Shown in pieces: positions 1-64,000 of a stretch of DNA of 64,000 nt. The first letter of the stretch is position 1. Each line of letters starts with the position of its first letter. The DNA comes from Bizionia sp. M204 (GTDB lineage Bacteria; Bacteroidota; Bacteroidia; Flavobacteriales; Flavobacteriaceae), in the NCBI RefSeq assembly GCF_023205095.1, contig NZ_CP046242.1, forward strand, positions 212,501 through 276,500. Reading direction: 5' to 3'. Made by a program: the position numbers and the translations under genes. The notes under the pieces are model-generated. The model did not search any database and was not told where the DNA came from. It was given only the letters and a program-made list of their open reading frames with translations.

Positions 1-1
1 A

Positions 2-1573
2 GTCATGTTTATTAAGAATGATAGTTCTCAAGAGAAGCGTTATTTCAATGGTAAAATTGGTAAGATTATCAAATTGAATAAAGATGAAGTGGTTGTGCGC
101 TGTCCGGAAGATGAATTTAATATTGTTACCACCCAAGAGGTTTGGGATAATATTAATTATACGGTTAATAAAGAAACGAATGCGATAACCGAGGATAAAA
201 TTGGTTCCTTTAGTCAGATGCCATTGCGCTTGGCATGGTCTATTACTATTCATAAAAGCCAGGGTTTAACTTTCGAGAAAGCTATAATAGATGCCCAAGG
301 TGCTTTTGCTCACGGTCAAACCTATGTGGCTTTAAGTCGTTGTAAATCTTTGGAAGGTTTAGTTTTAAAAAGTAAAATTACTTCCAATCAGATTATTAGT
401 GATAGCCATGTTATTTCGTTTAACGAATCCGCGAATGAGAATCAACCTGATGAAACTGTATTGGAGTTATCCCAACGACATTTTCAATTGGGTTTAATAT
501 CTGAAGTATTTAATTTTTATGATTTCTTATATCCTATAAATCGCATTTTAGATATTTATTATAAAAATCGCGGTAGTATAGAAGGTAAAATTGAAGCGCC
601 CTTAAAAACGGTTAAAAACGCTATTACAAATCTTTTAAAAATAGGAACCAGTTTTAATAGTCAATTAAACAATATTTCAAAAGTAGAAAGCTTACCAGAA
701 ACTAGTCATGTAATTCAAGGACGGTTTAAAAAGGCAATTTTGTACTTTCAAAATGAATTAGACACTGTTATAAATCCTGCTTTTAAGACGTTTAATTTTA
801 CAACGGATAACCAAGCCTTGGAAAAAGATCTGATTAAAAATTTGGATAGTATTGAAGAATTATTAGAAACTAAAACCTTATACTTTAAGGAATTGGCAGA
901 TGGTTTTAAAACGCTTTTATTTTTAAATTTGCGAGCTAAAGCAGTCTTTCTAGCCAAAGAAAAGCCTAAAAAACTTAAAAAGACAGTTATAGATGGTACT
1001 ACCAATGTGGAGCTTTTTGAATTGTTACGTGTTTTAAGAAATGAAATTGCTCAAGAAAACGACTTAATCCATTACCAAATATTCACGCAAAAGGCGCTAT
1101 ATGCTATGTGTGAAACCTTACCTACCTCCAAAAATGAATTATTGGAAATAGATGGCATGGGAAAGGTTCGTGTGGAAAAATATGGGGCGGCCATTCTGGA
1201 AGTAATTAGAGATTTTTGTGATGAAAATGATATCGATTATGAAGAACAAACCGAAACCTTCAAATTCAAAGACAAGAAAGAAAAAAAAGTAGATACGAAA
1301 CTTCAGTCTTTAAATCTTTTTAAATCTGGTAAAACAATTGAAGAAATTGCTAATGAACGTGCATTAAATGAAAACACTATTTTCGGTCATTTAGTTAGCT
1401 TTATTCCATCGGGAGAAATAAAGCCGACAGATTTAATGTCTGTGGAACATTATAAGGAATTACAAAAATTAATTCCAAAGTATAAGTTTGAAAACCTTTC
1501 AGATTTAAAACATCAATTGGATGACAAGTTCACGTATGGAGAGATACGCTTGGTTTTAGAATCTCTAAAATAA
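2..1573 (+). CDS. PIF1-like SF1 helicase with HRDC and C-terminal HTH (5' end outside window)
   Basis: This is the C-terminal part of an ATP-dependent superfamily 1 DNA helicase. The frame is open to the left edge, and the residues just before the first visible Met continue the fold, so the start and Walker A lie outside. Counting from that Met, motif V (WSITIHKSQGLTF) is at about 78-90 and motif VI (QTYVALSRCKSLEG) at about 105-118. A HRDC-like region with the helix-hairpin text LLEIDGMGKVRVEKYG follows at about 335-405. The last 100 residues resemble the helix-turn-helix tail seen on RecQ- and PIF1-type helicases of Bacteroidota. A role in DNA repair or replication is inferred from family; the substrate is unknown. 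It converges on the acyl-CoA dehydrogenase gene through a shared hairpin. Confidence 0.85.
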   Translation, partial: VMFIKNDSSQEKRYFNGKIGKIIKLNKDEVVVRCPEDEFNIVTTQEVWDNINYTVNKETNAITEDKIGSFSQMPLRLAWSITIHKSQGLTFEKAIIDAQGAFAHGQTYVALSRCKSLEGLVLKSKITSNQIISDSHVISFNESANENQPDETVLELSQRHFQLGLISEVFNFYDFLYPINRILDIYYKNRGSIEGKIEAPLKTVKNAITNLLKIGTSFNSQLNNISKVESLPETSHVIQGRFKKAILYFQNELDTVINPAFKTFNFTTDNQALEKDLIKNLDSIEELLETKTLYFKELADGFKTLLFLNLRAKAVFLAKEKPKKLKKTVIDGTTNVELFELLRVLRNEIAQENDLIHYQIFTQKALYAMCETLPTSKNELLEIDGMGKVRVEKYGAAILEVIRDFCDENDIDYEEQTETFKFKDKKEKKVDTKLQSLNLFKSGKTIEEIANERALNENTIFGHLVSFIPSGEIKPTDLMSVEHYKELQKLIPKYKFENLSDLKHQLDDKFTYGEIRLVLESLK

Positions 1574-1601
1574 AAAAATCCCAATAGTTACATTGGGATT
1601 T
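1572..1601 (-). terminator. Hairpin terminator between convergent genes
   Basis: A 10-bp stem (AAATCCCAAT with its complement, 1576-1585 and 1592-1601) has a 6-nt loop. On the minus strand it is followed by a run of seven T, which suits the end of the acyl-CoA dehydrogenase message. On the plus strand the T run is short, so it may also act weakly for the helicase. Confidence 0.75.
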
Positions 1602-1624
1602 ATATGTAGATATTTTAATAAAAA

Positions 1625-2767
1625 TTAATCTCTTAACACACCTCTAGAAATAACTATTTTTTGTATTTCTGAAGTTCCTTCATAAATCTGTGTAATTTTG
1701 GCATCTCGCATTAAACGCTCAACATGGTATTCTTTAACAAAACCGTTTCCACCGTGAACCTGAACAGCTTCCACCGTTGTGTCCATAGCTACTTTGCTTG
1801 CGTATAGCTTCGCCATAGCACTAGACATATCGTAATTATTACCTTGATCTTTATCCCAAGCTGCTTTCATAACTAACATACGAGCCGCTTCAATCTCGGT
1901 GGCCATATCAGCAATTTTAAAAGCAATGGCTTGATGATTGCAGATTTCAGTACCAAATGCCTTACGTTCCTTACTGTATTTCTTCGCTAATTCATAAGCG
2001 CCTGACGCAATCCCTAATGCTTGAGCAGCAATTCCAATTCGTCCACCAGATAACGTTTTCATGGCGAATTTAAAACCGAAACCATCCGCACCAATTCTAT
2101 TTTCTTTAGGCACCTTTACATCGTTAAATTGCAAGGTATGGGTGTCACTTCCGCGAATCCCTAATTTATCTTCCTTGGGTCCAACATCAAATCCAGGCAT
2201 CCCTTTTTCAACTATAAAAGCATTGATACCGTGGTGTCCTTTATCTTTATCCGTTTGTGCAATGACTAAATACACATCTGCACGACCTCCACTTGTAATC
2301 CAGTTTTTAGTACCATTTAAAACATAATGATCGCCTTTGTCAATTGCTGTGGTTTTTTGTGATGTTGCATCACTACCAGCTTCAGGTTCACTTAAACAAA
2401 ATGCGCCTACAAATTCACCAGTCGCTAATTTTGTTAAGTATTTTTGTTTTTGTTCCTCACTACCATAAGATTCAAGTCCATAGCATACTAATGAGTTATT
2501 TACCGAAACAATAACAGAAGCTGACGCATCAATTTTTGAAAGTTCCTCCATTATTAATACATAGGAAATGGCATCCATACCGCTTCCGCCATATTTAGGA
2601 TCAACCATAATACCCATAAAACCAAGTTCGCCCATTTTTTTTACTAAATCTTGAGGAAACTCTTGTTTGTTATCACGCTCTATAACGCCAGGTAATAATT
2701 CTGTTTGAGCAAAATCGCGCGCTGCGTCGCGAATCATCATATGTTCTTCGGTAAGATTAAAATCCAT
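1625..2767 (-). CDS. Acyl-CoA dehydrogenase
   Basis: FAD-dependent enzyme that makes the alpha-beta double bond in acyl-CoA during fatty-acid or branched-chain amino-acid breakdown; cytoplasmic. The start at MDFNLTEEHM gives 380 residues, the usual family length. An upstream in-frame Met adds 20 residues with no family match, so it was not used. Visible signatures are CLSEPEAGSDA (FAD and substrate site) at about 137-147 and QIYEGTSEIQ near the C-terminus, whose first Glu (about 363) is the expected catalytic base. It stands alone, divergent from anmK. The short-chain or branched-chain preference cannot be read from sequence. Confidence 0.93.
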   Translation of the reverse strand: MDFNLTEEHMMIRDAARDFAQTELLPGVIERDNKQEFPQDLVKKMGELGFMGIMVDPKYGGSGMDAISYVLIMEELSKIDASASVIVSVNNSLVCYGLESYGSEEQKQKYLTKLATGEFVGAFCLSEPEAGSDATSQKTTAIDKGDHYVLNGTKNWITSGGRADVYLVIAQTDKDKGHHGINAFIVEKGMPGFDVGPKEDKLGIRGSDTHTLQFNDVKVPKENRIGADGFGFKFAMKTLSGGRIGIAAQALGIASGAYELAKKYSKERKAFGTEICNHQAIAFKIADMATEIEAARMLVMKAAWDKDQGNNYDMSSAMAKLYASKVAMDTTVEAVQVHGGNGFVKEYHVERLMRDAKITQIYEGTSEIQKIVISRGVLRD

Positions 2768-2859
2768 AATAAATTGTTGTTGTTGAATTGATAAAAAATG
2801 AATGCAAAGATAAGGTTTTAGGAACATTTTTTCAATAATGATTAGTATTTTTACGCGAT

Positions 2860-3915
2860 ATGATAAAATCTTCCTATAATGTTTTAGGTATTATGTCTGG
2901 AACATCGTTAGACGGTGTTGATATAGCTCATATTAAATTCACGTTTAATGAAAAATGGCAGTATACATTTTTAGAATGCGAAACCATTCCATATCCCCAT
3001 TTCTGGTTCTTAAAACTTAAAAACTTGGTTGGCCTTTCTAAAGATAATTTAGAAATAATAGATCAAGATTATACGGCGTATCTTGCTTCCGTTATAAATA
3101 CATTTGTAACAAAACATCAGATTGCTAGTTTAGATTTTATCAGTTCACATGGGCATACAGCTTTACATGAACCAGAAAAGGGCTTTACTTTACAAATCGG
3201 GAATAAACAAATACTGGCCCATTTAACGCAGCAAACCGTGGTTTGCGATTTTAGAGTTCAAGATGTCCAACTAGGAGGTCAAGGTGCACCTTTAGTGCCA
3301 ATTGGCGATAAATTACTTTTTTCAGATTTTGATTATTGTTTAAATCTAGGTGGTTTTGCTAATATTTCAACCGAAGATAACGGGAACCGCATTGCGTACG
3401 ATATTTGCCCAGCAAATATTGTCCTTAATCATTACGTGGCATCTTTAGGATTAGATTTTGATGATTCTGGTAAAATAGCGGCGTCAGGACAGGTTAATTT
3501 AGCGCTTTTAAAAAACTTAAATAGTTTGGAGTTTTATAAAAAATCGCATCCAAAATCATTGGGTTTAGAATGGGTTGATAAATTTATTTTTCCAAGGATT
3601 AATGCTTTTGAAATTCCCATTAAGGATATTTTACGAACGTTTGTTGCACATATCGCCATTCAAATAGGGCATCAAATAAAAAATGGCAAAACTTTAATAA
3701 CTGGAGGTGGCGCTTATAATTCCTTTCTAATTGAAGAAATAAAAACACAGACAAAAGCGGAACTCGTTATACCCAATTCAAAATTAGTTAACTATAAAGA
3801 GGCGTTAATCTTCAGTCTGTTAGGTGTGTTAAAACAGCGAAATGAAGTGAATTGTTTAGCAAGTGTAACAGGCGCAAAAATGGATCATAGTTCAGGAAGA
3901 ACGTTTCAACCTTAA
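2860..3915 (+). CDS. anmK: Anhydro-N-acetylmuramic acid kinase
   Basis: Phosphorylates and opens 1,6-anhydro-MurNAc in peptidoglycan recycling, giving MurNAc-6-phosphate; cytoplasmic. The N-terminus shows the family ATP motif GIMSGTSLDGVDIA (about 10-23), followed by ISSHGHTALHEP, LNLGGFANIS and the C-terminal TGGGAYN. At 351 residues it is a little shorter than the roughly 370 of enterobacterial AnmK, which is normal for Bacteroidota. It is divergent from the acyl-CoA dehydrogenase with about 90 bp between the start codons. No other recycling gene (nagZ, murQ) lies nearby. Confidence 0.93.
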   Translation: MIKSSYNVLGIMSGTSLDGVDIAHIKFTFNEKWQYTFLECETIPYPHFWFLKLKNLVGLSKDNLEIIDQDYTAYLASVINTFVTKHQIASLDFISSHGHTALHEPEKGFTLQIGNKQILAHLTQQTVVCDFRVQDVQLGGQGAPLVPIGDKLLFSDFDYCLNLGGFANISTEDNGNRIAYDICPANIVLNHYVASLGLDFDDSGKIAASGQVNLALLKNLNSLEFYKKSHPKSLGLEWVDKFIFPRINAFEIPIKDILRTFVAHIAIQIGHQIKNGKTLITGGGAYNSFLIEEIKTQTKAELVIPNSKLVNYKEALIFSLLGVLKQRNEVNCLASVTGAKMDHSSGRTFQP

Positions 3916-3954
3916 AATTATTGGAAAATTGATATTTACCGATTTTTTGTTTTT

Positions 3955-3962
3955 TATATTTG
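3955..3962 (+). promoter_or_regulatory. Bacteroidota -7 box (TATATTTG) before the amino acid dehydrogenase
   Basis: An exact TAnnTTTG match 45 bp before the start codon of the downstream gene. No clear TTG -33 element is found at the standard spacing, so support rests on the -7 box alone. Confidence 0.5.
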
Positions 3963-4007
3963 TTGAAGAATAACAACTATTGGATTTAAAATAATAATGA
4001 AACTATA

Positions 4008-5234
4008 ATGAAAGACTTACTTCAAAAGTACGAGAATAAGCAACCGGAAATTGTATTCAATTGGAAAGATCCAGAAACAGAAGCTGAAGGCTGGACCGTA
4101 ATAAGCTCCCTTCGCGGCGGAGCTGCTGGTGGTGGAACCCGCATGCGAAAAGGATTGGATGTCAATGAAGTCTTATCATTAGCTAAAACCATGGAAATAA
4201 AGTTTACAGTTTCAGGACCAGCCATTGGTGGTGCTAAATCTGGAATAAACTTTGATCCCAATGATCCACGAAAAAAAGGTGTGTTGGAGCGTTGGTTTAA
4301 AGCGGTTTCTCCATTGTTAAAAAGTTATTATGGAACGGGTGGCGATTTAAATGTTGATGAGAGTCATGAGGTAATACCTATGACGGAACAAACAGGACTT
4401 TGGCATCCGCAAGAGGGTGTTTTTGAAGGACATTTTAAACCAACACCAGGCGATAAAATTAACCGTATTGGGCAATTGCGCCACGGTGTTATTAAAGCCA
4501 TAGAAAGTTCAGAATATTCACCTAGTGTAAAACGTAAATATACTGTTGCCGACATGATTACGGGCTTTGGTGTTGCACAAGCCGTTAAACATTATTACGA
4601 TATTTTTGGTGGGACTGTAAAAGGAAAGCGCGTTGTTGTCCAAGGTTTTGGAAACGTAGGAGCAGCTGCTGCTTTCTATATATCTAAAATGGGCGCTAAA
4701 GTTGTTGGTATTATGGATATTGCTGGTGGCGTGATTAATAAAGATGGATTTTCGTTTGAAGAAATTACAGATCTATACCTGAATAAAAAAGGAAATACAC
4801 TAGGTGGTGAGAATTTAATTCCATTCCAAGAAATGAATGAAAAAGTTTGGGGATTGGAAACAGAGGTATTCCTACCATGTGCGGCATCGCGCCTAATTAC
4901 CCAAGACCAAATTGACACCATGATTGAAAGTGGCTTGGAAGTTATTTCTTGCGGTGCTAATGTACCTTTTGCCGATAAAGAAATTTTCTTCGGACCAATT
5001 ATGGAACATACCGATGAGCGCATAAGCTTAATACCAGATTTCATTTCCAATTGTGGAATGGCACGAGTATTTGCCTATCTAATGGAAAGTAGTGTTGAAA
5101 TGAGCGATGAGTCTATTTTTCAAGACACTTCAGATACGATAAAGAGGGCTTTGCAAAATGTTTATAATGCAAATAGTTCAAAAAAAGAATTAAGTAAAAC
5201 TGCCTTCGAAATCGCATTAGGGCAATTAGTATAA
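4008..5234 (+). CDS. Glu/Leu/Phe/Val dehydrogenase
   Basis: NAD(P)-dependent oxidative deamination of an amino acid to its keto acid; cytoplasmic. The 408-residue protein has the glycine-rich substrate segment RGGAAGGGTRMRKG (about 36-49), then SGPAIGGAKSGI (about 67-78) with the expected catalytic Lys, and GTGGDLNVDE. The Rossmann motif VVQGFGNVGAAAAF is near 210-223. The arrangement is closer to leucine/valine-type than to classical glutamate dehydrogenases, but the substrate cannot be settled by eye. It has its own -7 box and is followed after 12 bp by the NhaD-type antiporter gene, so the two are probably cotranscribed. Confidence 0.88.
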   Translation: MKDLLQKYENKQPEIVFNWKDPETEAEGWTVISSLRGGAAGGGTRMRKGLDVNEVLSLAKTMEIKFTVSGPAIGGAKSGINFDPNDPRKKGVLERWFKAVSPLLKSYYGTGGDLNVDESHEVIPMTEQTGLWHPQEGVFEGHFKPTPGDKINRIGQLRHGVIKAIESSEYSPSVKRKYTVADMITGFGVAQAVKHYYDIFGGTVKGKRVVVQGFGNVGAAAAFYISKMGAKVVGIMDIAGGVINKDGFSFEEITDLYLNKKGNTLGGENLIPFQEMNEKVWGLETEVFLPCAASRLITQDQIDTMIESGLEVISCGANVPFADKEIFFGPIMEHTDERISLIPDFISNCGMARVFAYLMESSVEMSDESIFQDTSDTIKRALQNVYNANSSKKELSKTAFEIALGQLV

Positions 5235-5246
5235 TTAGATAATTTT

Positions 5247-6641
5247 ATGGAAGCAATAATTATTATTGTATTTGTTTTAGGGTATTTAGCTATTACACTA
5301 GAGCACAATTTGAAAATTGATAAGCTGATCCCCGCTTTGGTTATGATGGCTATTTGTTGGGCCATTATTGCAATTGGCGTTGATGATTTTACCCAATGGT
5401 TTGACTCTGCAAAACATGCTTTGGTAGACAATTTAGGTTTGTTAAACCATGAAGATAGGGTGCACTTAATGGAAGAAACACTATTGCATCATTTAGGTAA
5501 AACATCAGAAATATTAGTATTTCTATTAGGAGCCATGACCATTGTTGAAATTATAGATTATTTTGATGGTTTCGCTACTATAAAAGGTTTTATTAAAACG
5601 AAAAGTAAAGGGCGAATTCTATGGATATTTGCCTTTTTAGCTTTTTTCTTATCGGCAATTATTGATAATTTAACCGCTACAATTGTTTTAATTTCTATTC
5701 TACAAAAATTAATCTTTGATCGGGACGTGAGGATTTGGTATGCGGGTTTAATTATCATAGCTGCCAATGCTGGTGGAGCGTGGTCTCCAATTGGAGATGT
5801 TACCACAACCATGTTATGGATTGGTAAAAAAGTAACCACAGGACATTTATTTGTTTACTTATTTGTTCCCTCATTATTATGTATGTTAATACCAGTATTT
5901 ATAGCGTCATTTTTACCAGCATTTAAGGGGAAAATTGACAATCCTGATTCAGAAGATGATGCGCCAAAAAGTGAGCACAGTGCAACTATGTTATATTTAG
6001 GTTTAGGTGGTATTGTTTCCGTTCCTATCTTTAAAACGGTCACGCATTTACCGCCTTATGTTGGTATGATGTTAGCCTTGGCTTTTGTTGCTATTTTTGC
6101 GGAGGTTTTTAGTAATAGAAAATTTGCCATGTCTTTTGATACAGATGTAAATGCAGATCATGTTGGCCATCATAGCCCAGTTCATAAAGCATTATCTAAA
6201 ATTGAGTTGCCAAGTATCCTTTTCTTTTTAGGAATTTTAATGGCAGTTGCCGCTTTAGAATCGCTGGGAATATTATTTGGCTTTGCATCCACCTTACAGG
6301 AAAATATGCCTATGTTGGGTACAGAGTTACACCACGAAGGCGTTTCAGATTTGGTAGTATTATTAATGGGTGTTGGATCGGCAGTTATTGATAATGTTCC
6401 TTTAGTTGCGGCTAGTTTAGGTATGTTTTCAGAACCAATTGATAATGAACTTTGGCATTTTATAGCCTATGCTGCCGGTACAGGTGGAAGTATGTTAATA
6501 ATAGGTTCAGCAGCAGGTGTGGTAGCTATGGGAATGGAAAAAATTGATTTTTTCTGGTACCTTAAAAATATTGGTTGGTTAGCGCTAGTTGGGTTTTTAG
6601 TTGGAGCAATTGCCTTTATGTTTACCAGAACCATTTTCTAA
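5247..6641 (+). CDS. nhaD: NhaD-type Na+/H+ antiporter
   Basis: Inner-membrane exchanger of sodium for protons, expected in a marine or salt-exposed bacterium. The 464 residues contain about a dozen hydrophobic segments, and the family motifs are visible: IIDNLTATIVLIS at about 130-142, ANAGGAWSPIGDVTTTMLW at about 172-190, and the second-half DNVPLVAASLGMF. The start codon lies 12 bp after the dehydrogenase stop. Shared transcription is inferred from spacing; no functional link between the two is known to me. Confidence 0.9.
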   Translation: MEAIIIIVFVLGYLAITLEHNLKIDKLIPALVMMAICWAIIAIGVDDFTQWFDSAKHALVDNLGLLNHEDRVHLMEETLLHHLGKTSEILVFLLGAMTIVEIIDYFDGFATIKGFIKTKSKGRILWIFAFLAFFLSAIIDNLTATIVLISILQKLIFDRDVRIWYAGLIIIAANAGGAWSPIGDVTTTMLWIGKKVTTGHLFVYLFVPSLLCMLIPVFIASFLPAFKGKIDNPDSEDDAPKSEHSATMLYLGLGGIVSVPIFKTVTHLPPYVGMMLALAFVAIFAEVFSNRKFAMSFDTDVNADHVGHHSPVHKALSKIELPSILFFLGILMAVAALESLGILFGFASTLQENMPMLGTELHHEGVSDLVVLLMGVGSAVIDNVPLVAASLGMFSEPIDNELWHFIAYAAGTGGSMLIIGSAAGVVAMGMEKIDFFWYLKNIGWLALVGFLVGAIAFMFTRTIF

Positions 6642-6691
6642 TATAATTTTGTATCATTTAAAACGTTAATAATATTATAGTCACAAATCAT

Positions 6692-7393
6692 ATGATAAAT
6701 ACATTTATACAAAGTCCTCAAGAAGGAGCTGAAATAGTTCCAGATGGCGAATCAGTTGAAAAAACACTCTCCATTATTGAATTAATAAGTAGTGGAGGCA
6801 TGGCAGGTCAAATTATAATAGCCATACTTTTTGTTCTATTAATAGTTGCTTGCTATATTTATTTTGAACGTTTATTTGCTATCAAAGCGGCATCACAAAT
6901 TGACAGTAATTTCATGAATCAGATAAAGGATCATGTAAGTAATGGTAAAATTGAAGCGGCACAAATTTTGTGTGCACAAGTCAACACACCTGTTTCTAGA
7001 TTAATAAATAAAGGAATTACTAGAATTGGCAAACCACTTGAAGATATTAATACCGCTATTGAAAATGCTGGTCGGTTAGAAATTTACGGATTAGAAAAAA
7101 ATGTTAGTATCCTAGCAACCATTTCTGGTGCAGCGCCTATGATTGGTTTCCTTGGAACCGTAGTCGGTATGATTTTAGCTATTTTTGAACTAGCTAATGC
7201 TGGCGGAACCATTCAAATGGATGTGCTTGCCAGTGGTTTATATACAGCTATGACGACAACTGTTGCTGGTTTAATTGTCGGTATTATAGCTTATATCACG
7301 TATAACCATTTAGTAGTAAAAACAAATAAGGTGGTGTATCAAATGGAAGCAAATTCTTTAGAATTTTTAGATCATCTAAACGAACCTATTTAA
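6692..7393 (+). CDS. exbB: MotA/TolQ/ExbB proton channel family protein
   Basis: Inner-membrane part of the motor that energises TonB (or Tol) with the proton gradient. The 233 residues show a first transmembrane span (IIIAILFVLLIVACYIYF, about 41-58) and a paired span region with GAAPMIGFLGTVVGMILAIFE and the conserved Thr/Gly-rich second span near 180-205. It is followed by exbD after 1 bp and then tonB. That order, with a TonB C-terminal protein, favours ExbB over TolQ or MotA. Confidence 0.9.
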   Translation: MINTFIQSPQEGAEIVPDGESVEKTLSIIELISSGGMAGQIIIAILFVLLIVACYIYFERLFAIKAASQIDSNFMNQIKDHVSNGKIEAAQILCAQVNTPVSRLINKGITRIGKPLEDINTAIENAGRLEIYGLEKNVSILATISGAAPMIGFLGTVVGMILAIFELANAGGTIQMDVLASGLYTAMTTTVAGLIVGIIAYITYNHLVVKTNKVVYQMEANSLEFLDHLNEPI

Positions 7394-7394
7394 T

Positions 7395-7787
7395 ATGAAT
7401 ATACGCGGAAGAAATAAAGTAACGCCCGAATTCAATATGTCGTCTATGACGGATATTGTCTTTCTTTTACTTATATTTTTTATGATAGCTTCTACCTTGG
7501 TAACAACAAGTGCTATTGATATTTTACTGCCAAATGCCAGTGGAAAAACAGAGAATAAAAAATCTGTAGCTGTTAGTATTACTAAAGATTTGCGCTATTA
7601 TGTAGATCAAAAATTAGTAGGTGAAAGTATGTTGGAAGGTGAACTTTTAACCGCTTTATCCAGTCAAGAAAAACCAACGGTTGTATTGCGTGCTGAAAAA
7701 TCAGTGCCTGTTGATAATGTGGTTAAAGTAATGGATATAGCGAATAGAAATAAAATTAAAGTCATTTTAGCAGTTAAGCCAAATTAA
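7395..7787 (+). CDS. exbD: ExbD/TolR biopolymer transport protein
   Basis: Partner of ExbB in the proton-driven motor. The protein has 130 residues, one transmembrane span near 20-42 (DIVFLLLIFFMIAS) with the conserved Asp at its start (SSMTDIVFLL), then a periplasmic domain. The family length is about 130-140, so it is complete. It starts 2 nt after the exbB stop and is almost certainly cotranslated with it. Confidence 0.92.
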   Translation: MNIRGRNKVTPEFNMSSMTDIVFLLLIFFMIASTLVTTSAIDILLPNASGKTENKKSVAVSITKDLRYYVDQKLVGESMLEGELLTALSSQEKPTVVLRAEKSVPVDNVVKVMDIANRNKIKVILAVKPN

Positions 7788-7803
7788 AACGGCACATCTA
7801 CCC

Positions 7804-8700
7804 ATGAAATATTTAGAGACCAAACACGAACGGAATTCTGCCAAGATTACGACTTTAATAATCGTTATTTTGGTATTGCTGTTGTTTGTAGTGGGACCTC
7901 CATATATGGATCCACCGGAAGAATATGGCGTAGCTGTTAATTTTGGGAATTCAGATGTTGGCAGCGGAAACGTACAGCCAAAAGAACCTGTTAAATCCGA
8001 ACCAAAAAACATAGAGCGTCCTCCGGAAGAAGCGGTAACAAAACCTCAAGAAACAAAACCAGAAGCGGCTGCTGCTGAAAAAACAAAAGCGGAAGATGTT
8101 ATCACACAGAATAACGAAGAAGCATTAGCAATAGAAAAGAAAAAACAAGCCGACGCTAAAGCGAAAAAAATTGCAGATGCAAAAGCAAAAGCGCAAGCAG
8201 AAGCGGATGCCAAGGCAAAAGCGGAAGCCGAACAAAAAGCGAAAGAGCAGGCAGAGAAAGAGGCTAAAAAGAAAAAGCTAGACGCTTTAATTGGAGGCGT
8301 AAGTAAATCGGAAGGCACCACATCTGGTGGCGAAGGGGATGACAACAAACCGGGTGATAAAGGCCAATTAGATGGCAATCCGTATGCCACCAGCTATTTT
8401 GGCAATCCAGGTTCTGGTAGCGGAGGTGTAGGCTATGGTTTAAACGGACGAGGAAAGGCAACGTATCAAAAATTAAATCAAGATTGTAATGAGTCTGGAA
8501 GGGTTGTAGTTCGCATAGTGGTAAACCGAGAAGGTAATGTCATAGAAGCCAATCCAGGCGTTAAAGGCACGAATAATACGGCTAAATGTCTTCTGGAGCC
8601 AGCAAAAAAAATAGCTTTATCTCACAAATGGCGGCCAGATAGCAATGCGCCAGCAGCGCAAGTAGGATTTGTTGAAGTTAACTTCACTATAGGTCAATAA
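7804..8700 (+). CDS. tonB: Energy transducer TonB
   Basis: Carries energy from ExbBD to outer-membrane receptors. The 298 residues have a transmembrane anchor near 15-34 (TLIIVILVLLLFVVG), a Pro/Glu/Lys segment, then a long Ala/Lys/Glu-rich stretch at about 75-160 that should span the periplasm as an extended or coiled rod. After a Gly-rich hinge comes a TonB C-terminal-like domain (VVVRIVVNREGNVIE to the end). The rod resembles TolA in composition, so a TolA-like name is possible, but the C-terminal domain and gene order fit TonB. Confidence 0.85.
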   Translation: MKYLETKHERNSAKITTLIIVILVLLLFVVGPPYMDPPEEYGVAVNFGNSDVGSGNVQPKEPVKSEPKNIERPPEEAVTKPQETKPEAAAAEKTKAEDVITQNNEEALAIEKKKQADAKAKKIADAKAKAQAEADAKAKAEAEQKAKEQAEKEAKKKKLDALIGGVSKSEGTTSGGEGDDNKPGDKGQLDGNPYATSYFGNPGSGSGGVGYGLNGRGKATYQKLNQDCNESGRVVVRIVVNREGNVIEANPGVKGTNNTAKCLLEPAKKIALSHKWRPDSNAPAAQVGFVEVNFTIGQ

Positions 8701-8703
8701 TTT

Positions 8704-9921
8704 ATGACATATCAAGATACTTTAAACTGGATGTTTTCAAAACTTCCCATGTATCAGCGACAAGGTAAAACGGCATTTAAAGCCAATTTGGACAATTCCA
8801 TCCGTTTCGCACATCATTTAAATAACCCTCAAAATAGAATAAAAACCATTCATGTTGGAGGTACCAACGGTAAAGGTTCTACAAGTAATATGCTAGCTTC
8901 CGTTTTGCAAGAGGCAGGCTATAAAGTGGGTTTGTTTACATCACCACATTTAAAGGATTTTCGCGAGCGTATTCGTGTTAATGGCGAAATGGTCAGCAAA
9001 GAATATGTGGTTAATTTTATACAACACAATAAAGGCTATTTAGATATTTCTGGACTTTCCTTTTTTGAAATGACCTCCGGAATGGCCTTCAATTATTTTT
9101 GGAATGAAAAGGTGGATGTTGCCATAATTGAAGTCGGGCTAGGTGGTCGTTTGGATTCTACTAATATTATCACACCTGAACTGGCTATCATCACCAATAT
9201 AGGCTTAGATCATACACAATTTTTAGGGGATACACTGGATAAAATAGCTTATGAGAAAGCCGGAATTATTAAAAATCAAATTCCAATAGTAATTGGTAAA
9301 ACGCAAGCGGAGACAAAACCAGTTTTTCAAGAAGTAGCAAAAAGCTTGGAAGCACCAATTTTCTTTGCGGATCAGGTTGTTCATTCACATTATGAATCGG
9401 ATTTAAAAGGCACATATCAATACGAAAATATTCAGACGGTGGTAAAGGCAATTGAAGTTTTAAAAACTCAAAACTTTATCATTGCTGATACTCATGTTAA
9501 AAACGGGTTATTACAAGTGGTTCGTAATACAGGGTTTCAAGGTCGTTGGCAGGTTTTGCAACAAAATCCTTTAATTATTTGCGATACAGCTCATAACTCG
9601 GAAGGCTTAAAGGTTGTGATGGAACAATTAATGAATTTGCCATATCAGGCGTTACATGTTGTTTTCGGAGTTGTAAATGATAAAGATATTGCCTCTATTT
9701 TACCGCTTTTACCAAAAAATGCAAGGTATTACTTCTGCAAACCCGATGTGCCAAGAGGTTTAGATGAAAATATTTTAAGAAATACCTTTAAGGAGCAAGG
9801 TTTTCAAGGAAACGCTTATAGTAGTGTAAATGATGCCTTTACGGCTGCAAAAAACACGGCACAGGCTGGTGATATTATATATATTGGAGGGAGCACTTTT
9901 GTTGTTGCAGAAATAATTTAA
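8704..9921 (+). CDS. folC: Folylpolyglutamate/dihydrofolate synthase
   Basis: Mur-ligase-fold enzyme that adds glutamate to dihydropteroate and folates, using ATP; cytoplasmic. The 405 residues begin with the P-loop HVGGTNGKGSTSNMLASVL (about 51-69), then LFTSPHLKDFRERIRVNG and the Mg-binding EVGLGGRLDSTN. This is the usual family length. It starts 3 bp after the tonB stop, so it is likely the last gene of the exbB operon, an unusual pairing of transport energy and folate genes. Confidence 0.93.
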   Translation: MTYQDTLNWMFSKLPMYQRQGKTAFKANLDNSIRFAHHLNNPQNRIKTIHVGGTNGKGSTSNMLASVLQEAGYKVGLFTSPHLKDFRERIRVNGEMVSKEYVVNFIQHNKGYLDISGLSFFEMTSGMAFNYFWNEKVDVAIIEVGLGGRLDSTNIITPELAIITNIGLDHTQFLGDTLDKIAYEKAGIIKNQIPIVIGKTQAETKPVFQEVAKSLEAPIFFADQVVHSHYESDLKGTYQYENIQTVVKAIEVLKTQNFIIADTHVKNGLLQVVRNTGFQGRWQVLQQNPLIICDTAHNSEGLKVVMEQLMNLPYQALHVVFGVVNDKDIASILPLLPKNARYYFCKPDVPRGLDENILRNTFKEQGFQGNAYSSVNDAFTAAKNTAQAGDIIYIGGSTFVVAEII

Positions 9922-9940
9922 TTTTTTCTCAAAAAAAGTT

Positions 9941-9969
9941 TTGCAATATGAAAAACTACTTTATATTTG
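9941..9969 (+). promoter_or_regulatory. Promoter for the tRNA-Val pair
   Basis: TTG at 9941-9943 and a perfect TATATTTG at 9962-9969 are separated by 18 bp. That fits the Bacteroidota -33/-7 promoter pattern and lies 15 bp before the mature tRNA 5' end. Confidence 0.7.
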
Positions 9970-9984
9970 CAATCCAATTACGAA

Positions 9985-10059
9985 GGGCGATTAGCTCAGT
10001 TGGTTCAGAGCACCTCGTTTACACCGAGGGGGTCGGGGGTTCGAATCCCTCATCGCCCA
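9985..10059 (+). tRNA. tRNA-Val (anticodon TAC)
   Basis: A full cloverleaf of 75 nt: acceptor GGGCGAT pairs with ATCGCCC, the D arm has AGTTGG, the anticodon stem CCTCG/CGAGG encloses loop TTTACAC with TAC at 10020-10022, and the T arm holds TTCGAAT. The discriminator is A; no CCA is encoded. It reads GUA and, by wobble, other valine codons. Confidence 0.96.
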
Positions 10060-10066
10060 CAAAAAG

Positions 10067-10093
10067 AAAGTCCGTTTTATACGGACTTTTTTT
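10067..10093 (+). terminator. Rho-independent terminator between the two tRNAs
   Basis: A 9-bp perfect stem (AAAGTCCGT with its complement) has a 5-nt loop and is followed by four T. It sits directly after the first tRNA, so the second tRNA may depend on readthrough or a weak promoter of its own. Confidence 0.8.
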
Positions 10094-10101
10094 AGTTATA
10101 G

Positions 10102-10176
10102 GGGTCATTAACTCAGTTGGTTCAGAGTGTCACGTCGACAACGTGGAAGTCACTGGTTCGAATCCAGTATGACCCA
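10102..10176 (+). tRNA. tRNA-Val (anticodon GAC) with C33
   Basis: A 75-nt cloverleaf aligned base for base with the first tRNA: acceptor GGGTCAT/ATGACCC, D arm AGTTGG, anticodon stem TCACG/CGTGG (one T-G pair at the outer end), loop TCGACAA and T loop TTCGAAT. The anticodon GAC (10137-10139) reads GUC/GUU valine codons. Position 33 (base 10136) is C where tRNAs almost always have U. All stems pair, so it does not look decayed, but full activity is uncertain. Confidence 0.88.
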
Positions 10177-10185
10177 CATCAAGCG

Positions 10186-10214
10186 AAAATCTGCATGGAA
10201 ATGCAGATTTTTTT
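10186..10214 (+). terminator. Rho-independent terminator after the second tRNA
   Basis: An 11-bp perfect stem (AAAATCTGCAT with its complement, loop GGAA) is followed by three further T. It closes the tRNA unit just before the tandem repeat array begins. Confidence 0.85.
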
Positions 10215-10230
10215 ATTTCACAAAACCCGC

Positions 10231-11184
10231 AAAGCTCGCTTTAAAGGGGTTTGTGAAATAAAAAAAGCTAGAATGCGTGAGCATACCGATGTACATTTGC
10301 AGGAGTGTGTTTATTCTGGATCAATGGAATTAATCCAAGAGCTTTAAGGTTAGACCTAACAGGTTTTAAAAACCTTTTAGGTCTTTTATAAAGCTCGCTT
10401 TAAAGGGGTTTGTGAAATAAAAAAAGCTAGAATGCGTGAGCATTCAGATGTACATTTGCGGTAGTAGGTTTATTCTGGATCAATGGAATTAATCCAAGAG
10501 CTTTAAGGTTAGACCTAACAGGTTTTAAAAACCTTTTAGGTCTTTTATAAAGCTCGCTTTAAAGGGGTTTGTGAAATAAAAAAAGCTAGAATGCGAGAGC
10601 ATTCAGATTTACATTTGCAGGAGTGTGTTTATTCTGAATCAATGGAATTAATCCAAGAGCCTTAAGGTTAGACCTAACAGGTTTTAAAAACCTTTTAGGT
10701 CTTTTATAAAGTTCGCCTTAAAGGGGTTTGTGAAATAAAAAAAGCTAGAATGCGTGAGCATACCGATGTACATTTGCAGGAGTGTGTTTATTCCGGATCA
10801 ATGGAATTAATCCAAGAGCCTTAAGGTTAGACCTAACAGGTATTTAAAACCTTTTAGGTCTTTTATAAAGCTCGCTTTAAAGGGGTTTGTGAAATAAAAA
10901 AAGCTAGAATGCGTGAGCATTCAGATTTACATTTGCAGGAGTGTGTTTATTCTGGATCAATGGAATTAATCCAAGAGCCTTAAGGTTAGACCTAACAGGT
11001 TTTAAAAACCTGTTAGGTCTTTTATAAAGCTCGCCTTAAAGGGGTTTGTGAAATAAAAAAGCTAGAATGCGTGAGCATACCGATGTACATTTGCGGTAGT
11101 AGGTTTATTCTGGATCCATGGAATTAATCCAAGAGCAGTAAGGTTTAACCTATCAAATTTTTAAAACTTGTTAGGTTATACATC
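10231..11184. repeat. Six tandem 159-bp repeats, candidate small-RNA array
   Basis: Units start at 10231, 10390, 10549, 10708, 10867 and 11026, so the period is exactly 159 bp. The sixth unit has lost one A and decays after about 11178. Each unit begins AAAGCTCGCTTTAAAGGGG (or a one- or two-base variant), then has TACATTTG (a perfect -7 type box), a small hairpin TGGATCAAT/ATTAATCCA and a large hairpin of two 16-nt arms starting AGACCTAACAGG, ended by TTTT. No protein gene covers this 1 kb stretch between the tRNA terminator and the end of murF. A short frame beginning MREHTDVH recurs, but it is stopped early in units 2 and 6. The copies differ by only a few bases, with variants shared between non-adjacent units, which suggests recent duplication or conversion. 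Confidence 0.93.
10352..10384 (+). terminator. Large hairpin of repeat unit 1 (recurs every 159 bp)
   Basis: Two 16-nt arms pair with one C-T mismatch and are followed by a short T run. The same element lies at about 10511, 10670, 10829, 10988 (perfect pairing there) and 11146 (diverged but still pairing). It may act as a terminator or as the folded body of an RNA. Confidence 0.6.
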
Positions 11185-11231
11185 GTAAATGGTGTTTAGG
11201 ATTTGGTTTAAAAATAAATTCAATTCTGATC

Positions 11232-12518
11232 TTAATCTAGTAATTCCAATACACGCTCCAAAGCCATGCCTCTAGAGCCTTTTATTATTACTAGTGCATT
11301 GTTTAGCGTTTCTACATTGAAAGTCTCTTTAAAAGCTTGAAATGATTTGTGAAAGGTTATTTTTGAATCAGTACTTGTAGCTTTGTAGAAATTTTCACCT
11401 AAAAAGAAGACTTTATCAATTTGAAGTGTGCCGGCTAAATTGACAATTGCTTGATGTTCCTTTTCAGCGTCAGGTCCTAATTCAAACATGTCACCCAAAA
11501 TGGCAATTTTATGAGGATGTTCTTGTTTTGAAAAATGCTCCAATGCAACCATCATACTAGAAGGATTAGCATTGTAAGCGTCTAAAATTATGCGGGTTGT
11601 TCCTTTGGTGATAATTTGTGAACGATTATTAGTTGGAATATAATTCTCAATGGCTTTTTGAATATCAGAATCATCGACTTCAAAATAATTTCCTATAGTA
11701 ATAGCGGCAGCTATATTATTAAAATTATAAGCTCCAATTAAGTTACTAGTAATAGTTTGGTCATGATACGATAAACTAACAAAAGGTTTAGCATCTAAAA
11801 ACTGAATGTGTAATTGATTTTTGTTATCGGAAGGGCCAAAAGGGATTGTTTTAGCATTTTTGGTTTTATCTACTTGAATCGTATCTGCTGAGTTAATAAA
11901 TATTGATTTATTATGTGATATCAAATACTTATACAATTCACTTTTACCGATTATAACACCTTCAACGCCTCCAAACCCCTCTAAATGCGCTTTTCCAAAA
12001 TTGGTGATATAGCCGTAATCTGGTTTTGAAATATGGCATAAAAAGGCAATTTCCTTTTGGTGATTTGCACCCATTTCAACCACACCTATTTCAGTCGCTT
12101 TGGTCATGGACAAAAGTGTTAATGGCACGCCAATATGATTATTTAAATTACCGATAGTAGCCGTTGTTCTAAATTTTTTGGAAAGCACAGCATGAATCAA
12201 CTCTTTTGTCGTTGTTTTTCCGTTGCTACCGGTGAGTGAAATAATAGGAATCCCTAAATAGTCCCGATGGAAAGTGGCAAGTTTTTGTAAGGTTTCTAAT
12301 ACATCCTGTACGAGAATGGTTTGATGGTTTTGGAAAAATTTAGGATTATCAATAACAACGTATTTAGCCCCATTTTCAAGGGCTTGTTTGGCAAAGCTAT
12401 TACCATCAAAATTATCGCCTTTGAGCGCAAAAAATAGGCATTCTTGAGTGATTTTTCGCGTATCTGTACAAACGCTTTTGCATTCTAAAAAACGTTTATG
12501 AAGGGTATGTAGTTCCAT
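11232..12518 (-). CDS. murF: UDP-MurNAc-tripeptide--D-Ala-D-Ala ligase
   Basis: Adds D-Ala-D-Ala to the peptidoglycan precursor in the cytoplasm, using ATP. The 428 residues show the Mur-ligase P-loop LTGSNGKTTTKELIHAVL (about 94-111), GNLNNHIGVPLTLL, the metal-site region EMGANHQKEI, and in the C-terminal domain DAYNANPSSM and AILGDMFELG. Length is typical. It lies downstream of gldJ on the same strand, separated by a strong terminator, so it probably has its own promoter in the 67-bp gap. Confidence 0.95.
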   Translation of the reverse strand: MELHTLHKRFLECKSVCTDTRKITQECLFFALKGDNFDGNSFAKQALENGAKYVVIDNPKFFQNHQTILVQDVLETLQKLATFHRDYLGIPIISLTGSNGKTTTKELIHAVLSKKFRTTATIGNLNNHIGVPLTLLSMTKATEIGVVEMGANHQKEIAFLCHISKPDYGYITNFGKAHLEGFGGVEGVIIGKSELYKYLISHNKSIFINSADTIQVDKTKNAKTIPFGPSDNKNQLHIQFLDAKPFVSLSYHDQTITSNLIGAYNFNNIAAAITIGNYFEVDDSDIQKAIENYIPTNNRSQIITKGTTRIILDAYNANPSSMMVALEHFSKQEHPHKIAILGDMFELGPDAEKEHQAIVNLAGTLQIDKVFFLGENFYKATSTDSKITFHKSFQAFKETFNVETLNNALVIIKGSRGMALERVLELLD

Positions 12519-12531
12519 AAAATAAAAGTAT

Positions 12532-12563
12532 AAAAAAAGTCCTGACTACGGTCAGGACTTTTT
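12532..12563 (-). terminator. Terminator downstream of gldJ
   Basis: A 13-bp perfect stem (AAAAAGTCCTGAC with its complement, loop TACG) is followed on the minus strand by a T run. It separates gldJ from murF. The plus strand also carries T after the stem, but no plus-strand gene ends here. Confidence 0.85.
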
Positions 12564-12585
12564 GAAATTTTTATAACTAAATTAA

Positions 12586-14271
12586 TTAGTTTTTCCTTTT
12601 GTTTTTGTTTTCTGATTTAGAACCTACACGAGACATGGCACATCTAAATCCAATATAATCAGTTGCCATATTTTGTGGGAAATAACGACGTTGAGCAGGA
12701 TCTAACCAATACTCTCTGTCTTTCCATGAACCACCTTTATAAACACGAACTTCATCGTTAATTAAAGATGTACGCTTATCAGAACGGTCATACTCACGAA
12801 TTAAAGCACCTGTTGAATCTGTTTCAACATTGTGATTTGGTGAGTTGTACATTTTTCTAGTATGCGTTGTTTCACTAGAACCGTCTTCCATTTCATTAAA
12901 ACCATCACGGTAATCACGAGATGAACGCTGATCACCATCTCTATAATTTCTGTTATCGCTGGTATCAAAGTTTGTTCTTAAATAGGTTTCGTTTTCATCA
13001 ACTGGTACTTGGTGAATTTCACCAGGTAAGTTTCTGGCAATTACTTTTCCGTTTGGTAAAGTATCAAACTTAATCTCATCACTCGTTACAATGCGTACGG
13101 TACCATCTTCATTTAATTCGTTTTTGGTATACACATTTCCACGGTAGTAATTAAAATCACTCATCTCATCATCAACAATAGGTCTGTAAACATCAGCAAC
13201 CCATTCGGCTACGTTTCCAGCCATATCATATAATCCAAAATCATTTGGCTCGTAAGATTTTACAGCATTTGTAATATCAGCACCATCATCAGACCATCCA
13301 GCAATTCCGCCGTAATCTCCTTTACCTTGCTTAAAGTTAGCTAATTGATCACCTCTTACTTTACGTTTTCCTGAACGTGTATACTGACCATCCCATGGAT
13401 ATTTCTTACGGCCTCTATACACATTGTAACTACGAATAGATGTTAAGCCTAAAGCGGCATACTCCCATTCTGTTTCTGTTGGTAATCTATATTTTGGTTG
13501 AAGGATTCCCGTTTCACGAGTTGCATAAACATTAATTGGATCACCTGCTGCATTAGTTTGTACACGACGACGTGTGTTTTCTGGATCAGTAAGTGCTGTG
13601 TTTCCACCGTAAACTTGCGAAGGTGCGTTAATATACGTGTCCGTGTTAAATGTAGCATCAGCAGATACTTCGTTTATTTTAGCATCTCTTTGTATAAAAC
13701 CTGCTTCTTCTAAATTCAATTCGTTAACACGATCTGAACGCCAATTTGCAAATTCAACTGCTTGAATCCAACTTACACCAACAACCGGGTATTCTGCATA
13801 ACCCGGATGACGTAAATAGTTTTCAGTCATTACTTCATTATACCCCAAGCGATTTCTCCAAACAAGAGTATCGGGAAGAACACCATCATAAATAGCTCTA
13901 AAGTTATTTTCAGTTGGTGGATAAATTCGTTTAATCCAATCTAAATACTCTAAATACATTAAATTGGTAACTTCCGTTTCATCCATATAAAAGGATTGTA
14001 CATGTTGCTGATTTGGTGAATTATTCCAATCATGCATAACATCGTCTTGAACTCTACCCATAGTAAATGTTCCTCCTTCTACAAATACAAGTCCAGGTCC
14101 TGCTTCTTGTCCTTTAAAACTAGTATTGTATTGGAATCCTCCATCTCTAGAGTTAATATCAAAACCGGTTGCTCGAGAACTGTTTGAGCCTGATCGTTTA
14201 CAACCAACAGCTGTAACAGCTACTGCTAAAACTAACAATAATTTTATTGTTAATACATTTTTCATATCCAT
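12586..14271 (-). CDS. gldJ: Gliding motility lipoprotein GldJ
   Basis: Lipoprotein needed for gliding and type IX secretion in Flavobacteriia. The 561 residues start with a lipoprotein signal ending AVGC (Cys near 24). Two start codons lie 6 bp apart (14271 or 14265) and either fits. A formylglycine-generating-enzyme/sulfatase-modifying fold follows: EGGTFTMGR at about 65-73, WRNRLGYN, PVVGVSWIQAVEFANWRS and the closing KGGSWKDREYW and YIGFRCAMS. GldJ proteins use this fold as a scaffold; enzymatic activity is not expected. It is divergent from porU and porV, a grouping known from flavobacterial genomes. Confidence 0.92.
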   Translation of the reverse strand: MDMKNVLTIKLLLVLAVAVTAVGCKRSGSNSSRATGFDINSRDGGFQYNTSFKGQEAGPGLVFVEGGTFTMGRVQDDVMHDWNNSPNQQHVQSFYMDETEVTNLMYLEYLDWIKRIYPPTENNFRAIYDGVLPDTLVWRNRLGYNEVMTENYLRHPGYAEYPVVGVSWIQAVEFANWRSDRVNELNLEEAGFIQRDAKINEVSADATFNTDTYINAPSQVYGGNTALTDPENTRRRVQTNAAGDPINVYATRETGILQPKYRLPTETEWEYAALGLTSIRSYNVYRGRKKYPWDGQYTRSGKRKVRGDQLANFKQGKGDYGGIAGWSDDGADITNAVKSYEPNDFGLYDMAGNVAEWVADVYRPIVDDEMSDFNYYRGNVYTKNELNEDGTVRIVTSDEIKFDTLPNGKVIARNLPGEIHQVPVDENETYLRTNFDTSDNRNYRDGDQRSSRDYRDGFNEMEDGSSETTHTRKMYNSPNHNVETDSTGALIREYDRSDKRTSLINDEVRVYKGGSWKDREYWLDPAQRRYFPQNMATDYIGFRCAMSRVGSKSENKNKRKN

Positions 14272-14535
14272 ACGTTTAAGTAAGCTAAAAATATTTTTGG
14301 TGACGCAATATAAGAATTATGCGTAATAATACAAGTAATTATTTAATATTTACTTAAAATATTATGCGGTTCATCCTATTTATCAAGCATTTTAACGATG
14401 CTTTTTTTGCATTTCTCCGTTGTTTTGTTACACTATAACGACCGATTATATTTTTTATTATGGAAATTTGAATTCATTTTCTTAAAATTGTTTGATTTTT
14501 AATAATAAGCGACACTAAATTGCGTTATTTGTGTA
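14272..14535. promoter_or_regulatory. Divergent gldJ/porU intergenic region
   Basis: 264 bp between two divergent starts, so promoters for both should lie here. A weak plus-strand candidate is TTG at 14492-14494, 21 bp before TAAATTGC at 14516-14523, just ahead of porU. A 6-bp hairpin (AAGCAT/ATGCTT, 14385-14403) with seven T lies mid-region with no plus-strand gene upstream. Confidence 0.4.
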
Positions 14536-17500
14536 ATGAAAAAGAAATTATTACTATTTGCCTTGCTCATTTCTGTTATGGCTTTTTCCCAGCAGAAGCG
14601 ATTCAACATCACTTGGAATGGTACTAAAACCATAGCAAACGAAAGCTTTTCTATAAAAGTTCCTGCGTTCAATGAGGAGCATTTTAGTTACGGTTTATCC
14701 AATGGCTTGGAGTTTATTGCACAATGGGATATTCCGCAATTAATTAACGAGAATTCCGTGCAGATTTCTAATGTGAGCTATGCGGCAATTTCAAAAAGTG
14801 ACTTAAAAGATGTTGACTTAAAAACAATTCCGAATGCCATAAAATATAGTCTTAATAATAGTATTAGTCGGAATAAAAGTGGCGCCTTTTTAACAGTTTC
14901 ACCAATTATAAGAGAAAATGGGGTGTATAAAAAAGTAACGGCCTTCACGATTAATTATAATACCCAAAATAGTCATAGAGCATCCAATAGATCAAATATT
15001 GTAAATTCTGTTTTGAGCTCGGGTTCTTGGTATCGCTTTCAGGTAGATAAGTCGGGAGTTTTTAAAATATCCAGACAGTTTTTACAGCAATTAGGAATAA
15101 ATATGGACGCTGTGGATCCTAGAACTATAAAGCTTTATGGTAATGGTGGACGCATGATTCCTTATTCCAATGCAGAACCTTATCCATATGATTTAGCTGA
15201 AAATGCCATTCGTATTATAGGTGAATCGGATGGGTATTTTCATGATGGAGATTATATTATGTTCTATGCGCAAGGGCCAAATGGATATGATGTAAAAAGA
15301 AATACCAATATTAACGCCTATAATTCTGTAACCTATTACTATATAAATATAAGTCAAGGAAACGGGAAGCGCATCCAACCCATGATTCAACCTTCTGGTT
15401 CTGTAGATATGATGATTGATACGTTTCAGGACTATCAATATCACGAAGTAGATGAATACAATTTAGCAAGTGTGGGTAGACGTTGGTTTGGAAACAGATT
15501 TGATATTGAAACCTCGCAAACCTTCGATTTTTCATTTCCAAATATTGTACCTTCAATTCCAGTAAGACTTACAACGTATGTAGCATCTACATCTGAAATT
15601 CCTACAACTATGGATTTGAAGGTAAATGCCACATCTGTAGCTAATTTAACCATTCCGGCTGTTACAGAAACAACGTTAGTAAGTGAATCCGTATTTAATG
15701 GTAATGTAAATGTGTCGAATGCAAATATTGCTATTACACTAGATTATAATAATGGTGGTAACCCTTCCGCCTTGGGTTATTTAGATTATATCTCCTTGGA
15801 AGCGACACGCGAATTAAAATTTGCAGGTGGTCAGTTTGAGTTCTATAACCGTGCCGTTGCAGGAGCATCTGGTATTGGGCAGTATAATCTTACAAACGCC
15901 ACACAAGTGAATGAGGTATGGGACATAACGGATATATATAATATTAGGAATTATAGTAATACAGGTTCAAACTCAACTATTTCCTTTACATCCAATTTAG
16001 GTTCCTTAAAGAAATATGCTGTAGTAGCTGCACCTAGTTTTCATGAACCCATCATGGTTTCAAATCCTTATGTAAGCAATCAAAATTTAAAAGGGTCTAT
16101 TTTTAATAATGCACAGGGCGTTTTTGAAGATATAGATTATATAATTATTGCGCGTGGTGACATGGTTGGCCAAGCCGAACGTTTAGCTCAAATTAATAGA
16201 GCGCAGTATGGATTGAATGTTAAAGTGGTTAACTTAAGTAATATTTATTTAGAATTTGGACCAGGCGCTCAAGATATAGGAGCTATTCGGAACTTTGTGA
16301 AATATGTTTATGATAATGCTAGTTCACCGGAAAGACGCTTAAAATATTTATGTTTATTTGGTGATGGGTCTTTTGATTATAAAGACAGAATACCAAATAA
16401 CACCAACATAATTCCTTCATGGCATGCCTATGATAGTTTTAATTTAACGAGCTCGTTTGTTTCAGATGATTTTTATGGCATGATGGATCCCAATGAAGGT
16501 GAAATGCAAACATCCGATAAATTAGACATTGCTGTTGGTCGTATTTTAGCAGATTCGCCTCAACAAGCATCAGAAATGGTAGATAAAGTGGCGTCGTATT
16601 ACGTGGAAGCTTCGTATGGAAATTGGCGTAATAATGTGGTTGTAATTTCTGATGATGTGGATGAATCTTGGGAAAAAGATATTCAATTAACAACCAATAC
16701 CATTGGCGATAATATTACAGCAGAAAAAAGCTTTATAAATGTAACTAAAATTCATTCGGATGCCTTTGTTCAGCAATCTTCAGCTGGTGGTAATACTTAT
16801 CCCGCGGTAAAAACGGCCATGGTCAATGCTATAGAAAGCGGTGTTTTAGTGGTGAATTATTTTGGACATGGCGGTGAAGATGGTCTGACTAAAGAACGAA
16901 TTTTTGAAAAACCCGATGCGCAGAACTTAAATAATGTATGTAAGCTTAATTGCTTTGTAACGGTAACCTGTGAATATACACGTTTTGATAACCCATTCCG
17001 TCCTACAGCAGGTGAATACACCTATTGGAATAAAGATGGTGGTGCCATTGGACTGATTACAACCACACGTCAAATTTTTGTGAGCGTTGGTATTTCCTTT
17101 AATATTGCCCTAACGGAGTACTTATTTTCCTATAATCCAGATGATGATTATGCAGATGATGAGTACCCAAGTATGGCTGAAGCCTTAAGGTTAACCAAGG
17201 TTAGTTCGGGCATTTCAGGAATTGGTCAAAGACGCTTGGTGTTCTTTATAGGTGATCCAGCTATGAAATTAACATTCCCAAAACCAAATGTGCGATTAAC
17301 AGCTGTTAATGATGTTCCTGTTAGTCAACCAACACCAACTTTAAAGGCATTAAGTCGAGCTAAATTAGCTGGAGAAGTAACGGATTTAACGGGTAATGTG
17401 CTTTCAAATTACAATGGTGTGCTTTCGGTTAATATATATGACAAAAAGATACAGCGTACTACTTTAGCAAATGATAATGTTCAAGAAGGTGGTCAGCTTA

Positions 17501-18405
17501 TTAAAATGGACTTTGAAACGCTGGGCGCCACAATCTTTAGAGGTCAAGCTTCTATTACCAATGGGCAATTTGAATTTGAATTTATAGTGCCAAGAGATAT
17601 AGGTATTCCAGAAGGTAATGGCCGTATTAGTTTTTATGCGAAAAAAACCAATGCACTCGATGATCAATCGGGCGCTAATAGTAGCTCTGTAATAATAGGG
17701 GGGCTAAATCAAGATGCTCCGGAAGATGCCATCGGGCCCGTTATTCAGTTGTATATGAATGATGAAAACTTCGTGTCTGGTGGAATTACCAATAAGTCGC
17801 CTAGTTTATTAGTCAAATTGGAAGATGAAAACGGAATTAACACCGCTAGCGGAATTGGTCATGACATTGTGGCTATTTTAGATGGAGACGAAACGAATCC
17901 GTTTGTGTTAAATGATTATTATCAAACTGAAATTGATGATTATCAGCGTGGTACTGCCAATTTTCCACTGCGCGATATAGCGCCAGGACTACACACACTA
18001 ACAGTGAAAGCGTGGGATGTGTATAATAACTCATCTGTTTCAGAAATTCAATTTGTGGTACATGACGAGAATCAGAGCCTTGTTATCGAAAATGTTTTAA
18101 ATTACCCAAATCCTTTTGTTAATTACACCGAGTTTTGGTTTAATCACAATAGTTCGGATGCTTTAGACGTTTCAGTACAGATATTCACCGTTTCGGGTAA
18201 ATTGGTGAAAACAATCAATGGACAAACCAATTCTTCCGAATGTTGTGGAAAAGGTACGTCCGTTTTATCACGAGATATTGTTTGGGATGGTCGTGACGAT
18301 TTTGGAGATAAAATTGGAAAAGGTGTTTATATCTATAAACTAACCGTAAGATCGCCACTATTAAATAAATCCGTTGAAAAAATTGAGAAACTTGTAATAC
18401 TTTAA
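14536..18405 (+). CDS. porU: Type IX secretion system sortase PorU
   Basis: Surface cysteine protease of the gingipain (C25) family that cuts the sorting domain from type IX cargo and attaches the protein to the cell surface. The 1289 residues begin with a signal peptide (MKKKLLLFALLISVMAFSQ). The C25 domain spans roughly 530-900, with catalytic His778 in YFGHGGEDG and Cys812 in VTVTCEYTRF. A C-terminal region with YPNPF, VQIFTVSGKLVK and KGVYIYKLTV resembles a sorting-type domain, as PorU proteins have. Length is normal for Flavobacteriaceae PorU. porV follows with its own promoter. Confidence 0.95.
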   Translation: MKKKLLLFALLISVMAFSQQKRFNITWNGTKTIANESFSIKVPAFNEEHFSYGLSNGLEFIAQWDIPQLINENSVQISNVSYAAISKSDLKDVDLKTIPNAIKYSLNNSISRNKSGAFLTVSPIIRENGVYKKVTAFTINYNTQNSHRASNRSNIVNSVLSSGSWYRFQVDKSGVFKISRQFLQQLGINMDAVDPRTIKLYGNGGRMIPYSNAEPYPYDLAENAIRIIGESDGYFHDGDYIMFYAQGPNGYDVKRNTNINAYNSVTYYYINISQGNGKRIQPMIQPSGSVDMMIDTFQDYQYHEVDEYNLASVGRRWFGNRFDIETSQTFDFSFPNIVPSIPVRLTTYVASTSEIPTTMDLKVNATSVANLTIPAVTETTLVSESVFNGNVNVSNANIAITLDYNNGGNPSALGYLDYISLEATRELKFAGGQFEFYNRAVAGASGIGQYNLTNATQVNEVWDITDIYNIRNYSNTGSNSTISFTSNLGSLKKYAVVAAPSFHEPIMVSNPYVSNQNLKGSIFNNAQGVFEDIDYIIIARGDMVGQAERLAQINRAQYGLNVKVVNLSNIYLEFGPGAQDIGAIRNFVKYVYDNASSPERRLKYLCLFGDGSFDYKDRIPNNTNIIPSWHAYDSFNLTSSFVSDDFYGMMDPNEGEMQTSDKLDIAVGRILADSPQQASEMVDKVASYYVEASYGNWRNNVVVISDDVDESWEKDIQLTTNTIGDNITAEKSFINVTKIHSDAFVQQSSAGGNTYPAVKTAMVNAIESGVLVVNYFGHGGEDGLTKERIFEKPDAQNLNNVCKLNCFVTVTCEYTRFDNPFRPTAGEYTYWNKDGGAIGLITTTRQIFVSVGISFNIALTEYLFSYNPDDDYADDEYPSMAEALRLTKVSSGISGIGQRRLVFFIGDPAMKLTFPKPNVRLTAVNDVPVSQPTPTLKALSRAKLAGEVTDLTGNVLSNYNGVLSVNIYDKKIQRTTLANDNVQEGGQLIKMDFETLGATIFRGQASITNGQFEFEFIVPRDIGIPEGNGRISFYAKKTNALDDQSGANSSSVIIGGLNQDAPEDAIGPVIQLYMNDENFVSGGITNKSPSLLVKLEDENGINTASGIGHDIVAILDGDETNPFVLNDYYQTEIDDYQRGTANFPLRDIAPGLHTLTVKAWDVYNNSSVSEIQFVVHDENQSLVIENVLNYPNPFVNYTEFWFNHNSSDALDVSVQIFTVSGKLVKTINGQTNSSECCGKGTSVLSRDIVWDGRDDFGDKIGKGVYIYKLTVRSPLLNKSVEKIEKLVIL

Positions 18406-18421
18406 TAATACTTTATATTTG
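18392..18421 (+). promoter_or_regulatory. porV promoter inside the porU 3' end
   Basis: TTG at 18392-18394 and a perfect TATATTTG at 18414-18421 with 19 bp between them. The -33 element lies inside the last codons of porU, giving porV transcription separate from porU. Confidence 0.75.
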
Positions 18422-18438
18422 CTAAATAAAATCAATAC

Positions 18439-19698
18439 ATGAAAAATCAAATTTTAATACTATTTACTCTTGTTTTTGCACACCAGATATATGCGCAAAC
18501 AGTTGTTTTACCAAATACAAATGATTCGCGTGTAATTACCACAGGTTTACCATTTGTGTTAATTGCTGCCGATGCGCGCGCAGCATCCATGGGAGATATG
18601 GGAGTTGCTACTGGCGTTGATGTGTTTTCACAACAATGGAACCCGTCCAAATATGCGTTTTCAGAAACAAAACAAGGTATTGGTGTTAGCTATACACCCT
18701 ACTTAAGTAGTTTAGTAAAAGATATATTTTTAGGTAATTTAACCTACTTCAACAGAATAAACGAACGTAGTGCTTTTGCTGCTAGTTTTAGATATTTCTC
18801 TTTAGGTGAAATTGAGTTAGTTCAAGATGAATTTTCTCAAGCACTTATTGAAAAACCAAACGAAATGACCATTGATGCATCCTACTCCTTAAAATTAAGT
18901 GAGCAGTTTGCTATGTCTGTTGCTATGCGTTATTTACGGTCTGATTTAAAAATTGGAGCAATTGATGCAGATGCCATTCCAGCAAGTACATTTGGTGTGG
19001 ATATTTCGGGGTATTACCAAAGTGAAGAGCAAGCCTATGCAACCTTTAATGGTCGTACTCGTTTGGGATTCGCTATTCAAAATATTGGGCCAAAATTTAA
19101 ATATGATGAAGGAGGTCAAGAAAACTTTCAACCTACAACCTTGCGTTTAGGTGGTGGCTTCGATTTTATATTAGATGATTTTAATAAAGTATCTATAACA
19201 GGTGAAGTTACCAAATTGTTGGTGCCAACACCACCTATTTATGGAACGGAATTTAACTACACCGATAATAATGGGAATGGAGTATATGATCCAGAAAACG
19301 GAACAGATAATACCGATACTGATGCTTTAGGAAGTGTTGTTACACCCAATGTTATCATAGAAGGTCAAGATCCAAACGTAGGCTTTTTTAAAGGTATGTT
19401 TCAGTCCTTTGGTGATGCACCAGGCGGATTTAGTGAAGAAATGCAAGAATGGACATGGGCTTTAGGAGCGGAATATATGTATCAAGATTCCTTTGGTTTT
19501 AGAGCGGGATATTTCCATGAAAGTTCAACAAAAGGAGCGAGACAATTTTTCGCCATTGGTGCCGGCTTTAAGTATAATGTAATTGGTATCGATTTATCAT
19601 ACTTATTCTCGGCGTCACAAGTAAAGAGTCCTTTAGAAAATACGTTGCGTTTTTCATTAACGTTTAATTTAGGACCTGGAACATATAGAGAGTATTAA
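18439..19698 (+). CDS. porV: Type IX secretion outer-membrane protein PorV
   Basis: Outer-membrane beta-barrel that carries type IX substrates from the translocon to PorU. The 419 residues start with a signal peptide ending IYAQ and the family opening LPFVLIAADARAASMGDMGVAT (shortened here; about 33-54). Alternating beta-barrel text runs to a C-terminal strand ending in TFNLGPGTYREY. An Asn/Asp-rich loop near 270-300 (TDNNGNGVYDPENG) is typical of a surface or metal-binding loop. Adjacent to porU, as in other flavobacteria. Confidence 0.93.
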   Translation: MKNQILILFTLVFAHQIYAQTVVLPNTNDSRVITTGLPFVLIAADARAASMGDMGVATGVDVFSQQWNPSKYAFSETKQGIGVSYTPYLSSLVKDIFLGNLTYFNRINERSAFAASFRYFSLGEIELVQDEFSQALIEKPNEMTIDASYSLKLSEQFAMSVAMRYLRSDLKIGAIDADAIPASTFGVDISGYYQSEEQAYATFNGRTRLGFAIQNIGPKFKYDEGGQENFQPTTLRLGGGFDFILDDFNKVSITGEVTKLLVPTPPIYGTEFNYTDNNGNGVYDPENGTDNTDTDALGSVVTPNVIIEGQDPNVGFFKGMFQSFGDAPGGFSEEMQEWTWALGAEYMYQDSFGFRAGYFHESSTKGARQFFAIGAGFKYNVIGIDLSYLFSASQVKSPLENTLRFSLTFNLGPGTYREY

Positions 19699-19718
19699 AA
19701 TATGTATAGGAATAAAAC

Positions 19719-19750
19719 AAAAAACTATTGCAAACCGCAATAGTTTTTTT
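19719..19750 (+). terminator. Terminator after porV
   Basis: A 13-bp perfect stem (AAAAAACTATTGC with its complement, loop AAACC) is followed by T. It separates porV from cdd. Confidence 0.88.
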
Positions 19751-19790
19751 GTCTCATATAGTTTCTTAATTTCGTAGATATAAATAGATT

Positions 19791-20273
19791 ATGAAAGAAA
19801 TAAAAATTGAATCCATTCTTCAGGTTTATGATGATTTTGATGAGTTGCCAGAAGCGGTAGCATCTTTAATGACACAAGCTTCTGAAGCTAGAAGTAGAGC
19901 CTATTCCCCGTACTCTAACTTTAGTGTTGGGGCAGCCTTATTGCTAGACAATGATGAAATTATTACAGGTAATAATCAGGAAAATGCATCGTATCCGTCT
20001 GGATTATGTGCCGAACGTACAGCTATTTATTATGCAGGCTCCCAATTTCCCGATGCTAAAGTAGTTAGAATGGCTATTATTGCAGGTTCTAATATTAAGC
20101 ATACCATGGCGCCAATTCCACCATGTGGTGCATGCCGTCAAGCAATTGCCGAATATGAAGTGAAGCAAAATGCACCTATTGAAATCTATTTTATGGGTGA
20201 AACAGGAAAGGTTGTTAAATCAGAATCGCTTGCCAATCTATTACCTTTAATTTTTGATAAGACTTTTCTTTAG
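19791..20273 (+). CDS. cdd: Cytidine deaminase
   Basis: Zinc enzyme that converts cytidine and deoxycytidine to the uridine forms in pyrimidine salvage. The 160 residues include RSRAYSPYSNFSVGAALL (about 34-51), the catalytic CAERTAI with zinc Cys and Glu (about 75-81), and PPCGACRQ with the other two zinc Cys. Length fits the homotetrameric type. It is flanked by terminator and promoter signals, so it is probably transcribed alone. Confidence 0.95.
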   Translation: MKEIKIESILQVYDDFDELPEAVASLMTQASEARSRAYSPYSNFSVGAALLLDNDEIITGNNQENASYPSGLCAERTAIYYAGSQFPDAKVVRMAIIAGSNIKHTMAPIPPCGACRQAIAEYEVKQNAPIEIYFMGETGKVVKSESLANLLPLIFDKTFL

Positions 20274-20347
20274 AGTTTTTGACTTCATAAAGTGAGGTTT
20301 ATAGTAATTTTTACGATTTTCGGTTTTTTCGTTAATAAGTAAAGTGT

Positions 20348-20355
20348 TACTTTTG
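20348..20355 (+). promoter_or_regulatory. -7 box for the pdhA-pdhC operon
   Basis: A perfect TACTTTTG lies 30 bp before the pdhA start. The -33 region is T-rich but lacks a clean TTG. Confidence 0.55.
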
Positions 20356-20384
20356 TTTATTCGTTTATCAAATTAACGTAACCA

Positions 20385-21383
20385 ATGCAAAAGATAACCA
20401 AAGAAGTATACCTAAAGTGGTATGAGGACATGTATTTCTGGAGAAAGTTTGAAGACAAACTAGCAGCCGTTTACATTCAACAAAAAGTAAGAGGATTTCT
20501 TCATTTATATAATGGTCAAGAGGCCATATTAGCAGGCGCTTTGCATGCTATGGATTTAACCAAAGATAAAATGATAACTGCGTATAGAAATCACGTTCAG
20601 CCAATTGGTATGGGTGTGGACCCTAAACGTGTTATGGCGGAACTATATGGTAAAGCAACAGGTACCTCTCAAGGACTAGGTGGCTCCATGCATATTTTTT
20701 CAAAAGAACACCGTTTTTATGGTGGTCACGGTATTGTTGGTGGTCAAATTCCATTAGGTGCCGGTATTGCATTTGGAGATAAGTATCATGATCGTGATGC
20801 CGTTACACTATGTTGTTTTGGTGATGGTGCTGCTAGACAAGGTTCACTTCACGAAACCTTCAACATGGCTATGCTTTGGAAATTGCCAGTTGTTTTTGTT
20901 TGTGAAAATAATGGCTACGCCATGGGAACCTCTGTTGAACGTACAGCCAACCATACCGATATTTGGAAGCTTGGTTTAGGCTACGAAATGCCTTGCGGCC
21001 CTGTAGATGGTATGAATCCAATAAAAGTAGCGGAAGCGTTTGATGAAGCTATTCAACGCGCTAGACGTGGAGATGGCCCTACATTTTTAGAGCTTAAAAC
21101 CTACCGTTATAGAGGACATTCCATGAGTGATGCGCAGCATTATAGAACCAAAGATGAGGTTGCCGAATACAAGAAAATTGATCCAATTACCCAAGTAAAA
21201 GAAATTATTCTTGAAAAGAAATACGCAACCGAAGCAGAAATTAAAGTAATTGATAAACGTGTGAGAGCTTTAGTGGACGAATGTGAAAAGTTTGCCGAAG
21301 ATTCGCCGTATCCAGAAAAGAACGTGATGTACGACGCTGTTTACGATCAAGAAGATTACCCATTCATACAACATAAACTATAA
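20385..21383 (+). CDS. pdhA: Pyruvate dehydrogenase E1 component, alpha subunit
   Basis: Thiamine-diphosphate half of the E1 enzyme that decarboxylates pyruvate for acetyl-CoA formation. The 332 residues contain the TPP motif GDGAARQG (about 146-153) ending in ENN, the substrate-side GGSMHIF and GGHGIVGGQIPLGAG, and the phosphorylation-loop-like YRYRGHSMSDAQHYR. It begins with QKITKEVYLKWYEDMYFWRKFEDK. The E2 gene follows after 3 bp. No beta subunit lies in the window; in many flavobacteria it is encoded elsewhere. Confidence 0.94.
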   Translation: MQKITKEVYLKWYEDMYFWRKFEDKLAAVYIQQKVRGFLHLYNGQEAILAGALHAMDLTKDKMITAYRNHVQPIGMGVDPKRVMAELYGKATGTSQGLGGSMHIFSKEHRFYGGHGIVGGQIPLGAGIAFGDKYHDRDAVTLCCFGDGAARQGSLHETFNMAMLWKLPVVFVCENNGYAMGTSVERTANHTDIWKLGLGYEMPCGPVDGMNPIKVAEAFDEAIQRARRGDGPTFLELKTYRYRGHSMSDAQHYRTKDEVAEYKKIDPITQVKEIILEKKYATEAEIKVIDKRVRALVDECEKFAEDSPYPEKNVMYDAVYDQEDYPFIQHKL

Positions 21384-21386
21384 ACA

Positions 21387-23093
21387 ATGGCTGAAATTAT
21401 AAATATGCCACGTTTAAGCGATACCATGGAAGAAGGTACCGTTGCCACGTGGTTGAAGCAAGTTGGAGATAAGATAGAAGAAGGTGATATCCTTGCTGAA
21501 ATTGAAACTGATAAAGCCACGATGGAATTTGAATCGTTTCACGAAGGCACCTTATTACATATTGGTGTTCAAGAAGGAGAAACAACTAAAGTAGATGAGC
21601 TTTTGGCTATTATTGGCGAGGAAGGTGAAGATATTTCAGATTTGATAAAAGGAGATTCAACAACCAAAAAAGAAGAAGATACATCTGAATCTGCGGATGC
21701 AGACGAGGACGATTCTGAAAATGAGTCTAAAAAAGAGTCAGAAGATAAATCTAAAGGTAAAGACGCTGAAGATTCTTCTAAAGACGATACAGACAAGGAA
21801 ACTGAATTACCAGAAGGTGTAACCGTAGTTACCATGCCACGATTAAGTGACACTATGGAAGAAGGGACGGTTGCTACCTGGTTGAAAAAAATTGGTGATA
21901 CGGTTGAAGAAGGTGAAATTTTAGCAGAAATTGAAACTGACAAAGCCACGATGGAATTCGAATCTTTTCAATCTGGTACTTTATTACATATCGGTTTAGA
22001 GGAAGGCGAAACGGCAAAGGTAGATGCCCTTTTAGCTATTATTGGTCCAGAAGGAACAGATGTTTCAGCTGTTGCTAAAAACTTTAAAGCGGAAGGAACT
22101 TCAGATAAACAAGAAGATCAGCCGAAATCAGAAAAATCAGAACCAAAAAAAGAAGATAAAAAAGAGCCTAAGAAAGAAACGGTCATTCAGAGCGAAAGCA
22201 GAGAATCATCAAGTTCATCTTCTACGTCAAATTCAAGCGGACGCGTATTCATTTCGCCATTAGCAAAAAAAATGGCTGAAGAACGCGGAATAGATATTTC
22301 ACAAATAACAGGATCTGCCGAAAATGGACGTATTGTAAAACGCGATGTCGAGAACTTTAAGCCTAGCGCAACCTCCGCAGCAGCTGTTGGGAAATTTGTA
22401 CCAACAGGTGAAGAGGATTTTGATGAGGTGAAACATTCGCAAATGCGTAAAGTAATTGCCAAGCGCTTAGCAGAATCTAAATTTACGGCACCACATTACT
22501 ATTTAAATGTGGAGTTTGATATGGAAAATACTATGGCGTTCCGTGAGCAATACAATTCCATTCCAGATATAAAAATTTCATATAACGATATTATTGTAAA
22601 AGCTTGTGCCTTGGCTTTAAAGAAACATCCACAAGTAAACTCACAATGGTTTGATGATAAAATGAAACTAAATAATCACGTTCATATTGGTGTTGCGGTT
22701 GCAGTTCCAGACGGATTAGTGGTACCTGTGGTGCGTTTTGCAAATGAGCAATCCTTACCTCAAATTGGCGCTGCTGTTAGGGAATACGCAGGAAAAGCGA
22801 AAAACAAGAAATTAACGCCTCAAGAAATGGAAGGCAGTACGTTTACCATTTCTAATTTGGGTATGTTTGGAATTGAAAGTTTTACATCTATTATCAATCA
22901 GCCAAACTCTGCTATTTTATCTGTTGGCGCTATTTTAGAAAAGCCGGTGGTAAAAAATGGCCAAGTAGTTGTAGGAAATACCATGAAGTTAACCATGGCT
23001 TGCGATCACAGAACGGTTGATGGCGCTACAGGATCGGAATTTCTTTTAACTTTAAAAGGTTATATTGAGAATCCAATAACCATGTTAGTGTAA
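21387..23093 (+). CDS. pdhC: Pyruvate dehydrogenase E2 (dihydrolipoamide acetyltransferase)
   Basis: Core of the pyruvate dehydrogenase complex; moves the acetyl group from lipoate to CoA. The 568 residues have two near-identical lipoyl domains at about 1-80 and 148-228, each with the lipoylated Lys in ETDKATMEFES. An acidic Ser/Glu/Lys linker joins them and a second, Lys/Glu- then Ser-rich linker follows. The E1/E3-binding domain is near 285-320 (FISPLAKKMAEERGIDISQI). The catalytic domain to the end contains the His and Asp of DHRTVDG near 540. One start only, 3 bp after pdhA. Confidence 0.95.
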   Translation: MAEIINMPRLSDTMEEGTVATWLKQVGDKIEEGDILAEIETDKATMEFESFHEGTLLHIGVQEGETTKVDELLAIIGEEGEDISDLIKGDSTTKKEEDTSESADADEDDSENESKKESEDKSKGKDAEDSSKDDTDKETELPEGVTVVTMPRLSDTMEEGTVATWLKKIGDTVEEGEILAEIETDKATMEFESFQSGTLLHIGLEEGETAKVDALLAIIGPEGTDVSAVAKNFKAEGTSDKQEDQPKSEKSEPKKEDKKEPKKETVIQSESRESSSSSSTSNSSGRVFISPLAKKMAEERGIDISQITGSAENGRIVKRDVENFKPSATSAAAVGKFVPTGEEDFDEVKHSQMRKVIAKRLAESKFTAPHYYLNVEFDMENTMAFREQYNSIPDIKISYNDIIVKACALALKKHPQVNSQWFDDKMKLNNHVHIGVAVAVPDGLVVPVVRFANEQSLPQIGAAVREYAGKAKNKKLTPQEMEGSTFTISNLGMFGIESFTSIINQPNSAILSVGAILEKPVVKNGQVVVGNTMKLTMACDHRTVDGATGSEFLLTLKGYIENPITMLV

Positions 23094-23127
23094 TTTATAA
23101 TTAAAAAGTATAACCTTATATATTTAG

Positions 23128-23158
23128 AAAATCCTGCTAAACCAAGCAGGATTTTTTT
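23128..23158 (+). terminator. Terminator after pdhC
   Basis: An 11-bp perfect stem (AAAATCCTGCT with its complement, loop AAACCA) is followed by further T. It ends the pdhA-pdhC transcript. Confidence 0.88.
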
Positions 23159-23338
23159 ATATTTAAACTTTAATCAAAGGTCAATAATTTTATCGCCAAA
23201 CATGTCATTTAGTTTAAGAAAGCAAGCTTGTTTGAAGCATTTCTTAATAAGGTAATAATTTATAGAAACAGTTCCGAGATGTATTGGAACCAAAACCAAA
23301 AAACGAGTCTGCAAAAGACAGACAATAAAAATTTACTC

Positions 23339-24304
23339 ATGAAAAAGCTCATTTTATTATTTGTTGCTATCAGTATTTTTAGCTGTAAGGCAAAACAAGA
23401 AAATCATCAAGTTAAAACTGGTGAAAATATTTCTATAACAGCTAGTGAGGTCAAGGAAACCGTTTCTTTCCTGGCGTCCGATGATCAAATGGGACGTGGT
23501 ACGGGAAGTGTGGGTATAGACGTTTCTGCAAATTATATTGAAAAGCAATTAAAAGAGTTTGGTGTTAAACCTTATTATGATACCTATAGGGATCATTTTA
23601 AAGTTCAAGAAATGGATGCCTATAACGTTGTAGGGTTTTTAGAGGGAACCGATGCAACGCTAAAAAATGAAATTATCATTATTGGTGCTCATTATGATCA
23701 TATTGGAACGAAAGCTAAAATGGTTGCATCCGATTCAATTGCTAATGGCGCCAATGATAATGCCGCGGGAACATCATCCGTTTTGGCCATGGCGCGCTAT
23801 TTTGGAGCTAAAAAATCCAATAAACGTAGTTTAATGTTTGTGTTGTTTTCGGCGGAAGAAATGGGCTTATTGGGCTCTAAACATTTAGCTAATAGACTCA
23901 AAGATGAAAACGCTAACTTATATACCGTAGTAAATATGGAAATGATTGGTGTGCCTTTTAAAGATCGCGACTATGTAGCTTTTTTAACGGGTTATGGTAA
24001 GTCCAATATGGCTGAAAAAATTAACGCTTATGTAGGGGCTAATTTTTTAGGAGAATCTGAAGTGGCTAAACAGTACAATTTATTTAAAGCATCCGATAAT
24101 TATCCGTTTTATGACGTGTTTAAAATGCCTTCACATACCATTTCGTCCTGCGATTTATCAAATTATGATTTCTACCATCATGTTGGTGACGAAATAGATA
24201 AATTGGATTATGACCACATGGCGAGTTTAATTAATCAATTAATTCCAGGTATTGAAAAAATGAGTAATACGGCAACCCAAGAAATTAAAATGCACGATGA
24301 GTAA
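23339..24304 (+). CDS. M28 family metallopeptidase, lipoprotein
   Basis: Zinc aminopeptidase of the M28 family, probably anchored in an envelope membrane. An upstream in-frame start adds 37 residues with no signal character. The ATG used here gives a lipoprotein signal (MKKLILLFVAISIFSC) with the lipobox IFSC, total 321 residues. Zinc and catalytic motifs visible: IIGAHYDHIG, ANGANDNAAGTSS, SAEEMGLLGSKH, and a late His in YDFYHHVGDEID. It overlaps the next gene by 8 bp, so the two are translationally coupled. The substrate is unknown. Confidence 0.9.
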   Translation: MKKLILLFVAISIFSCKAKQENHQVKTGENISITASEVKETVSFLASDDQMGRGTGSVGIDVSANYIEKQLKEFGVKPYYDTYRDHFKVQEMDAYNVVGFLEGTDATLKNEIIIIGAHYDHIGTKAKMVASDSIANGANDNAAGTSSVLAMARYFGAKKSNKRSLMFVLFSAEEMGLLGSKHLANRLKDENANLYTVVNMEMIGVPFKDRDYVAFLTGYGKSNMAEKINAYVGANFLGESEVAKQYNLFKASDNYPFYDVFKMPSHTISSCDLSNYDFYHHVGDEIDKLDYDHMASLINQLIPGIEKMSNTATQEIKMHDE

Positions 24305-24980
24305 AAATGTTATAATTACGGGAACAAGCAGAGGAATTGGGTTTGAATTAGTCAAACAGTTTTCAGAAAAAGGCTATCAAGTTTTAGCATTGTCAAGAAA
24401 TGCAAAACCCATTTTAGACTTAAAGCTGCTTAATGTAACGGCTTTTCCTTTCGATTTATCAAAAAAAGCGGACTTTCATAAAGTGGAAACCTTTGTGAAA
24501 AACGAATGGGGCCACGTAGATATTCTAATTAATAATGCCGGTGCACTTCTCAATAAACCCTTTTCGGAAACCACATTGGGAGATTTTGAATTCGTATATA
24601 AAACCAATGTGTTTGGCGTTGCAGAGATGACACGTGTTATATTGCCGTTTATGAAAACTCAAAGTCATGTGCTAACTATTAGCTCAATGGGTGGCGTTCA
24701 AGGTAGTATGAAATTTCCTGGCCTTGCAGCTTATAGCTCTAGTAAAGGAGCTGTTATAACCTTAACAGAATTATGGGCAGAGGAGTATAAAGAATCGGGT
24801 ATCTGTTTTAATGTATTAGCATTGGGCGCTGTTCAAACGGAAATGCTTGAAGAGGCGTTTCCAGGATTTGAAGTGCCCATGACACCAAAATCTATGGCAA
24901 ATTATATTTTTGACTTTTCTACAACCGGTCAAAAATACTATAACGGCAAACTATTACAGGTGTCCAATTCCACGCCGTAA
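24297..24980 (+). CDS. SDR family NAD(P)-dependent oxidoreductase
   Basis: Short-chain dehydrogenase/reductase; the substrate is unknown. The 227 residues show the cofactor motif TGTSRGIGFEL (about 8-18), the NNAG motif near 80, the catalytic Ser in ISSMGG and the Tyr/Lys pair in YSSSKGA. It is slightly short at the C-terminus compared with 240-250 residue classical SDRs, but all active-site residues are present. It is coupled to the M28 peptidase gene by an 8-bp overlap. Confidence 0.92.
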   Translation: MSKNVIITGTSRGIGFELVKQFSEKGYQVLALSRNAKPILDLKLLNVTAFPFDLSKKADFHKVETFVKNEWGHVDILINNAGALLNKPFSETTLGDFEFVYKTNVFGVAEMTRVILPFMKTQSHVLTISSMGGVQGSMKFPGLAAYSSSKGAVITLTELWAEEYKESGICFNVLALGAVQTEMLEEAFPGFEVPMTPKSMANYIFDFSTTGQKYYNGKLLQVSNSTP

Positions 24981-25134
24981 AATTCTTTATGTCAGAATAT
25001 TGAACGTTTTGTTTAACGTTTGCTTAAGAATTTTTCTTACTTATCATACCATTTAAAGTAATTATTTGGCACTTTGTAGAATAAATTTTTAAGAAAGAAT
25101 AAATAGTGCTTCATTTGATTAAATATTAATTATT

Positions 25135-28100
25135 ATGAGGGAAAATCAACTATTTAAAGGCTTATTAATGAGTCTTATTTTCATGGCTTGTGCGTTGCAA
25201 ACTACAGCGCAAGTTTTTCAACGCGCTGATGCGGTTTCTGGTTTAGGAAACCTTGAACAAAATAGTGGTGTTGCCGTTGCAGATTATGATGGTGATAACG
25301 TTATGGATATTTTTGTAGTAGCCGAAGCCATTGATGTAAACGGTATTGAGCGAACACACAGTAAATTATTTAAAAATAATAACGACGGTTCCTTTACAGA
25401 TGTAACGGTAGCTGCTGGATTAAATAATATGCTAATTTCAGATTATAGTCAAGATGGTGTGTTTTATAGCTTTGACGGATTTAAACAAGGTGCTTTTTGG
25501 GGGGATTATAATAATGATGGTTTCCCAGATTTGTTTATAACCAACACCTTTAATGTGTTATTATATCAAAATAACGGCGATGGTACATTTTCTAATATCA
25601 CAGCAAGTGCGGGATTTAATTTAGCCACTACTTGTCAGTATATGGGAGCCACTTGGTTTGATTATAATAACGATGGGTTTTTAGATATCTATATTAATGA
25701 TTGGGGTGGATGTTCTTCAAACCTTTTATATCGTAATAATGCAGATGGTACTTTTACAGATGTAACCGTTTCTACTGGAATTGCTGAAGTAACGCCTAGA
25801 GAGAGCTTTACAGCCATGCCTTTTGATTTTAATCAAGATGGGTTTATAGATTTATACGTAAGTAATGATTTTGATGAAATTAATTATTTGTATATCAATA
25901 ATGGTGGCACCAGTTTTACAGAGCAAGCTAGCGCCGTTGGTTTAAATAATAATTTTGATGACATGGGTATTGCCATGGGCGATTATAATAATGATGGTTT
26001 TTTTGATTTTTTTATAACAGGAATAGATGAAACCGCTTTATTTACCAATACAGGAACCAATACATTTACAGAGAATAGTTTAGCCAATAATATTGCTGGT
26101 AACGGATGGGCTTGGGGTACCAAGTTTGCCGATTTCGATTTAGACGGTGATGAAGATTTGTTTATTGCAAATGGATATACGTTCGAAAATAGAAATGCAG
26201 AATATAATGTATACTATAAAAACAAATATGTTGAAGGAGATAATAATTTTGAAAATGCAACCATAGCATCAAACCTTCATGATTTAACAATTAGTATTGA
26301 AGCCGTTGATTTTGATTATGACAATGATGGTGATTTAGATTTATACCTGACCAATAGTGATATAAACTCCTTTTTATATGAAAATACGTTATTAAATGTG
26401 GGTGATCCAAATCCCGTACATTTCTTTAAATTGTCTTTGGAAGGAACAACTTCTAACAAAAGTGCTATCGGTACAGAAGTAACAATTACTACCGCTTCTG
26501 GGACTTTTAAACGTTACTTTAATGGTGTTGGATTTTTAGGTCAGAGCATCAAACCCGTTCATTTTGGTTTAAATACAGATACGCAAATTAGTGATGTTAC
26601 AATTAAGTGGCCGTCAGGTACTGTAGAGTCGTATCAAAATATTGCCGCTGATTCACACTTTAAAGCAACTGAAGGTGCAGGTATGGTGGATTTAATGATT
26701 TCACCAAGTGTTAAAATATTTGGTTGTACAGATCCTACGTCATGTTCCTACAATCCGTCAGCAACAGTTGATGATGGTTCATGTACCTATTTGGCTTCTG
26801 ATGTTATTTCAGGTACTACAATAGTAGGTTTTTTAGACGAAGAAACATATACCTACCCGTTATCTGATCCTAGCTCAACTCTTGCATGGACGGTTACAGG
26901 AGGAGAATTAGTTAGTGGTCAAGGAACAAATAGTCTTACTGTAAAATGGGGAATAAATGACACAGGAAAAATAACCGTAAAAGAAACGAGCACCTTATGT
27001 TCAAGTCCAGTGGTTGAATTGGACGTAGATATCGTTATTTATGAAACACCAGACAATGTGTCCATTGCTAGACTTTGGAATGAGGCGTTACTTGAGGCCA
27101 TTAGAAAAGATTTTGCTAGACCAACCGTACACGCTAGAAATTTATTTCATTCCAGTGTTGCTATGTATGATATATGGGCAATTTATGATAAAATTGAAAA
27201 CCCAGGAAATGGACAACACGGTGATCCATATTTAGTAGGAAATACAGTGCATGGTTTTACGAGCACACTGCAAGCTTTTTCACCATTAGAAGGTAATACA
27301 GCGTCCGTTAATAAAGCGGTTAGTTACGCTATGTATAGATTATTAACCCATAGGTTTCAAAATTCACCTGGTGTTTTTCAAACACAACAACGTTTTAATT
27401 TTTTAATGGATCAGTTAGGTTATAGCACTGGAGTAACATCTACGGATTATACTTCTGGTAATGCTGCTGAACTTGGAAACTATATTGGGCAAATACTTAT
27501 AGATTACGGAAATTCGGATGGCGCAAGAGAAGCTACAGGTTATGATAATGCGTATTATCAGCCGGTTAACCCACCGTTAGCACCAGCTTATGAAGCCGTT
27601 TCGTTAACAGATCCTAATCGCTGGCAATCATTAAGTTTAGATACATATATTGACCAAAGTGGAAATTTAATTGATGGTGATGTTATTAACTTTTTAAGCC
27701 CTGAATGGGGAGATGTAACACCTTTTGCTATGTCAAGTGGTGATAAGGATATCTTTCAAAGAGATGGTGATGATTATAGTGTATACCACAATCCTGCAAA
27801 TCCACCATATATAGATAACACCAATACAAGTGTTTCAAGCGAGGCCTATAAATGGAATTTTTCTATGGTGTCCGTTTGGGGTTCTCATTTAGATCCAGCT
27901 GATGGTGTTATGTGGGACATTTCACCTGGCGCTATTGGAAATACGCCTATTTCTTCATTTCCAACCGATTATACACAATACCCAACGTTTTATAATCGTG
28001 TGGTTGGAGGCGATCCAGGAACTGGACGTAATTTAAACCCTGTAACTAATCAGCCTTACCAGCCACAAGTTGTGCCTCGTGGTGATTATACGCGTGTATT

Positions 28101-29205
28101 AGCAGAATTCTGGGCAGATGGTCCAGATTCTGAAACGCCTCCAGGTCACTGGTTTACATTGTTAAATCATGTGTCTGATAATCCATTATTGGAGAAAAAA
28201 CTGAATGGAACAGGAGACGTATTGGAACCTGTAGAATGGGATGTGAAATCGTATTTTATTTTAGGTGGTGCCATGCATGATGCGGCCATTACAGCTTGGA
28301 GTATTAAAGGATGGTATGATTATATTCGTCCAATTTCAGCTATTCGTTATATGGCCGATTTAGGTCAAAGTTCAGATGACCAATTAGCTAGCTATCACCC
28401 ACAAGGAATTAAGCTTGAACCTGGTTTTGTTGAATTGGTAGAATCTGGCGATCCACTTGCTGGTGGTTTCGACCAAAATGTTGGTAAAATTAAATTATAC
28501 TCTTGGAAAGGTCCTGACTTTGTTAGTAATACGGACACCGATACGGCTGGAGTAGGTTGGATTTTATCTGAAAACTGGTGGCCTTACCAAAGACCATCGT
28601 TTGTAACACCACCTTTTGCTGGTTTTATTTCAGGACATTCTACGTACTCAAGAGCGGCTGCTGAAGTTATGACCCTCATTACAGGAGATGAATATTTCCC
28701 TGGAGGAATGGGTGAGTTTGTAGCCTATAAAAATGATTTTTTAGTTTTTGAAGAAGGTCCATCTGTGGATATTACCTTGCAATGGGCAACATATCGTGAT
28801 GCATCAGATCAATGTAGTTTATCAAGAATCTGGGGCGGAATTCATCCACCAGCTGATGATATCCCAGGCCGTATAATTGGTGAAACTATTGGTATTGAAG
28901 CATACAATTTTGCGATACCTTACTTTAATGGTTCTACATTAGGAGTTGATAGTTTTGCTTTGAATACATCAACTATTTATCCAAATCCAGTAACTTCTGG
29001 TGGGACGATTAATATTACCCATGCAAACCCAGATGATAACTATAAATTATATGATGTTAGTGGTCGTTCCATTACACTATCAAATACACAGTATGATGGA
29101 TTTAGTGGGAATACTAGAGTAACCATTCCACCTACAACAGCCACTGGAGTATATATCCTGTCTGGAAATAATTTTTCACAGAAAATCATTATTAGTGGAA
29201 ACTAA
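25135..29205 (+). CDS. Secreted FG-GAP/UnbV and vanadium-haloperoxidase-like fusion with T9SS sorting domain
   Basis: Probably a cell-surface or released protein. The 1356 residues start with a signal peptide (to TTAQ, about 25). FG-GAP/VCBS-type repeats (DYNNDGFPDLF, DYNNDGFLDIY, DFNQDGFIDLY and similar) fill about 40-420, likely a calcium-binding propeller. An ASPIC/UnbV-like part (SDVTIKWPSGTVESYQN) follows near 485-500, then a GCTDPTSCSYNP segment and an Ig-like stretch. From about 640 it is a vanadium-haloperoxidase/PAP2-type domain with K1058-x6-R1065-P, SGH ending at H1168, and SR1231-x5-H1237-x3-D1241: the vanadate or phosphate pocket is complete. A type A sorting domain closes it (YPNPVTSGGTINI to ILSGNN). 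Haloperoxidase against phosphatase activity is open. Confidence 0.9.
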   Translation: MRENQLFKGLLMSLIFMACALQTTAQVFQRADAVSGLGNLEQNSGVAVADYDGDNVMDIFVVAEAIDVNGIERTHSKLFKNNNDGSFTDVTVAAGLNNMLISDYSQDGVFYSFDGFKQGAFWGDYNNDGFPDLFITNTFNVLLYQNNGDGTFSNITASAGFNLATTCQYMGATWFDYNNDGFLDIYINDWGGCSSNLLYRNNADGTFTDVTVSTGIAEVTPRESFTAMPFDFNQDGFIDLYVSNDFDEINYLYINNGGTSFTEQASAVGLNNNFDDMGIAMGDYNNDGFFDFFITGIDETALFTNTGTNTFTENSLANNIAGNGWAWGTKFADFDLDGDEDLFIANGYTFENRNAEYNVYYKNKYVEGDNNFENATIASNLHDLTISIEAVDFDYDNDGDLDLYLTNSDINSFLYENTLLNVGDPNPVHFFKLSLEGTTSNKSAIGTEVTITTASGTFKRYFNGVGFLGQSIKPVHFGLNTDTQISDVTIKWPSGTVESYQNIAADSHFKATEGAGMVDLMISPSVKIFGCTDPTSCSYNPSATVDDGSCTYLASDVISGTTIVGFLDEETYTYPLSDPSSTLAWTVTGGELVSGQGTNSLTVKWGINDTGKITVKETSTLCSSPVVELDVDIVIYETPDNVSIARLWNEALLEAIRKDFARPTVHARNLFHSSVAMYDIWAIYDKIENPGNGQHGDPYLVGNTVHGFTSTLQAFSPLEGNTASVNKAVSYAMYRLLTHRFQNSPGVFQTQQRFNFLMDQLGYSTGVTSTDYTSGNAAELGNYIGQILIDYGNSDGAREATGYDNAYYQPVNPPLAPAYEAVSLTDPNRWQSLSLDTYIDQSGNLIDGDVINFLSPEWGDVTPFAMSSGDKDIFQRDGDDYSVYHNPANPPYIDNTNTSVSSEAYKWNFSMVSVWGSHLDPADGVMWDISPGAIGNTPISSFPTDYTQYPTFYNRVVGGDPGTGRNLNPVTNQPYQPQVVPRGDYTRVLAEFWADGPDSETPPGHWFTLLNHVSDNPLLEKKLNGTGDVLEPVEWDVKSYFILGGAMHDAAITAWSIKGWYDYIRPISAIRYMADLGQSSDDQLASYHPQGIKLEPGFVELVESGDPLAGGFDQNVGKIKLYSWKGPDFVSNTDTDTAGVGWILSENWWPYQRPSFVTPPFAGFISGHSTYSRAAAEVMTLITGDEYFPGGMGEFVAYKNDFLVFEEGPSVDITLQWATYRDASDQCSLSRIWGGIHPPADDIPGRIIGETIGIEAYNFAIPYFNGSTLGVDSFALNTSTIYPNPVTSGGTINITHANPDDNYKLYDVSGRSITLSNTQYDGFSGNTRVTIPPTTATGVYILSGNNFSQKIIISGN

Positions 29206-29223
29206 TAAATTGATTTTATAATT

Positions 29224-29262
29224 AAACAAAGAAGGCTGTATTTTGCAGCCTTCTTTGTTTTT
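29224..29262 (+). terminator. Terminator after the haloperoxidase-like gene
   Basis: A 12-bp perfect stem (CAAAGAAGGCTG with its complement, 7-nt loop) can be extended by A-T pairs to 15 bp and ends in T. Confidence 0.88.
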
Positions 29263-29326
29263 AAGCAGGTTCTAAAAAGCCCTTACTTTTTATTGTTAAA
29301 CATGCGTGGGATTCTATAAAAAATCA

Positions 29327-29334
29327 TAATTTTG
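29327..29334 (+). promoter_or_regulatory. -7 box before the CtlX-like gene
   Basis: A perfect TAATTTTG. The TTG inside it (29332) is in frame with the gene and could be mistaken for a start codon. Its role as a promoter box is the better reading, and it argues for the ATG 15-20 bp downstream as the true start. Confidence 0.6.
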
Positions 29335-29352
29335 CAATCCAAATACAGCATG

Positions 29353-30285
29353 ATGTCACAAACAACAAATACCATATTGATGATTCGCCCAGTTCATTTT
29401 AGAATGAATGAACAAACAGCGGTAAATAATTATTTTCAGGAAGATTTAGATCTTAAAAATGCTGAAATTAATGCCAAAGCGCAAGAAGAGTTTGATGCTT
29501 TTGTTGATAAATTACGTGCTGTTGGTGTTTCGGTAATTGTAGAAAACGATATCAAGGCATTAAATGCACCAGATTCCATATTCCCAAATAACTGGGTGAG
29601 CTTCCACGAAAATGGCGATGTAGCACTTTACCCTATGTTTGCTGAAAACAGACGTGTGGAGAGACGTGAAGATATTCTTTTGCGTTTGGAAGAGGCTGGT
29701 TTTAAAATTGAAAACATTATTGACTACACAGAAGCGGAAAACGAAGGTGTATTTCTTGAAGGGACTGGAAGCCTATTGTTGGATAGAATAAATAAAAAAG
29801 CCTATTGTGCATTATCTGCTAGAGCGGACGAGGATTTATTTATCGAGTTTTGTGAGGATTTTGATTATGCGCCAATGTTATTTACAGCGTTCCAAACGGT
29901 AGAAGGCAAACGTTTGCCAATTTACCACACAAATGTAATGATGTGTCTTGCCGAAAAATTTGCAGTAATTTGTTTAGATAGCATAGACGATAAAAAAGAG
30001 CGTAAATCCATTGTAAAGAGCTTAAAAGAAGACGGAAAAAGTATTATTGCCATTACAGAAGCGCAAATGCATCAGTTTGCTGGAAACATGCTCCAAGTTC
30101 AAGGACATTTAAATCAGCGGTATTTAGTTATGAGCAAAGCAGCTCATGATAGTTTAACCGTTGCTCAAATAAACGACATTGAAAAGCATTGTCCTATTTT
30201 ATCAAGCTCGTTAGAAACTATTGAAACGTGTGGAGGTGGAAGTGCGCGTTGTATGATGGCCGAAGTGTTCTTGCCTAAAGCTTAA
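29353..30285 (+). CDS. CtlX-like arginine deiminase/amidinotransferase-family hydrolase
   Basis: Member of the guanidine-modifying (pentein) superfamily; closest in look to the citrulline-utilisation hydrolase family CtlX. About 310 residues from MSQTTNTILMIRP; ATG at 29350 is one codon earlier and equally possible. Family features visible: APDSIFPNNWVSFHENG with the Asp near 80, LEGTGSLLLDR with substrate-site Glu, IYHTNVMMC with the catalytic His, and the C-terminal Cys in CGGGSARCMMAE. The exact substrate (citrulline, arginine or a methylated form) is not decided. It converges on the sensor kinase gene with only 5 bp between stops. Confidence 0.85.
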   Translation: MSQTTNTILMIRPVHFRMNEQTAVNNYFQEDLDLKNAEINAKAQEEFDAFVDKLRAVGVSVIVENDIKALNAPDSIFPNNWVSFHENGDVALYPMFAENRRVERREDILLRLEEAGFKIENIIDYTEAENEGVFLEGTGSLLLDRINKKAYCALSARADEDLFIEFCEDFDYAPMLFTAFQTVEGKRLPIYHTNVMMCLAEKFAVICLDSIDDKKERKSIVKSLKEDGKSIIAITEAQMHQFAGNMLQVQGHLNQRYLVMSKAAHDSLTVAQINDIEKHCPILSSSLETIETCGGGSARCMMAEVFLPKA

Positions 30286-30290
30286 AAATT

Positions 30291-32357
30291 TTATACTACA
30301 GGATTGGATTTAGGTAACTCTATATAAAAGGTTGTTCCTCGATTTAGGCTGCTTTCTACCCAAATTTTCCCCATATTAAGGTCTACTAATTCTTTACAAA
30401 TTGTTAGTCCTAAACCAGTGCCTTTTTCGTTACTAGTACCAACGGTTGTGAATGTGCTATTTTTAAATAGTTTCTCAATATTTTCTGGTGCAATTCCAAC
30501 ACCTGTATCTGAAATGCTAATTATTGAGCGTCCATTACTTATCCGGTTTGCTACCGTAATGGTGTCTCCAGATTTACTAAATTTTATGGCATTGGTTAAT
30601 AAGTTTTGAACAACAATTTCAATCATACTTCGATCTGCATAAACAAAATCGTGTAAGGTTTGGTTGATTAATGTAATGCCCTTTTTCTCTAATTTCTGTT
30701 CTAATAAGTGTGTCTTTTCTTCAAATACTTCTTGAATATCAAATAAACTTGGATTGGATTCCAAGGATTGCATTTGGGATTTAGACCAGTTTAATAAATT
30801 GAAAAGCAACAAGGATGCATTGTTAGCATTTTCACTTAATTCAGGAATTAGCGAATTAAATTCAGACTGTGTTAACGAGCCATCATTTAATAAGTCAATA
30901 AATCCTTTAATAGATGTTAACGAATCTTTCAAATCATGAGAAACAATGGAAAACAAACGGTCCTTCACCTTATTAATGTCTTCTAAATGCTTGGTTTGCT
31001 CTAAAATAGCAGCATTTTGTAATTCTATTTTCTGATTTTTTTCTTCTAAATCGCGCGTGTATTTTAAGCGGCTGTTTCGCTTGGAATAGATCAACACAAA
31101 AAAGATAAGTAGAATGGCAAATACAGCTAATAAAATATAGAACACAAACCGCAAGTCATTCAGTTTTTTCTCGTTTTCCGTGTTCTCTTGCTCATGCTGT
31201 TCTAAAATATTGGACTCCACCGATTTGCTAATAGCATTAATATCTGATAATGATGGTACATTGGAAGTGGGTTCTACTTTAGGTAACCGATTTTGCAATT
31301 CAATCCGTCTTTTCAGATTATAATAATCACGTTGTCTTTCAAAAGCACGTTCATAATTTCTGTTCGTGGAATCCAAAACCGTCATTAATCTATAATTCAT
31401 TAATAACTGCTGATCGTTTTCTAAAGTCTCCGCAATTTTACCCGCCTCTGTTAATTGAATCTCGGCAATAGTGGTTTTGTTTTGCTGTAAATTAAGTTTC
31501 CCTAAATTATTAAGTGAAATTAACAATCCTAATTGATTGTCCGTTTGCCTATTTAATTTCAGACCTTCTAACAAATAGCCTGTGGCAACATCATAATCCT
31601 TAAATTGAAGATATTCACCACCTAAACGCGGTAAGATTTCGCCTTTTAAAGAATCGTTTTCTTCATTTAAGTCACGAAGTACTTTTTCGTAATAATCAAT
31701 TGCTTTTCGGTTTTCCTTTTCAAGAGAATACAGTTCAGCAAGCTTTTTATGCGTTGAAATTATACCAATTTTATCATTTAGTTTCTTTTCAATCTCCAAG
31801 CGCTTCAGATTGAATTCAATGGCTTTAGCACGATTGTTAATATGCTCATAAGCATCTGCTAAATTTTTGTAGGCAGAACATAACTCCTTGTTTAAGCCAC
31901 GTTTTTCTAATTCAATAATAGCGGATAAGGAATACTGTAGCCCTTTGTTATAATTACCACGCGCTATCTCAATTAAGCCAATGCTATTATTAACTTTCGC
32001 AATACTTAAAGTATCTTTTAAAACGATAAATAAGTCTTTAGATTTGGTATAGTTATCAATAGCATTAATATAATCATCCTTTTCAGCAAAAATTAAAGCT
32101 TTATAATAGGTGATTTCTGCATTGCCTTTTTGATAATTTAAAGTGTTTGATAATTTCTCGCTTTCAGAAATGAACTTTAAAGATTTCGCATATTCTTTAC
32201 TGTCATAAAGCGATTTTATAAGCTTAAGCGAGGTTTCAACTTTAGACGTATCGGATTTTTGAAAGGCTAATTGAATAGTAAGACTATCCTGTTCCTTTGT
32301 TTGGGAGAAACAAATAAAAACAGAAAGAATTAGTAACAAAGTAATTAATTGCCTCAT
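30291..32357 (-). CDS. TPR-containing sensor histidine kinase
   Basis: Membrane sensor kinase; the signal and partner regulator are unknown, and no response regulator lies next to it. The 688 residues have a signal peptide (to CFS), then at least six tetratricopeptide-like repeats at about 30-340. A transmembrane span follows near 405-425 (FYILLAVFAILLIFFVLIY), then a coiled coil. The dimerisation domain has the phospho-acceptor His in FSIVSHDLKDSLTSIKGF. The ATPase domain has NLLTNAIKFS, SDTGVGIAPENIEKLF and GTGLGLTICKELV. The periplasmic TPR sensor layout is common in Bacteroidota. Confidence 0.92.
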   Translation of the reverse strand: MRQLITLLLILSVFICFSQTKEQDSLTIQLAFQKSDTSKVETSLKLIKSLYDSKEYAKSLKFISESEKLSNTLNYQKGNAEITYYKALIFAEKDDYINAIDNYTKSKDLFIVLKDTLSIAKVNNSIGLIEIARGNYNKGLQYSLSAIIELEKRGLNKELCSAYKNLADAYEHINNRAKAIEFNLKRLEIEKKLNDKIGIISTHKKLAELYSLEKENRKAIDYYEKVLRDLNEENDSLKGEILPRLGGEYLQFKDYDVATGYLLEGLKLNRQTDNQLGLLISLNNLGKLNLQQNKTTIAEIQLTEAGKIAETLENDQQLLMNYRLMTVLDSTNRNYERAFERQRDYYNLKRRIELQNRLPKVEPTSNVPSLSDINAISKSVESNILEQHEQENTENEKKLNDLRFVFYILLAVFAILLIFFVLIYSKRNSRLKYTRDLEEKNQKIELQNAAILEQTKHLEDINKVKDRLFSIVSHDLKDSLTSIKGFIDLLNDGSLTQSEFNSLIPELSENANNASLLLFNLLNWSKSQMQSLESNPSLFDIQEVFEEKTHLLEQKLEKKGITLINQTLHDFVYADRSMIEIVVQNLLTNAIKFSKSGDTITVANRISNGRSIISISDTGVGIAPENIEKLFKNSTFTTVGTSNEKGTGLGLTICKELVDLNMGKIWVESSLNRGTTFYIELPKSNPVV

Positions 32358-32812
32358 ACAATTATAAAGCTACAACGAGCCGTATAATCAAGCTTATTTA
32401 AAATCTTGAGATACAACGTTAAAGCAGGTAATGTGTTAGTTTAAAAAGCCCATTAATTTGGGATCAATAGCATTTACTTCACAAAAATTGTTAAAAGAGA
32501 TATAAAATGCTAATTTTTAGGTTTTAATACCAATAAATTAGTTGAAATGACCAATGGCTTTTTCTTTAAAATAACCGATTCCGACTAACGGTAATTATCT
32601 TGGAATAACGACACATTAGTCGATGAAATGCACATGAAGTTTTACGGGCTTATTTACCTTTTATATAGACGTTTTTAATGGCATGACACATTGGGTAATT
32701 TCTAATCTTCAAAAATAACCATCTCATGATTCCCACCTCATGGGCCAGTAATGAAATAGATGGTGCACGTAATTCTAACTAAAAATTGCATGAATAACTT
32801 GTATTAAAATAG
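32358..32812. other. Gene-free stretch before argS
   Basis: About 455 bp with no plausible gene on either strand. It must hold the minus-strand promoter of the sensor kinase gene. No strong hairpin or repeat was seen. Confidence 0.5.
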
Positions 32813-32820
32813 TATCTTTG
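32813..32820 (+). promoter_or_regulatory. -7 box before argS
   Basis: A perfect TATCTTTG 19 bp before the start codon. A TTG lies 24 bp upstream (32786-32788), slightly farther than usual. Confidence 0.6.
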
Positions 32821-32839
32821 CACTCTTAAAAATGTAAAA

Positions 32840-34618
32840 ATGAATCTTCAAGAAACCCTTTCAGAATCTGTAAAACAAGCGGTAAAATCCATTTATAACG
32901 TGGCCATTTCTTCCGTAGAATTTCAAGCAACACGTAAAGAATTTCCTGGCGATATAACTGTTGTTGTCTTTTCCATGTTACGAGAAATAAAAGGGAACCC
33001 GGTTCAAATTGGTGAGCAAATTGGTCAGTTTTTAAAAGATAATCTGGACGTCGTTATAGGTTTCAATGTGGTTAAAGGGTTTTTAAATATTGAAATTGAA
33101 GATGCCTATTATCTAAAATTTTTCAATGCTATTTCTCAAAAAACCGACTTTGGGTTTGTAGAGGCAAAACAGAATGACAAGGCTATTTTGGTTGAATATT
33201 CGTCGCCAAACACCAACAAGCCTTTGCACTTAGGGCATATTCGAAATAACTTATTAGGTTACAGTGTAGCCGAAATTATAAAAGCTTCAGGTAAAAAAGT
33301 TTATAAAACGCAAATTATTAACGACCGCGGAATTCATATTTGTAAAAGTATGTTGGCTTGGGAACGTTTTGGAAATGGTGAAACACCAGAATCAACAGGT
33401 TTAAAAGGTGATAAACTGGTTGGTAATTACTATGTGAAATTCGATCAAGAATATAAAAAACAGATTGCAGAACTTATTAATCAAGGGAAAACCGAAGCGG
33501 AAGCAAAACAGGAAGCACCTATTATTTTGGAAGCTCAAAATATGCTTCTTAAATGGGAAGCGGGTGATGAGCACGTGGTTTCACTTTGGAAAAAAATGAA
33601 TGGATGGGTTTATAGCGGCTTTGATGTTACATATAAAAACCTAGGTGTAGATTTTGATAAATTGTACTACGAAAGTGAAACCTATTTATTGGGTAAAGAG
33701 TTTGTTGCCGAAGGATTAAAAACAGGGGTTTTCTTTAAAAAAGAAGACGGTTCTGTTTGGTGTGATTTGACCGAAGATGGTCTGGATGAAAAAATTGTTT
33801 TGCGTGCCGATGGTACAGCCGTTTATATGACGCAAGATATTGGAACAGCAATTCAACGTGCTAAAGATTATCCGGATGTGGGAGGCATGGTTTATACGGT
33901 TGGTAACGAGCAAGATTATCACTTTCAAGTCCTATTTTTAATTTTGAAAAAATTAGGATTTGATTGGGCTAAAAACCTCTTCCATTTAAGTTATGGAATG
34001 GTAGATTTGCCAAGCGGTAAAATGAAAAGTCGAGAAGGAACGGTTGTAGATGCAGACGATTTAATGCAAGATATGACAAACACAGCCGAAGAAATTTCAA
34101 GCGAACTTGGAAAACTGGATGGTTACTCAGAAACCGATAAGCAAGAATTGTATCAAACTATTGGTATGGGTGCGTTAAAATATTACATTCTAAAAGTAGA
34201 CCCTAAAAAACGTATTTTATTTGACCCAAAAGAGTCTGTAGATTTTCAAGGAAATACAGGACCTTTTATTCAATATACCTACGCGCGAATTCAAGCTATT
34301 TTACGTAAAGCGGATTTTAATATTTCGCAAGCCATTACGGATATTAAATTACATGAAAAAGAACGCGACCTTATTAAGCAAGTAGAACTGTTTCCGGAAG
34401 TTATTCAAAATGCCGCCAACAACCATAGTCCTGCTTTAATTGCCAATTATATTTACGATTTGGTAAAAGGCTTTAATTCGTTTTATCAAAATGTGTCTAT
34501 TCTTGGTGCTGATTCTGATTCGGAAAAGGTTTTCCGAGTTCAACTTTCACAGTCCGTTGCACAGATTATTAAAAATGGTTTTAGTTTGTTGGGAATTCAC
34601 GTGCCTGAACGCATGTAA
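32840..34618 (+). CDS. argS: Arginyl-tRNA synthetase
   Basis: Class I synthetase that charges tRNA-Arg. The 592 residues show an N-terminal Add1-like domain, the HIGH-equivalent in SSPNTNKPLHLGHIRNNLLG (shown in part; about 119-138), the KMSKS-equivalent KMKSREG near 394-400, and the C-terminal anticodon domain beginning around QYTYARIQAILRK. It is complete and of family length. It has its own promoter and is followed by a lipoprotein gene. Confidence 0.96.
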   Translation: MNLQETLSESVKQAVKSIYNVAISSVEFQATRKEFPGDITVVVFSMLREIKGNPVQIGEQIGQFLKDNLDVVIGFNVVKGFLNIEIEDAYYLKFFNAISQKTDFGFVEAKQNDKAILVEYSSPNTNKPLHLGHIRNNLLGYSVAEIIKASGKKVYKTQIINDRGIHICKSMLAWERFGNGETPESTGLKGDKLVGNYYVKFDQEYKKQIAELINQGKTEAEAKQEAPIILEAQNMLLKWEAGDEHVVSLWKKMNGWVYSGFDVTYKNLGVDFDKLYYESETYLLGKEFVAEGLKTGVFFKKEDGSVWCDLTEDGLDEKIVLRADGTAVYMTQDIGTAIQRAKDYPDVGGMVYTVGNEQDYHFQVLFLILKKLGFDWAKNLFHLSYGMVDLPSGKMKSREGTVVDADDLMQDMTNTAEEISSELGKLDGYSETDKQELYQTIGMGALKYYILKVDPKKRILFDPKESVDFQGNTGPFIQYTYARIQAILRKADFNISQAITDIKLHEKERDLIKQVELFPEVIQNAANNHSPALIANYIYDLVKGFNSFYQNVSILGADSDSEKVFRVQLSQSVAQIIKNGFSLLGIHVPERM

Positions 34619-34726
34619 TTAGGGTTTTTATAATGGCTTTTTTATTGCTGGTTATCAATAGTTTCCATTTTTGTTATTATATTTAAGGTATAAACTAACT
34701 ATGTGAAACCCTCTTTGTTTTTAAAA

Positions 34727-35879
34727 ATGTTTAAGCGTGTCGCTTATCTTGTAGCCATAACAGGGTTGCTTTATAGTTGTTCTTTATTAAAAATTGAAAC
34801 GACTCAAGAACCACTCTCCAAACAGGATTTAAATATACGATTGCTAACACAATCTTTAGTCACAGAAGCAACGAATCGGGTTGAATTTGCGGCAGATAGT
34901 ATTATAGCCACAACTGGCAATACCAATTTGCAGAAGCACGCTTACCGTTGGAAAATAGAAACCTTAAATACCTTTAAAAATACCGCTTTTCAGAGTTCAC
35001 CCAAGCTTTCCTTAATGGATACTTGGACGTATATGTTGCAAGTGCGAAATTTTATGGACACCAAACAAGCTCATGATTATTTTGGAATATACACCAACTA
35101 CGTAGCGCGAGTTTCCCAAGACAATGTAAAAGACATTGAAGCGAAAGCCCGACAGTTTTTTAAAGCAGAAGATTTTATACAACATCAAGATTTCGCTTCA
35201 AAATTTGCAAACAAAAACCCTATTTCAAATGCTAATTTCAGACACGATCCAGTGCGTTCAGAATATGTGGCGTTTTTAAAAGTGCCCGATAGTCTGGCTT
35301 TTACAACCGTTGGTTCCTTATCTGAAGTGATGACTAATTTTTCAGATAAATTAACCTATTCTACCGATGCTGCCGGCAAACAATTTAAGTGGAATACAGA
35401 ATTAATATTGAAAGAAAAAGGATTTGATTCTGTTCAAATAAAAGATGTTATGGCAACCATTGAAATGAAAGTAGATAGGTTAAGTGATATTGCCGAAAAC
35501 ACACCAGAAAAACTTAACCTGGCCTTAAAATCGTTTTCAAATGATATGCGAATTCTGTTTTATGAACTAAATTCTGAAATTGGATTTGTTAGTGAACCCT
35601 TGGCCTTAGAGCGTCAGGCAATAGATACCATAATAATGCGTGAACGTATTGCTTTGGATAGTATTTTTTTTAAGAGAACGTAAGGCTGTGGCTGTAGAAG
35701 CTAGCGAAATTTCAGTTAAAATGGTGGATCAAGCCATGATTCATGTTAAAGACTTAACGGGAACTATTTTGCTTTATGTGGTTTTATTATTCGCCATCCT
35801 GCTGTTTTTGCCTTTTCTTTTAGGTTATTTTGCTGGGAAAATTCATCAGAAAAATAAACAGCATAGGAGCAAGGATTAA
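34727..35879 (+). pseudogene. Lipoprotein with C-terminal membrane span, split by a T8 frameshift
   Basis: Function not recognised. The best start is the ATG giving MFKRVAYLVAITGLLYSC, a lipoprotein signal; a GTG 24 bp earlier is in frame but adds nothing. The first frame stops at 35683 just after a run of eight T (35664-35671). The +1 frame continues at once with RERKAVAVEASEISVKMVDQAM and a transmembrane span (VVLLFAILLFLPFLLGYFAG), ending at 35879. With seven T the gene would be one protein of about 384 residues. The second frame lacks a start of its own in good context. It may be a real disruption, slippage-based switching or a base-call error. Confidence 0.75.
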
Positions 35880-35883
35880 CCTT

Positions 35884-38187
35884 CTAAAATAAAACGCGAA
35901 TTGATAGGTTTGGTGTAATACCTAATGCTACGTTTTCTACCTGAATTACTTGGTTATTGGCATCCATGATATAGTACCTATTTATAATATTTTCTGTGTC
36001 AAAAATATTCCAAACGGAGGCGCCAATTTGGGCATTGGTCTGTTTTGAAAGTTGAAAATTATAAATGGCTGAAAAGTCCGTTCGCCAATGATCGGGTAAA
36101 TTTTCGGCATTGGGTTCGCCGTAAATAAGTGTGTTGGAAGCTTCGGTTTGACCACTATCTATTAATGTGTTGGGTTTTCCTGAATGCCAATTCATCCCTA
36201 AGGCTAATTTCAAACGATTTAAGGTGTAGGTGCCCGATACGTTTAATTGATGTTTAATGTCTACATTATTTGGAAATTGGTCCCCATTTTGTAATTCTGG
36301 AAAGGTATAGGCGTTTTTACTATAGGAGTAACTTAACCAAGTGCTAAAATTTTCAAATTGTTTATTAATTAAAAAATCCAATCCTGTTACACGATATGCG
36401 CCAATAGAATTGGTGTATTGAAACTGATTTTGAAAACCTTGACTTCTAGACGTAATGCCATCAACCTGTTTGATGTAACCTTCCAAACTAATTAATAATT
36501 GGTTTTTATTGTAATGAATTCCAGTGGAAAGTTGCTGACTTTTTATGACTGGAATATCGTTATTATTGGCTAAAATCCATCGTCTCTTTTCAATACCTAA
36601 AAAATCGTTTTGTAAATCAATAATTTGCGATGTTGTTTGGCTTTTCAATTCTGCTAAAACTTCAATGCGAAAATTTTCAGCAATAATTTGATTGAAGCTC
36701 ACGCGTGGTTCAAAATAGAAATCTGAAAATTTCTCTATATAATTCGCCCGAAATCCAAAGCGTGCTCGTGTATTTCCGGATTTCGATTTATAGGTTAATT
36801 CGTTATAAAATCCATGAGTTCGTAATACTTCTTTGATGTAACGTCTAAAAATAGGGTTGGAAACGTCTTCAAGGTTACTGATGCCAACTTCAGAATATTG
36901 GTAACCACCTTCATAATTTAATTGCGCATCTACGTTGTAAAGAATATGTGCTTTAAAACTACCATCTGTGACTTCGTTTTCTTGAATGAGCTCCTGGTTA
37001 TTGCTCACATCAGCATGATTAGCATATAAATCATATGAAGAAAAATAGGCTTGAAATGTTGTTTGTAATTTAGAATTCCAATTTCTAGAAAACGTGCTAT
37101 TTATGGCCAGGCTACCTTGCGTAAGTTGACTGTCTGAACGTGTTTTGCTATTGTTTATGGTGGCCGTTTCTTGGTAATCCAAGGCGTTTTCAATGTTTAA
37201 AAAACTGACTTCCAATTTGTCCTTTTCAGAAATATCATAAATCAGTTTGGCAGAAACATCATAAAAATAGAATTTTTCCGAGTTTGTTAAAACGGTTTCC
37301 GTAGGATTTGTTAAATCGGAATCTTGAAAAATACGTTTAAAATATTGCTTGTAAGTTGGCGTGTTAAAAACATCGGTAAGCGAACGCCTTCCCGCAACTT
37401 GCACGCTTATTTTTTCTGAAATAGGAATACGAGCAAAGGCATCAGCAGCTAACATATTGGCGCCTATTCCTGCTTCGGTTTTTTTTGAAATGGTATGGGA
37501 ACTTTGCATATCAATAATTCCAGAAACACCATCGCCAAATTGTGCGCTGGATCCATTTTTAGAAACTAAAACATCATCAATTAAAGATGGATTAAAAGCT
37601 GAAATAAGTCCGAAGAAATGACCGGATTGATACATTTTTACACCATCCCAGAGAATGAGATTTTGGTCGTTAGTGCCACCACGAATATTTAAGGTAGAAA
37701 CCCGCTCATCAGCACTTGTAATCCCTGGCAAGGCTTGAATGGTTTGCAACACGTCAGGTTCTATTAAGCCAGGTAAAATTCCAAAGGTTTTTAAATGAAT
37801 ATGTGTTGTTCCATCCGCTTGTGTCGAAATACCCTCTGTTAAATAATTATTAAGAATTACTTCGTCTAGATATTGAGTTTTGGTGATATCTGAAAATTCA
37901 ATAGGTCTAACGGCATAGCTAGTTTCTGATACCATTTCAAAAATTAAACGCGTTTCAGTTTCTAAATACGCAATGAGTTTTGCTTTTGAAAGTGTTTGGC
38001 TTGGAGGAGGTATTTCTTTATTGGCAACCGTAGCATCAGCATAAGAAAAAGACAATTGGTATTCCCGTTCAATATGTTCTAAAACGGATTGTAAGGGTTT
38101 GGTTTTGGCGGCGTTATTTTGAGCTTGAAGCAATCCAAACAGGCCAAAAAAGCAGTAAAAAAATATAATAAAGGGTTTATTTTTCAT
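35884..38187 (-). CDS. TonB-dependent outer-membrane receptor with STN signalling domain
   Basis: Outer-membrane importer that also signals to a FecR/sigma pair. The start MKNKPF (fourth residue of the longest frame) gives 767 residues with a signal peptide to LLQAQ. An STN domain sits at about 30-95 (LQSVLEHIEREYQLSFSYAD). The plug follows from about 140 (LQTIQALPGITSADERVSTLNIRGG, shown in part) and then a 22-strand-type barrel to SIRVLF. The carboxypeptidase-like domain usual in SusC proteins is absent. No SusD gene is adjacent, so the substrate may be a siderophore, metal or other small ligand. The start overlaps the fecR end by 11 bp. Confidence 0.88.
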   Translation of the reverse strand: MKNKPFIIFFYCFFGLFGLLQAQNNAAKTKPLQSVLEHIEREYQLSFSYADATVANKEIPPPSQTLSKAKLIAYLETETRLIFEMVSETSYAVRPIEFSDITKTQYLDEVILNNYLTEGISTQADGTTHIHLKTFGILPGLIEPDVLQTIQALPGITSADERVSTLNIRGGTNDQNLILWDGVKMYQSGHFFGLISAFNPSLIDDVLVSKNGSSAQFGDGVSGIIDMQSSHTISKKTEAGIGANMLAADAFARIPISEKISVQVAGRRSLTDVFNTPTYKQYFKRIFQDSDLTNPTETVLTNSEKFYFYDVSAKLIYDISEKDKLEVSFLNIENALDYQETATINNSKTRSDSQLTQGSLAINSTFSRNWNSKLQTTFQAYFSSYDLYANHADVSNNQELIQENEVTDGSFKAHILYNVDAQLNYEGGYQYSEVGISNLEDVSNPIFRRYIKEVLRTHGFYNELTYKSKSGNTRARFGFRANYIEKFSDFYFEPRVSFNQIIAENFRIEVLAELKSQTTSQIIDLQNDFLGIEKRRWILANNNDIPVIKSQQLSTGIHYNKNQLLISLEGYIKQVDGITSRSQGFQNQFQYTNSIGAYRVTGLDFLINKQFENFSTWLSYSYSKNAYTFPELQNGDQFPNNVDIKHQLNVSGTYTLNRLKLALGMNWHSGKPNTLIDSGQTEASNTLIYGEPNAENLPDHWRTDFSAIYNFQLSKQTNAQIGASVWNIFDTENIINRYYIMDANNQVIQVENVALGITPNLSIRVLF

Positions 38188-39073
38188 GCAACACAATCAA
38201 ACCATTTTCTTTTGTATAGGTAATATTTAAAGGTAGTGTAATAGCTTTTAATGCTAAATCTAAATCCGTATGAACAAATTTCCCAGTAAACAGCACGGAT
38301 GTGTTTATCGTTTGTGCATCAACTTTTAGTCCATACTGACGTTCCAATTCGTTTAAAACAAATTTATACGGCATGCTCTTAAACTGACTATGGTTGTATA
38401 ACCAAGCTGGATTTAGAATGTTTTCTTTTTCTCGTGCAATAAATTTCCCATTTAGTATTAAAAATTGATCGCCTGGTTTTAAAACCATATTTTTATGGTC
38501 AGTTATAACCTGTACAGAACCTTCATAACAAACCACTTCAAAAATATCATTTCTGTTTTCTACTAAAAATTGGGTTCCTAAAACAGTAATAGTTCCAGAA
38601 GTTGTTTGGACATTAAATTTGGAACCTTTTTCAACTTTAAAATAAGCTTCGCCATGTAAGGTCAATTCACGTTGGTTTTTCCAGCTTTTTTTATTGTAGG
38701 TTATTTGGGATTGTGCATTTAAAGTTACCTCTGAATAATCTGGTAATTCAAATGTTGTTTTTTCAGCGGTTAATGTGGTAATATGGGTATCTAAAGTCGT
38801 TGTGTAATAATACACACTAAAGGAAATGGCAATTAATGCTGCAATTTTTAAAATAGGTTTTAACCATTTTGTTTTCGATTTCTGCTTTTTGGAAATTTCT
38901 GCCGAAATGGTTTCAAAAGCAAGCGACTCATCAAACTTGGGAGCTTTAAAATGCATCAAGTTTTCTGATAATTTCATAAGCGGCTCATAATCATCAAGTG
39001 CCTTAAATGCGGCTAGTTCTTGCGGATTCAAGTCGTCTTGCAACCATTTTTGTATCAGTTCTTCTCGATTCAT
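38177..39073 (-). CDS. FecR-family anti-sigma regulator
   Basis: Inner-membrane protein that passes a signal from the receptor STN domain to the ECF sigma factor. From MNREELIQKW it has 298 residues; a TTG 15 bp earlier was rejected. The cytoplasmic N-terminus (LQDDLNPQELAAF) contacts sigma. A transmembrane span lies near 78-93 (ILKIAALIAISFSVYYY). The FecR domain has ELPDYSEVTLNAQSQITY, GEAYFKVEKG and VQTTSGTITVLGTQF. A C-terminal DUF4974-like part ends in LNITYTKENGLIVLHE. It sits between sigma and receptor genes in one direction. Confidence 0.9.
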   Translation of the reverse strand: MNREELIQKWLQDDLNPQELAAFKALDDYEPLMKLSENLMHFKAPKFDESLAFETISAEISKKQKSKTKWLKPILKIAALIAISFSVYYYTTTLDTHITTLTAEKTTFELPDYSEVTLNAQSQITYNKKSWKNQRELTLHGEAYFKVEKGSKFNVQTTSGTITVLGTQFLVENRNDIFEVVCYEGSVQVITDHKNMVLKPGDQFLILNGKFIAREKENILNPAWLYNHSQFKSMPYKFVLNELERQYGLKVDAQTINTSVLFTGKFVHTDLDLALKAITLPLNITYTKENGLIVLHEK

Positions 39074-39139
39074 AATGTACCTATTCAAGTATATAACAAG
39101 TTCGCTATTGTTTTTCCTACCTCGTTTTAAATTATTTAT

Positions 39140-39655
39140 TTAAATACCTTCAATATCTTTTCGTAAGTGTTTTAGAGCTCCATAAATACGTTTTTCTACA
39201 GCTTTGGTTGAAATGTTTAGCAGGTCGGCAATTTCTTTGTGCTTTTTCCCTTCAACCCGATTCAATAAAAAGGCCACACGCTGTGCTTCGGTTAAATTAG
39301 AAATCGCTTTTTGGAGTTTTTCCATGTATTCACGTTCTTCTAAAAGGAATTCTGGCGTTTCGTTTGTGGATGACTTGGGTTTTATTTCTTGAAATTTTAA
39401 CACCACTTTTTGATGCGCCACGACATTTAACATCAAATTATTGGCAACCGTAAATAAATACGATTTTGCTTTAGATGGTTTGATGTCTTTACAGTTTTTC
39501 CATAACTTTATAAAAGCCTCTTGAACCTGATCTTGTGGGTTTAAATGGCTTCCAAATTTGTAATATAAAAAGTTGTGCAAGTTTTTGGCATGCGTTTTAA
39601 ACAGCTTGGAAAACAGCTGTTCATTACAAATATGATCATTTAAATCTTTAGACAT
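39140..39655 (-). CDS. ECF RNA polymerase sigma factor (FecI-like)
   Basis: Extracytoplasmic-function sigma factor, 171 residues. Region 2 is at about 15-85 (QDQVQEAFIKLWKNC, SYLFTVANNLMLN) and region 4 at about 115-165 (LTEAQRVAFLLNRVEGKKHKEIADLL, shown in part, with the helix-turn-helix STKAVEKRIYGALKHL). It is the first gene of the sigma-fecR-receptor set and faces away from the LamG lipoprotein gene, which is a candidate target. Confidence 0.92.
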   Translation of the reverse strand: MSKDLNDHICNEQLFSKLFKTHAKNLHNFLYYKFGSHLNPQDQVQEAFIKLWKNCKDIKPSKAKSYLFTVANNLMLNVVAHQKVVLKFQEIKPKSSTNETPEFLLEEREYMEKLQKAISNLTEAQRVAFLLNRVEGKKHKEIADLLNISTKAVEKRIYGALKHLRKDIEGI

Positions 39656-39758
39656 TTTTTAATTTCTGTCTGTAAATGTATAAAAAAAGTTATGGCATGG
39701 TAGGAGTTTTTAAATTTAAACTGTTTTATAAGAAATGAGTCTAATTAAAACACATATC

Positions 39759-42071
39759 ATGAAACAACCAATCAAATGTATCTTCTTACTTGTCGGGATT
39801 CTGTTTTTTACAGTTACCGCATGTCAAGATGAGGTTATTGAAGAAACACCTCCAAACGACCAAGAAATTATTCAATCAGATTCCAATCTAGCTAACTTAA
39901 TGCGAAACACGTCTGCCAACAATGGTAGTGTGGATGATATTCTAGATGGATCGGATTGCTTTACAGTTAATTTGCCGGTAACCATTGTCGCAAATGGTAT
40001 TACCTTAACCATTGAAACGCTAACTGATTTAAGTCTGTTGGAAGCTATTTTTGATGCCAGCAATACCGATGAGGATGATTTAGATTTCCTATTCCCAATA
40101 ACTATAATTTTAAACGATTATACCGAAGTTAATATCGATTCCGTGGACACGTTAGAAGCGTTTATTGACTCCTGTATAGCAGATGAAGACCTTATAGAAT
40201 GTGCAGATTTTGTGTACCCAATTTCCTTTTCAATTTATAACACCAGTTTTCAAATTATTGATACCGTTGTTATAGATAATGATTACGAATTATATATCTT
40301 TTTAGAAGGTCTGGAAGACGGTAATAATGGTGCTGTTTTAACAAGTTTAAATTTTCCGGTGTCCATTCAATATACAAATAGTACAACGATTGAAGTTGCT
40401 AATAATCAAGCTTTAGAGGAAGCTATCAATGCGGCTAATGAAAACTGTTATTATGATTGTGATCTTGATGAGGTTATTGAAAATTTACAAGAATGTCATT
40501 GGTCAATGGCAGCTCACAGCGGTAACAATGATTATGTAGGTTTTGACTTTTATTTTAATGATAATAATTTATTACAGATTATTTATGGAACAGGCTCTTT
40601 AACTGTTAGTGGAAACTGGAATGTTTCAACTATTGATGAGCAAGTGGTATTAACCATATCGGAACTGACAGATTTTACGCCACTAGAAGGCGATTGGTTG
40701 GTGGAAACGTGTAACGATGATCGATTAGTATTCACCCAACAAATAAATTCTGAAACACTAGAAATGGTATTAGAACAAGACTGTTTTGGCAGTCCATTTA
40801 ACTGCTTTGAAGATGTATCTATTACAGCTTGTGATTTTGATAACGACGGAATTGCAGTTTTTGAACTGGAGACTCAAGTGTTAGGGAATGTTATTTGTAC
40901 TGTAAATTTCACACCGTCATTTCATGTCACATTAGCAGATGCTGAAAATAATGTGAATGCCATAGCCCAACCCAATTCGTATTCAAATACCACAAACCCA
41001 CAAACTATTTATTTAAGAATAGAAGCTTTAAATGGTGAATTTCAAGTGTATGAAATTGAATTAGTGCCAGAAAACTGCAGCGCCAATTGTTTAGAATCAG
41101 ATATTGATAACTATTTACAATCCTGTGTTTGGAATGTGGTTAGTTATAATGGCGACGACCATTTAATTATGTATGAATTTGATTTTGTTTCAAATTCCGA
41201 AGTTATTGTTACAGGTAATGGAATGACTATTTCTGCCTTCTGGTCAACGGAACAATCAGGAACCTCTGTAGCACTTTTATTAAGTGGTGTAAATGGGCCA
41301 GATATTCAAGCTGTTAATGAGTATTGGTTGATTGTAGCTTGTGATGAAGGTCGATTGGAAATGGTTACTGCCAATAATACAAACATGGTTATGGAGCGTG
41401 ATTGTCCAACCTGTAATAATCCGGGTACTTTAACTAACGATTTAATTATCTATATGCCTTTTGGGAATGAGGTTCGAGATTTAATTGGAGGAACTGTTAT
41501 TAACGATTTTAGTTTAACCGAAGATCGAGCAGGTAATGCAACATGTGCCGCTTTATTTGAAGGAAATGCTAATTTTTCCATACCAGTTACAGCTCAAAAC
41601 CAATTGGTTCAAGGCGATAATTTTTCAGTAAGTGTTTGGTTTAAAATGCAAAATACCACGGCAGGAAATTTTGAAACCATTTTCCAAAAAGGAAGCGTTA
41701 ACTCCGAAGGGTTTCAATTGGCTGTTTACGATTTAAATACGCCTCTAGTTAGTGATACGACTAACGGTTACGGACTATGGGATAATGATTGGAATGGTGA
41801 AGTGGATGTGCAATGGGAAAATACAGATTGGCATCATTTGGTTGTTACGAGAGATTCAAATAATACCATACGATTATATAGAGATGGACAATTGCGAAAC
41901 ATTGATGAAAACTCCACATTCAATATTGATACAGATCCGCTGAATGATTATTTTATTGGTCAGTTTTTTACAGGACATTTAGATGATTTACGCGTGTACA
42001 AACGAACCTTAAGTCCTAATGATGTAGGTGATTTGTATAATCTTGAAGCAGATTGTTTTCAATGTCTATAA
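39759..42071 (+). CDS. LamG-domain lipoprotein with two internal repeats
   Basis: Likely surface-exposed lipoprotein of unknown ligand. The start giving MKQPIKCIFLLVG and lipobox TVTAC was chosen; an ATG 24 bp earlier is in frame. It has 770 residues. Two roughly 110-residue repeats (beginning LDEVIENLQECHW and ESDIDNYLQSCVW, each ending at a DC) sit near 240-350 and 445-550 and resemble one another. A LamG/concanavalin-type domain fills the last 200 residues (FSVSVWFKMQNTTAG, WHHLVVTRDSNNTIRLYRDG, YFIGQFFTGHLDDLRVYKRTL). It is divergent from the ECF sigma gene, so it may be part of that regulon. Confidence 0.82.
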   Translation: MKQPIKCIFLLVGILFFTVTACQDEVIEETPPNDQEIIQSDSNLANLMRNTSANNGSVDDILDGSDCFTVNLPVTIVANGITLTIETLTDLSLLEAIFDASNTDEDDLDFLFPITIILNDYTEVNIDSVDTLEAFIDSCIADEDLIECADFVYPISFSIYNTSFQIIDTVVIDNDYELYIFLEGLEDGNNGAVLTSLNFPVSIQYTNSTTIEVANNQALEEAINAANENCYYDCDLDEVIENLQECHWSMAAHSGNNDYVGFDFYFNDNNLLQIIYGTGSLTVSGNWNVSTIDEQVVLTISELTDFTPLEGDWLVETCNDDRLVFTQQINSETLEMVLEQDCFGSPFNCFEDVSITACDFDNDGIAVFELETQVLGNVICTVNFTPSFHVTLADAENNVNAIAQPNSYSNTTNPQTIYLRIEALNGEFQVYEIELVPENCSANCLESDIDNYLQSCVWNVVSYNGDDHLIMYEFDFVSNSEVIVTGNGMTISAFWSTEQSGTSVALLLSGVNGPDIQAVNEYWLIVACDEGRLEMVTANNTNMVMERDCPTCNNPGTLTNDLIIYMPFGNEVRDLIGGTVINDFSLTEDRAGNATCAALFEGNANFSIPVTAQNQLVQGDNFSVSVWFKMQNTTAGNFETIFQKGSVNSEGFQLAVYDLNTPLVSDTTNGYGLWDNDWNGEVDVQWENTDWHHLVVTRDSNNTIRLYRDGQLRNIDENSTFNIDTDPLNDYFIGQFFTGHLDDLRVYKRTLSPNDVGDLYNLEADCFQCL

Positions 42072-42101
42072 ACGGTTAGTTATTGGTTTTATTTTTAGTA
42101 G

Positions 42102-42134
42102 AAAAGAGTTGTCAATTATGGCAGCTCTTTTTTA
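42102..42134 (+). terminator. Terminator after the LamG lipoprotein gene
   Basis: A 12-bp stem with two G-T pairs (AAAAGAGTTGTC against GGCAGCTCTTTT, loop AATTAT) is followed by T. Confidence 0.75.
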
Positions 42135-42180
42135 TGCAATTAAAATAACAGCATCGCTTTATTAATAGCAATCAAATCAT

Positions 42181-42188
42181 TAAATTTG
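42181..42188 (+). promoter_or_regulatory. -7 box before ffh
   Basis: A perfect TAAATTTG 24 bp before the ffh start. No TTG is seen at -33 spacing. Confidence 0.55.
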
Positions 42189-42212
42189 CATCTTTAAAAA
42201 ATCATAAGAAGT

Positions 42213-43541
42213 ATGTTTAATAATTTAAGTGAAAAGTTAGATAAAGCGTTACACGTATTAAAAGGTCATGGTAGTATTACGGAAGTAAACGTTGCCGAAA
42301 CCTTAAAAGAAGTACGTAGAGCCCTTTTAGATGCCGATGTTAACTTTAAAATTGCTAAAGATTTTACCGTTCGTGTAAAGGAAAAAGCACTTGGGCAAAA
42401 TGTATTAACAACACTTCAGCCAGGCCAATTAATGGTGAAAATCGTTAAAGACGAATTAACCGAATTAATGGGTGGCGATGCAGAAGGTCTTAATTTATCA
42501 GGAACACCAAGCATTATTTTAATGTCTGGTTTACAAGGTTCTGGTAAAACAACCTTTTCTGGTAAACTGGCCAATTTTCTAAAAACTAAAAAAACCAAGA
42601 AGCCGTTATTAGTAGCTTGTGATGTGTATCGTCCGGCTGCCGTAGATCAATTGCACGTTGTAGGTGATCAAATTGGTGTTGAGGTTTATAGTGATAAAGG
42701 TAATACAGATCCAGTTACCATTGCCCAAGCAGGTATTGCACATGCCAAAGCCAATGGTTTTAATGTGGTTATTATTGATACAGCTGGTCGTTTGGCAGTT
42801 GATGAAGCCATGATGACCGAAATCTCTAACATCCATAAAGCCATCCAACCACAAGAAACCTTATTTGTTGTGGATTCTATGACAGGTCAAGATGCGGTGA
42901 ATACAGCAAAAGCCTTTAATGATGTCTTAAATTTTGATGGTGTTATCCTAACTAAATTAGATGGTGATACACGTGGTGGAGCTGCTATTTCTATTAAATC
43001 GGTTGTAAATAAACCTATTAAGTTTATTGGTACTGGCGAAAAAATGGAAGCGATTGATGTTTTCTATCCATCGCGTATGGCCGATCGTATTTTAGGAATG
43101 GGAGATGTGGTGTCTCTTGTTGAAAGAGCCCAAGAACAATATGATGAAGTTGAAGCGAGAAAACTTCAGAAAAAAATTGCCAAAAACCAATTTGGTTTTG
43201 ATGATTTCTTAAAGCAGATTCAGCAAATCAAGAAAATGGGCAATATGAAAGATCTTATCGGCATGATTCCTGGTGCAGGAAAAATGATGAAAGATATTGA
43301 TATAGATGATGATGCGTTTAAAGGTATTGAGGCTATGATTCATTCCATGACACCTTTAGAAAGAACAAACCCATCAGTTATAAATGCCAGTAGAAAAAAG
43401 CGCATTGGAAAGGGTTCGGGAACATCTGTTCAGGAGGTGAATCAGCTTTTAAAGCAGTTTGACCAAATGGGTAAAATGATGAAAATGATGCAAGGTGGAA
43501 AAGGAAAAGCCATGATGCAAGCCATGAAAGGGATGAGGTAA
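42213..43541 (+). CDS. ffh: Signal recognition particle protein Ffh
   Basis: GTPase that binds signal sequences on the ribosome and delivers them to FtsY. The 442 residues carry the N domain, the P-loop GLQGSGKTTFSGKLANFL (about 106-123), DVYRPAAVDQL, DTAGRLAVDE, TKLDGDTRGGAA, and the Met-rich M domain (GKMMKDIDIDD, then FDQMGKMMKMMQGGKGKAMMQ). It is complete and of family length. Confidence 0.97.
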   Translation: MFNNLSEKLDKALHVLKGHGSITEVNVAETLKEVRRALLDADVNFKIAKDFTVRVKEKALGQNVLTTLQPGQLMVKIVKDELTELMGGDAEGLNLSGTPSIILMSGLQGSGKTTFSGKLANFLKTKKTKKPLLVACDVYRPAAVDQLHVVGDQIGVEVYSDKGNTDPVTIAQAGIAHAKANGFNVVIIDTAGRLAVDEAMMTEISNIHKAIQPQETLFVVDSMTGQDAVNTAKAFNDVLNFDGVILTKLDGDTRGGAAISIKSVVNKPIKFIGTGEKMEAIDVFYPSRMADRILGMGDVVSLVERAQEQYDEVEARKLQKKIAKNQFGFDDFLKQIQQIKKMGNMKDLIGMIPGAGKMMKDIDIDDDAFKGIEAMIHSMTPLERTNPSVINASRKKRIGKGSGTSVQEVNQLLKQFDQMGKMMKMMQGGKGKAMMQAMKGMR

Positions 43542-43550
43542 TGTTCAGTT

Positions 43551-43576
43551 ACCAGTTTGCAGTACCAGTTTGCAGT
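43551..43576 (+). repeat. 13-bp tandem direct repeat upstream of the four-helix-bundle gene
   Basis: ACCAGTTTGCAGT occurs twice back to back (43551-43563 and 43564-43576), just after the ffh stop. On the far side of the gene GCGACT is doubled at 44035-44046; read on the minus strand it gives TTCAGTCGCAGTCGC, a loose inverted partner. Confidence 0.7.
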
Positions 43577-43613
43577 CGGGAATTTCAATAATATCTTATT
43601 AAATAGTAATAAA

Positions 43614-43985
43614 ATGGATTTCAAAAAACTTTTAGCATATCAAAAAGCATTTGATTTAGCTATGGATATTTTTGAAATCTCGAAAAATTTTCCAAAAGAA
43701 GAAACATACGCATTGACAGATCAAATTAGAAGAAGTTCACGTTCTGTGAATGCTAATTTGGCAGAAGCTTATAGAAAGAAAGTTTACCCAAAACATTACA
43801 ATAGCAAGCTAACTGATGCTGATGTAGAGAATTCAGAAATAAATAGATGGTTATATTTTGCTTTAGCTTGTAATTATCTTTTAAAAGAACAGCACATAGA
43901 TTTATCAAATGAAGGAATTGAAGTTGGTAAATTAATAAATTATATGATTAATAATCCTGGAAAATTCGGAGTTAATCCAGAATGA
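43614..43985 (+). CDS. Four-helix-bundle protein (S23/IVS-encoded family)
   Basis: Small protein of the family found inside 23S rRNA intervening sequences of some bacteria and as free genes in Bacteroidota. Function unknown. The ATG at 43614 gives 123 residues: MDFKKLLAYQKAFDLAMDIF, then LTDQIRRSSRSVNANLAEAYRKK and ENSEINRWLYFALACNYL, matching the family helices. An upstream in-frame start at 43557 runs through the flanking repeats and was rejected. It lies between ffh and folD, flanked by short CAGT-rich repeats on both sides, so it looks like an inserted cassette. Confidence 0.9.
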   Translation: MDFKKLLAYQKAFDLAMDIFEISKNFPKEETYALTDQIRRSSRSVNANLAEAYRKKVYPKHYNSKLTDADVENSEINRWLYFALACNYLLKEQHIDLSNEGIEVGKLINYMINNPGKFGVNPE

Positions 43986-44060
43986 TTATTTAGTGAATTG
44001 AAAACTAAAACCGCAAGAGTAAGAACTGGAAATTGCGACTGCGACTGAAAACTATTATAT

Positions 44061-44939
44061 ATGGTCATACTAGACGGAAAAAAAGTAAGCAACGACATTA
44101 AAAATGAAATTGCTGATGAGGTTAAAAAAATGAAGGCAAAAGGGGAGAAGGTTCCTCATTTGGCGGCTATTATTGTCGGAAACGATGGCGCTAGTTTAAC
44201 CTACGTTGCAAGTAAAGTACGAGCTTGCGAGCGTGTTGGTTTTGAATCCACCATGGTACGTTTATCCAATACAACTAGTGAGATTGAATTGCTGGATAAA
44301 ATTCAAGATTTAAATGAAAACCCAGATATTGATGGTTTCATTATTCAATTACCACTTCCGCCTCAAATTAATACGCAAAAAGTTTTAATGGCTGTAAATC
44401 CAGATAAAGATGTGGATGGTTTCCACCCCATGAATTTTGGTAAAATGGCCTTGGATATGTCAACGTTTATTCCTGCAACACCTTTTGGGATTTTGGAACT
44501 ATTAGATAGGTATAATGTGGAGACCAAAGGAAAACATACCGTTGTTATTGGACGTAGTCATATTGTTGGTCGTCCAATGAGTATTTTAATGGGAAGAAAA
44601 GGATTTCCAGGAAACTCGACGGTAACATTAACGCATAGTCACACAAAAAATATAACCCAAATAACCAGTCAAGCCGATATTATTATCACAGCTTTAGGTC
44701 ATCCAAATTACCTAAAGGCGGAAATGGTTAAAGATGATGCCGTCATTATTGATGTTGGAATTACACGTGTACCAGATGATAATTCGCCAAAAGGCTATAT
44801 TATTACAGGCGATGTAGATTTTGAAAATGTAAGCAAGAAAGCAAGTTATATTACACCTGTTCCAGGAGGAGTTGGTCCGATGACAATTGCCATGCTGCTT
44901 AAAAATACCTTATTGGCTAGAGAACGACACATGCAATAA
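44061..44939 (+). CDS. folD: Methylenetetrahydrofolate dehydrogenase/cyclohydrolase
   Basis: Bifunctional enzyme of one-carbon metabolism interconverting methylene-, methenyl- and formyl-tetrahydrofolate. The 292 residues show the catalytic Lys region YVASKVRACERVGF (about 54-67), DGFIIQLPLPPQIN, PDKDVDGFHPMNFG, VVIGRSHIVGRPM and the closing PVPGGVGPMTIAMLLKNT. Length is normal. Confidence 0.96.
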   Translation: MVILDGKKVSNDIKNEIADEVKKMKAKGEKVPHLAAIIVGNDGASLTYVASKVRACERVGFESTMVRLSNTTSEIELLDKIQDLNENPDIDGFIIQLPLPPQINTQKVLMAVNPDKDVDGFHPMNFGKMALDMSTFIPATPFGILELLDRYNVETKGKHTVVIGRSHIVGRPMSILMGRKGFPGNSTVTLTHSHTKNITQITSQADIIITALGHPNYLKAEMVKDDAVIIDVGITRVPDDNSPKGYIITGDVDFENVSKKASYITPVPGGVGPMTIAMLLKNTLLARERHMQ

Positions 44940-44956
44940 AGACCTTATATTGCAAC

Positions 44957-45688
44957 GTGAATTTTTTACAAACCCTAATTATTCAGTCTAACAGAGTACA
45001 ATTTGGTAGTATAGAGCATATACTACCAATTGGTCTAGCCATTCTATTTTGTATTGGTCTTATTCATTTTGCGCGTAAAAAATTACATGTTAACCAAAAA
45101 TTTTTAGTTTTTAAGTGGCTTGGAATTTGTGTTTCACTGACTATTGTATTGTTTCATGTACACAAAATTAGTTTAGGCGGTTATACTATTTCTAAAGATT
45201 TACCTTTATTTCTATGTAGTTTTTTAGCCTTAATTATTCCCATATTTACTACTTCTAGAAAATATTGGATGTATGAAATTTTATTGTTTTGGATAATTGC
45301 CGGAACCTTGCAAGGTGTTATAACACCAGATATTGCTGTAGGCTTTCCTAGTTTAGACTATTTCAGGTATTGGATTGTGCATCTGGGTTTACTTACCATT
45401 ATTTTTTATGCCACCTTCGTGTTACATATGCGACCAAAATTTAAAAGTGTAATTAAGTCCTTTTTAGCATTGCAAGTTTATGTGGCAACCATAATGGCTG
45501 TTAATTATGTATTAAATTCTAATTACTTCTATTTAAATAGAAAGCCAGAATCTGCTTCGGCACTGGATTATTTAGGTGATTATCCGTATTATTTACTTGT
45601 TGTAGAATTAATATTAATCCCGTTTTTCTTATTAATTTATTTACCGTTTTATTTAATCGGTAATAAAAAGAAACTGACATCCAAATAG
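44957..45688 (+). CDS. TIGR02206-family membrane protein
   Basis: Integral membrane protein of unknown function, resembling the YwaF/TIGR02206 family. The 243 residues hold about seven hydrophobic spans, and the motifs LPLFLCSFLALIIPIF and YFRYWIVHLGLL are typical. The start is GTG, 17 bp after folD. A TATATTGC lies only a few bases before it, so a nearly leaderless transcript is possible alongside cotranscription with folD. Confidence 0.8.
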   Translation: MNFLQTLIIQSNRVQFGSIEHILPIGLAILFCIGLIHFARKKLHVNQKFLVFKWLGICVSLTIVLFHVHKISLGGYTISKDLPLFLCSFLALIIPIFTTSRKYWMYEILLFWIIAGTLQGVITPDIAVGFPSLDYFRYWIVHLGLLTIIFYATFVLHMRPKFKSVIKSFLALQVYVATIMAVNYVLNSNYFYLNRKPESASALDYLGDYPYYLLVVELILIPFFLLIYLPFYLIGNKKKLTSK

Positions 45689-45719
45689 TAACGGTGCGTT
45701 TATAAAATTTGCCTCAAAC

Positions 45720-46142
45720 TTATTTCGCAAACAATTGACTCCTATCTTTAAACGCTTTAAACTCCAAAGCATTTCCGGCGGGGTCGTAAAAAAACATGGT
45801 AGCTTGCTCGCCAACTTGTCCTTCAAATCGAATATAAGGTTCAATAACAAATTTGATATCTGCCGCCTGTAAATGTTCCGAAAATTCTTGAAAATCAGCC
45901 CAAGGTAAAACCACGCCATAGTGAGGAACTGGAACCGATTTCCCATCCACTGAATTGGTATGTAATACGGCGTCAGATTTTGGTTTATAGTGAATAACTA
46001 GTTGGTGGCCGAAAAAATTAAAATCGACCCAATGGTCACTGCTTCGGCCTTCCTCACAGTTTAATACATCGCGATAAAAAACACGACAAGCCTCCAAATT
46101 GTGAACTGGAATAGCTATATGAAAAGGTGAAATAGTGGACAT
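45720..46142 (-). CDS. VOC-family (glyoxalase-like) protein
   Basis: Vicinal-oxygen-chelate fold protein of 140 residues; the substrate is unknown. It opens with [22 protein letters not shown], then [16 protein letters not shown], and ends with [28 protein letters not shown]. The His and late Glu are candidate metal ligands. It is followed upstream, 5 bp away, by the pseudouridine synthase gene on the same strand. Confidence 0.88.
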
Positions 46143-46147
46143 ATAAT

Positions 46148-46915
46148 TTATCTTCTAGATTGTTTCGCGATGCTTTTATTGGTAAACGTTTTATCTGAAT
46201 CTGCCAATAAACGATTTAATTCTGCGAATTCTGATTTGGTAAATTCTCTATACGTTCCAACAGGAATATCTAGTTTAATATTCATTATCCGAATACGTTT
46301 TAGTGTGACAACCTCATAGGTTAGATACTCACACATACGACGAATTTGCCTGTTTAAGCCTTGGGTTAATATAATTCTAAACTCGTGCGTACCTAGTTTT
46401 TCAACCTCACATTTTTTTGTGGTTTTATCTAATTCTTCTAAATAAATTCCACGAGACATGTGTTGAATAAACGTTTGTGAGATGGGTTTGTCAACAGTTA
46501 CAATATATTCTTTATCATGATTATTACTCGCACGTAATATTTTATTTACAATATCACCATCATCTGTCAAGAAAATTAAACCCTCACTAGGTTTGTCTAA
46601 ACGACCAATAGGAAAAATACGTTTCGGATATTTTATATAATCAATAATATTATCTTTTTCCACACGTGTATCTGTTGTACAAACAATGCCAACAGGCTTG
46701 TTAAAGGCCAAATAAACAAATGGGTTATCGTTGCCTTTAATTTCTTTGCCATCTACTTCCACCACATCGGATTCTGATACTTTGGTTCCCATTTCTGGAA
46801 CCACACCATTAATGGTTACACGTCCAGCATCAATAAGTTTGTCGGCAGCTCGACGTGAGCAATAACCAACTTCGCTTAAATATTTATTGAGTCTTGTTAA
46901 TTTTTCTTCCATCAT
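46148..46915 (-). CDS. rluF: 23S rRNA pseudouridine synthase RluF-like
   Basis: Makes pseudouridine in 23S rRNA. The 255 residues start with an S4 RNA-binding domain ([21 protein letters not shown], shown in part), followed by the RsuA/RluB-E/F catalytic motif [18 protein letters not shown] with the catalytic Asp near 103. The C-terminal part contains [19 protein letters not shown]. RluF-type is preferred over RluB or RluE because of the S4 domain and length, but the exact position modified is inferred. Two adjacent Met codons make the start uncertain by one residue. Confidence 0.88.
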
Positions 46916-46929
46916 GCAAAGATATCAAT

Positions 46930-47754
46930 TTAGCTTTTTAAAAACTCATAAATGTAATTGGATATACTGTCGTCTATTAACGAATGTCCAAATCCTGTTG
47001 TGGTTATTAGTTTGCTGTTTTTTAGACTATTATTAATGGATAGTGCATCTTGATACGGAATGATGGTGTCTTTTTCATCGTGAATAATGAGCCCTTCTAA
47101 ACTTAATGTTTCTAAATATTTAGCGGTTGAAAAACTCTCAGGCGCTTCATTAAATCTATCCTTTGCTAGTTGGTTAATAGCACTTATTGTACGTTTACTG
47201 AAGCCCATCATTGTGTAATACCGATTTAAAACATCCGTGAATTCAGAAGGTGTGCCTAATAAAATCATCTTTTTTAACGCCTTATAATCGCTGTTTGTTT
47301 GCGAAAAAACGGAAGCCATACCACCAACGGAATGACCAATAATAAAATCGGGTTTAAACTTTTTTGAAACCGCTTTTATAAAATCGGCATATAACACGGC
47401 GTTAAATCGTTTGCTTCCAGATTTACCATGAGCTGGTGCATCTAATGCAATTATGTTGTAATCTAATTTTCGCAAAGGCTCAATTAAATACTGCCACCTC
47501 GCCGCATTACTTTCCCAGCCATGTGCTAATAGAATGGTTTTTCCTTTCCCTAGCCATCTGTAAGTCATAACAGGGATGGAATTCACCGTGAGTTCTTCTC
47601 GGAAGGAGGTGCCTAAAAAATCATATTGTTTTTCTGTTAGTCTACCACGTCTTGGTGTTGTAAATAAATACAATGCCAAACGTGCTGCAAATTTTTTAGA
47701 AAATAATCCAATAACATTTATAAGGAAACCAATGAATTTTTGAAGGATCTTCAT
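46930..47754 (-). CDS. Alpha/beta hydrolase
   Basis: Serine hydrolase of unknown substrate, 274 residues. An N-terminal hydrophobic segment (FIGFLINVIGLFSKKFAARLALYLF, shown in part) could be a membrane anchor. The fold shows LLAHGWESNAARWQY (oxyanion hole), the nucleophile GHSVGGMAS near 142, the acid in HDEKDTIIP and the His in TGFGHSLIDD. Its start overlaps the stop of the cupin gene by 4 bp (ATGA), so the pair is coupled. Confidence 0.9.
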   Translation of the reverse strand: MKILQKFIGFLINVIGLFSKKFAARLALYLFTTPRRGRLTEKQYDFLGTSFREELTVNSIPVMTYRWLGKGKTILLAHGWESNAARWQYLIEPLRKLDYNIIALDAPAHGKSGSKRFNAVLYADFIKAVSKKFKPDFIIGHSVGGMASVFSQTNSDYKALKKMILLGTPSEFTDVLNRYYTMMGFSKRTISAINQLAKDRFNEAPESFSTAKYLETLSLEGLIIHDEKDTIIPYQDALSINNSLKNSKLITTTGFGHSLIDDSISNYIYEFLKS

Positions 47755-48116
47755 GGGGTTTCGCGATTAACTAAATCCATAGAAAATGCAGGTTTACAGA
47801 TAGCCAAATAAACGCAAGGTTCCGTAAACGGATTGGAATACTGTACACGCGTATTTTTAGTTATTTTGATGGATTGTCCGGCTTCTAAAACAATTTCTTC
47901 GCCATCAATTATAAATTGTTTTTTTCCTTTAATGATAAAGGTGTATTCGTCAAATTTAGGTGTTTGAAATGGTTCACTCCAGCCCGCAGGTGCAACCATG
48001 TGAGCAATGCTAATGTCAGGATTGCCATCGGTTGCCAATCCAAAATGTTCTTTAATTAGTTTACCATCTGTTGTTGGGAATACGAATGGATTATCTTGAA
48101 CTTGGTATGTTTTCAT
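47751..48116 (-). CDS. Cupin-domain protein
   Basis: Single cupin barrel of 121 residues with no certain function. The core reads EYTFIIKGKKQFIIDGEEIVLEAGQSIKITKNTRVQYSN (in parts), covering both cupin motifs, but the usual His pair is mostly missing, so metal binding is doubtful. It is coupled to the hydrolase downstream by a 4-bp overlap, which suggests one pathway. Confidence 0.85.
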   Translation of the reverse strand: MKTYQVQDNPFVFPTTDGKLIKEHFGLATDGNPDISIAHMVAPAGWSEPFQTPKFDEYTFIIKGKKQFIIDGEEIVLEAGQSIKITKNTRVQYSNPFTEPCVYLAICKPAFSMDLVNRETP

Positions 48117-48177
48117 ACGTGTTATTTTAAAGGTTTTGCGTTTTTTTAGTACTTAACGATCAAATACGTCTAGGAAA

Positions 48178-48732
48178 TTAATCCCAGCCAATCATGAAGT
48201 ATTTAATTTTAGCGGTTTCAGGAATTTGAATAGCTTCAATTTTAGCGTTATAATCAAACTGTAAACTTGCGGGTAACTCTTTCTTATCGATGGTAAAAAA
48301 GGCATTGATTTCATTCACGAAAACAACCACATTTTTAATGGTATTTTGAATGCTTGAAATTTTATACTGCTTTTGAATATCACCAAATGTACTTTTTGTT
48401 GTAATGCCTTTTTCTGTTTTGTAACGCGGATCTATCACTTTAACAGTACTAATAGTGGCTTTCGGATCTGTAGTTGTTACAGGACTTAATACTAATAAGG
48501 TGTTTCCAGCTTTATCATAAATTTGTATGTCCGAATAGTCTTTCATATAAGCTTCGGTATTCGATAATTTCACGATAGAATCGTTCGGGAATATCATTTC
48601 CAAATCCGCTACTTTGGTGGAGTCTGTTAGCATGCCAATATTTTGGTTGCCAATTAAAAATGGATCTTGTTCTTTCGTGCAACTAGTGAATAAAGCTGTT
48701 ACTATAATTAAGCTTAAAATGATTTTTTTCAT
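48178..48732 (-). CDS. Uncharacterised lipoprotein
   Basis: Not recognised. The 184 residues start with MKKIILSLIIVTALFTSC, a lipoprotein signal with lipobox FTSC near 18. The rest is a soluble mixed alpha/beta domain with no cysteine pair or clear motif; KTEKGITTKSTFGDIQKQYKI resembles the ligand-binding phrasing of small periplasmic regulators. It has its own gap of 33 bp after the ATPase gene and 61 bp before the cupin gene. No function is proposed. Confidence 0.75.
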   Translation of the reverse strand: MKKIILSLIIVTALFTSCTKEQDPFLIGNQNIGMLTDSTKVADLEMIFPNDSIVKLSNTEAYMKDYSDIQIYDKAGNTLLVLSPVTTTDPKATISTVKVIDPRYKTEKGITTKSTFGDIQKQYKISSIQNTIKNVVVFVNEINAFFTIDKKELPASLQFDYNAKIEAIQIPETAKIKYFMIGWD

Positions 48733-48765
48733 TTGGGTGTTATTTTTTTTAATTGTGTTTTTAGT

Positions 48766-50310
48766 TTATGATTTTTTAGAACTGCTCATCGCTTTGCTTA
48801 AGATCCCAAAAACGCTTCTAATAAAAGTGGCGCTTGTCAGGACTTTTACTATCGGGTTCATTCGGGAACTTGAACGACGCGTGCTTTTTTTAGATTCCGC
48901 TTTTTTTAGGGCTTCCTTTTCTTTTTGAGCTTTTTCTTTTAATTCATCAGCTTCCGCTTCTTCAATTTTTTTATTGAGCAATTCATAGGCACTTTCCCTA
49001 TCAATTTCATCATTGTATTTCTTCACTAATTTAGAATCCGATAAAAGTGCTTCAAGTTCATTGTCTGTTAAAATATCCATGCGACTCATTGGCGCGCGCA
49101 TCATGGTGGCTGCCAGTGGCGTAGGTCGTCCCTTTTCATCTAAAGCTGACACTAAAGCTTCTCCAGTTCCTAACGATGTTAATATACTAGCCGTATCATA
49201 ATATTCAGTATCTGGGTAGTTTTGTGCTGCCAACTTTATGGCTTTTCTATCTTTAGCAGTAAATGCACGTAAGGCATGCTGTACTTTTAAACCGAGTTGA
49301 CTTAAAACCGCTTCCGGAACATCAGTTGGGTTTTGGGTTACAAAATATAACCCAACACCTTTACTTCGTATGAGTTTTACAATACTTTCTATTTGATTTA
49401 ATAAGGCTTTGGAAGCTTCATTGAAGATTAAATGTGCTTCATCTATAAACAAAATTAATTCTGGTCGCCCAGAATCGCCTTGTTCAGGAAAGGTGGCGTA
49501 AATTTCAGCCAATAAACTCAACATAAAGGTTGAAAACAATTTGGGCTTATCCTGAATATCTGTTAAACGAATAATATTTATATAACCGCGACCATTTTCA
49601 TCAACACGCAATAAATCATCAACTTCAAATGATTTTTCACCAAAAAATAAATCACCTCCTTGTTGTTCAATCTCAACTATCTTACGTAAAATAGCACCAG
49701 TGGAAGCGGTGGAAATCCGGCCATAAGCATCTTCAAATTCCTCGCGACCTTCATCTGTGGCATATTGTAGAATTTTTTTGAAATCTTTTAAATCTAAAAG
49801 TGGTAGTTTGTTATCATCGCAATATTTAAATATTACCGATATAATTCCGGCTTGTGTTTCCGTAACATCTAATATTCGTGAAATTAAAACGGGTCCAAAT
49901 TCACTAATCGTTGCCCGAAGTCGCACACCATGTTGTTCCGAAAGGGTTAAAATTTCAACAGGAAAGGCCTTTGGGTTAAAAGGAAGTCCAATTTGCGCAT
50001 GGCGTTCAACAATTTTTGCATGACCAGGACTGGGTTGTGCCAATCCACTTAAATCGCCTTTGATGTCCATTAATAATACCGGAATACCTTTTTCGCTTAA
50101 ATTTTCAGCTAATACCTGAAGTGTCTTTGTTTTACCTGTTCCTGTTGCACCCGCAATTAAGCCATGTCTGTTCATGGTTTTTAAAGGTACATTTACGAAA
50201 GCATTGGTAACAGTTTTTCCATCAAGCATGGCGGAACCCAAGGTTATAAACTCACCCTTATTAGTGTTTCCTTCTAATATATGCTTGAAAAACGTCTCGT
50301 TTCTGTCCAT
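48766..50310 (-). CDS. HerA-like ATPase (DUF853 family)
   Basis: Cytoplasmic P-loop ATPase of the FtsK/HerA clan, 514 residues from MDRNETFFKH; earlier in-frame codons (including a TTG) were rejected. Walker A GATGTGKTKTLQVLAE is near 49-64, and DMLL-type DIKGDLSGLAQPSPGH follows. Walker B LILFIDEAHLIF is near 280, with VTQNPTDVPEAVLSQLGLKVQHALR, a sensor-type stretch. A charged Lys/Glu-rich coiled-coil segment is near the C-terminus, ending in a Ser/Arg/Lys tail. Members of this family are widespread and of uncertain role; no nuclease or phage gene sits next to it, so no defence role is claimed. Confidence 0.88.
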   Translation of the reverse strand: MDRNETFFKHILEGNTNKGEFITLGSAMLDGKTVTNAFVNVPLKTMNRHGLIAGATGTGKTKTLQVLAENLSEKGIPVLLMDIKGDLSGLAQPSPGHAKIVERHAQIGLPFNPKAFPVEILTLSEQHGVRLRATISEFGPVLISRILDVTETQAGIISVIFKYCDDNKLPLLDLKDFKKILQYATDEGREEFEDAYGRISTASTGAILRKIVEIEQQGGDLFFGEKSFEVDDLLRVDENGRGYINIIRLTDIQDKPKLFSTFMLSLLAEIYATFPEQGDSGRPELILFIDEAHLIFNEASKALLNQIESIVKLIRSKGVGLYFVTQNPTDVPEAVLSQLGLKVQHALRAFTAKDRKAIKLAAQNYPDTEYYDTASILTSLGTGEALVSALDEKGRPTPLAATMMRAPMSRMDILTDNELEALLSDSKLVKKYNDEIDRESAYELLNKKIEEAEADELKEKAQKEKEALKKAESKKSTRRSSSRMNPIVKVLTSATFIRSVFGILSKAMSSSKKS

Positions 50311-50488
50311 GAATAATAATTTGCATAAAAGTACAATTCTTAAATTAATCATCGGAATTTTTTTCAAACAATATCAGGTGAATGAAATGGCGCGGTAACC
50401 ATGTGTTTAAATATATAAAACAAACTTTTTAGTAAGGTTGCGTTATGAAATATCGGAGACATCATAGCACTTACTAAATCCTGTTTTA

Positions 50489-50497
50489 TATCTTTGC
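50489..50497 (+). promoter_or_regulatory. -7 box before queE
   Basis: A perfect TATCTTTG only about 6 bp before the ATG of queE, implying an extremely short leader. The in-frame TTG inside the box should not be taken as the start codon. Position is given to within one base. Confidence 0.55.
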
Positions 50498-50502
50498 ACG
50501 CT

Positions 50503-51135
50503 ATGACAAGAAGTGAAAGACAAGAGTTGTTAGATAAAGGGCTTTTATTGCCCTTAATGGAGGAGTTTTATACCATACAAGGTGAGGGTTTCCATAAAGG
50601 AACTGCTGCCTATTTTATACGAATTGGTGGTTGTGATGTAGGTTGTCATTGGTGTGATGTGAAGGAAAGCTGGTTGGCCGAACTACATCCACCAACTGAA
50701 ACAGCAAAAATTGTTGCCAATGCTGAAAAGTACAGCAAGACTATAGTGGTAACCGGTGGTGAACCTTTAATGTGGGATATGACGGTTTTAACCAACCAAT
50801 TAAAAGCAAAAGGTATGCAAACCCATATTGAAACCTCTGGTGCTTATGAGTTAACAGGTACTTGGGATTGGATTTGCCTTTCGCCTAAAAAATTAAAATT
50901 ACCAACCCAACGAGTTTATGATAATGCAAATGAATTAAAGGTGATTGTTTATAATAAAGATGACTTTAAATTTGCGGAGGAACAAGCGGCTAAAGTAAAT
51001 AAAGATTGTATTTTGTATTTACAGCCTGAATGGAGTAAACGCGATAAAATGGTGCCCGACATTGTAGATTACGTTATGGCAAACCCGAAATGGAAAGTGT
51101 CATTACAAACCCACAAATACTTAAATATACCCTAA
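50503..51135 (+). CDS. queE: 7-carboxy-7-deazaguanine synthase
   Basis: Radical-SAM enzyme of the queuosine/7-deazaguanine pathway. The 210 residues from MTRSERQELL show IQGEGFHKGTAAYFIRIGGC, the iron-sulfur motif CDVGCHWC (Cys-x3-Cys-x2-Cys), VVTGGEPLMWD, HIETSGAYEL and a C-terminal LQTHKYLNIP. That is the compact QueE form. The other queuosine genes are not in the window. Confidence 0.94.
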   Translation: MTRSERQELLDKGLLLPLMEEFYTIQGEGFHKGTAAYFIRIGGCDVGCHWCDVKESWLAELHPPTETAKIVANAEKYSKTIVVTGGEPLMWDMTVLTNQLKAKGMQTHIETSGAYELTGTWDWICLSPKKLKLPTQRVYDNANELKVIVYNKDDFKFAEEQAAKVNKDCILYLQPEWSKRDKMVPDIVDYVMANPKWKVSLQTHKYLNIP

Positions 51136-51167
51136 AAAAAACGCCTTGAATAGTCAAGGCGTTTTTT
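51136..51167. terminator. Bidirectional terminator between queE and the DUF2911 gene
   Basis: A 14-bp perfect stem (AAAAAACGCCTTGA with its complement, loop ATAG) with T on both strands suits both convergent genes. Confidence 0.9.
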
Positions 51168-51186
51168 ATTATAATCGAAATGTTTT

Positions 51187-51726
51187 TTATTTTGAAGAGG
51201 TAGGTACCGATACTCTAACCTTTCCCCATCCCATGTGCATGTTAGCATCATCATCAAAACTTATAGAAAATGCTTCTAAAGATTCATCCGCTATGTTTAC
51301 AGGAGCCGTAACACGAGCAACATCATTTTCTTCTTTGTAGAAATATGACCCCCAAGTATTCAAATCTTTATTAATAATAATTGTCCACGCTTTGTCTCCA
51401 GGAATGGTGAATAAAGAATAGGTTCCTTTTTTTATCATTTTGCCACCAAAATTGGTGTCTTTATAAAATGTAATTTCAACAGCTTCATTAGCTCCAGTAC
51501 GCCAAACCTTATCATTAGGTGCTAATTTATCTAATGAACGATTGTTAAGTTGTGGTCTGCTGTAAACGACTTTTATAGATTTGTTGGCATCCTTGTAATC
51601 TGAAGGAAACGCGGCGGCATCCATTGGGCTTTTATCTAAATTAGAAAACTCTTGAGCAGATAAGCTTGTTGTGAATACCATAACCAAAGCAAACGCTACG
51701 GATGTAATAAATGTTGATTTCTTCAT
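51187..51726 (-). CDS. DUF2911-domain secreted protein
   Basis: Periplasmic or secreted protein of unknown function, 179 residues. It has a signal peptide (to LSAQ, about 24), then the DUF2911 text IKVVYSRPQLNNRSLDKLAPNDKVWRTGANEAVEITFYKD (in parts), IKKGTYSLFTIPG and a beta-rich C-terminus. Length is complete. It faces away from asnB across a 229-bp gap. Confidence 0.9.
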   Translation of the reverse strand: MKKSTFITSVAFALVMVFTTSLSAQEFSNLDKSPMDAAAFPSDYKDANKSIKVVYSRPQLNNRSLDKLAPNDKVWRTGANEAVEITFYKDTNFGGKMIKKGTYSLFTIPGDKAWTIIINKDLNTWGSYFYKEENDVARVTAPVNIADESLEAFSISFDDDANMHMGWGKVRVSVPTSSK

Positions 51727-51831
51727 ATTTATAATATTTGTTTCGTTAAAAATATTTAATAATTTTTAAACAGTCGCAAATTTTCTTGAAACTTTACAAA
51801 TTATTAGGAATACAATAAAATCAAATTCAAT

Positions 51832-51927
51832 TTGTTTCATATTTATGTAAATTAAGTATTTATTGTTTCATATTATAACCAAAACATAATTTATTGTTTT
51901 TAAATACTGTTATTATATCCATATTTG
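51832..51927. promoter_or_regulatory. asnB promoter region with three 31-bp phased repeats
   Basis: TTGTTTCATATT occurs at 51832-51843 and 51863-51874, and TTGTTTTTAAAT at 51894-51905, each exactly 31 bp apart, about three helical turns. CATATTTG at 51920-51927 is a 7-of-8 match to the -7 box, and the third TTG could serve as its -33 element with 23 bp spacing. The first two copies look like operator sites placed upstream of a promoter; the regulator is unknown. Confidence 0.5.
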
Positions 51928-51955
51928 CTTCAATAAATAAATTATACAAAAAATT

Positions 51956-53617
51956 ATGTGTGGAATTGTATGTGCATTCGAATTGAAACAGAAAGCAACG
52001 GAATTAAGACCTCAAGTATTAGAAATGGCGAAAAAAATCAGGCATCGTGGCCCAGATTGGAGTGGGGTTTATGATAATGAAAAGGCTATTATGGCGCATG
52101 AACGTTTGGCTATTGTGGATCCAGCTTCAGGAAAGCAGCCGCTAATTAGTGCTGATAAAAAATTAGTGTTAGCCGCCAATGGGGAAATCTATAACCACCG
52201 AGAGTTGCGGAAGCAGTTTCCCGATTACAAGTTTCAAACAGAAAGTGATTGCGAAGTCATTTTAGCACTGTATCAAGAAAAGGGTGCTCATTTTATTGAT
52301 GAGATGAATGGTATTTTTGGGTTTGCAATTTATGATGTCGAGAAAGATGAATATTTCGTAGCGCGGGACCACATGGGAATCATTCCGTTATATATAGGCT
52401 GGGATGAACATGGAACCTTTTATGTAGCTTCAGAATTAAAAGCGTTAGAAGGTTATTGCACCAAAATTGAATTATTTCCTCCCGGACATTATTTGTCTAG
52501 CAAAGATGGTGAATTTGTGCAATGGTACAAACGCGATTGGATGGAATATGATGCTGTAAAGGAAAACGAAACCCATATTGCGGAAATTAAAGACGCCTTG
52601 GAAGCAGCTGTTCATAGACAGCTTATGAGCGATGTGCCTTACGGTGTTTTATTGTCAGGTGGATTAGATTCGTCTGTAACGTCAGCCATCGCTAAAAAAT
52701 ACGCACAAAAACGCATTGAAAGCGATGATACAACAGATGCCTGGTATCCGCAACTGCATAGTTTTTCAGTGGGATTAGAAGGTTCGCCAGATTTAGCAGC
52801 AGCCAGAAAGGTTGCGGACCATATTGGAACGGTTCATCATGAAATAAAATTTACAATTCAAGAAGGATTAGATGCGCTAAAAGATGTTATTTACCAGTTA
52901 GAAACCTATGATGTAACAACTATTCGAGCTAGTACACCAATGTATTTAATGGCGCGCGTTATAAAATCTATGGGTGTAAAAATGGTATTATCTGGTGAAG
53001 GAGCTGATGAATTATTTGGAGGCTATTTATATTTTCATAAAGCGCCAAATACGCAAGAATTTCATGAAGAAACCGTTCGAAAATTGAGCAAATTACATCA
53101 GTACGACTGTTTACGAGCTAACAAAAGTCTGGCGGCTTGGGGAATTGAAGGCCGTGTGCCATTTTTAGATAAAGAATTTATGGATGTGGCTATGCGTATC
53201 AATCCACAAGATAAAATGATTAATGGCGAGCGTATGGAAAAATGGGTTGTTAGAAAAGCCTTTGAAGATATGATTCCTGAATCTGTAGCTTGGCGCCAAA
53301 AAGAACAGTTTAGTGATGGCGTGGGTTATAGTTGGATAGATTCCTTAAAAGAGGTTGTTGCTACAGCAGTAAGTGATGAGCAACTAGCAAACGCGAAGTA
53401 TAAATTTCCATTGCAAACACCAACCAGTAAAGAGGAGTTTTATTACCGGTCTATTTTTGCTGAACACTTTCCAAGTGATGCTGCCGCTTTATGTGTACCG
53501 CAAGAAGCTAGCGTAGCTTGTAGCACCAAAATTGCCTTGGAATGGGATGAGAGTTTTAAAAACATGAACGACCCAAGCGGAAGAGCCGTTGCTCATGTGC
53601 ATGCCGATGCGTATTAA
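51956..53617 (+). CDS. asnB: Asparagine synthase B (glutamine-hydrolysing)
   Basis: Makes asparagine from aspartate, glutamine and ATP. The 553 residues start MCGIVCAFE with the catalytic Cys at residue 2. The glutaminase domain shows HRGPDWSG, AHERLAIVDP and NGEIYNH. The synthetase domain has the PP-loop LSGGLDSSVTSAIA near 232-245 and GEGADELFGGYLYF. Length matches enterobacterial AsnB. It is transcribed alone with a terminator about 100 bp downstream. Confidence 0.96.
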   Translation: MCGIVCAFELKQKATELRPQVLEMAKKIRHRGPDWSGVYDNEKAIMAHERLAIVDPASGKQPLISADKKLVLAANGEIYNHRELRKQFPDYKFQTESDCEVILALYQEKGAHFIDEMNGIFGFAIYDVEKDEYFVARDHMGIIPLYIGWDEHGTFYVASELKALEGYCTKIELFPPGHYLSSKDGEFVQWYKRDWMEYDAVKENETHIAEIKDALEAAVHRQLMSDVPYGVLLSGGLDSSVTSAIAKKYAQKRIESDDTTDAWYPQLHSFSVGLEGSPDLAAARKVADHIGTVHHEIKFTIQEGLDALKDVIYQLETYDVTTIRASTPMYLMARVIKSMGVKMVLSGEGADELFGGYLYFHKAPNTQEFHEETVRKLSKLHQYDCLRANKSLAAWGIEGRVPFLDKEFMDVAMRINPQDKMINGERMEKWVVRKAFEDMIPESVAWRQKEQFSDGVGYSWIDSLKEVVATAVSDEQLANAKYKFPLQTPTSKEEFYYRSIFAEHFPSDAAALCVPQEASVACSTKIALEWDESFKNMNDPSGRAVAHVHADAY

Positions 53618-53718
53618 TGAGGTTTAGAAGGTTTAGGAGGTTGGCTACAGAAAATTCATAAAACTAACGTAATCCTGCCTTTAAGCCATATGCAATAAAA
53701 CAAATCTAATACAAGATT

Positions 53719-53745
53719 AAAAGCCAGTTTTGTGCTGGCTTTTTT
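53719..53745 (+). terminator. Terminator after asnB
   Basis: A 9-bp stem (AAAAGCCAG with its complement, 7-nt loop) is followed by T. Confidence 0.75.
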
Positions 53746-53836
53746 ATGGTTTTATGTCTAATGTTTCACTACATTTAGAAACAGAAACAAACCATCTCTA
53801 CAGTATAATTCCTGCTTACAGACTAAAAGTAAGCCC

Positions 53837-54549
53837 ATGATAAAGTTATTCAGACCTGTTCGTCAAGACCTTTTTAGCAAAGGCTCGTTCTCCGGACAGG
53901 GAGGGAAAACCGCTAGATATTTTAAATACGCCATTAGCGAAATTATTTTGATGGTTATTGGAATTCTTATTGCACTTTCAATTAATAATTGGAACGAAAA
54001 CCGAAAACATGCCAGTACCGAACAAGAGTTTTTTAAGAGTATAAAAAATGATCTAAAATAAGATCTAGATTTTATAAATTATGGTCAATCCTATTCCAAA
54101 CCAAAAATTGCTGCCTATAACCTATTAAGTAGTAAATATTCAGAAAATTATAATAGCCACAAAACGACAATAGACTCTTTAATGGCTGTTTATCTTTTTG
54201 CTGGGCAACGTACTTTTTATCCTGTTTCTGGAGCTTTTAAATCATCCATAGCGGGAAATGAAATTAATACGTATACCCATAAAAAGGTCATCCAAAGTAT
54301 TATAAAGTTGTATGGCTCCAACTATGATAGACTAATTGATAATGGGAAAATTGTTGATGCAAGATGGAGTAATTTAGGTGAAAATATATTTATAGCCGAA
54401 GAACGTCTTCGTTTAATAGAGTTAATAATGCTGTTTATAGTGATATGTTAGATGACTTCCACTTTCATTATATTCAATTACATGGGTACAATAAATTATT
54501 AAATGAAACTGAAGTAGACGTCCATCAGTTGTTAAAACAATTGCCATGA
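53837..54549 (+). pseudogene. DUF6090-family gene broken by a stop and a frameshift
   Basis: The first part reads MIKLFRPVRQDLFSKG and a transmembrane span (AISEIILMVIGILIALSINN), typical of small DUF6090 membrane proteins. An in-frame TAA at 54059-54061 stops it at 74 residues. The same frame then continues without a break as DLDFINYGQSYSKPK and FYPVSGAFKSSIAG to about 54415. There the frame must shift to keep the match (NNAVYSDMLDDFHFHYIQLHGYN), ending at 54549. Two independent lesions indicate decay rather than a base-call error. Function unknown; about 235 residues when intact. Confidence 0.82.
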
Positions 54550-54917
54550 TTATAATCTCCTTAAAAACATGCTGCCATTATGCTAGTAAAAGAAAAAATA
54601 AGCAAGGACTTATAGCAATTTGAATATGAAATCCAGGTATAAATTGAATCCGTTAAGAGCTAAAAACAAGTGGCGTTTATAAATCAGAAATAAGCAGAAT
54701 TCATGTCATTTTTAATCTAATTGAAACAAAATAAAAATCGCAAATTTTAGTTTTAAAGCCATTTCGAGAAAATCTAATTTCCCGGATAATGATAAAACAT
54801 CAAAAATTCGTTTTAAGGTGCTTTTTAGTCGATTTAAGACACTTTTAAGTAATTAACAAATGTTGATAATTTTCAACTTCAATCCATAAAAAGCTTTTAA
54901 AAGGCATCAAAAAGTTG
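54550..54917. other. Gene-free stretch between the pseudogene and the gyrB promoter
   Basis: About 370 bp with no gene on either strand and no strong hairpin or repeat. It is AT-rich and may hold more decayed sequence. Confidence 0.45.
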
Positions 54918-54963
54918 TATCTTTGGTTGTATTCAAAAGGATGCTTTCAAGGCGTCTTTTTTT
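54918..54963 (+). promoter_or_regulatory. gyrB promoter and leader hairpin
   Basis: A perfect TATCTTTG (54918-54925) is followed by a 10-bp stem with two G-T pairs (54935-54944 with 54952-54961, loop TTTCAAG) and a T run ending at 54963. The leader to gyrB is about 140 nt. The hairpin looks like a terminator placed right after the start site, so attenuation or a short leader RNA is possible. Confidence 0.5.
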
Positions 54964-55065
54964 GTGCTAATAACATTCATTTTTAAGAATATAAAACCTA
55001 ACAGTAAGCCATAACAGTGTTCTTTCTTTTTAGAAAGGTGTCAGGAAAGGCTTAAAATTATTTAA

Positions 55066-57018
<1,953 letters not shown>

Positions 57019-57042
57019 ATAGAACTTTAAATTATAAAAATT

Positions 57043-57074
57043 AACGCGCCTATAAACCAATAAGCGCGTTTTTT
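57043..57074 (+). terminator. Terminator after gyrB
   Basis: A 7-bp GC-rich stem (AACGCGC with GCGCGTT) across a 14-nt loop is followed by six T. Confidence 0.75.
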
Positions 57075-57113
57075 CGTTTATATTGTAAAGAAGCTCTTAA
57101 AATTCAAATAATT

Positions 57114-58124
57114 ATGAAACATATTTTTGTATTACTGTTGCTGTTTACGTCATCTGGAATCTACGCGCAACAAAATATAGACGACTTATTGGCGGCTGGT
57201 GTAAATGACGCCAAGCGGTATAGTAAAGATTACTTGGCGCCAGCCACAGAAGGTTTGGTTTATGGTATTAATAATGGATGGTTTAATCATGGAAAAGGCC
57301 AAAAGCAATTTGGTTTCGAAATAGGGTTGGTTGCCAATACCTCTTTTATTAATTCAGATAAAAAATCGTTTGAAATGCGCGTAAGCGATTATGAAAATAT
57401 TCGGTTTCCTGACAATAGTCCCTCTAAAATAGTTGCCACTGCTTTAGGAAATAACGATCCAGATATGGTTGTTATTTTAACCTATGACGATCCTATTTTT
57501 GGAAATCAAGAAACAGAAATTACCTTGCCAACAGGTTTAGGATCGTCGGATATTAATATAATCCCAACTGCTTTTTTGCAAGTTGGTTTCTCGCCTTTTA
57601 AAGGAACACAATTAAAAGCACGTTATTTTCCTAAAATAGAGGTGGACGATGTAAAGACAGGCTTGTATGGAATTGGATTGCAACAGGAATTTACAACCTG
57701 GTTGCCAAAAGCAGAGTTGTTTCCTGTAGCCATCTCAGGTTTAATAGCTTTTACGCATTTAGATGGTAGTTATGATTTTACCGACGAAGGAATTGTACAA
57801 GGACAAAACCAACAAATTCAGACCAAAGTTAATACCATGTTGTATGAGTTAATTGCGTCTACTAAATTCAAAGTGTTAAATGTTTACGGAGCTTTGGGCT
57901 ATGTTAGTGGGAAATCTGAAACCGATTTATTAGGAACCTATGTAGTTTCCGATGGGATATTGTTTTCAGAATCTATTACAAATCCCTTTTCCATAGAAGA
58001 AAAAGTAACAGGTATGCGAACAACTTTAGGTGCGCATTTAAAACTAGGTGTTTTTGCTATAAATGCGGATTATACCTTTGCGGAATTTAATAGTGCCACA
58101 TTAGGATTACAGCTGTCCTTTTAG
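57114..58124 (+). CDS. DUF6588-family outer-membrane-like protein
   Basis: Function unknown. The 336 residues start with a signal peptide (to YAQQ, about 19), followed by DDLLAAGVNDAKRYSKDYLAPATEGLVYGINNGW (in parts), the family opening. The rest is beta-rich, ending in FAEFNSATLGLQLSF, with a terminal aromatic residue typical of outer-membrane barrels. Its stop codon is the first base triplet of the sequence duplicated before mdh, so mdh once followed it directly. Confidence 0.85.
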   Translation: MKHIFVLLLLFTSSGIYAQQNIDDLLAAGVNDAKRYSKDYLAPATEGLVYGINNGWFNHGKGQKQFGFEIGLVANTSFINSDKKSFEMRVSDYENIRFPDNSPSKIVATALGNNDPDMVVILTYDDPIFGNQETEITLPTGLGSSDINIIPTAFLQVGFSPFKGTQLKARYFPKIEVDDVKTGLYGIGLQQEFTTWLPKAELFPVAISGLIAFTHLDGSYDFTDEGIVQGQNQQIQTKVNTMLYELIASTKFKVLNVYGALGYVSGKSETDLLGTYVVSDGILFSESITNPFSIEEKVTGMRTTLGAHLKLGVFAINADYTFAEFNSATLGLQLSF

Positions 58125-58267
58125 ATTTTATGAAATCTTCAAACATGTAAAAACTATTAAATTTGTAAAAACTAATGTTTCACAAATAAAAGAATCATAT
58201 ATACATGAAAGTAACAGCAGTAGGAGCCAGTAGTGCAGAATACATAGCCATTAAAAATTTCGCGTCT
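58122..58267 (+). repeat. Duplicated mdh upstream region, copy A
   Basis: TAGATTTTATGAAATCTTC and the following sequence up to the first 20 codons of mdh match 59591-59757 closely. It begins exactly at the stop of the DUF6588 gene and includes a TAAATTTG -7 box (58158-58165), the mdh start codon and early codons. It differs by small deletions and substitutions. Confidence 0.93.
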
Positions 58268-58270
58268 TAA
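58205..58270 (+). pseudogene. Truncated 5' fragment of mdh
   Basis: Twenty-one codons beginning MKVTAVGASSAEYIAIKNF and ending at TAA, against MKVTVVGAGAVGASCAEYIAIKNF in mdh. The 12-bp loss removes one of two AGTAGGAGC direct repeats and the sequence between them. It is not functional. Confidence 0.92.
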
Positions 58271-58459
58271 TAGCTTTCAAAATAACATTTTAGAAGCTAT
58301 AATAATATTTTTAGTCCACAGGTGTTCTGTAAATAGGAGATGTGTATTTACATTAAAATGACTCTTTTTGTACTTAATTTGTGATTTAAATATCAAAATA
58401 TTGTTATTTTCGCGCGTTTAATAATATTTTACCAAAAATTTTACCAATAATTATAAAAA
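58271..58459. promoter_or_regulatory. Leader of the FN3 lipoprotein gene
   Basis: AT-rich, 189 bp. A near-consensus -7 type TATTTTCG lies about 50 bp before the start codon, and the copied mdh -7 box lies farther upstream. No gene is seen. Confidence 0.4.
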
Positions 58460-59449
58460 ATGAAAAAAGGATTATTCTTATTAAGTTGTGTTTTTATTTT
58501 GACACAAGGCTGTTCCAAGGATTCAGACGAGTCTAATGATGATGGAAGTGCTAATGAATGTGGCGTTGTAAGTTTGTCGAGTGTTGTTCAAAATGGAAAT
58601 GAGTTAGTTTTTAATTACCAAACACAAAACTCTTTTAACTATTTTGAAATAGGTTACGACCAAACGACAAATATTAGTAATCAGGACGTAAATAGCGATT
58701 TTTTCTTTTTGAATGAGGGTTTTACTACAACCAATGTATCTCAAGCAACAATAATAGACGAGAGTTTGTACTTTTATGCAGAAAATAATCAAACTTTAAG
58801 CTTTTTCATTAGAGCACAATGTAGCAATGGTAATTTAACAAAATGGCAAGGTCCTATAGTTTTGAGCATCGAAGAATATTGCCAAGAGCCGTATGATTTT
58901 GCAGTGCAATCCGGAACAGCCTATTGGACCACCTATTACAATGATACAGACGCATCTTACTTTCAAATAGAATATGGAAATCAAGGGTTTCAAATAGGAA
59001 GTGGTGAATTAGCAATAACAAATAGCGAAAGTTTTTCCGATGCGTCATTAGTTTCAGGAAACACCTACGATTTTTATGTTCGTTCCTATTGCAATAATAA
59101 TTTGGGTTTTAGTAATTGGGTAGGTCCTGTAAGCTATTTCGCGGAATATGATCAGAATTTATGCAATCCACCATCCAATATTACCACTGAAATAGAACGT
59201 AACGGTTTAGGTCAGGCAGTTGGAGCTGTTTTTAGATGGTCATACAATGGAGAGCGTAATTTTGAACATGTTGTAGTAGGGAATAATCAGCCTGCAAGTT
59301 CTGGTTCTGTTAATGTTTCGGATAATGCGGGATGGCCTTTTTATAATTTAGCTCAAAATACCAATTATGACTTTTATGTACGAGCAGTATGTTTAGATGG
59401 TTCAAGAACGGAATGGGTTGGTCCAATTGATATAAATATTGGTAGTTAG
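58460..59449 (+). CDS. Fibronectin type III-like lipoprotein
   Basis: Likely surface lipoprotein of unknown binding partner. The 329 residues start MKKGLFLLSCVFILTQGC (lipobox TQGC) and an Asp/Ser/Asn-rich tether. Three similar beta-sandwich units follow, each closing with an aromatic-rich phrase (LSFFIRAQCSNGNLTKWQGPI, DFYVRSYCNNNLGFSNWVGPV, DFYVRAVCLDGSRTEWVGPI; shown in part), the usual mark of FN3 repeats with a paired Cys. It lies between the two copies of the mdh 5' region, so it was probably inserted into an older DUF6588-mdh junction. Confidence 0.85.
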   Translation: MKKGLFLLSCVFILTQGCSKDSDESNDDGSANECGVVSLSSVVQNGNELVFNYQTQNSFNYFEIGYDQTTNISNQDVNSDFFFLNEGFTTTNVSQATIIDESLYFYAENNQTLSFFIRAQCSNGNLTKWQGPIVLSIEEYCQEPYDFAVQSGTAYWTTYYNDTDASYFQIEYGNQGFQIGSGELAITNSESFSDASLVSGNTYDFYVRSYCNNNLGFSNWVGPVSYFAEYDQNLCNPPSNITTEIERNGLGQAVGAVFRWSYNGERNFEHVVVGNNQPASSGSVNVSDNAGWPFYNLAQNTNYDFYVRAVCLDGSRTEWVGPIDINIGS

Positions 59450-59486
59450 TAAAATAACTCTAATTAAATTGAATATAGTATGTTTT

Positions 59487-59516
59487 AAAAGCGCAAGTGT
59501 TAACCTTGCGCTTTTA
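59487..59516 (+). terminator. Terminator after the FN3 lipoprotein gene
   Basis: An 11-bp perfect stem (AAAAGCGCAAG with its complement, loop TGTTAAC) is followed by T. Confidence 0.88.
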
Positions 59517-59590
59517 CTTTTAATACGTCATTTCAAAATATCAAAGCGTCTATATGTTCTTTCTGATTTCTCATTAAGACTTTAGTAGAA

Positions 59591-59757
59591 TAGATTTTAT
59601 GAAATCTTCAAACATATATGGTATAAAAATATTAAATTTGTAAAAATTAATGTTTCACAAATAAAAAAATCATATATACATGAAAGTAACAGTAGTAGGA
59701 GCTGGAGCAGTAGGAGCCAGTTGTGCAGAATACATAGCCATTAAAAATTTCGCATCG
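59591..59757 (+). repeat. mdh upstream region, copy B (intact)
   Basis: The parent copy of the duplication; it leads directly into the intact mdh gene. It includes the -7 box TAAATTTG at 59633-59640 and about 26 codons of mdh. Confidence 0.93.
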
Positions 59758-60606
59758 GAAGTTGTTCTGTTGGATATTAAAGAAGGTTTTGCTGAAGGTA
59801 AAGCTATGGATTTAATGCAAACAGCCTCATTAAATGGATTCGATACAAAAATAACTGGTATTACTAATGATTATTCGGCAACTGCCAATAGTGATATTTG
59901 TGTAATTACTTCTGGTATTCCTAGAAAACCAGGTATGACACGTGAGGAATTAATCGGAATTAACGCTGGTATTGTAAAGTCGGTTTCTTCTAGTTTAATA
60001 GAGCATTCTCCAGAAACGATTATCATTGTGGTAAGTAACCCAATGGATACCATGGCGTATTTAGTACATAAAACAACAGGTTTGCCAAAACACCGTATTA
60101 TTGGAATGGGTGGCGCATTAGATTCGGCACGTTTTAAATACCGCTTAGCAGAAGCTTTAGGAGCACCTATTAGTGATGTGGACGGAATGGTAATTGGAGG
60201 TCATAGTGATACAGGAATGGTGCCATTAACGCGTTTAGCAACCCGTAACTCGGTGTTGGTTTCTGAATTTTTATCAGAAGATCGTTTAAACCAAGTTTTA
60301 GAAGATACTAAAGTTGGAGGCGCAACCTTAACAAAATTATTAGGAACATCGGCTTGGTATGCACCAGGAGCTGCAGTAAGTGGTTTGGTTCAGGCTATTG
60401 CATGCAATCAGAAAAAAATGTTTCCATGCTCTGTATTATTGGAAGGTGAATATGGTTTAAATGATATTTGTATTGGAGCACCAGTAATTTTAGGTCGTAA
60501 CGGTATTGAAAAAATTGTTGAAATCAATTTATCGGATGCTGAAAAAGCACATATGCAAGAAAGTGCCGAAGGTGTAAGAAAAACAAATGGCCTTTTGGCA
60601 TTATAA
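59680..60606 (+). CDS. mdh: Malate dehydrogenase
   Basis: NAD-dependent oxidation of malate to oxaloacetate in the citric acid cycle. The 308 residues show the Rossmann motif VGAGAVGASCAEYIAIKN (about 5-22), DIKEGFAEGKAMDLMQ, SGIPRKPGMTREEL with substrate Arg residues, SNPMDTMAYLVHK and the catalytic His in IGGHSDTGMVPLT. It is of the lactate dehydrogenase-like type common in Bacteroidota. A nearby 5' fragment of the same gene exists at 58205. Confidence 0.96.
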   Translation: MKVTVVGAGAVGASCAEYIAIKNFASEVVLLDIKEGFAEGKAMDLMQTASLNGFDTKITGITNDYSATANSDICVITSGIPRKPGMTREELIGINAGIVKSVSSSLIEHSPETIIIVVSNPMDTMAYLVHKTTGLPKHRIIGMGGALDSARFKYRLAEALGAPISDVDGMVIGGHSDTGMVPLTRLATRNSVLVSEFLSEDRLNQVLEDTKVGGATLTKLLGTSAWYAPGAAVSGLVQAIACNQKKMFPCSVLLEGEYGLNDICIGAPVILGRNGIEKIVEINLSDAEKAHMQESAEGVRKTNGLLAL

Positions 60607-60681
60607 TTGTATAAACTGAAATCCGTTGTTCTAGATGACTAAAGCAACTATTAATCAATAAATAATTTAAAAAAAAATCAA

Positions 60682-61344
60682 ATGAAAAAACTAATTTTTG
60701 TTTTAGTATTCGCAATGAGCCTGACAGGTTTTGCGCAAGAAGCAATGACTGAAGGTGTTGTAAAATCTAAACAAACCATGTCTAGTGATAATGAGCAAAT
60801 GCAAGCGCAATTAGCTATGGTAGGAGATATTCTTACAACCACCTATTTTAAATCCGATAAAACACGTTCTGAAACATTTAACTTAATGTCTGGAAACACG
60901 ACAACTATTTTGAATGGTGAAACCAACAAAATGTTAACGTATATGGACAACCAAATGACTGGAAAAAGTTATACAATTTCGGACATGAAGCCAAGTGAAG
61001 AAGATACGGCAGGTATGAAAGTTGTAAAGGGTGATGAAACCAAAACTATCTTAGGTTACGTGTGTCAAGAATACAATGTAACGCTTGAAAAAGAAGGAGC
61101 AAATATAGCTATGGATATCTATGTAACTGATAAAATTCAAGCTATGAATCCGCAAGTGGCACAAATGGGTGCTCAAATTGATGGATTTCCATTATATATG
61201 AAAATGGATGTAAGTCAAATGGGAATGGCATTAACTATTACAAGTGAAGTTACAGAAATTAATAAAGAAACGGTTTCTGCTGATAAATTTGATATGACAC
61301 CGCCAGAAGGTTACAAAGAAACAGATAAATTAATGGGAATGTAA
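60682..61344 (+). CDS. DUF4412-like secreted protein
   Basis: Exported protein of 220 residues with unknown function. The signal peptide ends at GFAQE (about 19). The body reads like the DUF4412 family: TTYFKSDKTRSETF, MLTYMDNQMTGKSYTI, GDETKTILGYVCQEYNVTL and VSADKFDMTPPEGYKE. Four methionine-rich stretches and only one Cys are notable. It has no partner gene; a terminator follows. Confidence 0.82.
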   Translation: MKKLIFVLVFAMSLTGFAQEAMTEGVVKSKQTMSSDNEQMQAQLAMVGDILTTTYFKSDKTRSETFNLMSGNTTTILNGETNKMLTYMDNQMTGKSYTISDMKPSEEDTAGMKVVKGDETKTILGYVCQEYNVTLEKEGANIAMDIYVTDKIQAMNPQVAQMGAQIDGFPLYMKMDVSQMGMALTITSEVTEINKETVSADKFDMTPPEGYKETDKLMGM

Positions 61345-61367
61345 TTTTTATTTAATTTATAATAATG

Positions 61368-61397
61368 AAAAAACAGCTGAATAAGCTGTTTTTTTTT
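61368..61397 (+). terminator. Terminator after the DUF4412-like gene
   Basis: An 11-bp perfect stem (AAAAAACAGCT with its complement, loop GAATA) is followed by T. Confidence 0.88.
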
Positions 61398-61429
61398 GTT
61401 TAAAATCGAACAGAAACTATGCAAACCTT

Positions 61430-61460
61430 TTGTTAAATCATTATAGAAGATATATATTTG
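61430..61460 (+). promoter_or_regulatory. secDF promoter
   Basis: TTG at 61430-61432 and a perfect TATATTTG at 61453-61460 with 20 bp between them. This is the clearest -33/-7 pair in the window, 44 bp before the secDF start. Confidence 0.75.
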
Positions 61461-61504
61461 CTCGTTTTTAAAAATATCAACAATAAATTATAATTTAACA
61501 CATA

Positions 61505-64000
61505 ATGCAAAATAAAGGATTAGTAAAACTGTTTGCAATTTTGTTTGGACTGGTAAGTATTTACCAGTTGTCTTTCACTTTTAAGGCAAATAGTATTGAC
61601 GACCAAGCTGCGGCGTATGCAAATGGCGATGAGGTAAAAGAGCGCAAATATCTGGATTCTCTTGATAATGAGGAGGTTTATAACTTGGGTGTAGCTAGCT
61701 ATAACTATTCAGAGGTTAAAGAAAACGCCATGAACCTTGGTTTGGATTTAAAAGGTGGTGTTAGTGTTATTCTTCAAATATCGGTAAAAGATATTTTAAA
61801 AGGATTGGCAAACTACAGTAAAGATCCAGTTTTTAATCAAGCTTTAGAAAATGCAGCCGAAGTACAAAAGAACAGTCAGAATACATTTGTTGAAGACTTT
61901 TTCCTAGAATTTGATAAAATTAAAGGCGATACTAAATTAGCCTCACCAGATATTTTCTATACACGCGCACTTGATGGCGAAATAGAAGGTAGCATGACAG
62001 ATTCTGAAGTAAAACCAATTATAGAACGTAAAATTGACGAATCTATCGTTTCTGCTTTCGAAGTATTGCGTAAACGTATTGATGAGTTTGGTGTAACATC
62101 ACCAAGTATTCAGCGTTTGGGTAATACAGGTCGTATTTTAGTAGAACTTCCAGGAGTTAAAGACAAAGAGCGTGCTCTTAAATTATTACAAAGTACAGCC
62201 CAATTAGAGTTCTGGGAAGTATCTAAACGTGATTTGTTTGGACAATTCTTATTTGATGCTAACAACCTTCTTAAAGAATTAGAAGCACCAAAAACAGAAG
62301 AAGTTGCTGAAACCGAGTCTCAAGATTCTGAAGATACGGCTATTGAAGATTTATTAGGAGCAGATCCAGATTCTACGTCTACAGAAATTAATCCATTACG
62401 TGATTTATTATTCCAATCTCAAAACCCAGCTACCATTGCTATGGTAAACCTTAGGGATAGAGAAAAAGTATTAGGCTATTTAAACATGCCTCAAGTAAGA
62501 TCATTATTACCAGGCGAACAACGTTTTACAAAGTTTGCCTTTGGGAAGCCTGCAAAAGATAGTGAAGTTGTTGAATTATATGCTTTAGATGGCAACCGAG
62601 ACAACGTACCTCAATTAAGTGGTGCCGTTGTTACAGATGCACGTCAAGAATACGATCCAATGGGTAAACCAACGGTTTCAATGGTTATGAACTCTAAAGG
62701 AGCTAAAATCTGGGAAGAAATGACTGGTAAAGCATTTACAGAAGGTTCAAACATTGCTATTGTTTTAGATAACGTGGTGTATTCTGCACCTGGCGTTTCT
62801 ACAGGTGCCATTTCTGGAGGTAATTCATCCATTTCTGGTAACTTTACGCTAAATGAAGCAACGGATTTAGCTAACGTTTTACGTGCTGGTAAATTACCAG
62901 CTTCAGCCGATATTATTCAAGGTGAAGTTGTTGGTCCATCATTAGGTCAAGAAGCTATTGAAAGTGGTCAAAATTCATTCCTTATTGCATTAGCTTTAGT
63001 ATTAGTGTGGATGTTCCTTTACTACGGTAAAGCAGGTTTATTTGCTGATATTGCCATGATATTTAATATTGTATTAATCTTTGGTGTATTATCTGGATTA
63101 GGAGCCGTATTAACATTACCTGGTATTGCTGGTATTGTATTAACTATTGGTATGTCTGTGGATGCTAACGTACTTATCTTTGAGCGTATTCGAGAAGAAA
63201 TTGCTAAAGGTAAAGGCTTGAAAGAATCTATCAATGATGGTTTTAGCAATGCATTGTCTTCTATTTTAGATGCCAACATTACAACAGGTTTAACAGCTTT
63301 AATTTTATTCATATTCGGAACAGGTCCTATTAAAGGATTTGCTACAACTTTATTAATTGGTATAGCAACCTCGTTATTCACGGCAATCTTTATTACAAGA
63401 TTATTTGTGGACTGGTATGCTAATAAAAACGGAAATTTAGATTTCTCAACAGCAATTACTAAAAATCTTTTCAGAAATATCAACATCAATTTCTTAAAGA
63501 AACGTAAAGTTGCTTATATCATTTCAACGGTTGCTATTCTTGTAAGTTTAGGGTCTTTGTTTACAAACGGTCTGGATCAAGGTGTAGATTTTGTTGGTGG
63601 TAGAACCTACCAAGTGCGTTTTGCAGAACCTGTTAGTGCTAACGAAATTTCTGAAACTTTAGCAGATGCCTTTGGTAGTGCTGAAGCGAAAACCTTTGGT
63701 AATGCTAATCAGCTTAAAATTACCACGAAATATAAGGTGAACGAAACAGATAATGCTATTGATGAGGAAATCAGAAATACATTATACACAGAGTTGCAGC
63801 CTTATATGCCAGGTCTTACTTATGACGAGTTTATTAGTGATGACCAAGGTAAAACAGTTGGTTTAATGAAATATTACAAAGTGAGTCCAACCATTGCTGA
63901 TGATATTAAAAAATCATCTATATGGGCAATTTTCGGATCATTAGTAGTCGTATTCTTATATATCTTAATCCGATTTAAAAGATGGCAATTCTCATTGGGT
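61505..64000 (+). CDS. secDF: Protein translocase SecDF fusion (3' end outside window)
   Basis: Inner-membrane accessory of the Sec translocon that uses the proton gradient to pull proteins across. From MQNKGLVKLFAILFGLVS the frame stays open for 832 codons to the right edge. A large periplasmic domain contains NLGLDLKGGVSVILQISV. The SecD half ends with transmembrane spans and GMSVDANVLIFERIREEI. The SecF half begins near NFLKKRKVAYIISTVAI and includes GLDQGVDFVGGRTYQVRF. Fused SecDF is usual in Bacteroidota. Promoter 61430-61460 serves it. Confidence 0.96.
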   Translation, partial: MQNKGLVKLFAILFGLVSIYQLSFTFKANSIDDQAAAYANGDEVKERKYLDSLDNEEVYNLGVASYNYSEVKENAMNLGLDLKGGVSVILQISVKDILKGLANYSKDPVFNQALENAAEVQKNSQNTFVEDFFLEFDKIKGDTKLASPDIFYTRALDGEIEGSMTDSEVKPIIERKIDESIVSAFEVLRKRIDEFGVTSPSIQRLGNTGRILVELPGVKDKERALKLLQSTAQLEFWEVSKRDLFGQFLFDANNLLKELEAPKTEEVAETESQDSEDTAIEDLLGADPDSTSTEINPLRDLLFQSQNPATIAMVNLRDREKVLGYLNMPQVRSLLPGEQRFTKFAFGKPAKDSEVVELYALDGNRDNVPQLSGAVVTDARQEYDPMGKPTVSMVMNSKGAKIWEEMTGKAFTEGSNIAIVLDNVVYSAPGVSTGAISGGNSSISGNFTLNEATDLANVLRAGKLPASADIIQGEVVGPSLGQEAIESGQNSFLIALALVLVWMFLYYGKAGLFADIAMIFNIVLIFGVLSGLGAVLTLPGIAGIVLTIGMSVDANVLIFERIREEIAKGKGLKESINDGFSNALSSILDANITTGLTALILFIFGTGPIKGFATTLLIGIATSLFTAIFITRLFVDWYANKNGNLDFSTAITKNLFRNININFLKKRKVAYIISTVAILVSLGSLFTNGLDQGVDFVGGRTYQVRFAEPVSANEISETLADAFGSAEAKTFGNANQLKITTKYKVNETDNAIDEEIRNTLYTELQPYMPGLTYDEFISDDQGKTVGLMKYYKVSPTIADDIKKSSIWAIFGSLVVVFLYILIRFKRWQFSLG

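Follow-up and report, generated by a model that had tools for sequence, protein, structure and literature searches.

The array of repeats behind the tRNA-Val genes of Bizionia sp. M204 probably arose when the distal part of a small element without genes, one that inserts at tRNA and tmRNA 3′ ends, was amplified in tandem. The array (locus L001) lies in a 64,000-nucleotide stretch of this genome, here called the window. The genome itself (G000) is a single contig of 3,362,199 bases. The family-wide repeat to which the array belongs is, as far as we have searched, new and undescribed.

Tandem Repeats Finder placed the array at positions 10231–11176 of the window, with a period of 159, 6.0 copies, 93% matches, 0% indels and a score of 1619. 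On the basis of this output and of unit comparison, the units on the plus strand are 10231–10389 (unit 1), 10390–10548 (unit 2), 10549–10707 (unit 3), 10708–10866 (unit 4), 10867–11025 (unit 5) and 11026–11184 (unit 6). In a gapless comparison, units 1–5 differ pairwise at 3 to 12 of 159 positions, and 16 columns are variable. Unit 6 is one A short and has diverged distally. The non-adjacent units 2 and 6 share the variant CGGTAGTAGG, which is also present in unit 2 of the three-unit array of Bizionia algoritergicola (G003). Upstream lie tRNA-Val(tac) (9985–10060) and tRNA-Val(gac) (10102–10177), both called by ARAGORN; beyond the array lies murF, on the minus strand at 11232–12518. No reading frame is open across the units; a frame of 76 aa (10117–10347) overlaps part of unit 1. 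The original prediction had described six near-identical units of this period and these starts, with a decaying sixth, a variant common to non-adjacent units and no protein gene, at a discrete locus between the tRNA-Val pair and the end of murF, and all of this was borne out. A decayed protein gene was considered and rejected: frames within single units look protein-like, but their stops vary among units and species. Phage origin was likewise rejected, as 10180–11240 had no match in 50,697 phage records. Elsewhere in the window, a 30-bp repeat in an Ala/Lys-rich coding region (8176–8232) is an ordinary low-complexity protein stretch.

Read 5′ to 3′, the element consists of a left end at the tRNA (often ATCA-), the terminator T1, the long hairpin H2, the small hairpin H3, a core motif and the hairpin S2. 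The family consensus of the core motif, from 60 loci, is TATTTGCAgnaGtGg. In the window, all of these parts are on the plus strand. The left end ATCAAGC (10178–10184) abuts tRNA-Val(gac), the occupied tRNA, which was also matched by Rfam RF00005 and whose T-arm CTGGTTCGAATCCAG is resembled by S2. T1, the intrinsic terminator of the tRNA (AATCTGCATGGAAATGCAGATTTTTTT), follows at 10188–10214. H2 spans 10205–10269, with its left arm at 10205–10228 and its right arm at 10246–10269. In unit 1, H3 (GAATGCGTGAGCATAC, aligned in all units) is at 10271–10286, the core motif TACATTTGCAGGAGTG at 10292–10307 and S2 (CTGGATCAATGGAATTAATCCAA) at 10316–10338. Units 2–6 are partial copies: they lack the H2 left arm and the end next to the tRNA, which unit 1 alone has.

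Each 159-bp unit has also incorporated a separate terminator-like palindrome, AGACCTAACAGGTTTTAAAAACCTTTTAGGTCT (10352–10384 in unit 1, with no strand assigned), which is dispersed in this genome and in others. The stem sequence of this 33-bp palindrome (AGACCTAACAGG...CCTGTTAGGTCT) is conserved, more so than an ordinary terminator needs. Its sites in the M204 genome include G000:C1:664705, 277131, 2740096, 3326295, 668827 and 1203116, and it occurs in other genera and in other families of the order.

Relatives of the unit were sought in other Flavobacteriaceae genomes, as had been proposed together with the scoring of their positions relative to tRNA genes. A first model, R1, built from 14 Bizionia units, found matches in 13 of 149 family genomes, and 11 of these 13 belong to other genera; several matches were tandem, with quite different spacings. 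A covariance model of the element core, R2 (21 rows, mostly tRNA-Val loci), matched 112 of 397 Flavobacteriaceae genomes (97 of the 330 of good quality), representing 83 of 237 genera. Because R1 came from Bizionia only and the rows of R2 are dominated by tRNA-Val loci, tRNA-Val may be over-represented. In a phylum sample R2 matched 10 of 296 genomes and in an order sample 11 of 246, with eight of the matching genomes in Flavobacteriaceae each time; both samples are rich in one genus (g146), with 0 matches among its listed genomes. Within the window, the best R2 match (96.6 bits) is unit 5. The M204 genome has two element sites, the Val array and one copy behind tRNA-Tyr (G000:C1:31572–31650), which is the seventh R2 match of the genome and is followed by two more S2-like hairpins. 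The locus is discrete, non-coding, tRNA-linked and shaped by duplication or exchange, as had been proposed, but that description was incomplete: the element is specific neither to this locus nor to tRNA-Val. The statement that no catalogued system matches held up. At gathering score, Rfam 15 reported only tRNA in the window and only tRNA/tmRNA at 20 further loci, and a description of the element was not found in the openly licensed literature searched. Sub-threshold Rfam matches in the window, apart from the two tRNAs, fell below gathering scores and were taken as chance.

The locus set comprises 185 R2 matches in 106 loci; the weakest rows, chance-looking minus-strand rows and loci fetched twice were omitted, as were two of the three L058 units and most G018 units. 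At 75 of the 106 loci, a tRNA or tmRNA on the same strand ends 73–93 bp before the match. The median distance is 82 bp over 76 rows, from which L184 (at a contig edge) was dropped and to which the window locus was added. The genes occupied in these 76 are Val(gac) 33, Val(tac) 15, Arg 9, Ser 6, Pro 5, Ala 3, tmRNA 3 and Tyr 2. Trailers beginning with ATCA follow 48 of the 76 occupied tRNAs versus 1 of 37 unoccupied tRNAs of the same loci; the trailers of the other 36 begin otherwise. Complete units measure 162–180 bp (10 loci), which is too short for an integrase gene.

At a further 13 loci the tRNA lies 193–966 bp from the match. Ten of these were inspected, and eight have an earlier cassette, ending in a tRNA/tmRNA 3′-end copy. 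The other two have an interrupted tRNA-Val(gac) copy (L130) and another array with a GIY-YIG frame (L163). The remaining 18 loci had no called tRNA; by eye, 12 of them have a tRNA/tmRNA 3′-end piece just upstream, L215 and L233 have no tRNA piece, and four are at or near contig edges. At L130, the tRNA-Val(gac)-like sequence 5′ of the element carries a palindromic insertion, TCCCGATAGCTATCGGGA, in its D-loop and was not called by ARAGORN. The further array at L163 is a tandem array with GGATGCAGATCC hairpins behind the tmRNA, before the GIY-YIG frame; it is not among the R2 matches and by eye resembles the element in reverse orientation. Genomes G013 and G174 have identical contig sequence around L102/L106, and one of them may be contaminated.

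The hairpin S2 at the far end of the element resembles the T-arm of the tRNA in front of it. The tRNA T-arm reads NNGG-TTC-G-AAT-CCNN, and positions are given in tRNA numbering. S2 has the form NNGG-ATC-[insert]-AAT-CCNN, with G[AG]TC..AATC in 54 of 74 loci and an insert of 3–15 bases, mostly 8 or 9, in the 55 of 75 loci that fit the pattern. It keeps the stem, T55, C56, A58–T60 and C61, and reads as the T-arm of the upstream tRNA with an insertion at T-loop position 57. Because its loop has a different length from the T-loop and usually another base at T54, S2 is not an exact attachment-site copy. For the S2 tests we used 75 rows, leaving out L060, whose S2 was missed by the pattern; the duplicate pair L134/L188 is still among the 75, and 74 loci are left once duplicates are removed. 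The 3′ arm of S2 agreed with T-stem positions 63–65 of its own tRNA at 128 of 225 sites, compared with 72.8 ± 6.8 when tRNAs were permuted (0 of 20,000). Without tRNA-Val(gac) the agreement was 76 of 129 versus 40.0 (0 of 20,000). These permutation tests carry no correction for relatedness. The 5′ arm gave 111 of 225, a result that is not independent of the 3′-arm test because the 5′ arm was picked by complementarity. The T-arms of five tRNA-Arg loci (L190, L191, L197, L222 and L239) were read one base out of frame, which lowered the score.

At 11 of the 75 loci, a copy of the tRNA 3′ end continues from S2, with 6 or all 7 of the acceptor bases (in 5,000 permutations, a mean of 2.1 loci and a maximum of 7). 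These loci have an intact tRNA at one end and a 3′ fragment at the other, the arrangement of tRNA/tmRNA integrative elements. Such a copy is the footprint that insertion at a tRNA 3′ end leaves. Nine of these loci were inspected. In seven (L143, L146, L182, L199, L200, L204 and L223) the copy is followed by another, host-like trailer, mostly with a terminator-like hairpin, and L183 has no such trailer. At the ninth, L210, as at L115, the trailer behind the copy is element-like (ATCAAGC), which would fit a copy that is part of another cassette. At the other 64 of the 75 loci, the window among them, an acceptor copy cannot be made out. In these 64, agreement between the S2 arm and the T-stem persists at 100 of 192 sites (58.0 permuted; 0 of 20,000), whereas the acceptor zone agrees at 93 of 448 sites, the chance level. 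S2 is thus probably maintained.

Tandem units are frequent in the family. At least 42 of the 106 loci have two or more units, a lower bound because some units of the same arrays (L058, G018) were left out. Spacings were 69–138 bp in 68 of 84 cases, and the others ranged up to 338 bp. Behind the tRNA-adjacent unit, 38 first junctions were available, and a leader of 8 bases or more could be recognised in 21; the other 17 have fewer and are uninformative. In 20 of the 21, at most 40 bases of leader are copied, that is, from the H2 loop or the innermost left arm. What the tandem units repeat is, in most cases, just the H2-loop-to-S2 segment. At L236 the junction AATCCTC also occurs before the first H3, which suggests microhomology. 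The remaining informative junction, at the tRNA-Ser locus L166, copies a whole 177–178-bp unit with the tRNA end and T1.

The L166 array, with its tandem units of tRNA 3′ end plus terminator at a spacing of 177–178 bp, is what would be expected if the arrays were merely local tandem duplications of the tRNA 3′ region, as at tyrT, arising independently in each lineage with no common element. We consider this explanation improbable. The left end, the core motif and the S2 insertion are common to different tRNAs and genera, and separate local duplications would not yield them.

All five other Bizionia genomes examined have the element behind tRNA-Val(gac). Three units are present in B. algoritergicola (G003), two in B. 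myxarmorum (G002), one in B. echini (G001) and one in the MAG UBA5079 (G005); in B. argentinensis (G004) the contig ends within the unit. With 3, 2 and 1 copies at the equivalent site in congeners, the suspicion that the copy number is an assembly artefact becomes unlikely, and six is the count of the assembly. First units are 81–94% identical to unit 1 of the window in local alignments, which run high, and murF DNA is 73–89% identical within the genus. The original prediction of recent duplication or conversion, as opposed to an old relic, fits the expansion to six but would not describe the element itself: its core can be aligned throughout the genus at 81–94%. The 159-bp spacing, like the CGGTAGTAGG variant, is common to the window and B. 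algoritergicola. In B. myxarmorum, the second unit and the stop-codon end of murF overlap (L061, 6478–6555). Origin by duplication of the murF 3′ end was rejected, as this overlap is seen in one species only.

The hairpins of the element differ in their strand bias. In 74 distinct loci, T1 has 27 G·T versus 5 A·C mismatches on the plus strand, as expected for a terminator. H2 has 30 versus 4 (P = 6e-6), H3 has 14 versus 8 with no clear bias, and S2 shows the reverse, 4 versus 50. The S2 bias arises because C56 and A58 are kept, so that an invariant C and A resemble a mismatch. Among six Bizionia sequences, 5 of 21 predicted H2 pairs are changed on both sides with pairing kept (6 of 51 pairs in the whole predicted structure). 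H2 lies past the terminator, and its G·T bias makes it look selected as plus-strand RNA. The 5′ arm of T1 also complements the core within the same locus, with a longest run of 7.72 on average versus 4.71 permuted (0 of 20,000); this pairing shows no strand bias (53 G·T, 44 A·C). A MITE of a known transposon would share terminal inverted repeats with an autonomous partner; what is seen here is this complementarity between the T1 5′ arm and the core, and no autonomous partner was identified.

These features could also be explained by a functional trailer RNA in place of a mobile element, a possible but rather doubtful alternative. Read-through of the tRNA would give a structured RNA (T1, or its 5′ arm paired with the core instead, and H2, H3 and S2); it would regulate tRNA maturation or act as an RNA sponge, with selection on copy number. 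The H2 bias and the T1–core complementarity agree with it, as do the multi-unit loci of many genera and the core of Bizionia, which appears to evolve more slowly than murF. However, units 2–6 have neither T1 nor the left arm of H2, the T1–core pairing is unbiased and the core would be transcribed only after T1. The tRNA 3′-end copies after S2 require a duplication or insertion in any case.

Two other readings of the array were considered. If the units were small RNA genes, each would carry a −7 box and end in a terminator palindrome. The sequence TACATTTG fits the flavobacterial −7 consensus TAnnTTTG (PMC9723704), and units 1–5 of the window end in the palindrome followed by T. We nevertheless rejected this array of promoters as very improbable: the family consensus does not keep the TA of the box, by eye there is no −33 element at the expected distance, and the palindrome is missing from the units of B. 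myxarmorum and UBA5079 and was unseen in the units of other genera that were inspected. The array might instead consist of successive terminators that protect the tRNA genes against transcription arriving from murF, as H3 on the minus strand is followed by T-runs. This we rejected as hardly probable at all. The arrays of L107 and L241 lie between two tRNA-Val genes of the same direction, and neither S2 nor the core is necessary for termination.

Under the preferred explanation, amplification of part of an element inserted at a tRNA end, the insertion would leave the tRNA with an intact 3′ end, followed by the element-borne left end and T1. A copy of the tRNA 3′ end would then stand behind the element, where the T-arm would survive as S2, altered by a small insertion at T-loop position 57. 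The Bizionia element would have stood behind tRNA-Val(gac) before the sampled species split, and the displaced acceptor end would have eroded. The segment from the H2 loop through H3 and core to S2, with the dispersed palindrome, would then have been duplicated, probably before M204 and B. algoritergicola split, as their common spacing and variant indicate. The expansion to six in M204 most likely occurred by unequal exchange. The element presumably moves, or moved, by an enzyme supplied in trans that acts at the T-arm, and its plus-strand transcript, made by tRNA read-through, may fold and be under selection.

As regards such an enzyme, no recombinase could be tied to the element by a PF01797 (Y1_Tnp) search of the M204 genome, which gave 0 matches (control genomes matched in 5 of 14), or through the GIY-YIG genes noticed at a few loci. 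There is no integrase gene in the window units, across which no frame is open, and no room for one in the 162–180-bp units. Within one genome, copies at different tRNAs (19 pairs) show no greater similarity than do copies at different tRNAs in different genomes (0.649 versus 0.635, P = 0.27), and the closest within-genome pairs are Pro/Pro in G030 (0.82) and Arg/Arg in G250 (0.76). This comparison gives no sign of frequent recent movement; recent spread between tRNAs was rejected as unsupported by it, and the spread looks old.

Single-gene GIY-YIG cassettes with tRNA 3′ copies of their own were found at tRNA-Pro (L154), at tRNA-Arg (L216) and inside the tRNA-Ser array L166, and at L163 a GIY-YIG frame directly precedes the core. 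All four frames match PF01541. This suggests, no more, that one entry route is used by cassettes of different kinds. At L178 in the M204 genome (G000:C1:2259197–2259397), a GIY-YIG gene lies just before tRNA-Arg(tcg); in front of the gene is a duplicate of the 5′ portion of this tRNA, which ends at a 20-bp palindrome, CCTGCCTGC..GCAGGCAGG. Upstream of the element at L216, the tRNA-Arg copy behind the GIY-YIG cassette is broken in the anticodon arm by a similar 20-bp palindrome. A bolder reading, which we offer as speculative and rather unlikely, is that the elements might be self-propagating gene-less tRNA-tail cassettes of Flavobacteriaceae, each with a replacement tRNA 3′ end and terminator. 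The locally matched T-arm hairpin, re-formed at the far end, would be the site of recombination or copying. They would be moved in trans, perhaps by the GIY-YIG cassettes and possibly via the folded plus-strand RNA, and their arrays would pile up in the way that cassettes accumulate in arrays in integrons.

The significance of the finding lies in a family-wide repeat whose end hairpin tracks the T-arm of whichever tRNA precedes it. It raises the questions of how a gene-less element of about 175 bp came to lie behind tmRNA and many different tRNA genes, why amplification of its distal part keeps recurring and whether the trailer RNA of occupied tRNAs has a function. With model R2, repeats behind tRNAs that otherwise lack an explanation can be annotated.

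Several known systems share features with the element. The 178-bp repeats of E. coli tyrT, which give rtT RNA, stand in tandem just behind a tRNA at one locus, each with a piece of the tRNA 3′ end. The element likewise forms tandem repeats just behind tRNAs with a tRNA 3′-end piece; a unit containing the tRNA 3′ end was seen at L166 and not in the window. Unlike rtT, which is not known from other loci, the element is found at many tRNAs and in many genera, where it carries a common core motif and a modified T-arm. REP elements of RAYT transposases are imperfect palindromes near gene ends with GTAG or GGAG. The element also has imperfect palindromes near gene ends, and some copies have GTAG or GGAG in the core. 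Identity with REP/RAYT was rejected, as PF01797 is absent from the M204 genome; in addition, the place and orientation of the element are fixed behind tRNAs and its stem tracks the local tRNA. The 3′ external transcribed spacer of E. coli leuZ tRNA acts as a sponge. The putative RNA of the element would similarly come from a tRNA 3′ trailer, but the element differs in anatomy and spread. A further parallel is with genomic islands at tRNA and tmRNA genes. As defined for Islander (PMC4383910), these have an intact gene on one side and a 3′ fragment on the other, and an integrase gene is required by the filter. The element shares with them the intact gene plus 3′ fragment, the same kinds of target and tandem occupancy. 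In contrast to these kilobase-sized islands, it measures 162–180 bp with no room for an integrase, and its copy of the T-arm is altered into S2.
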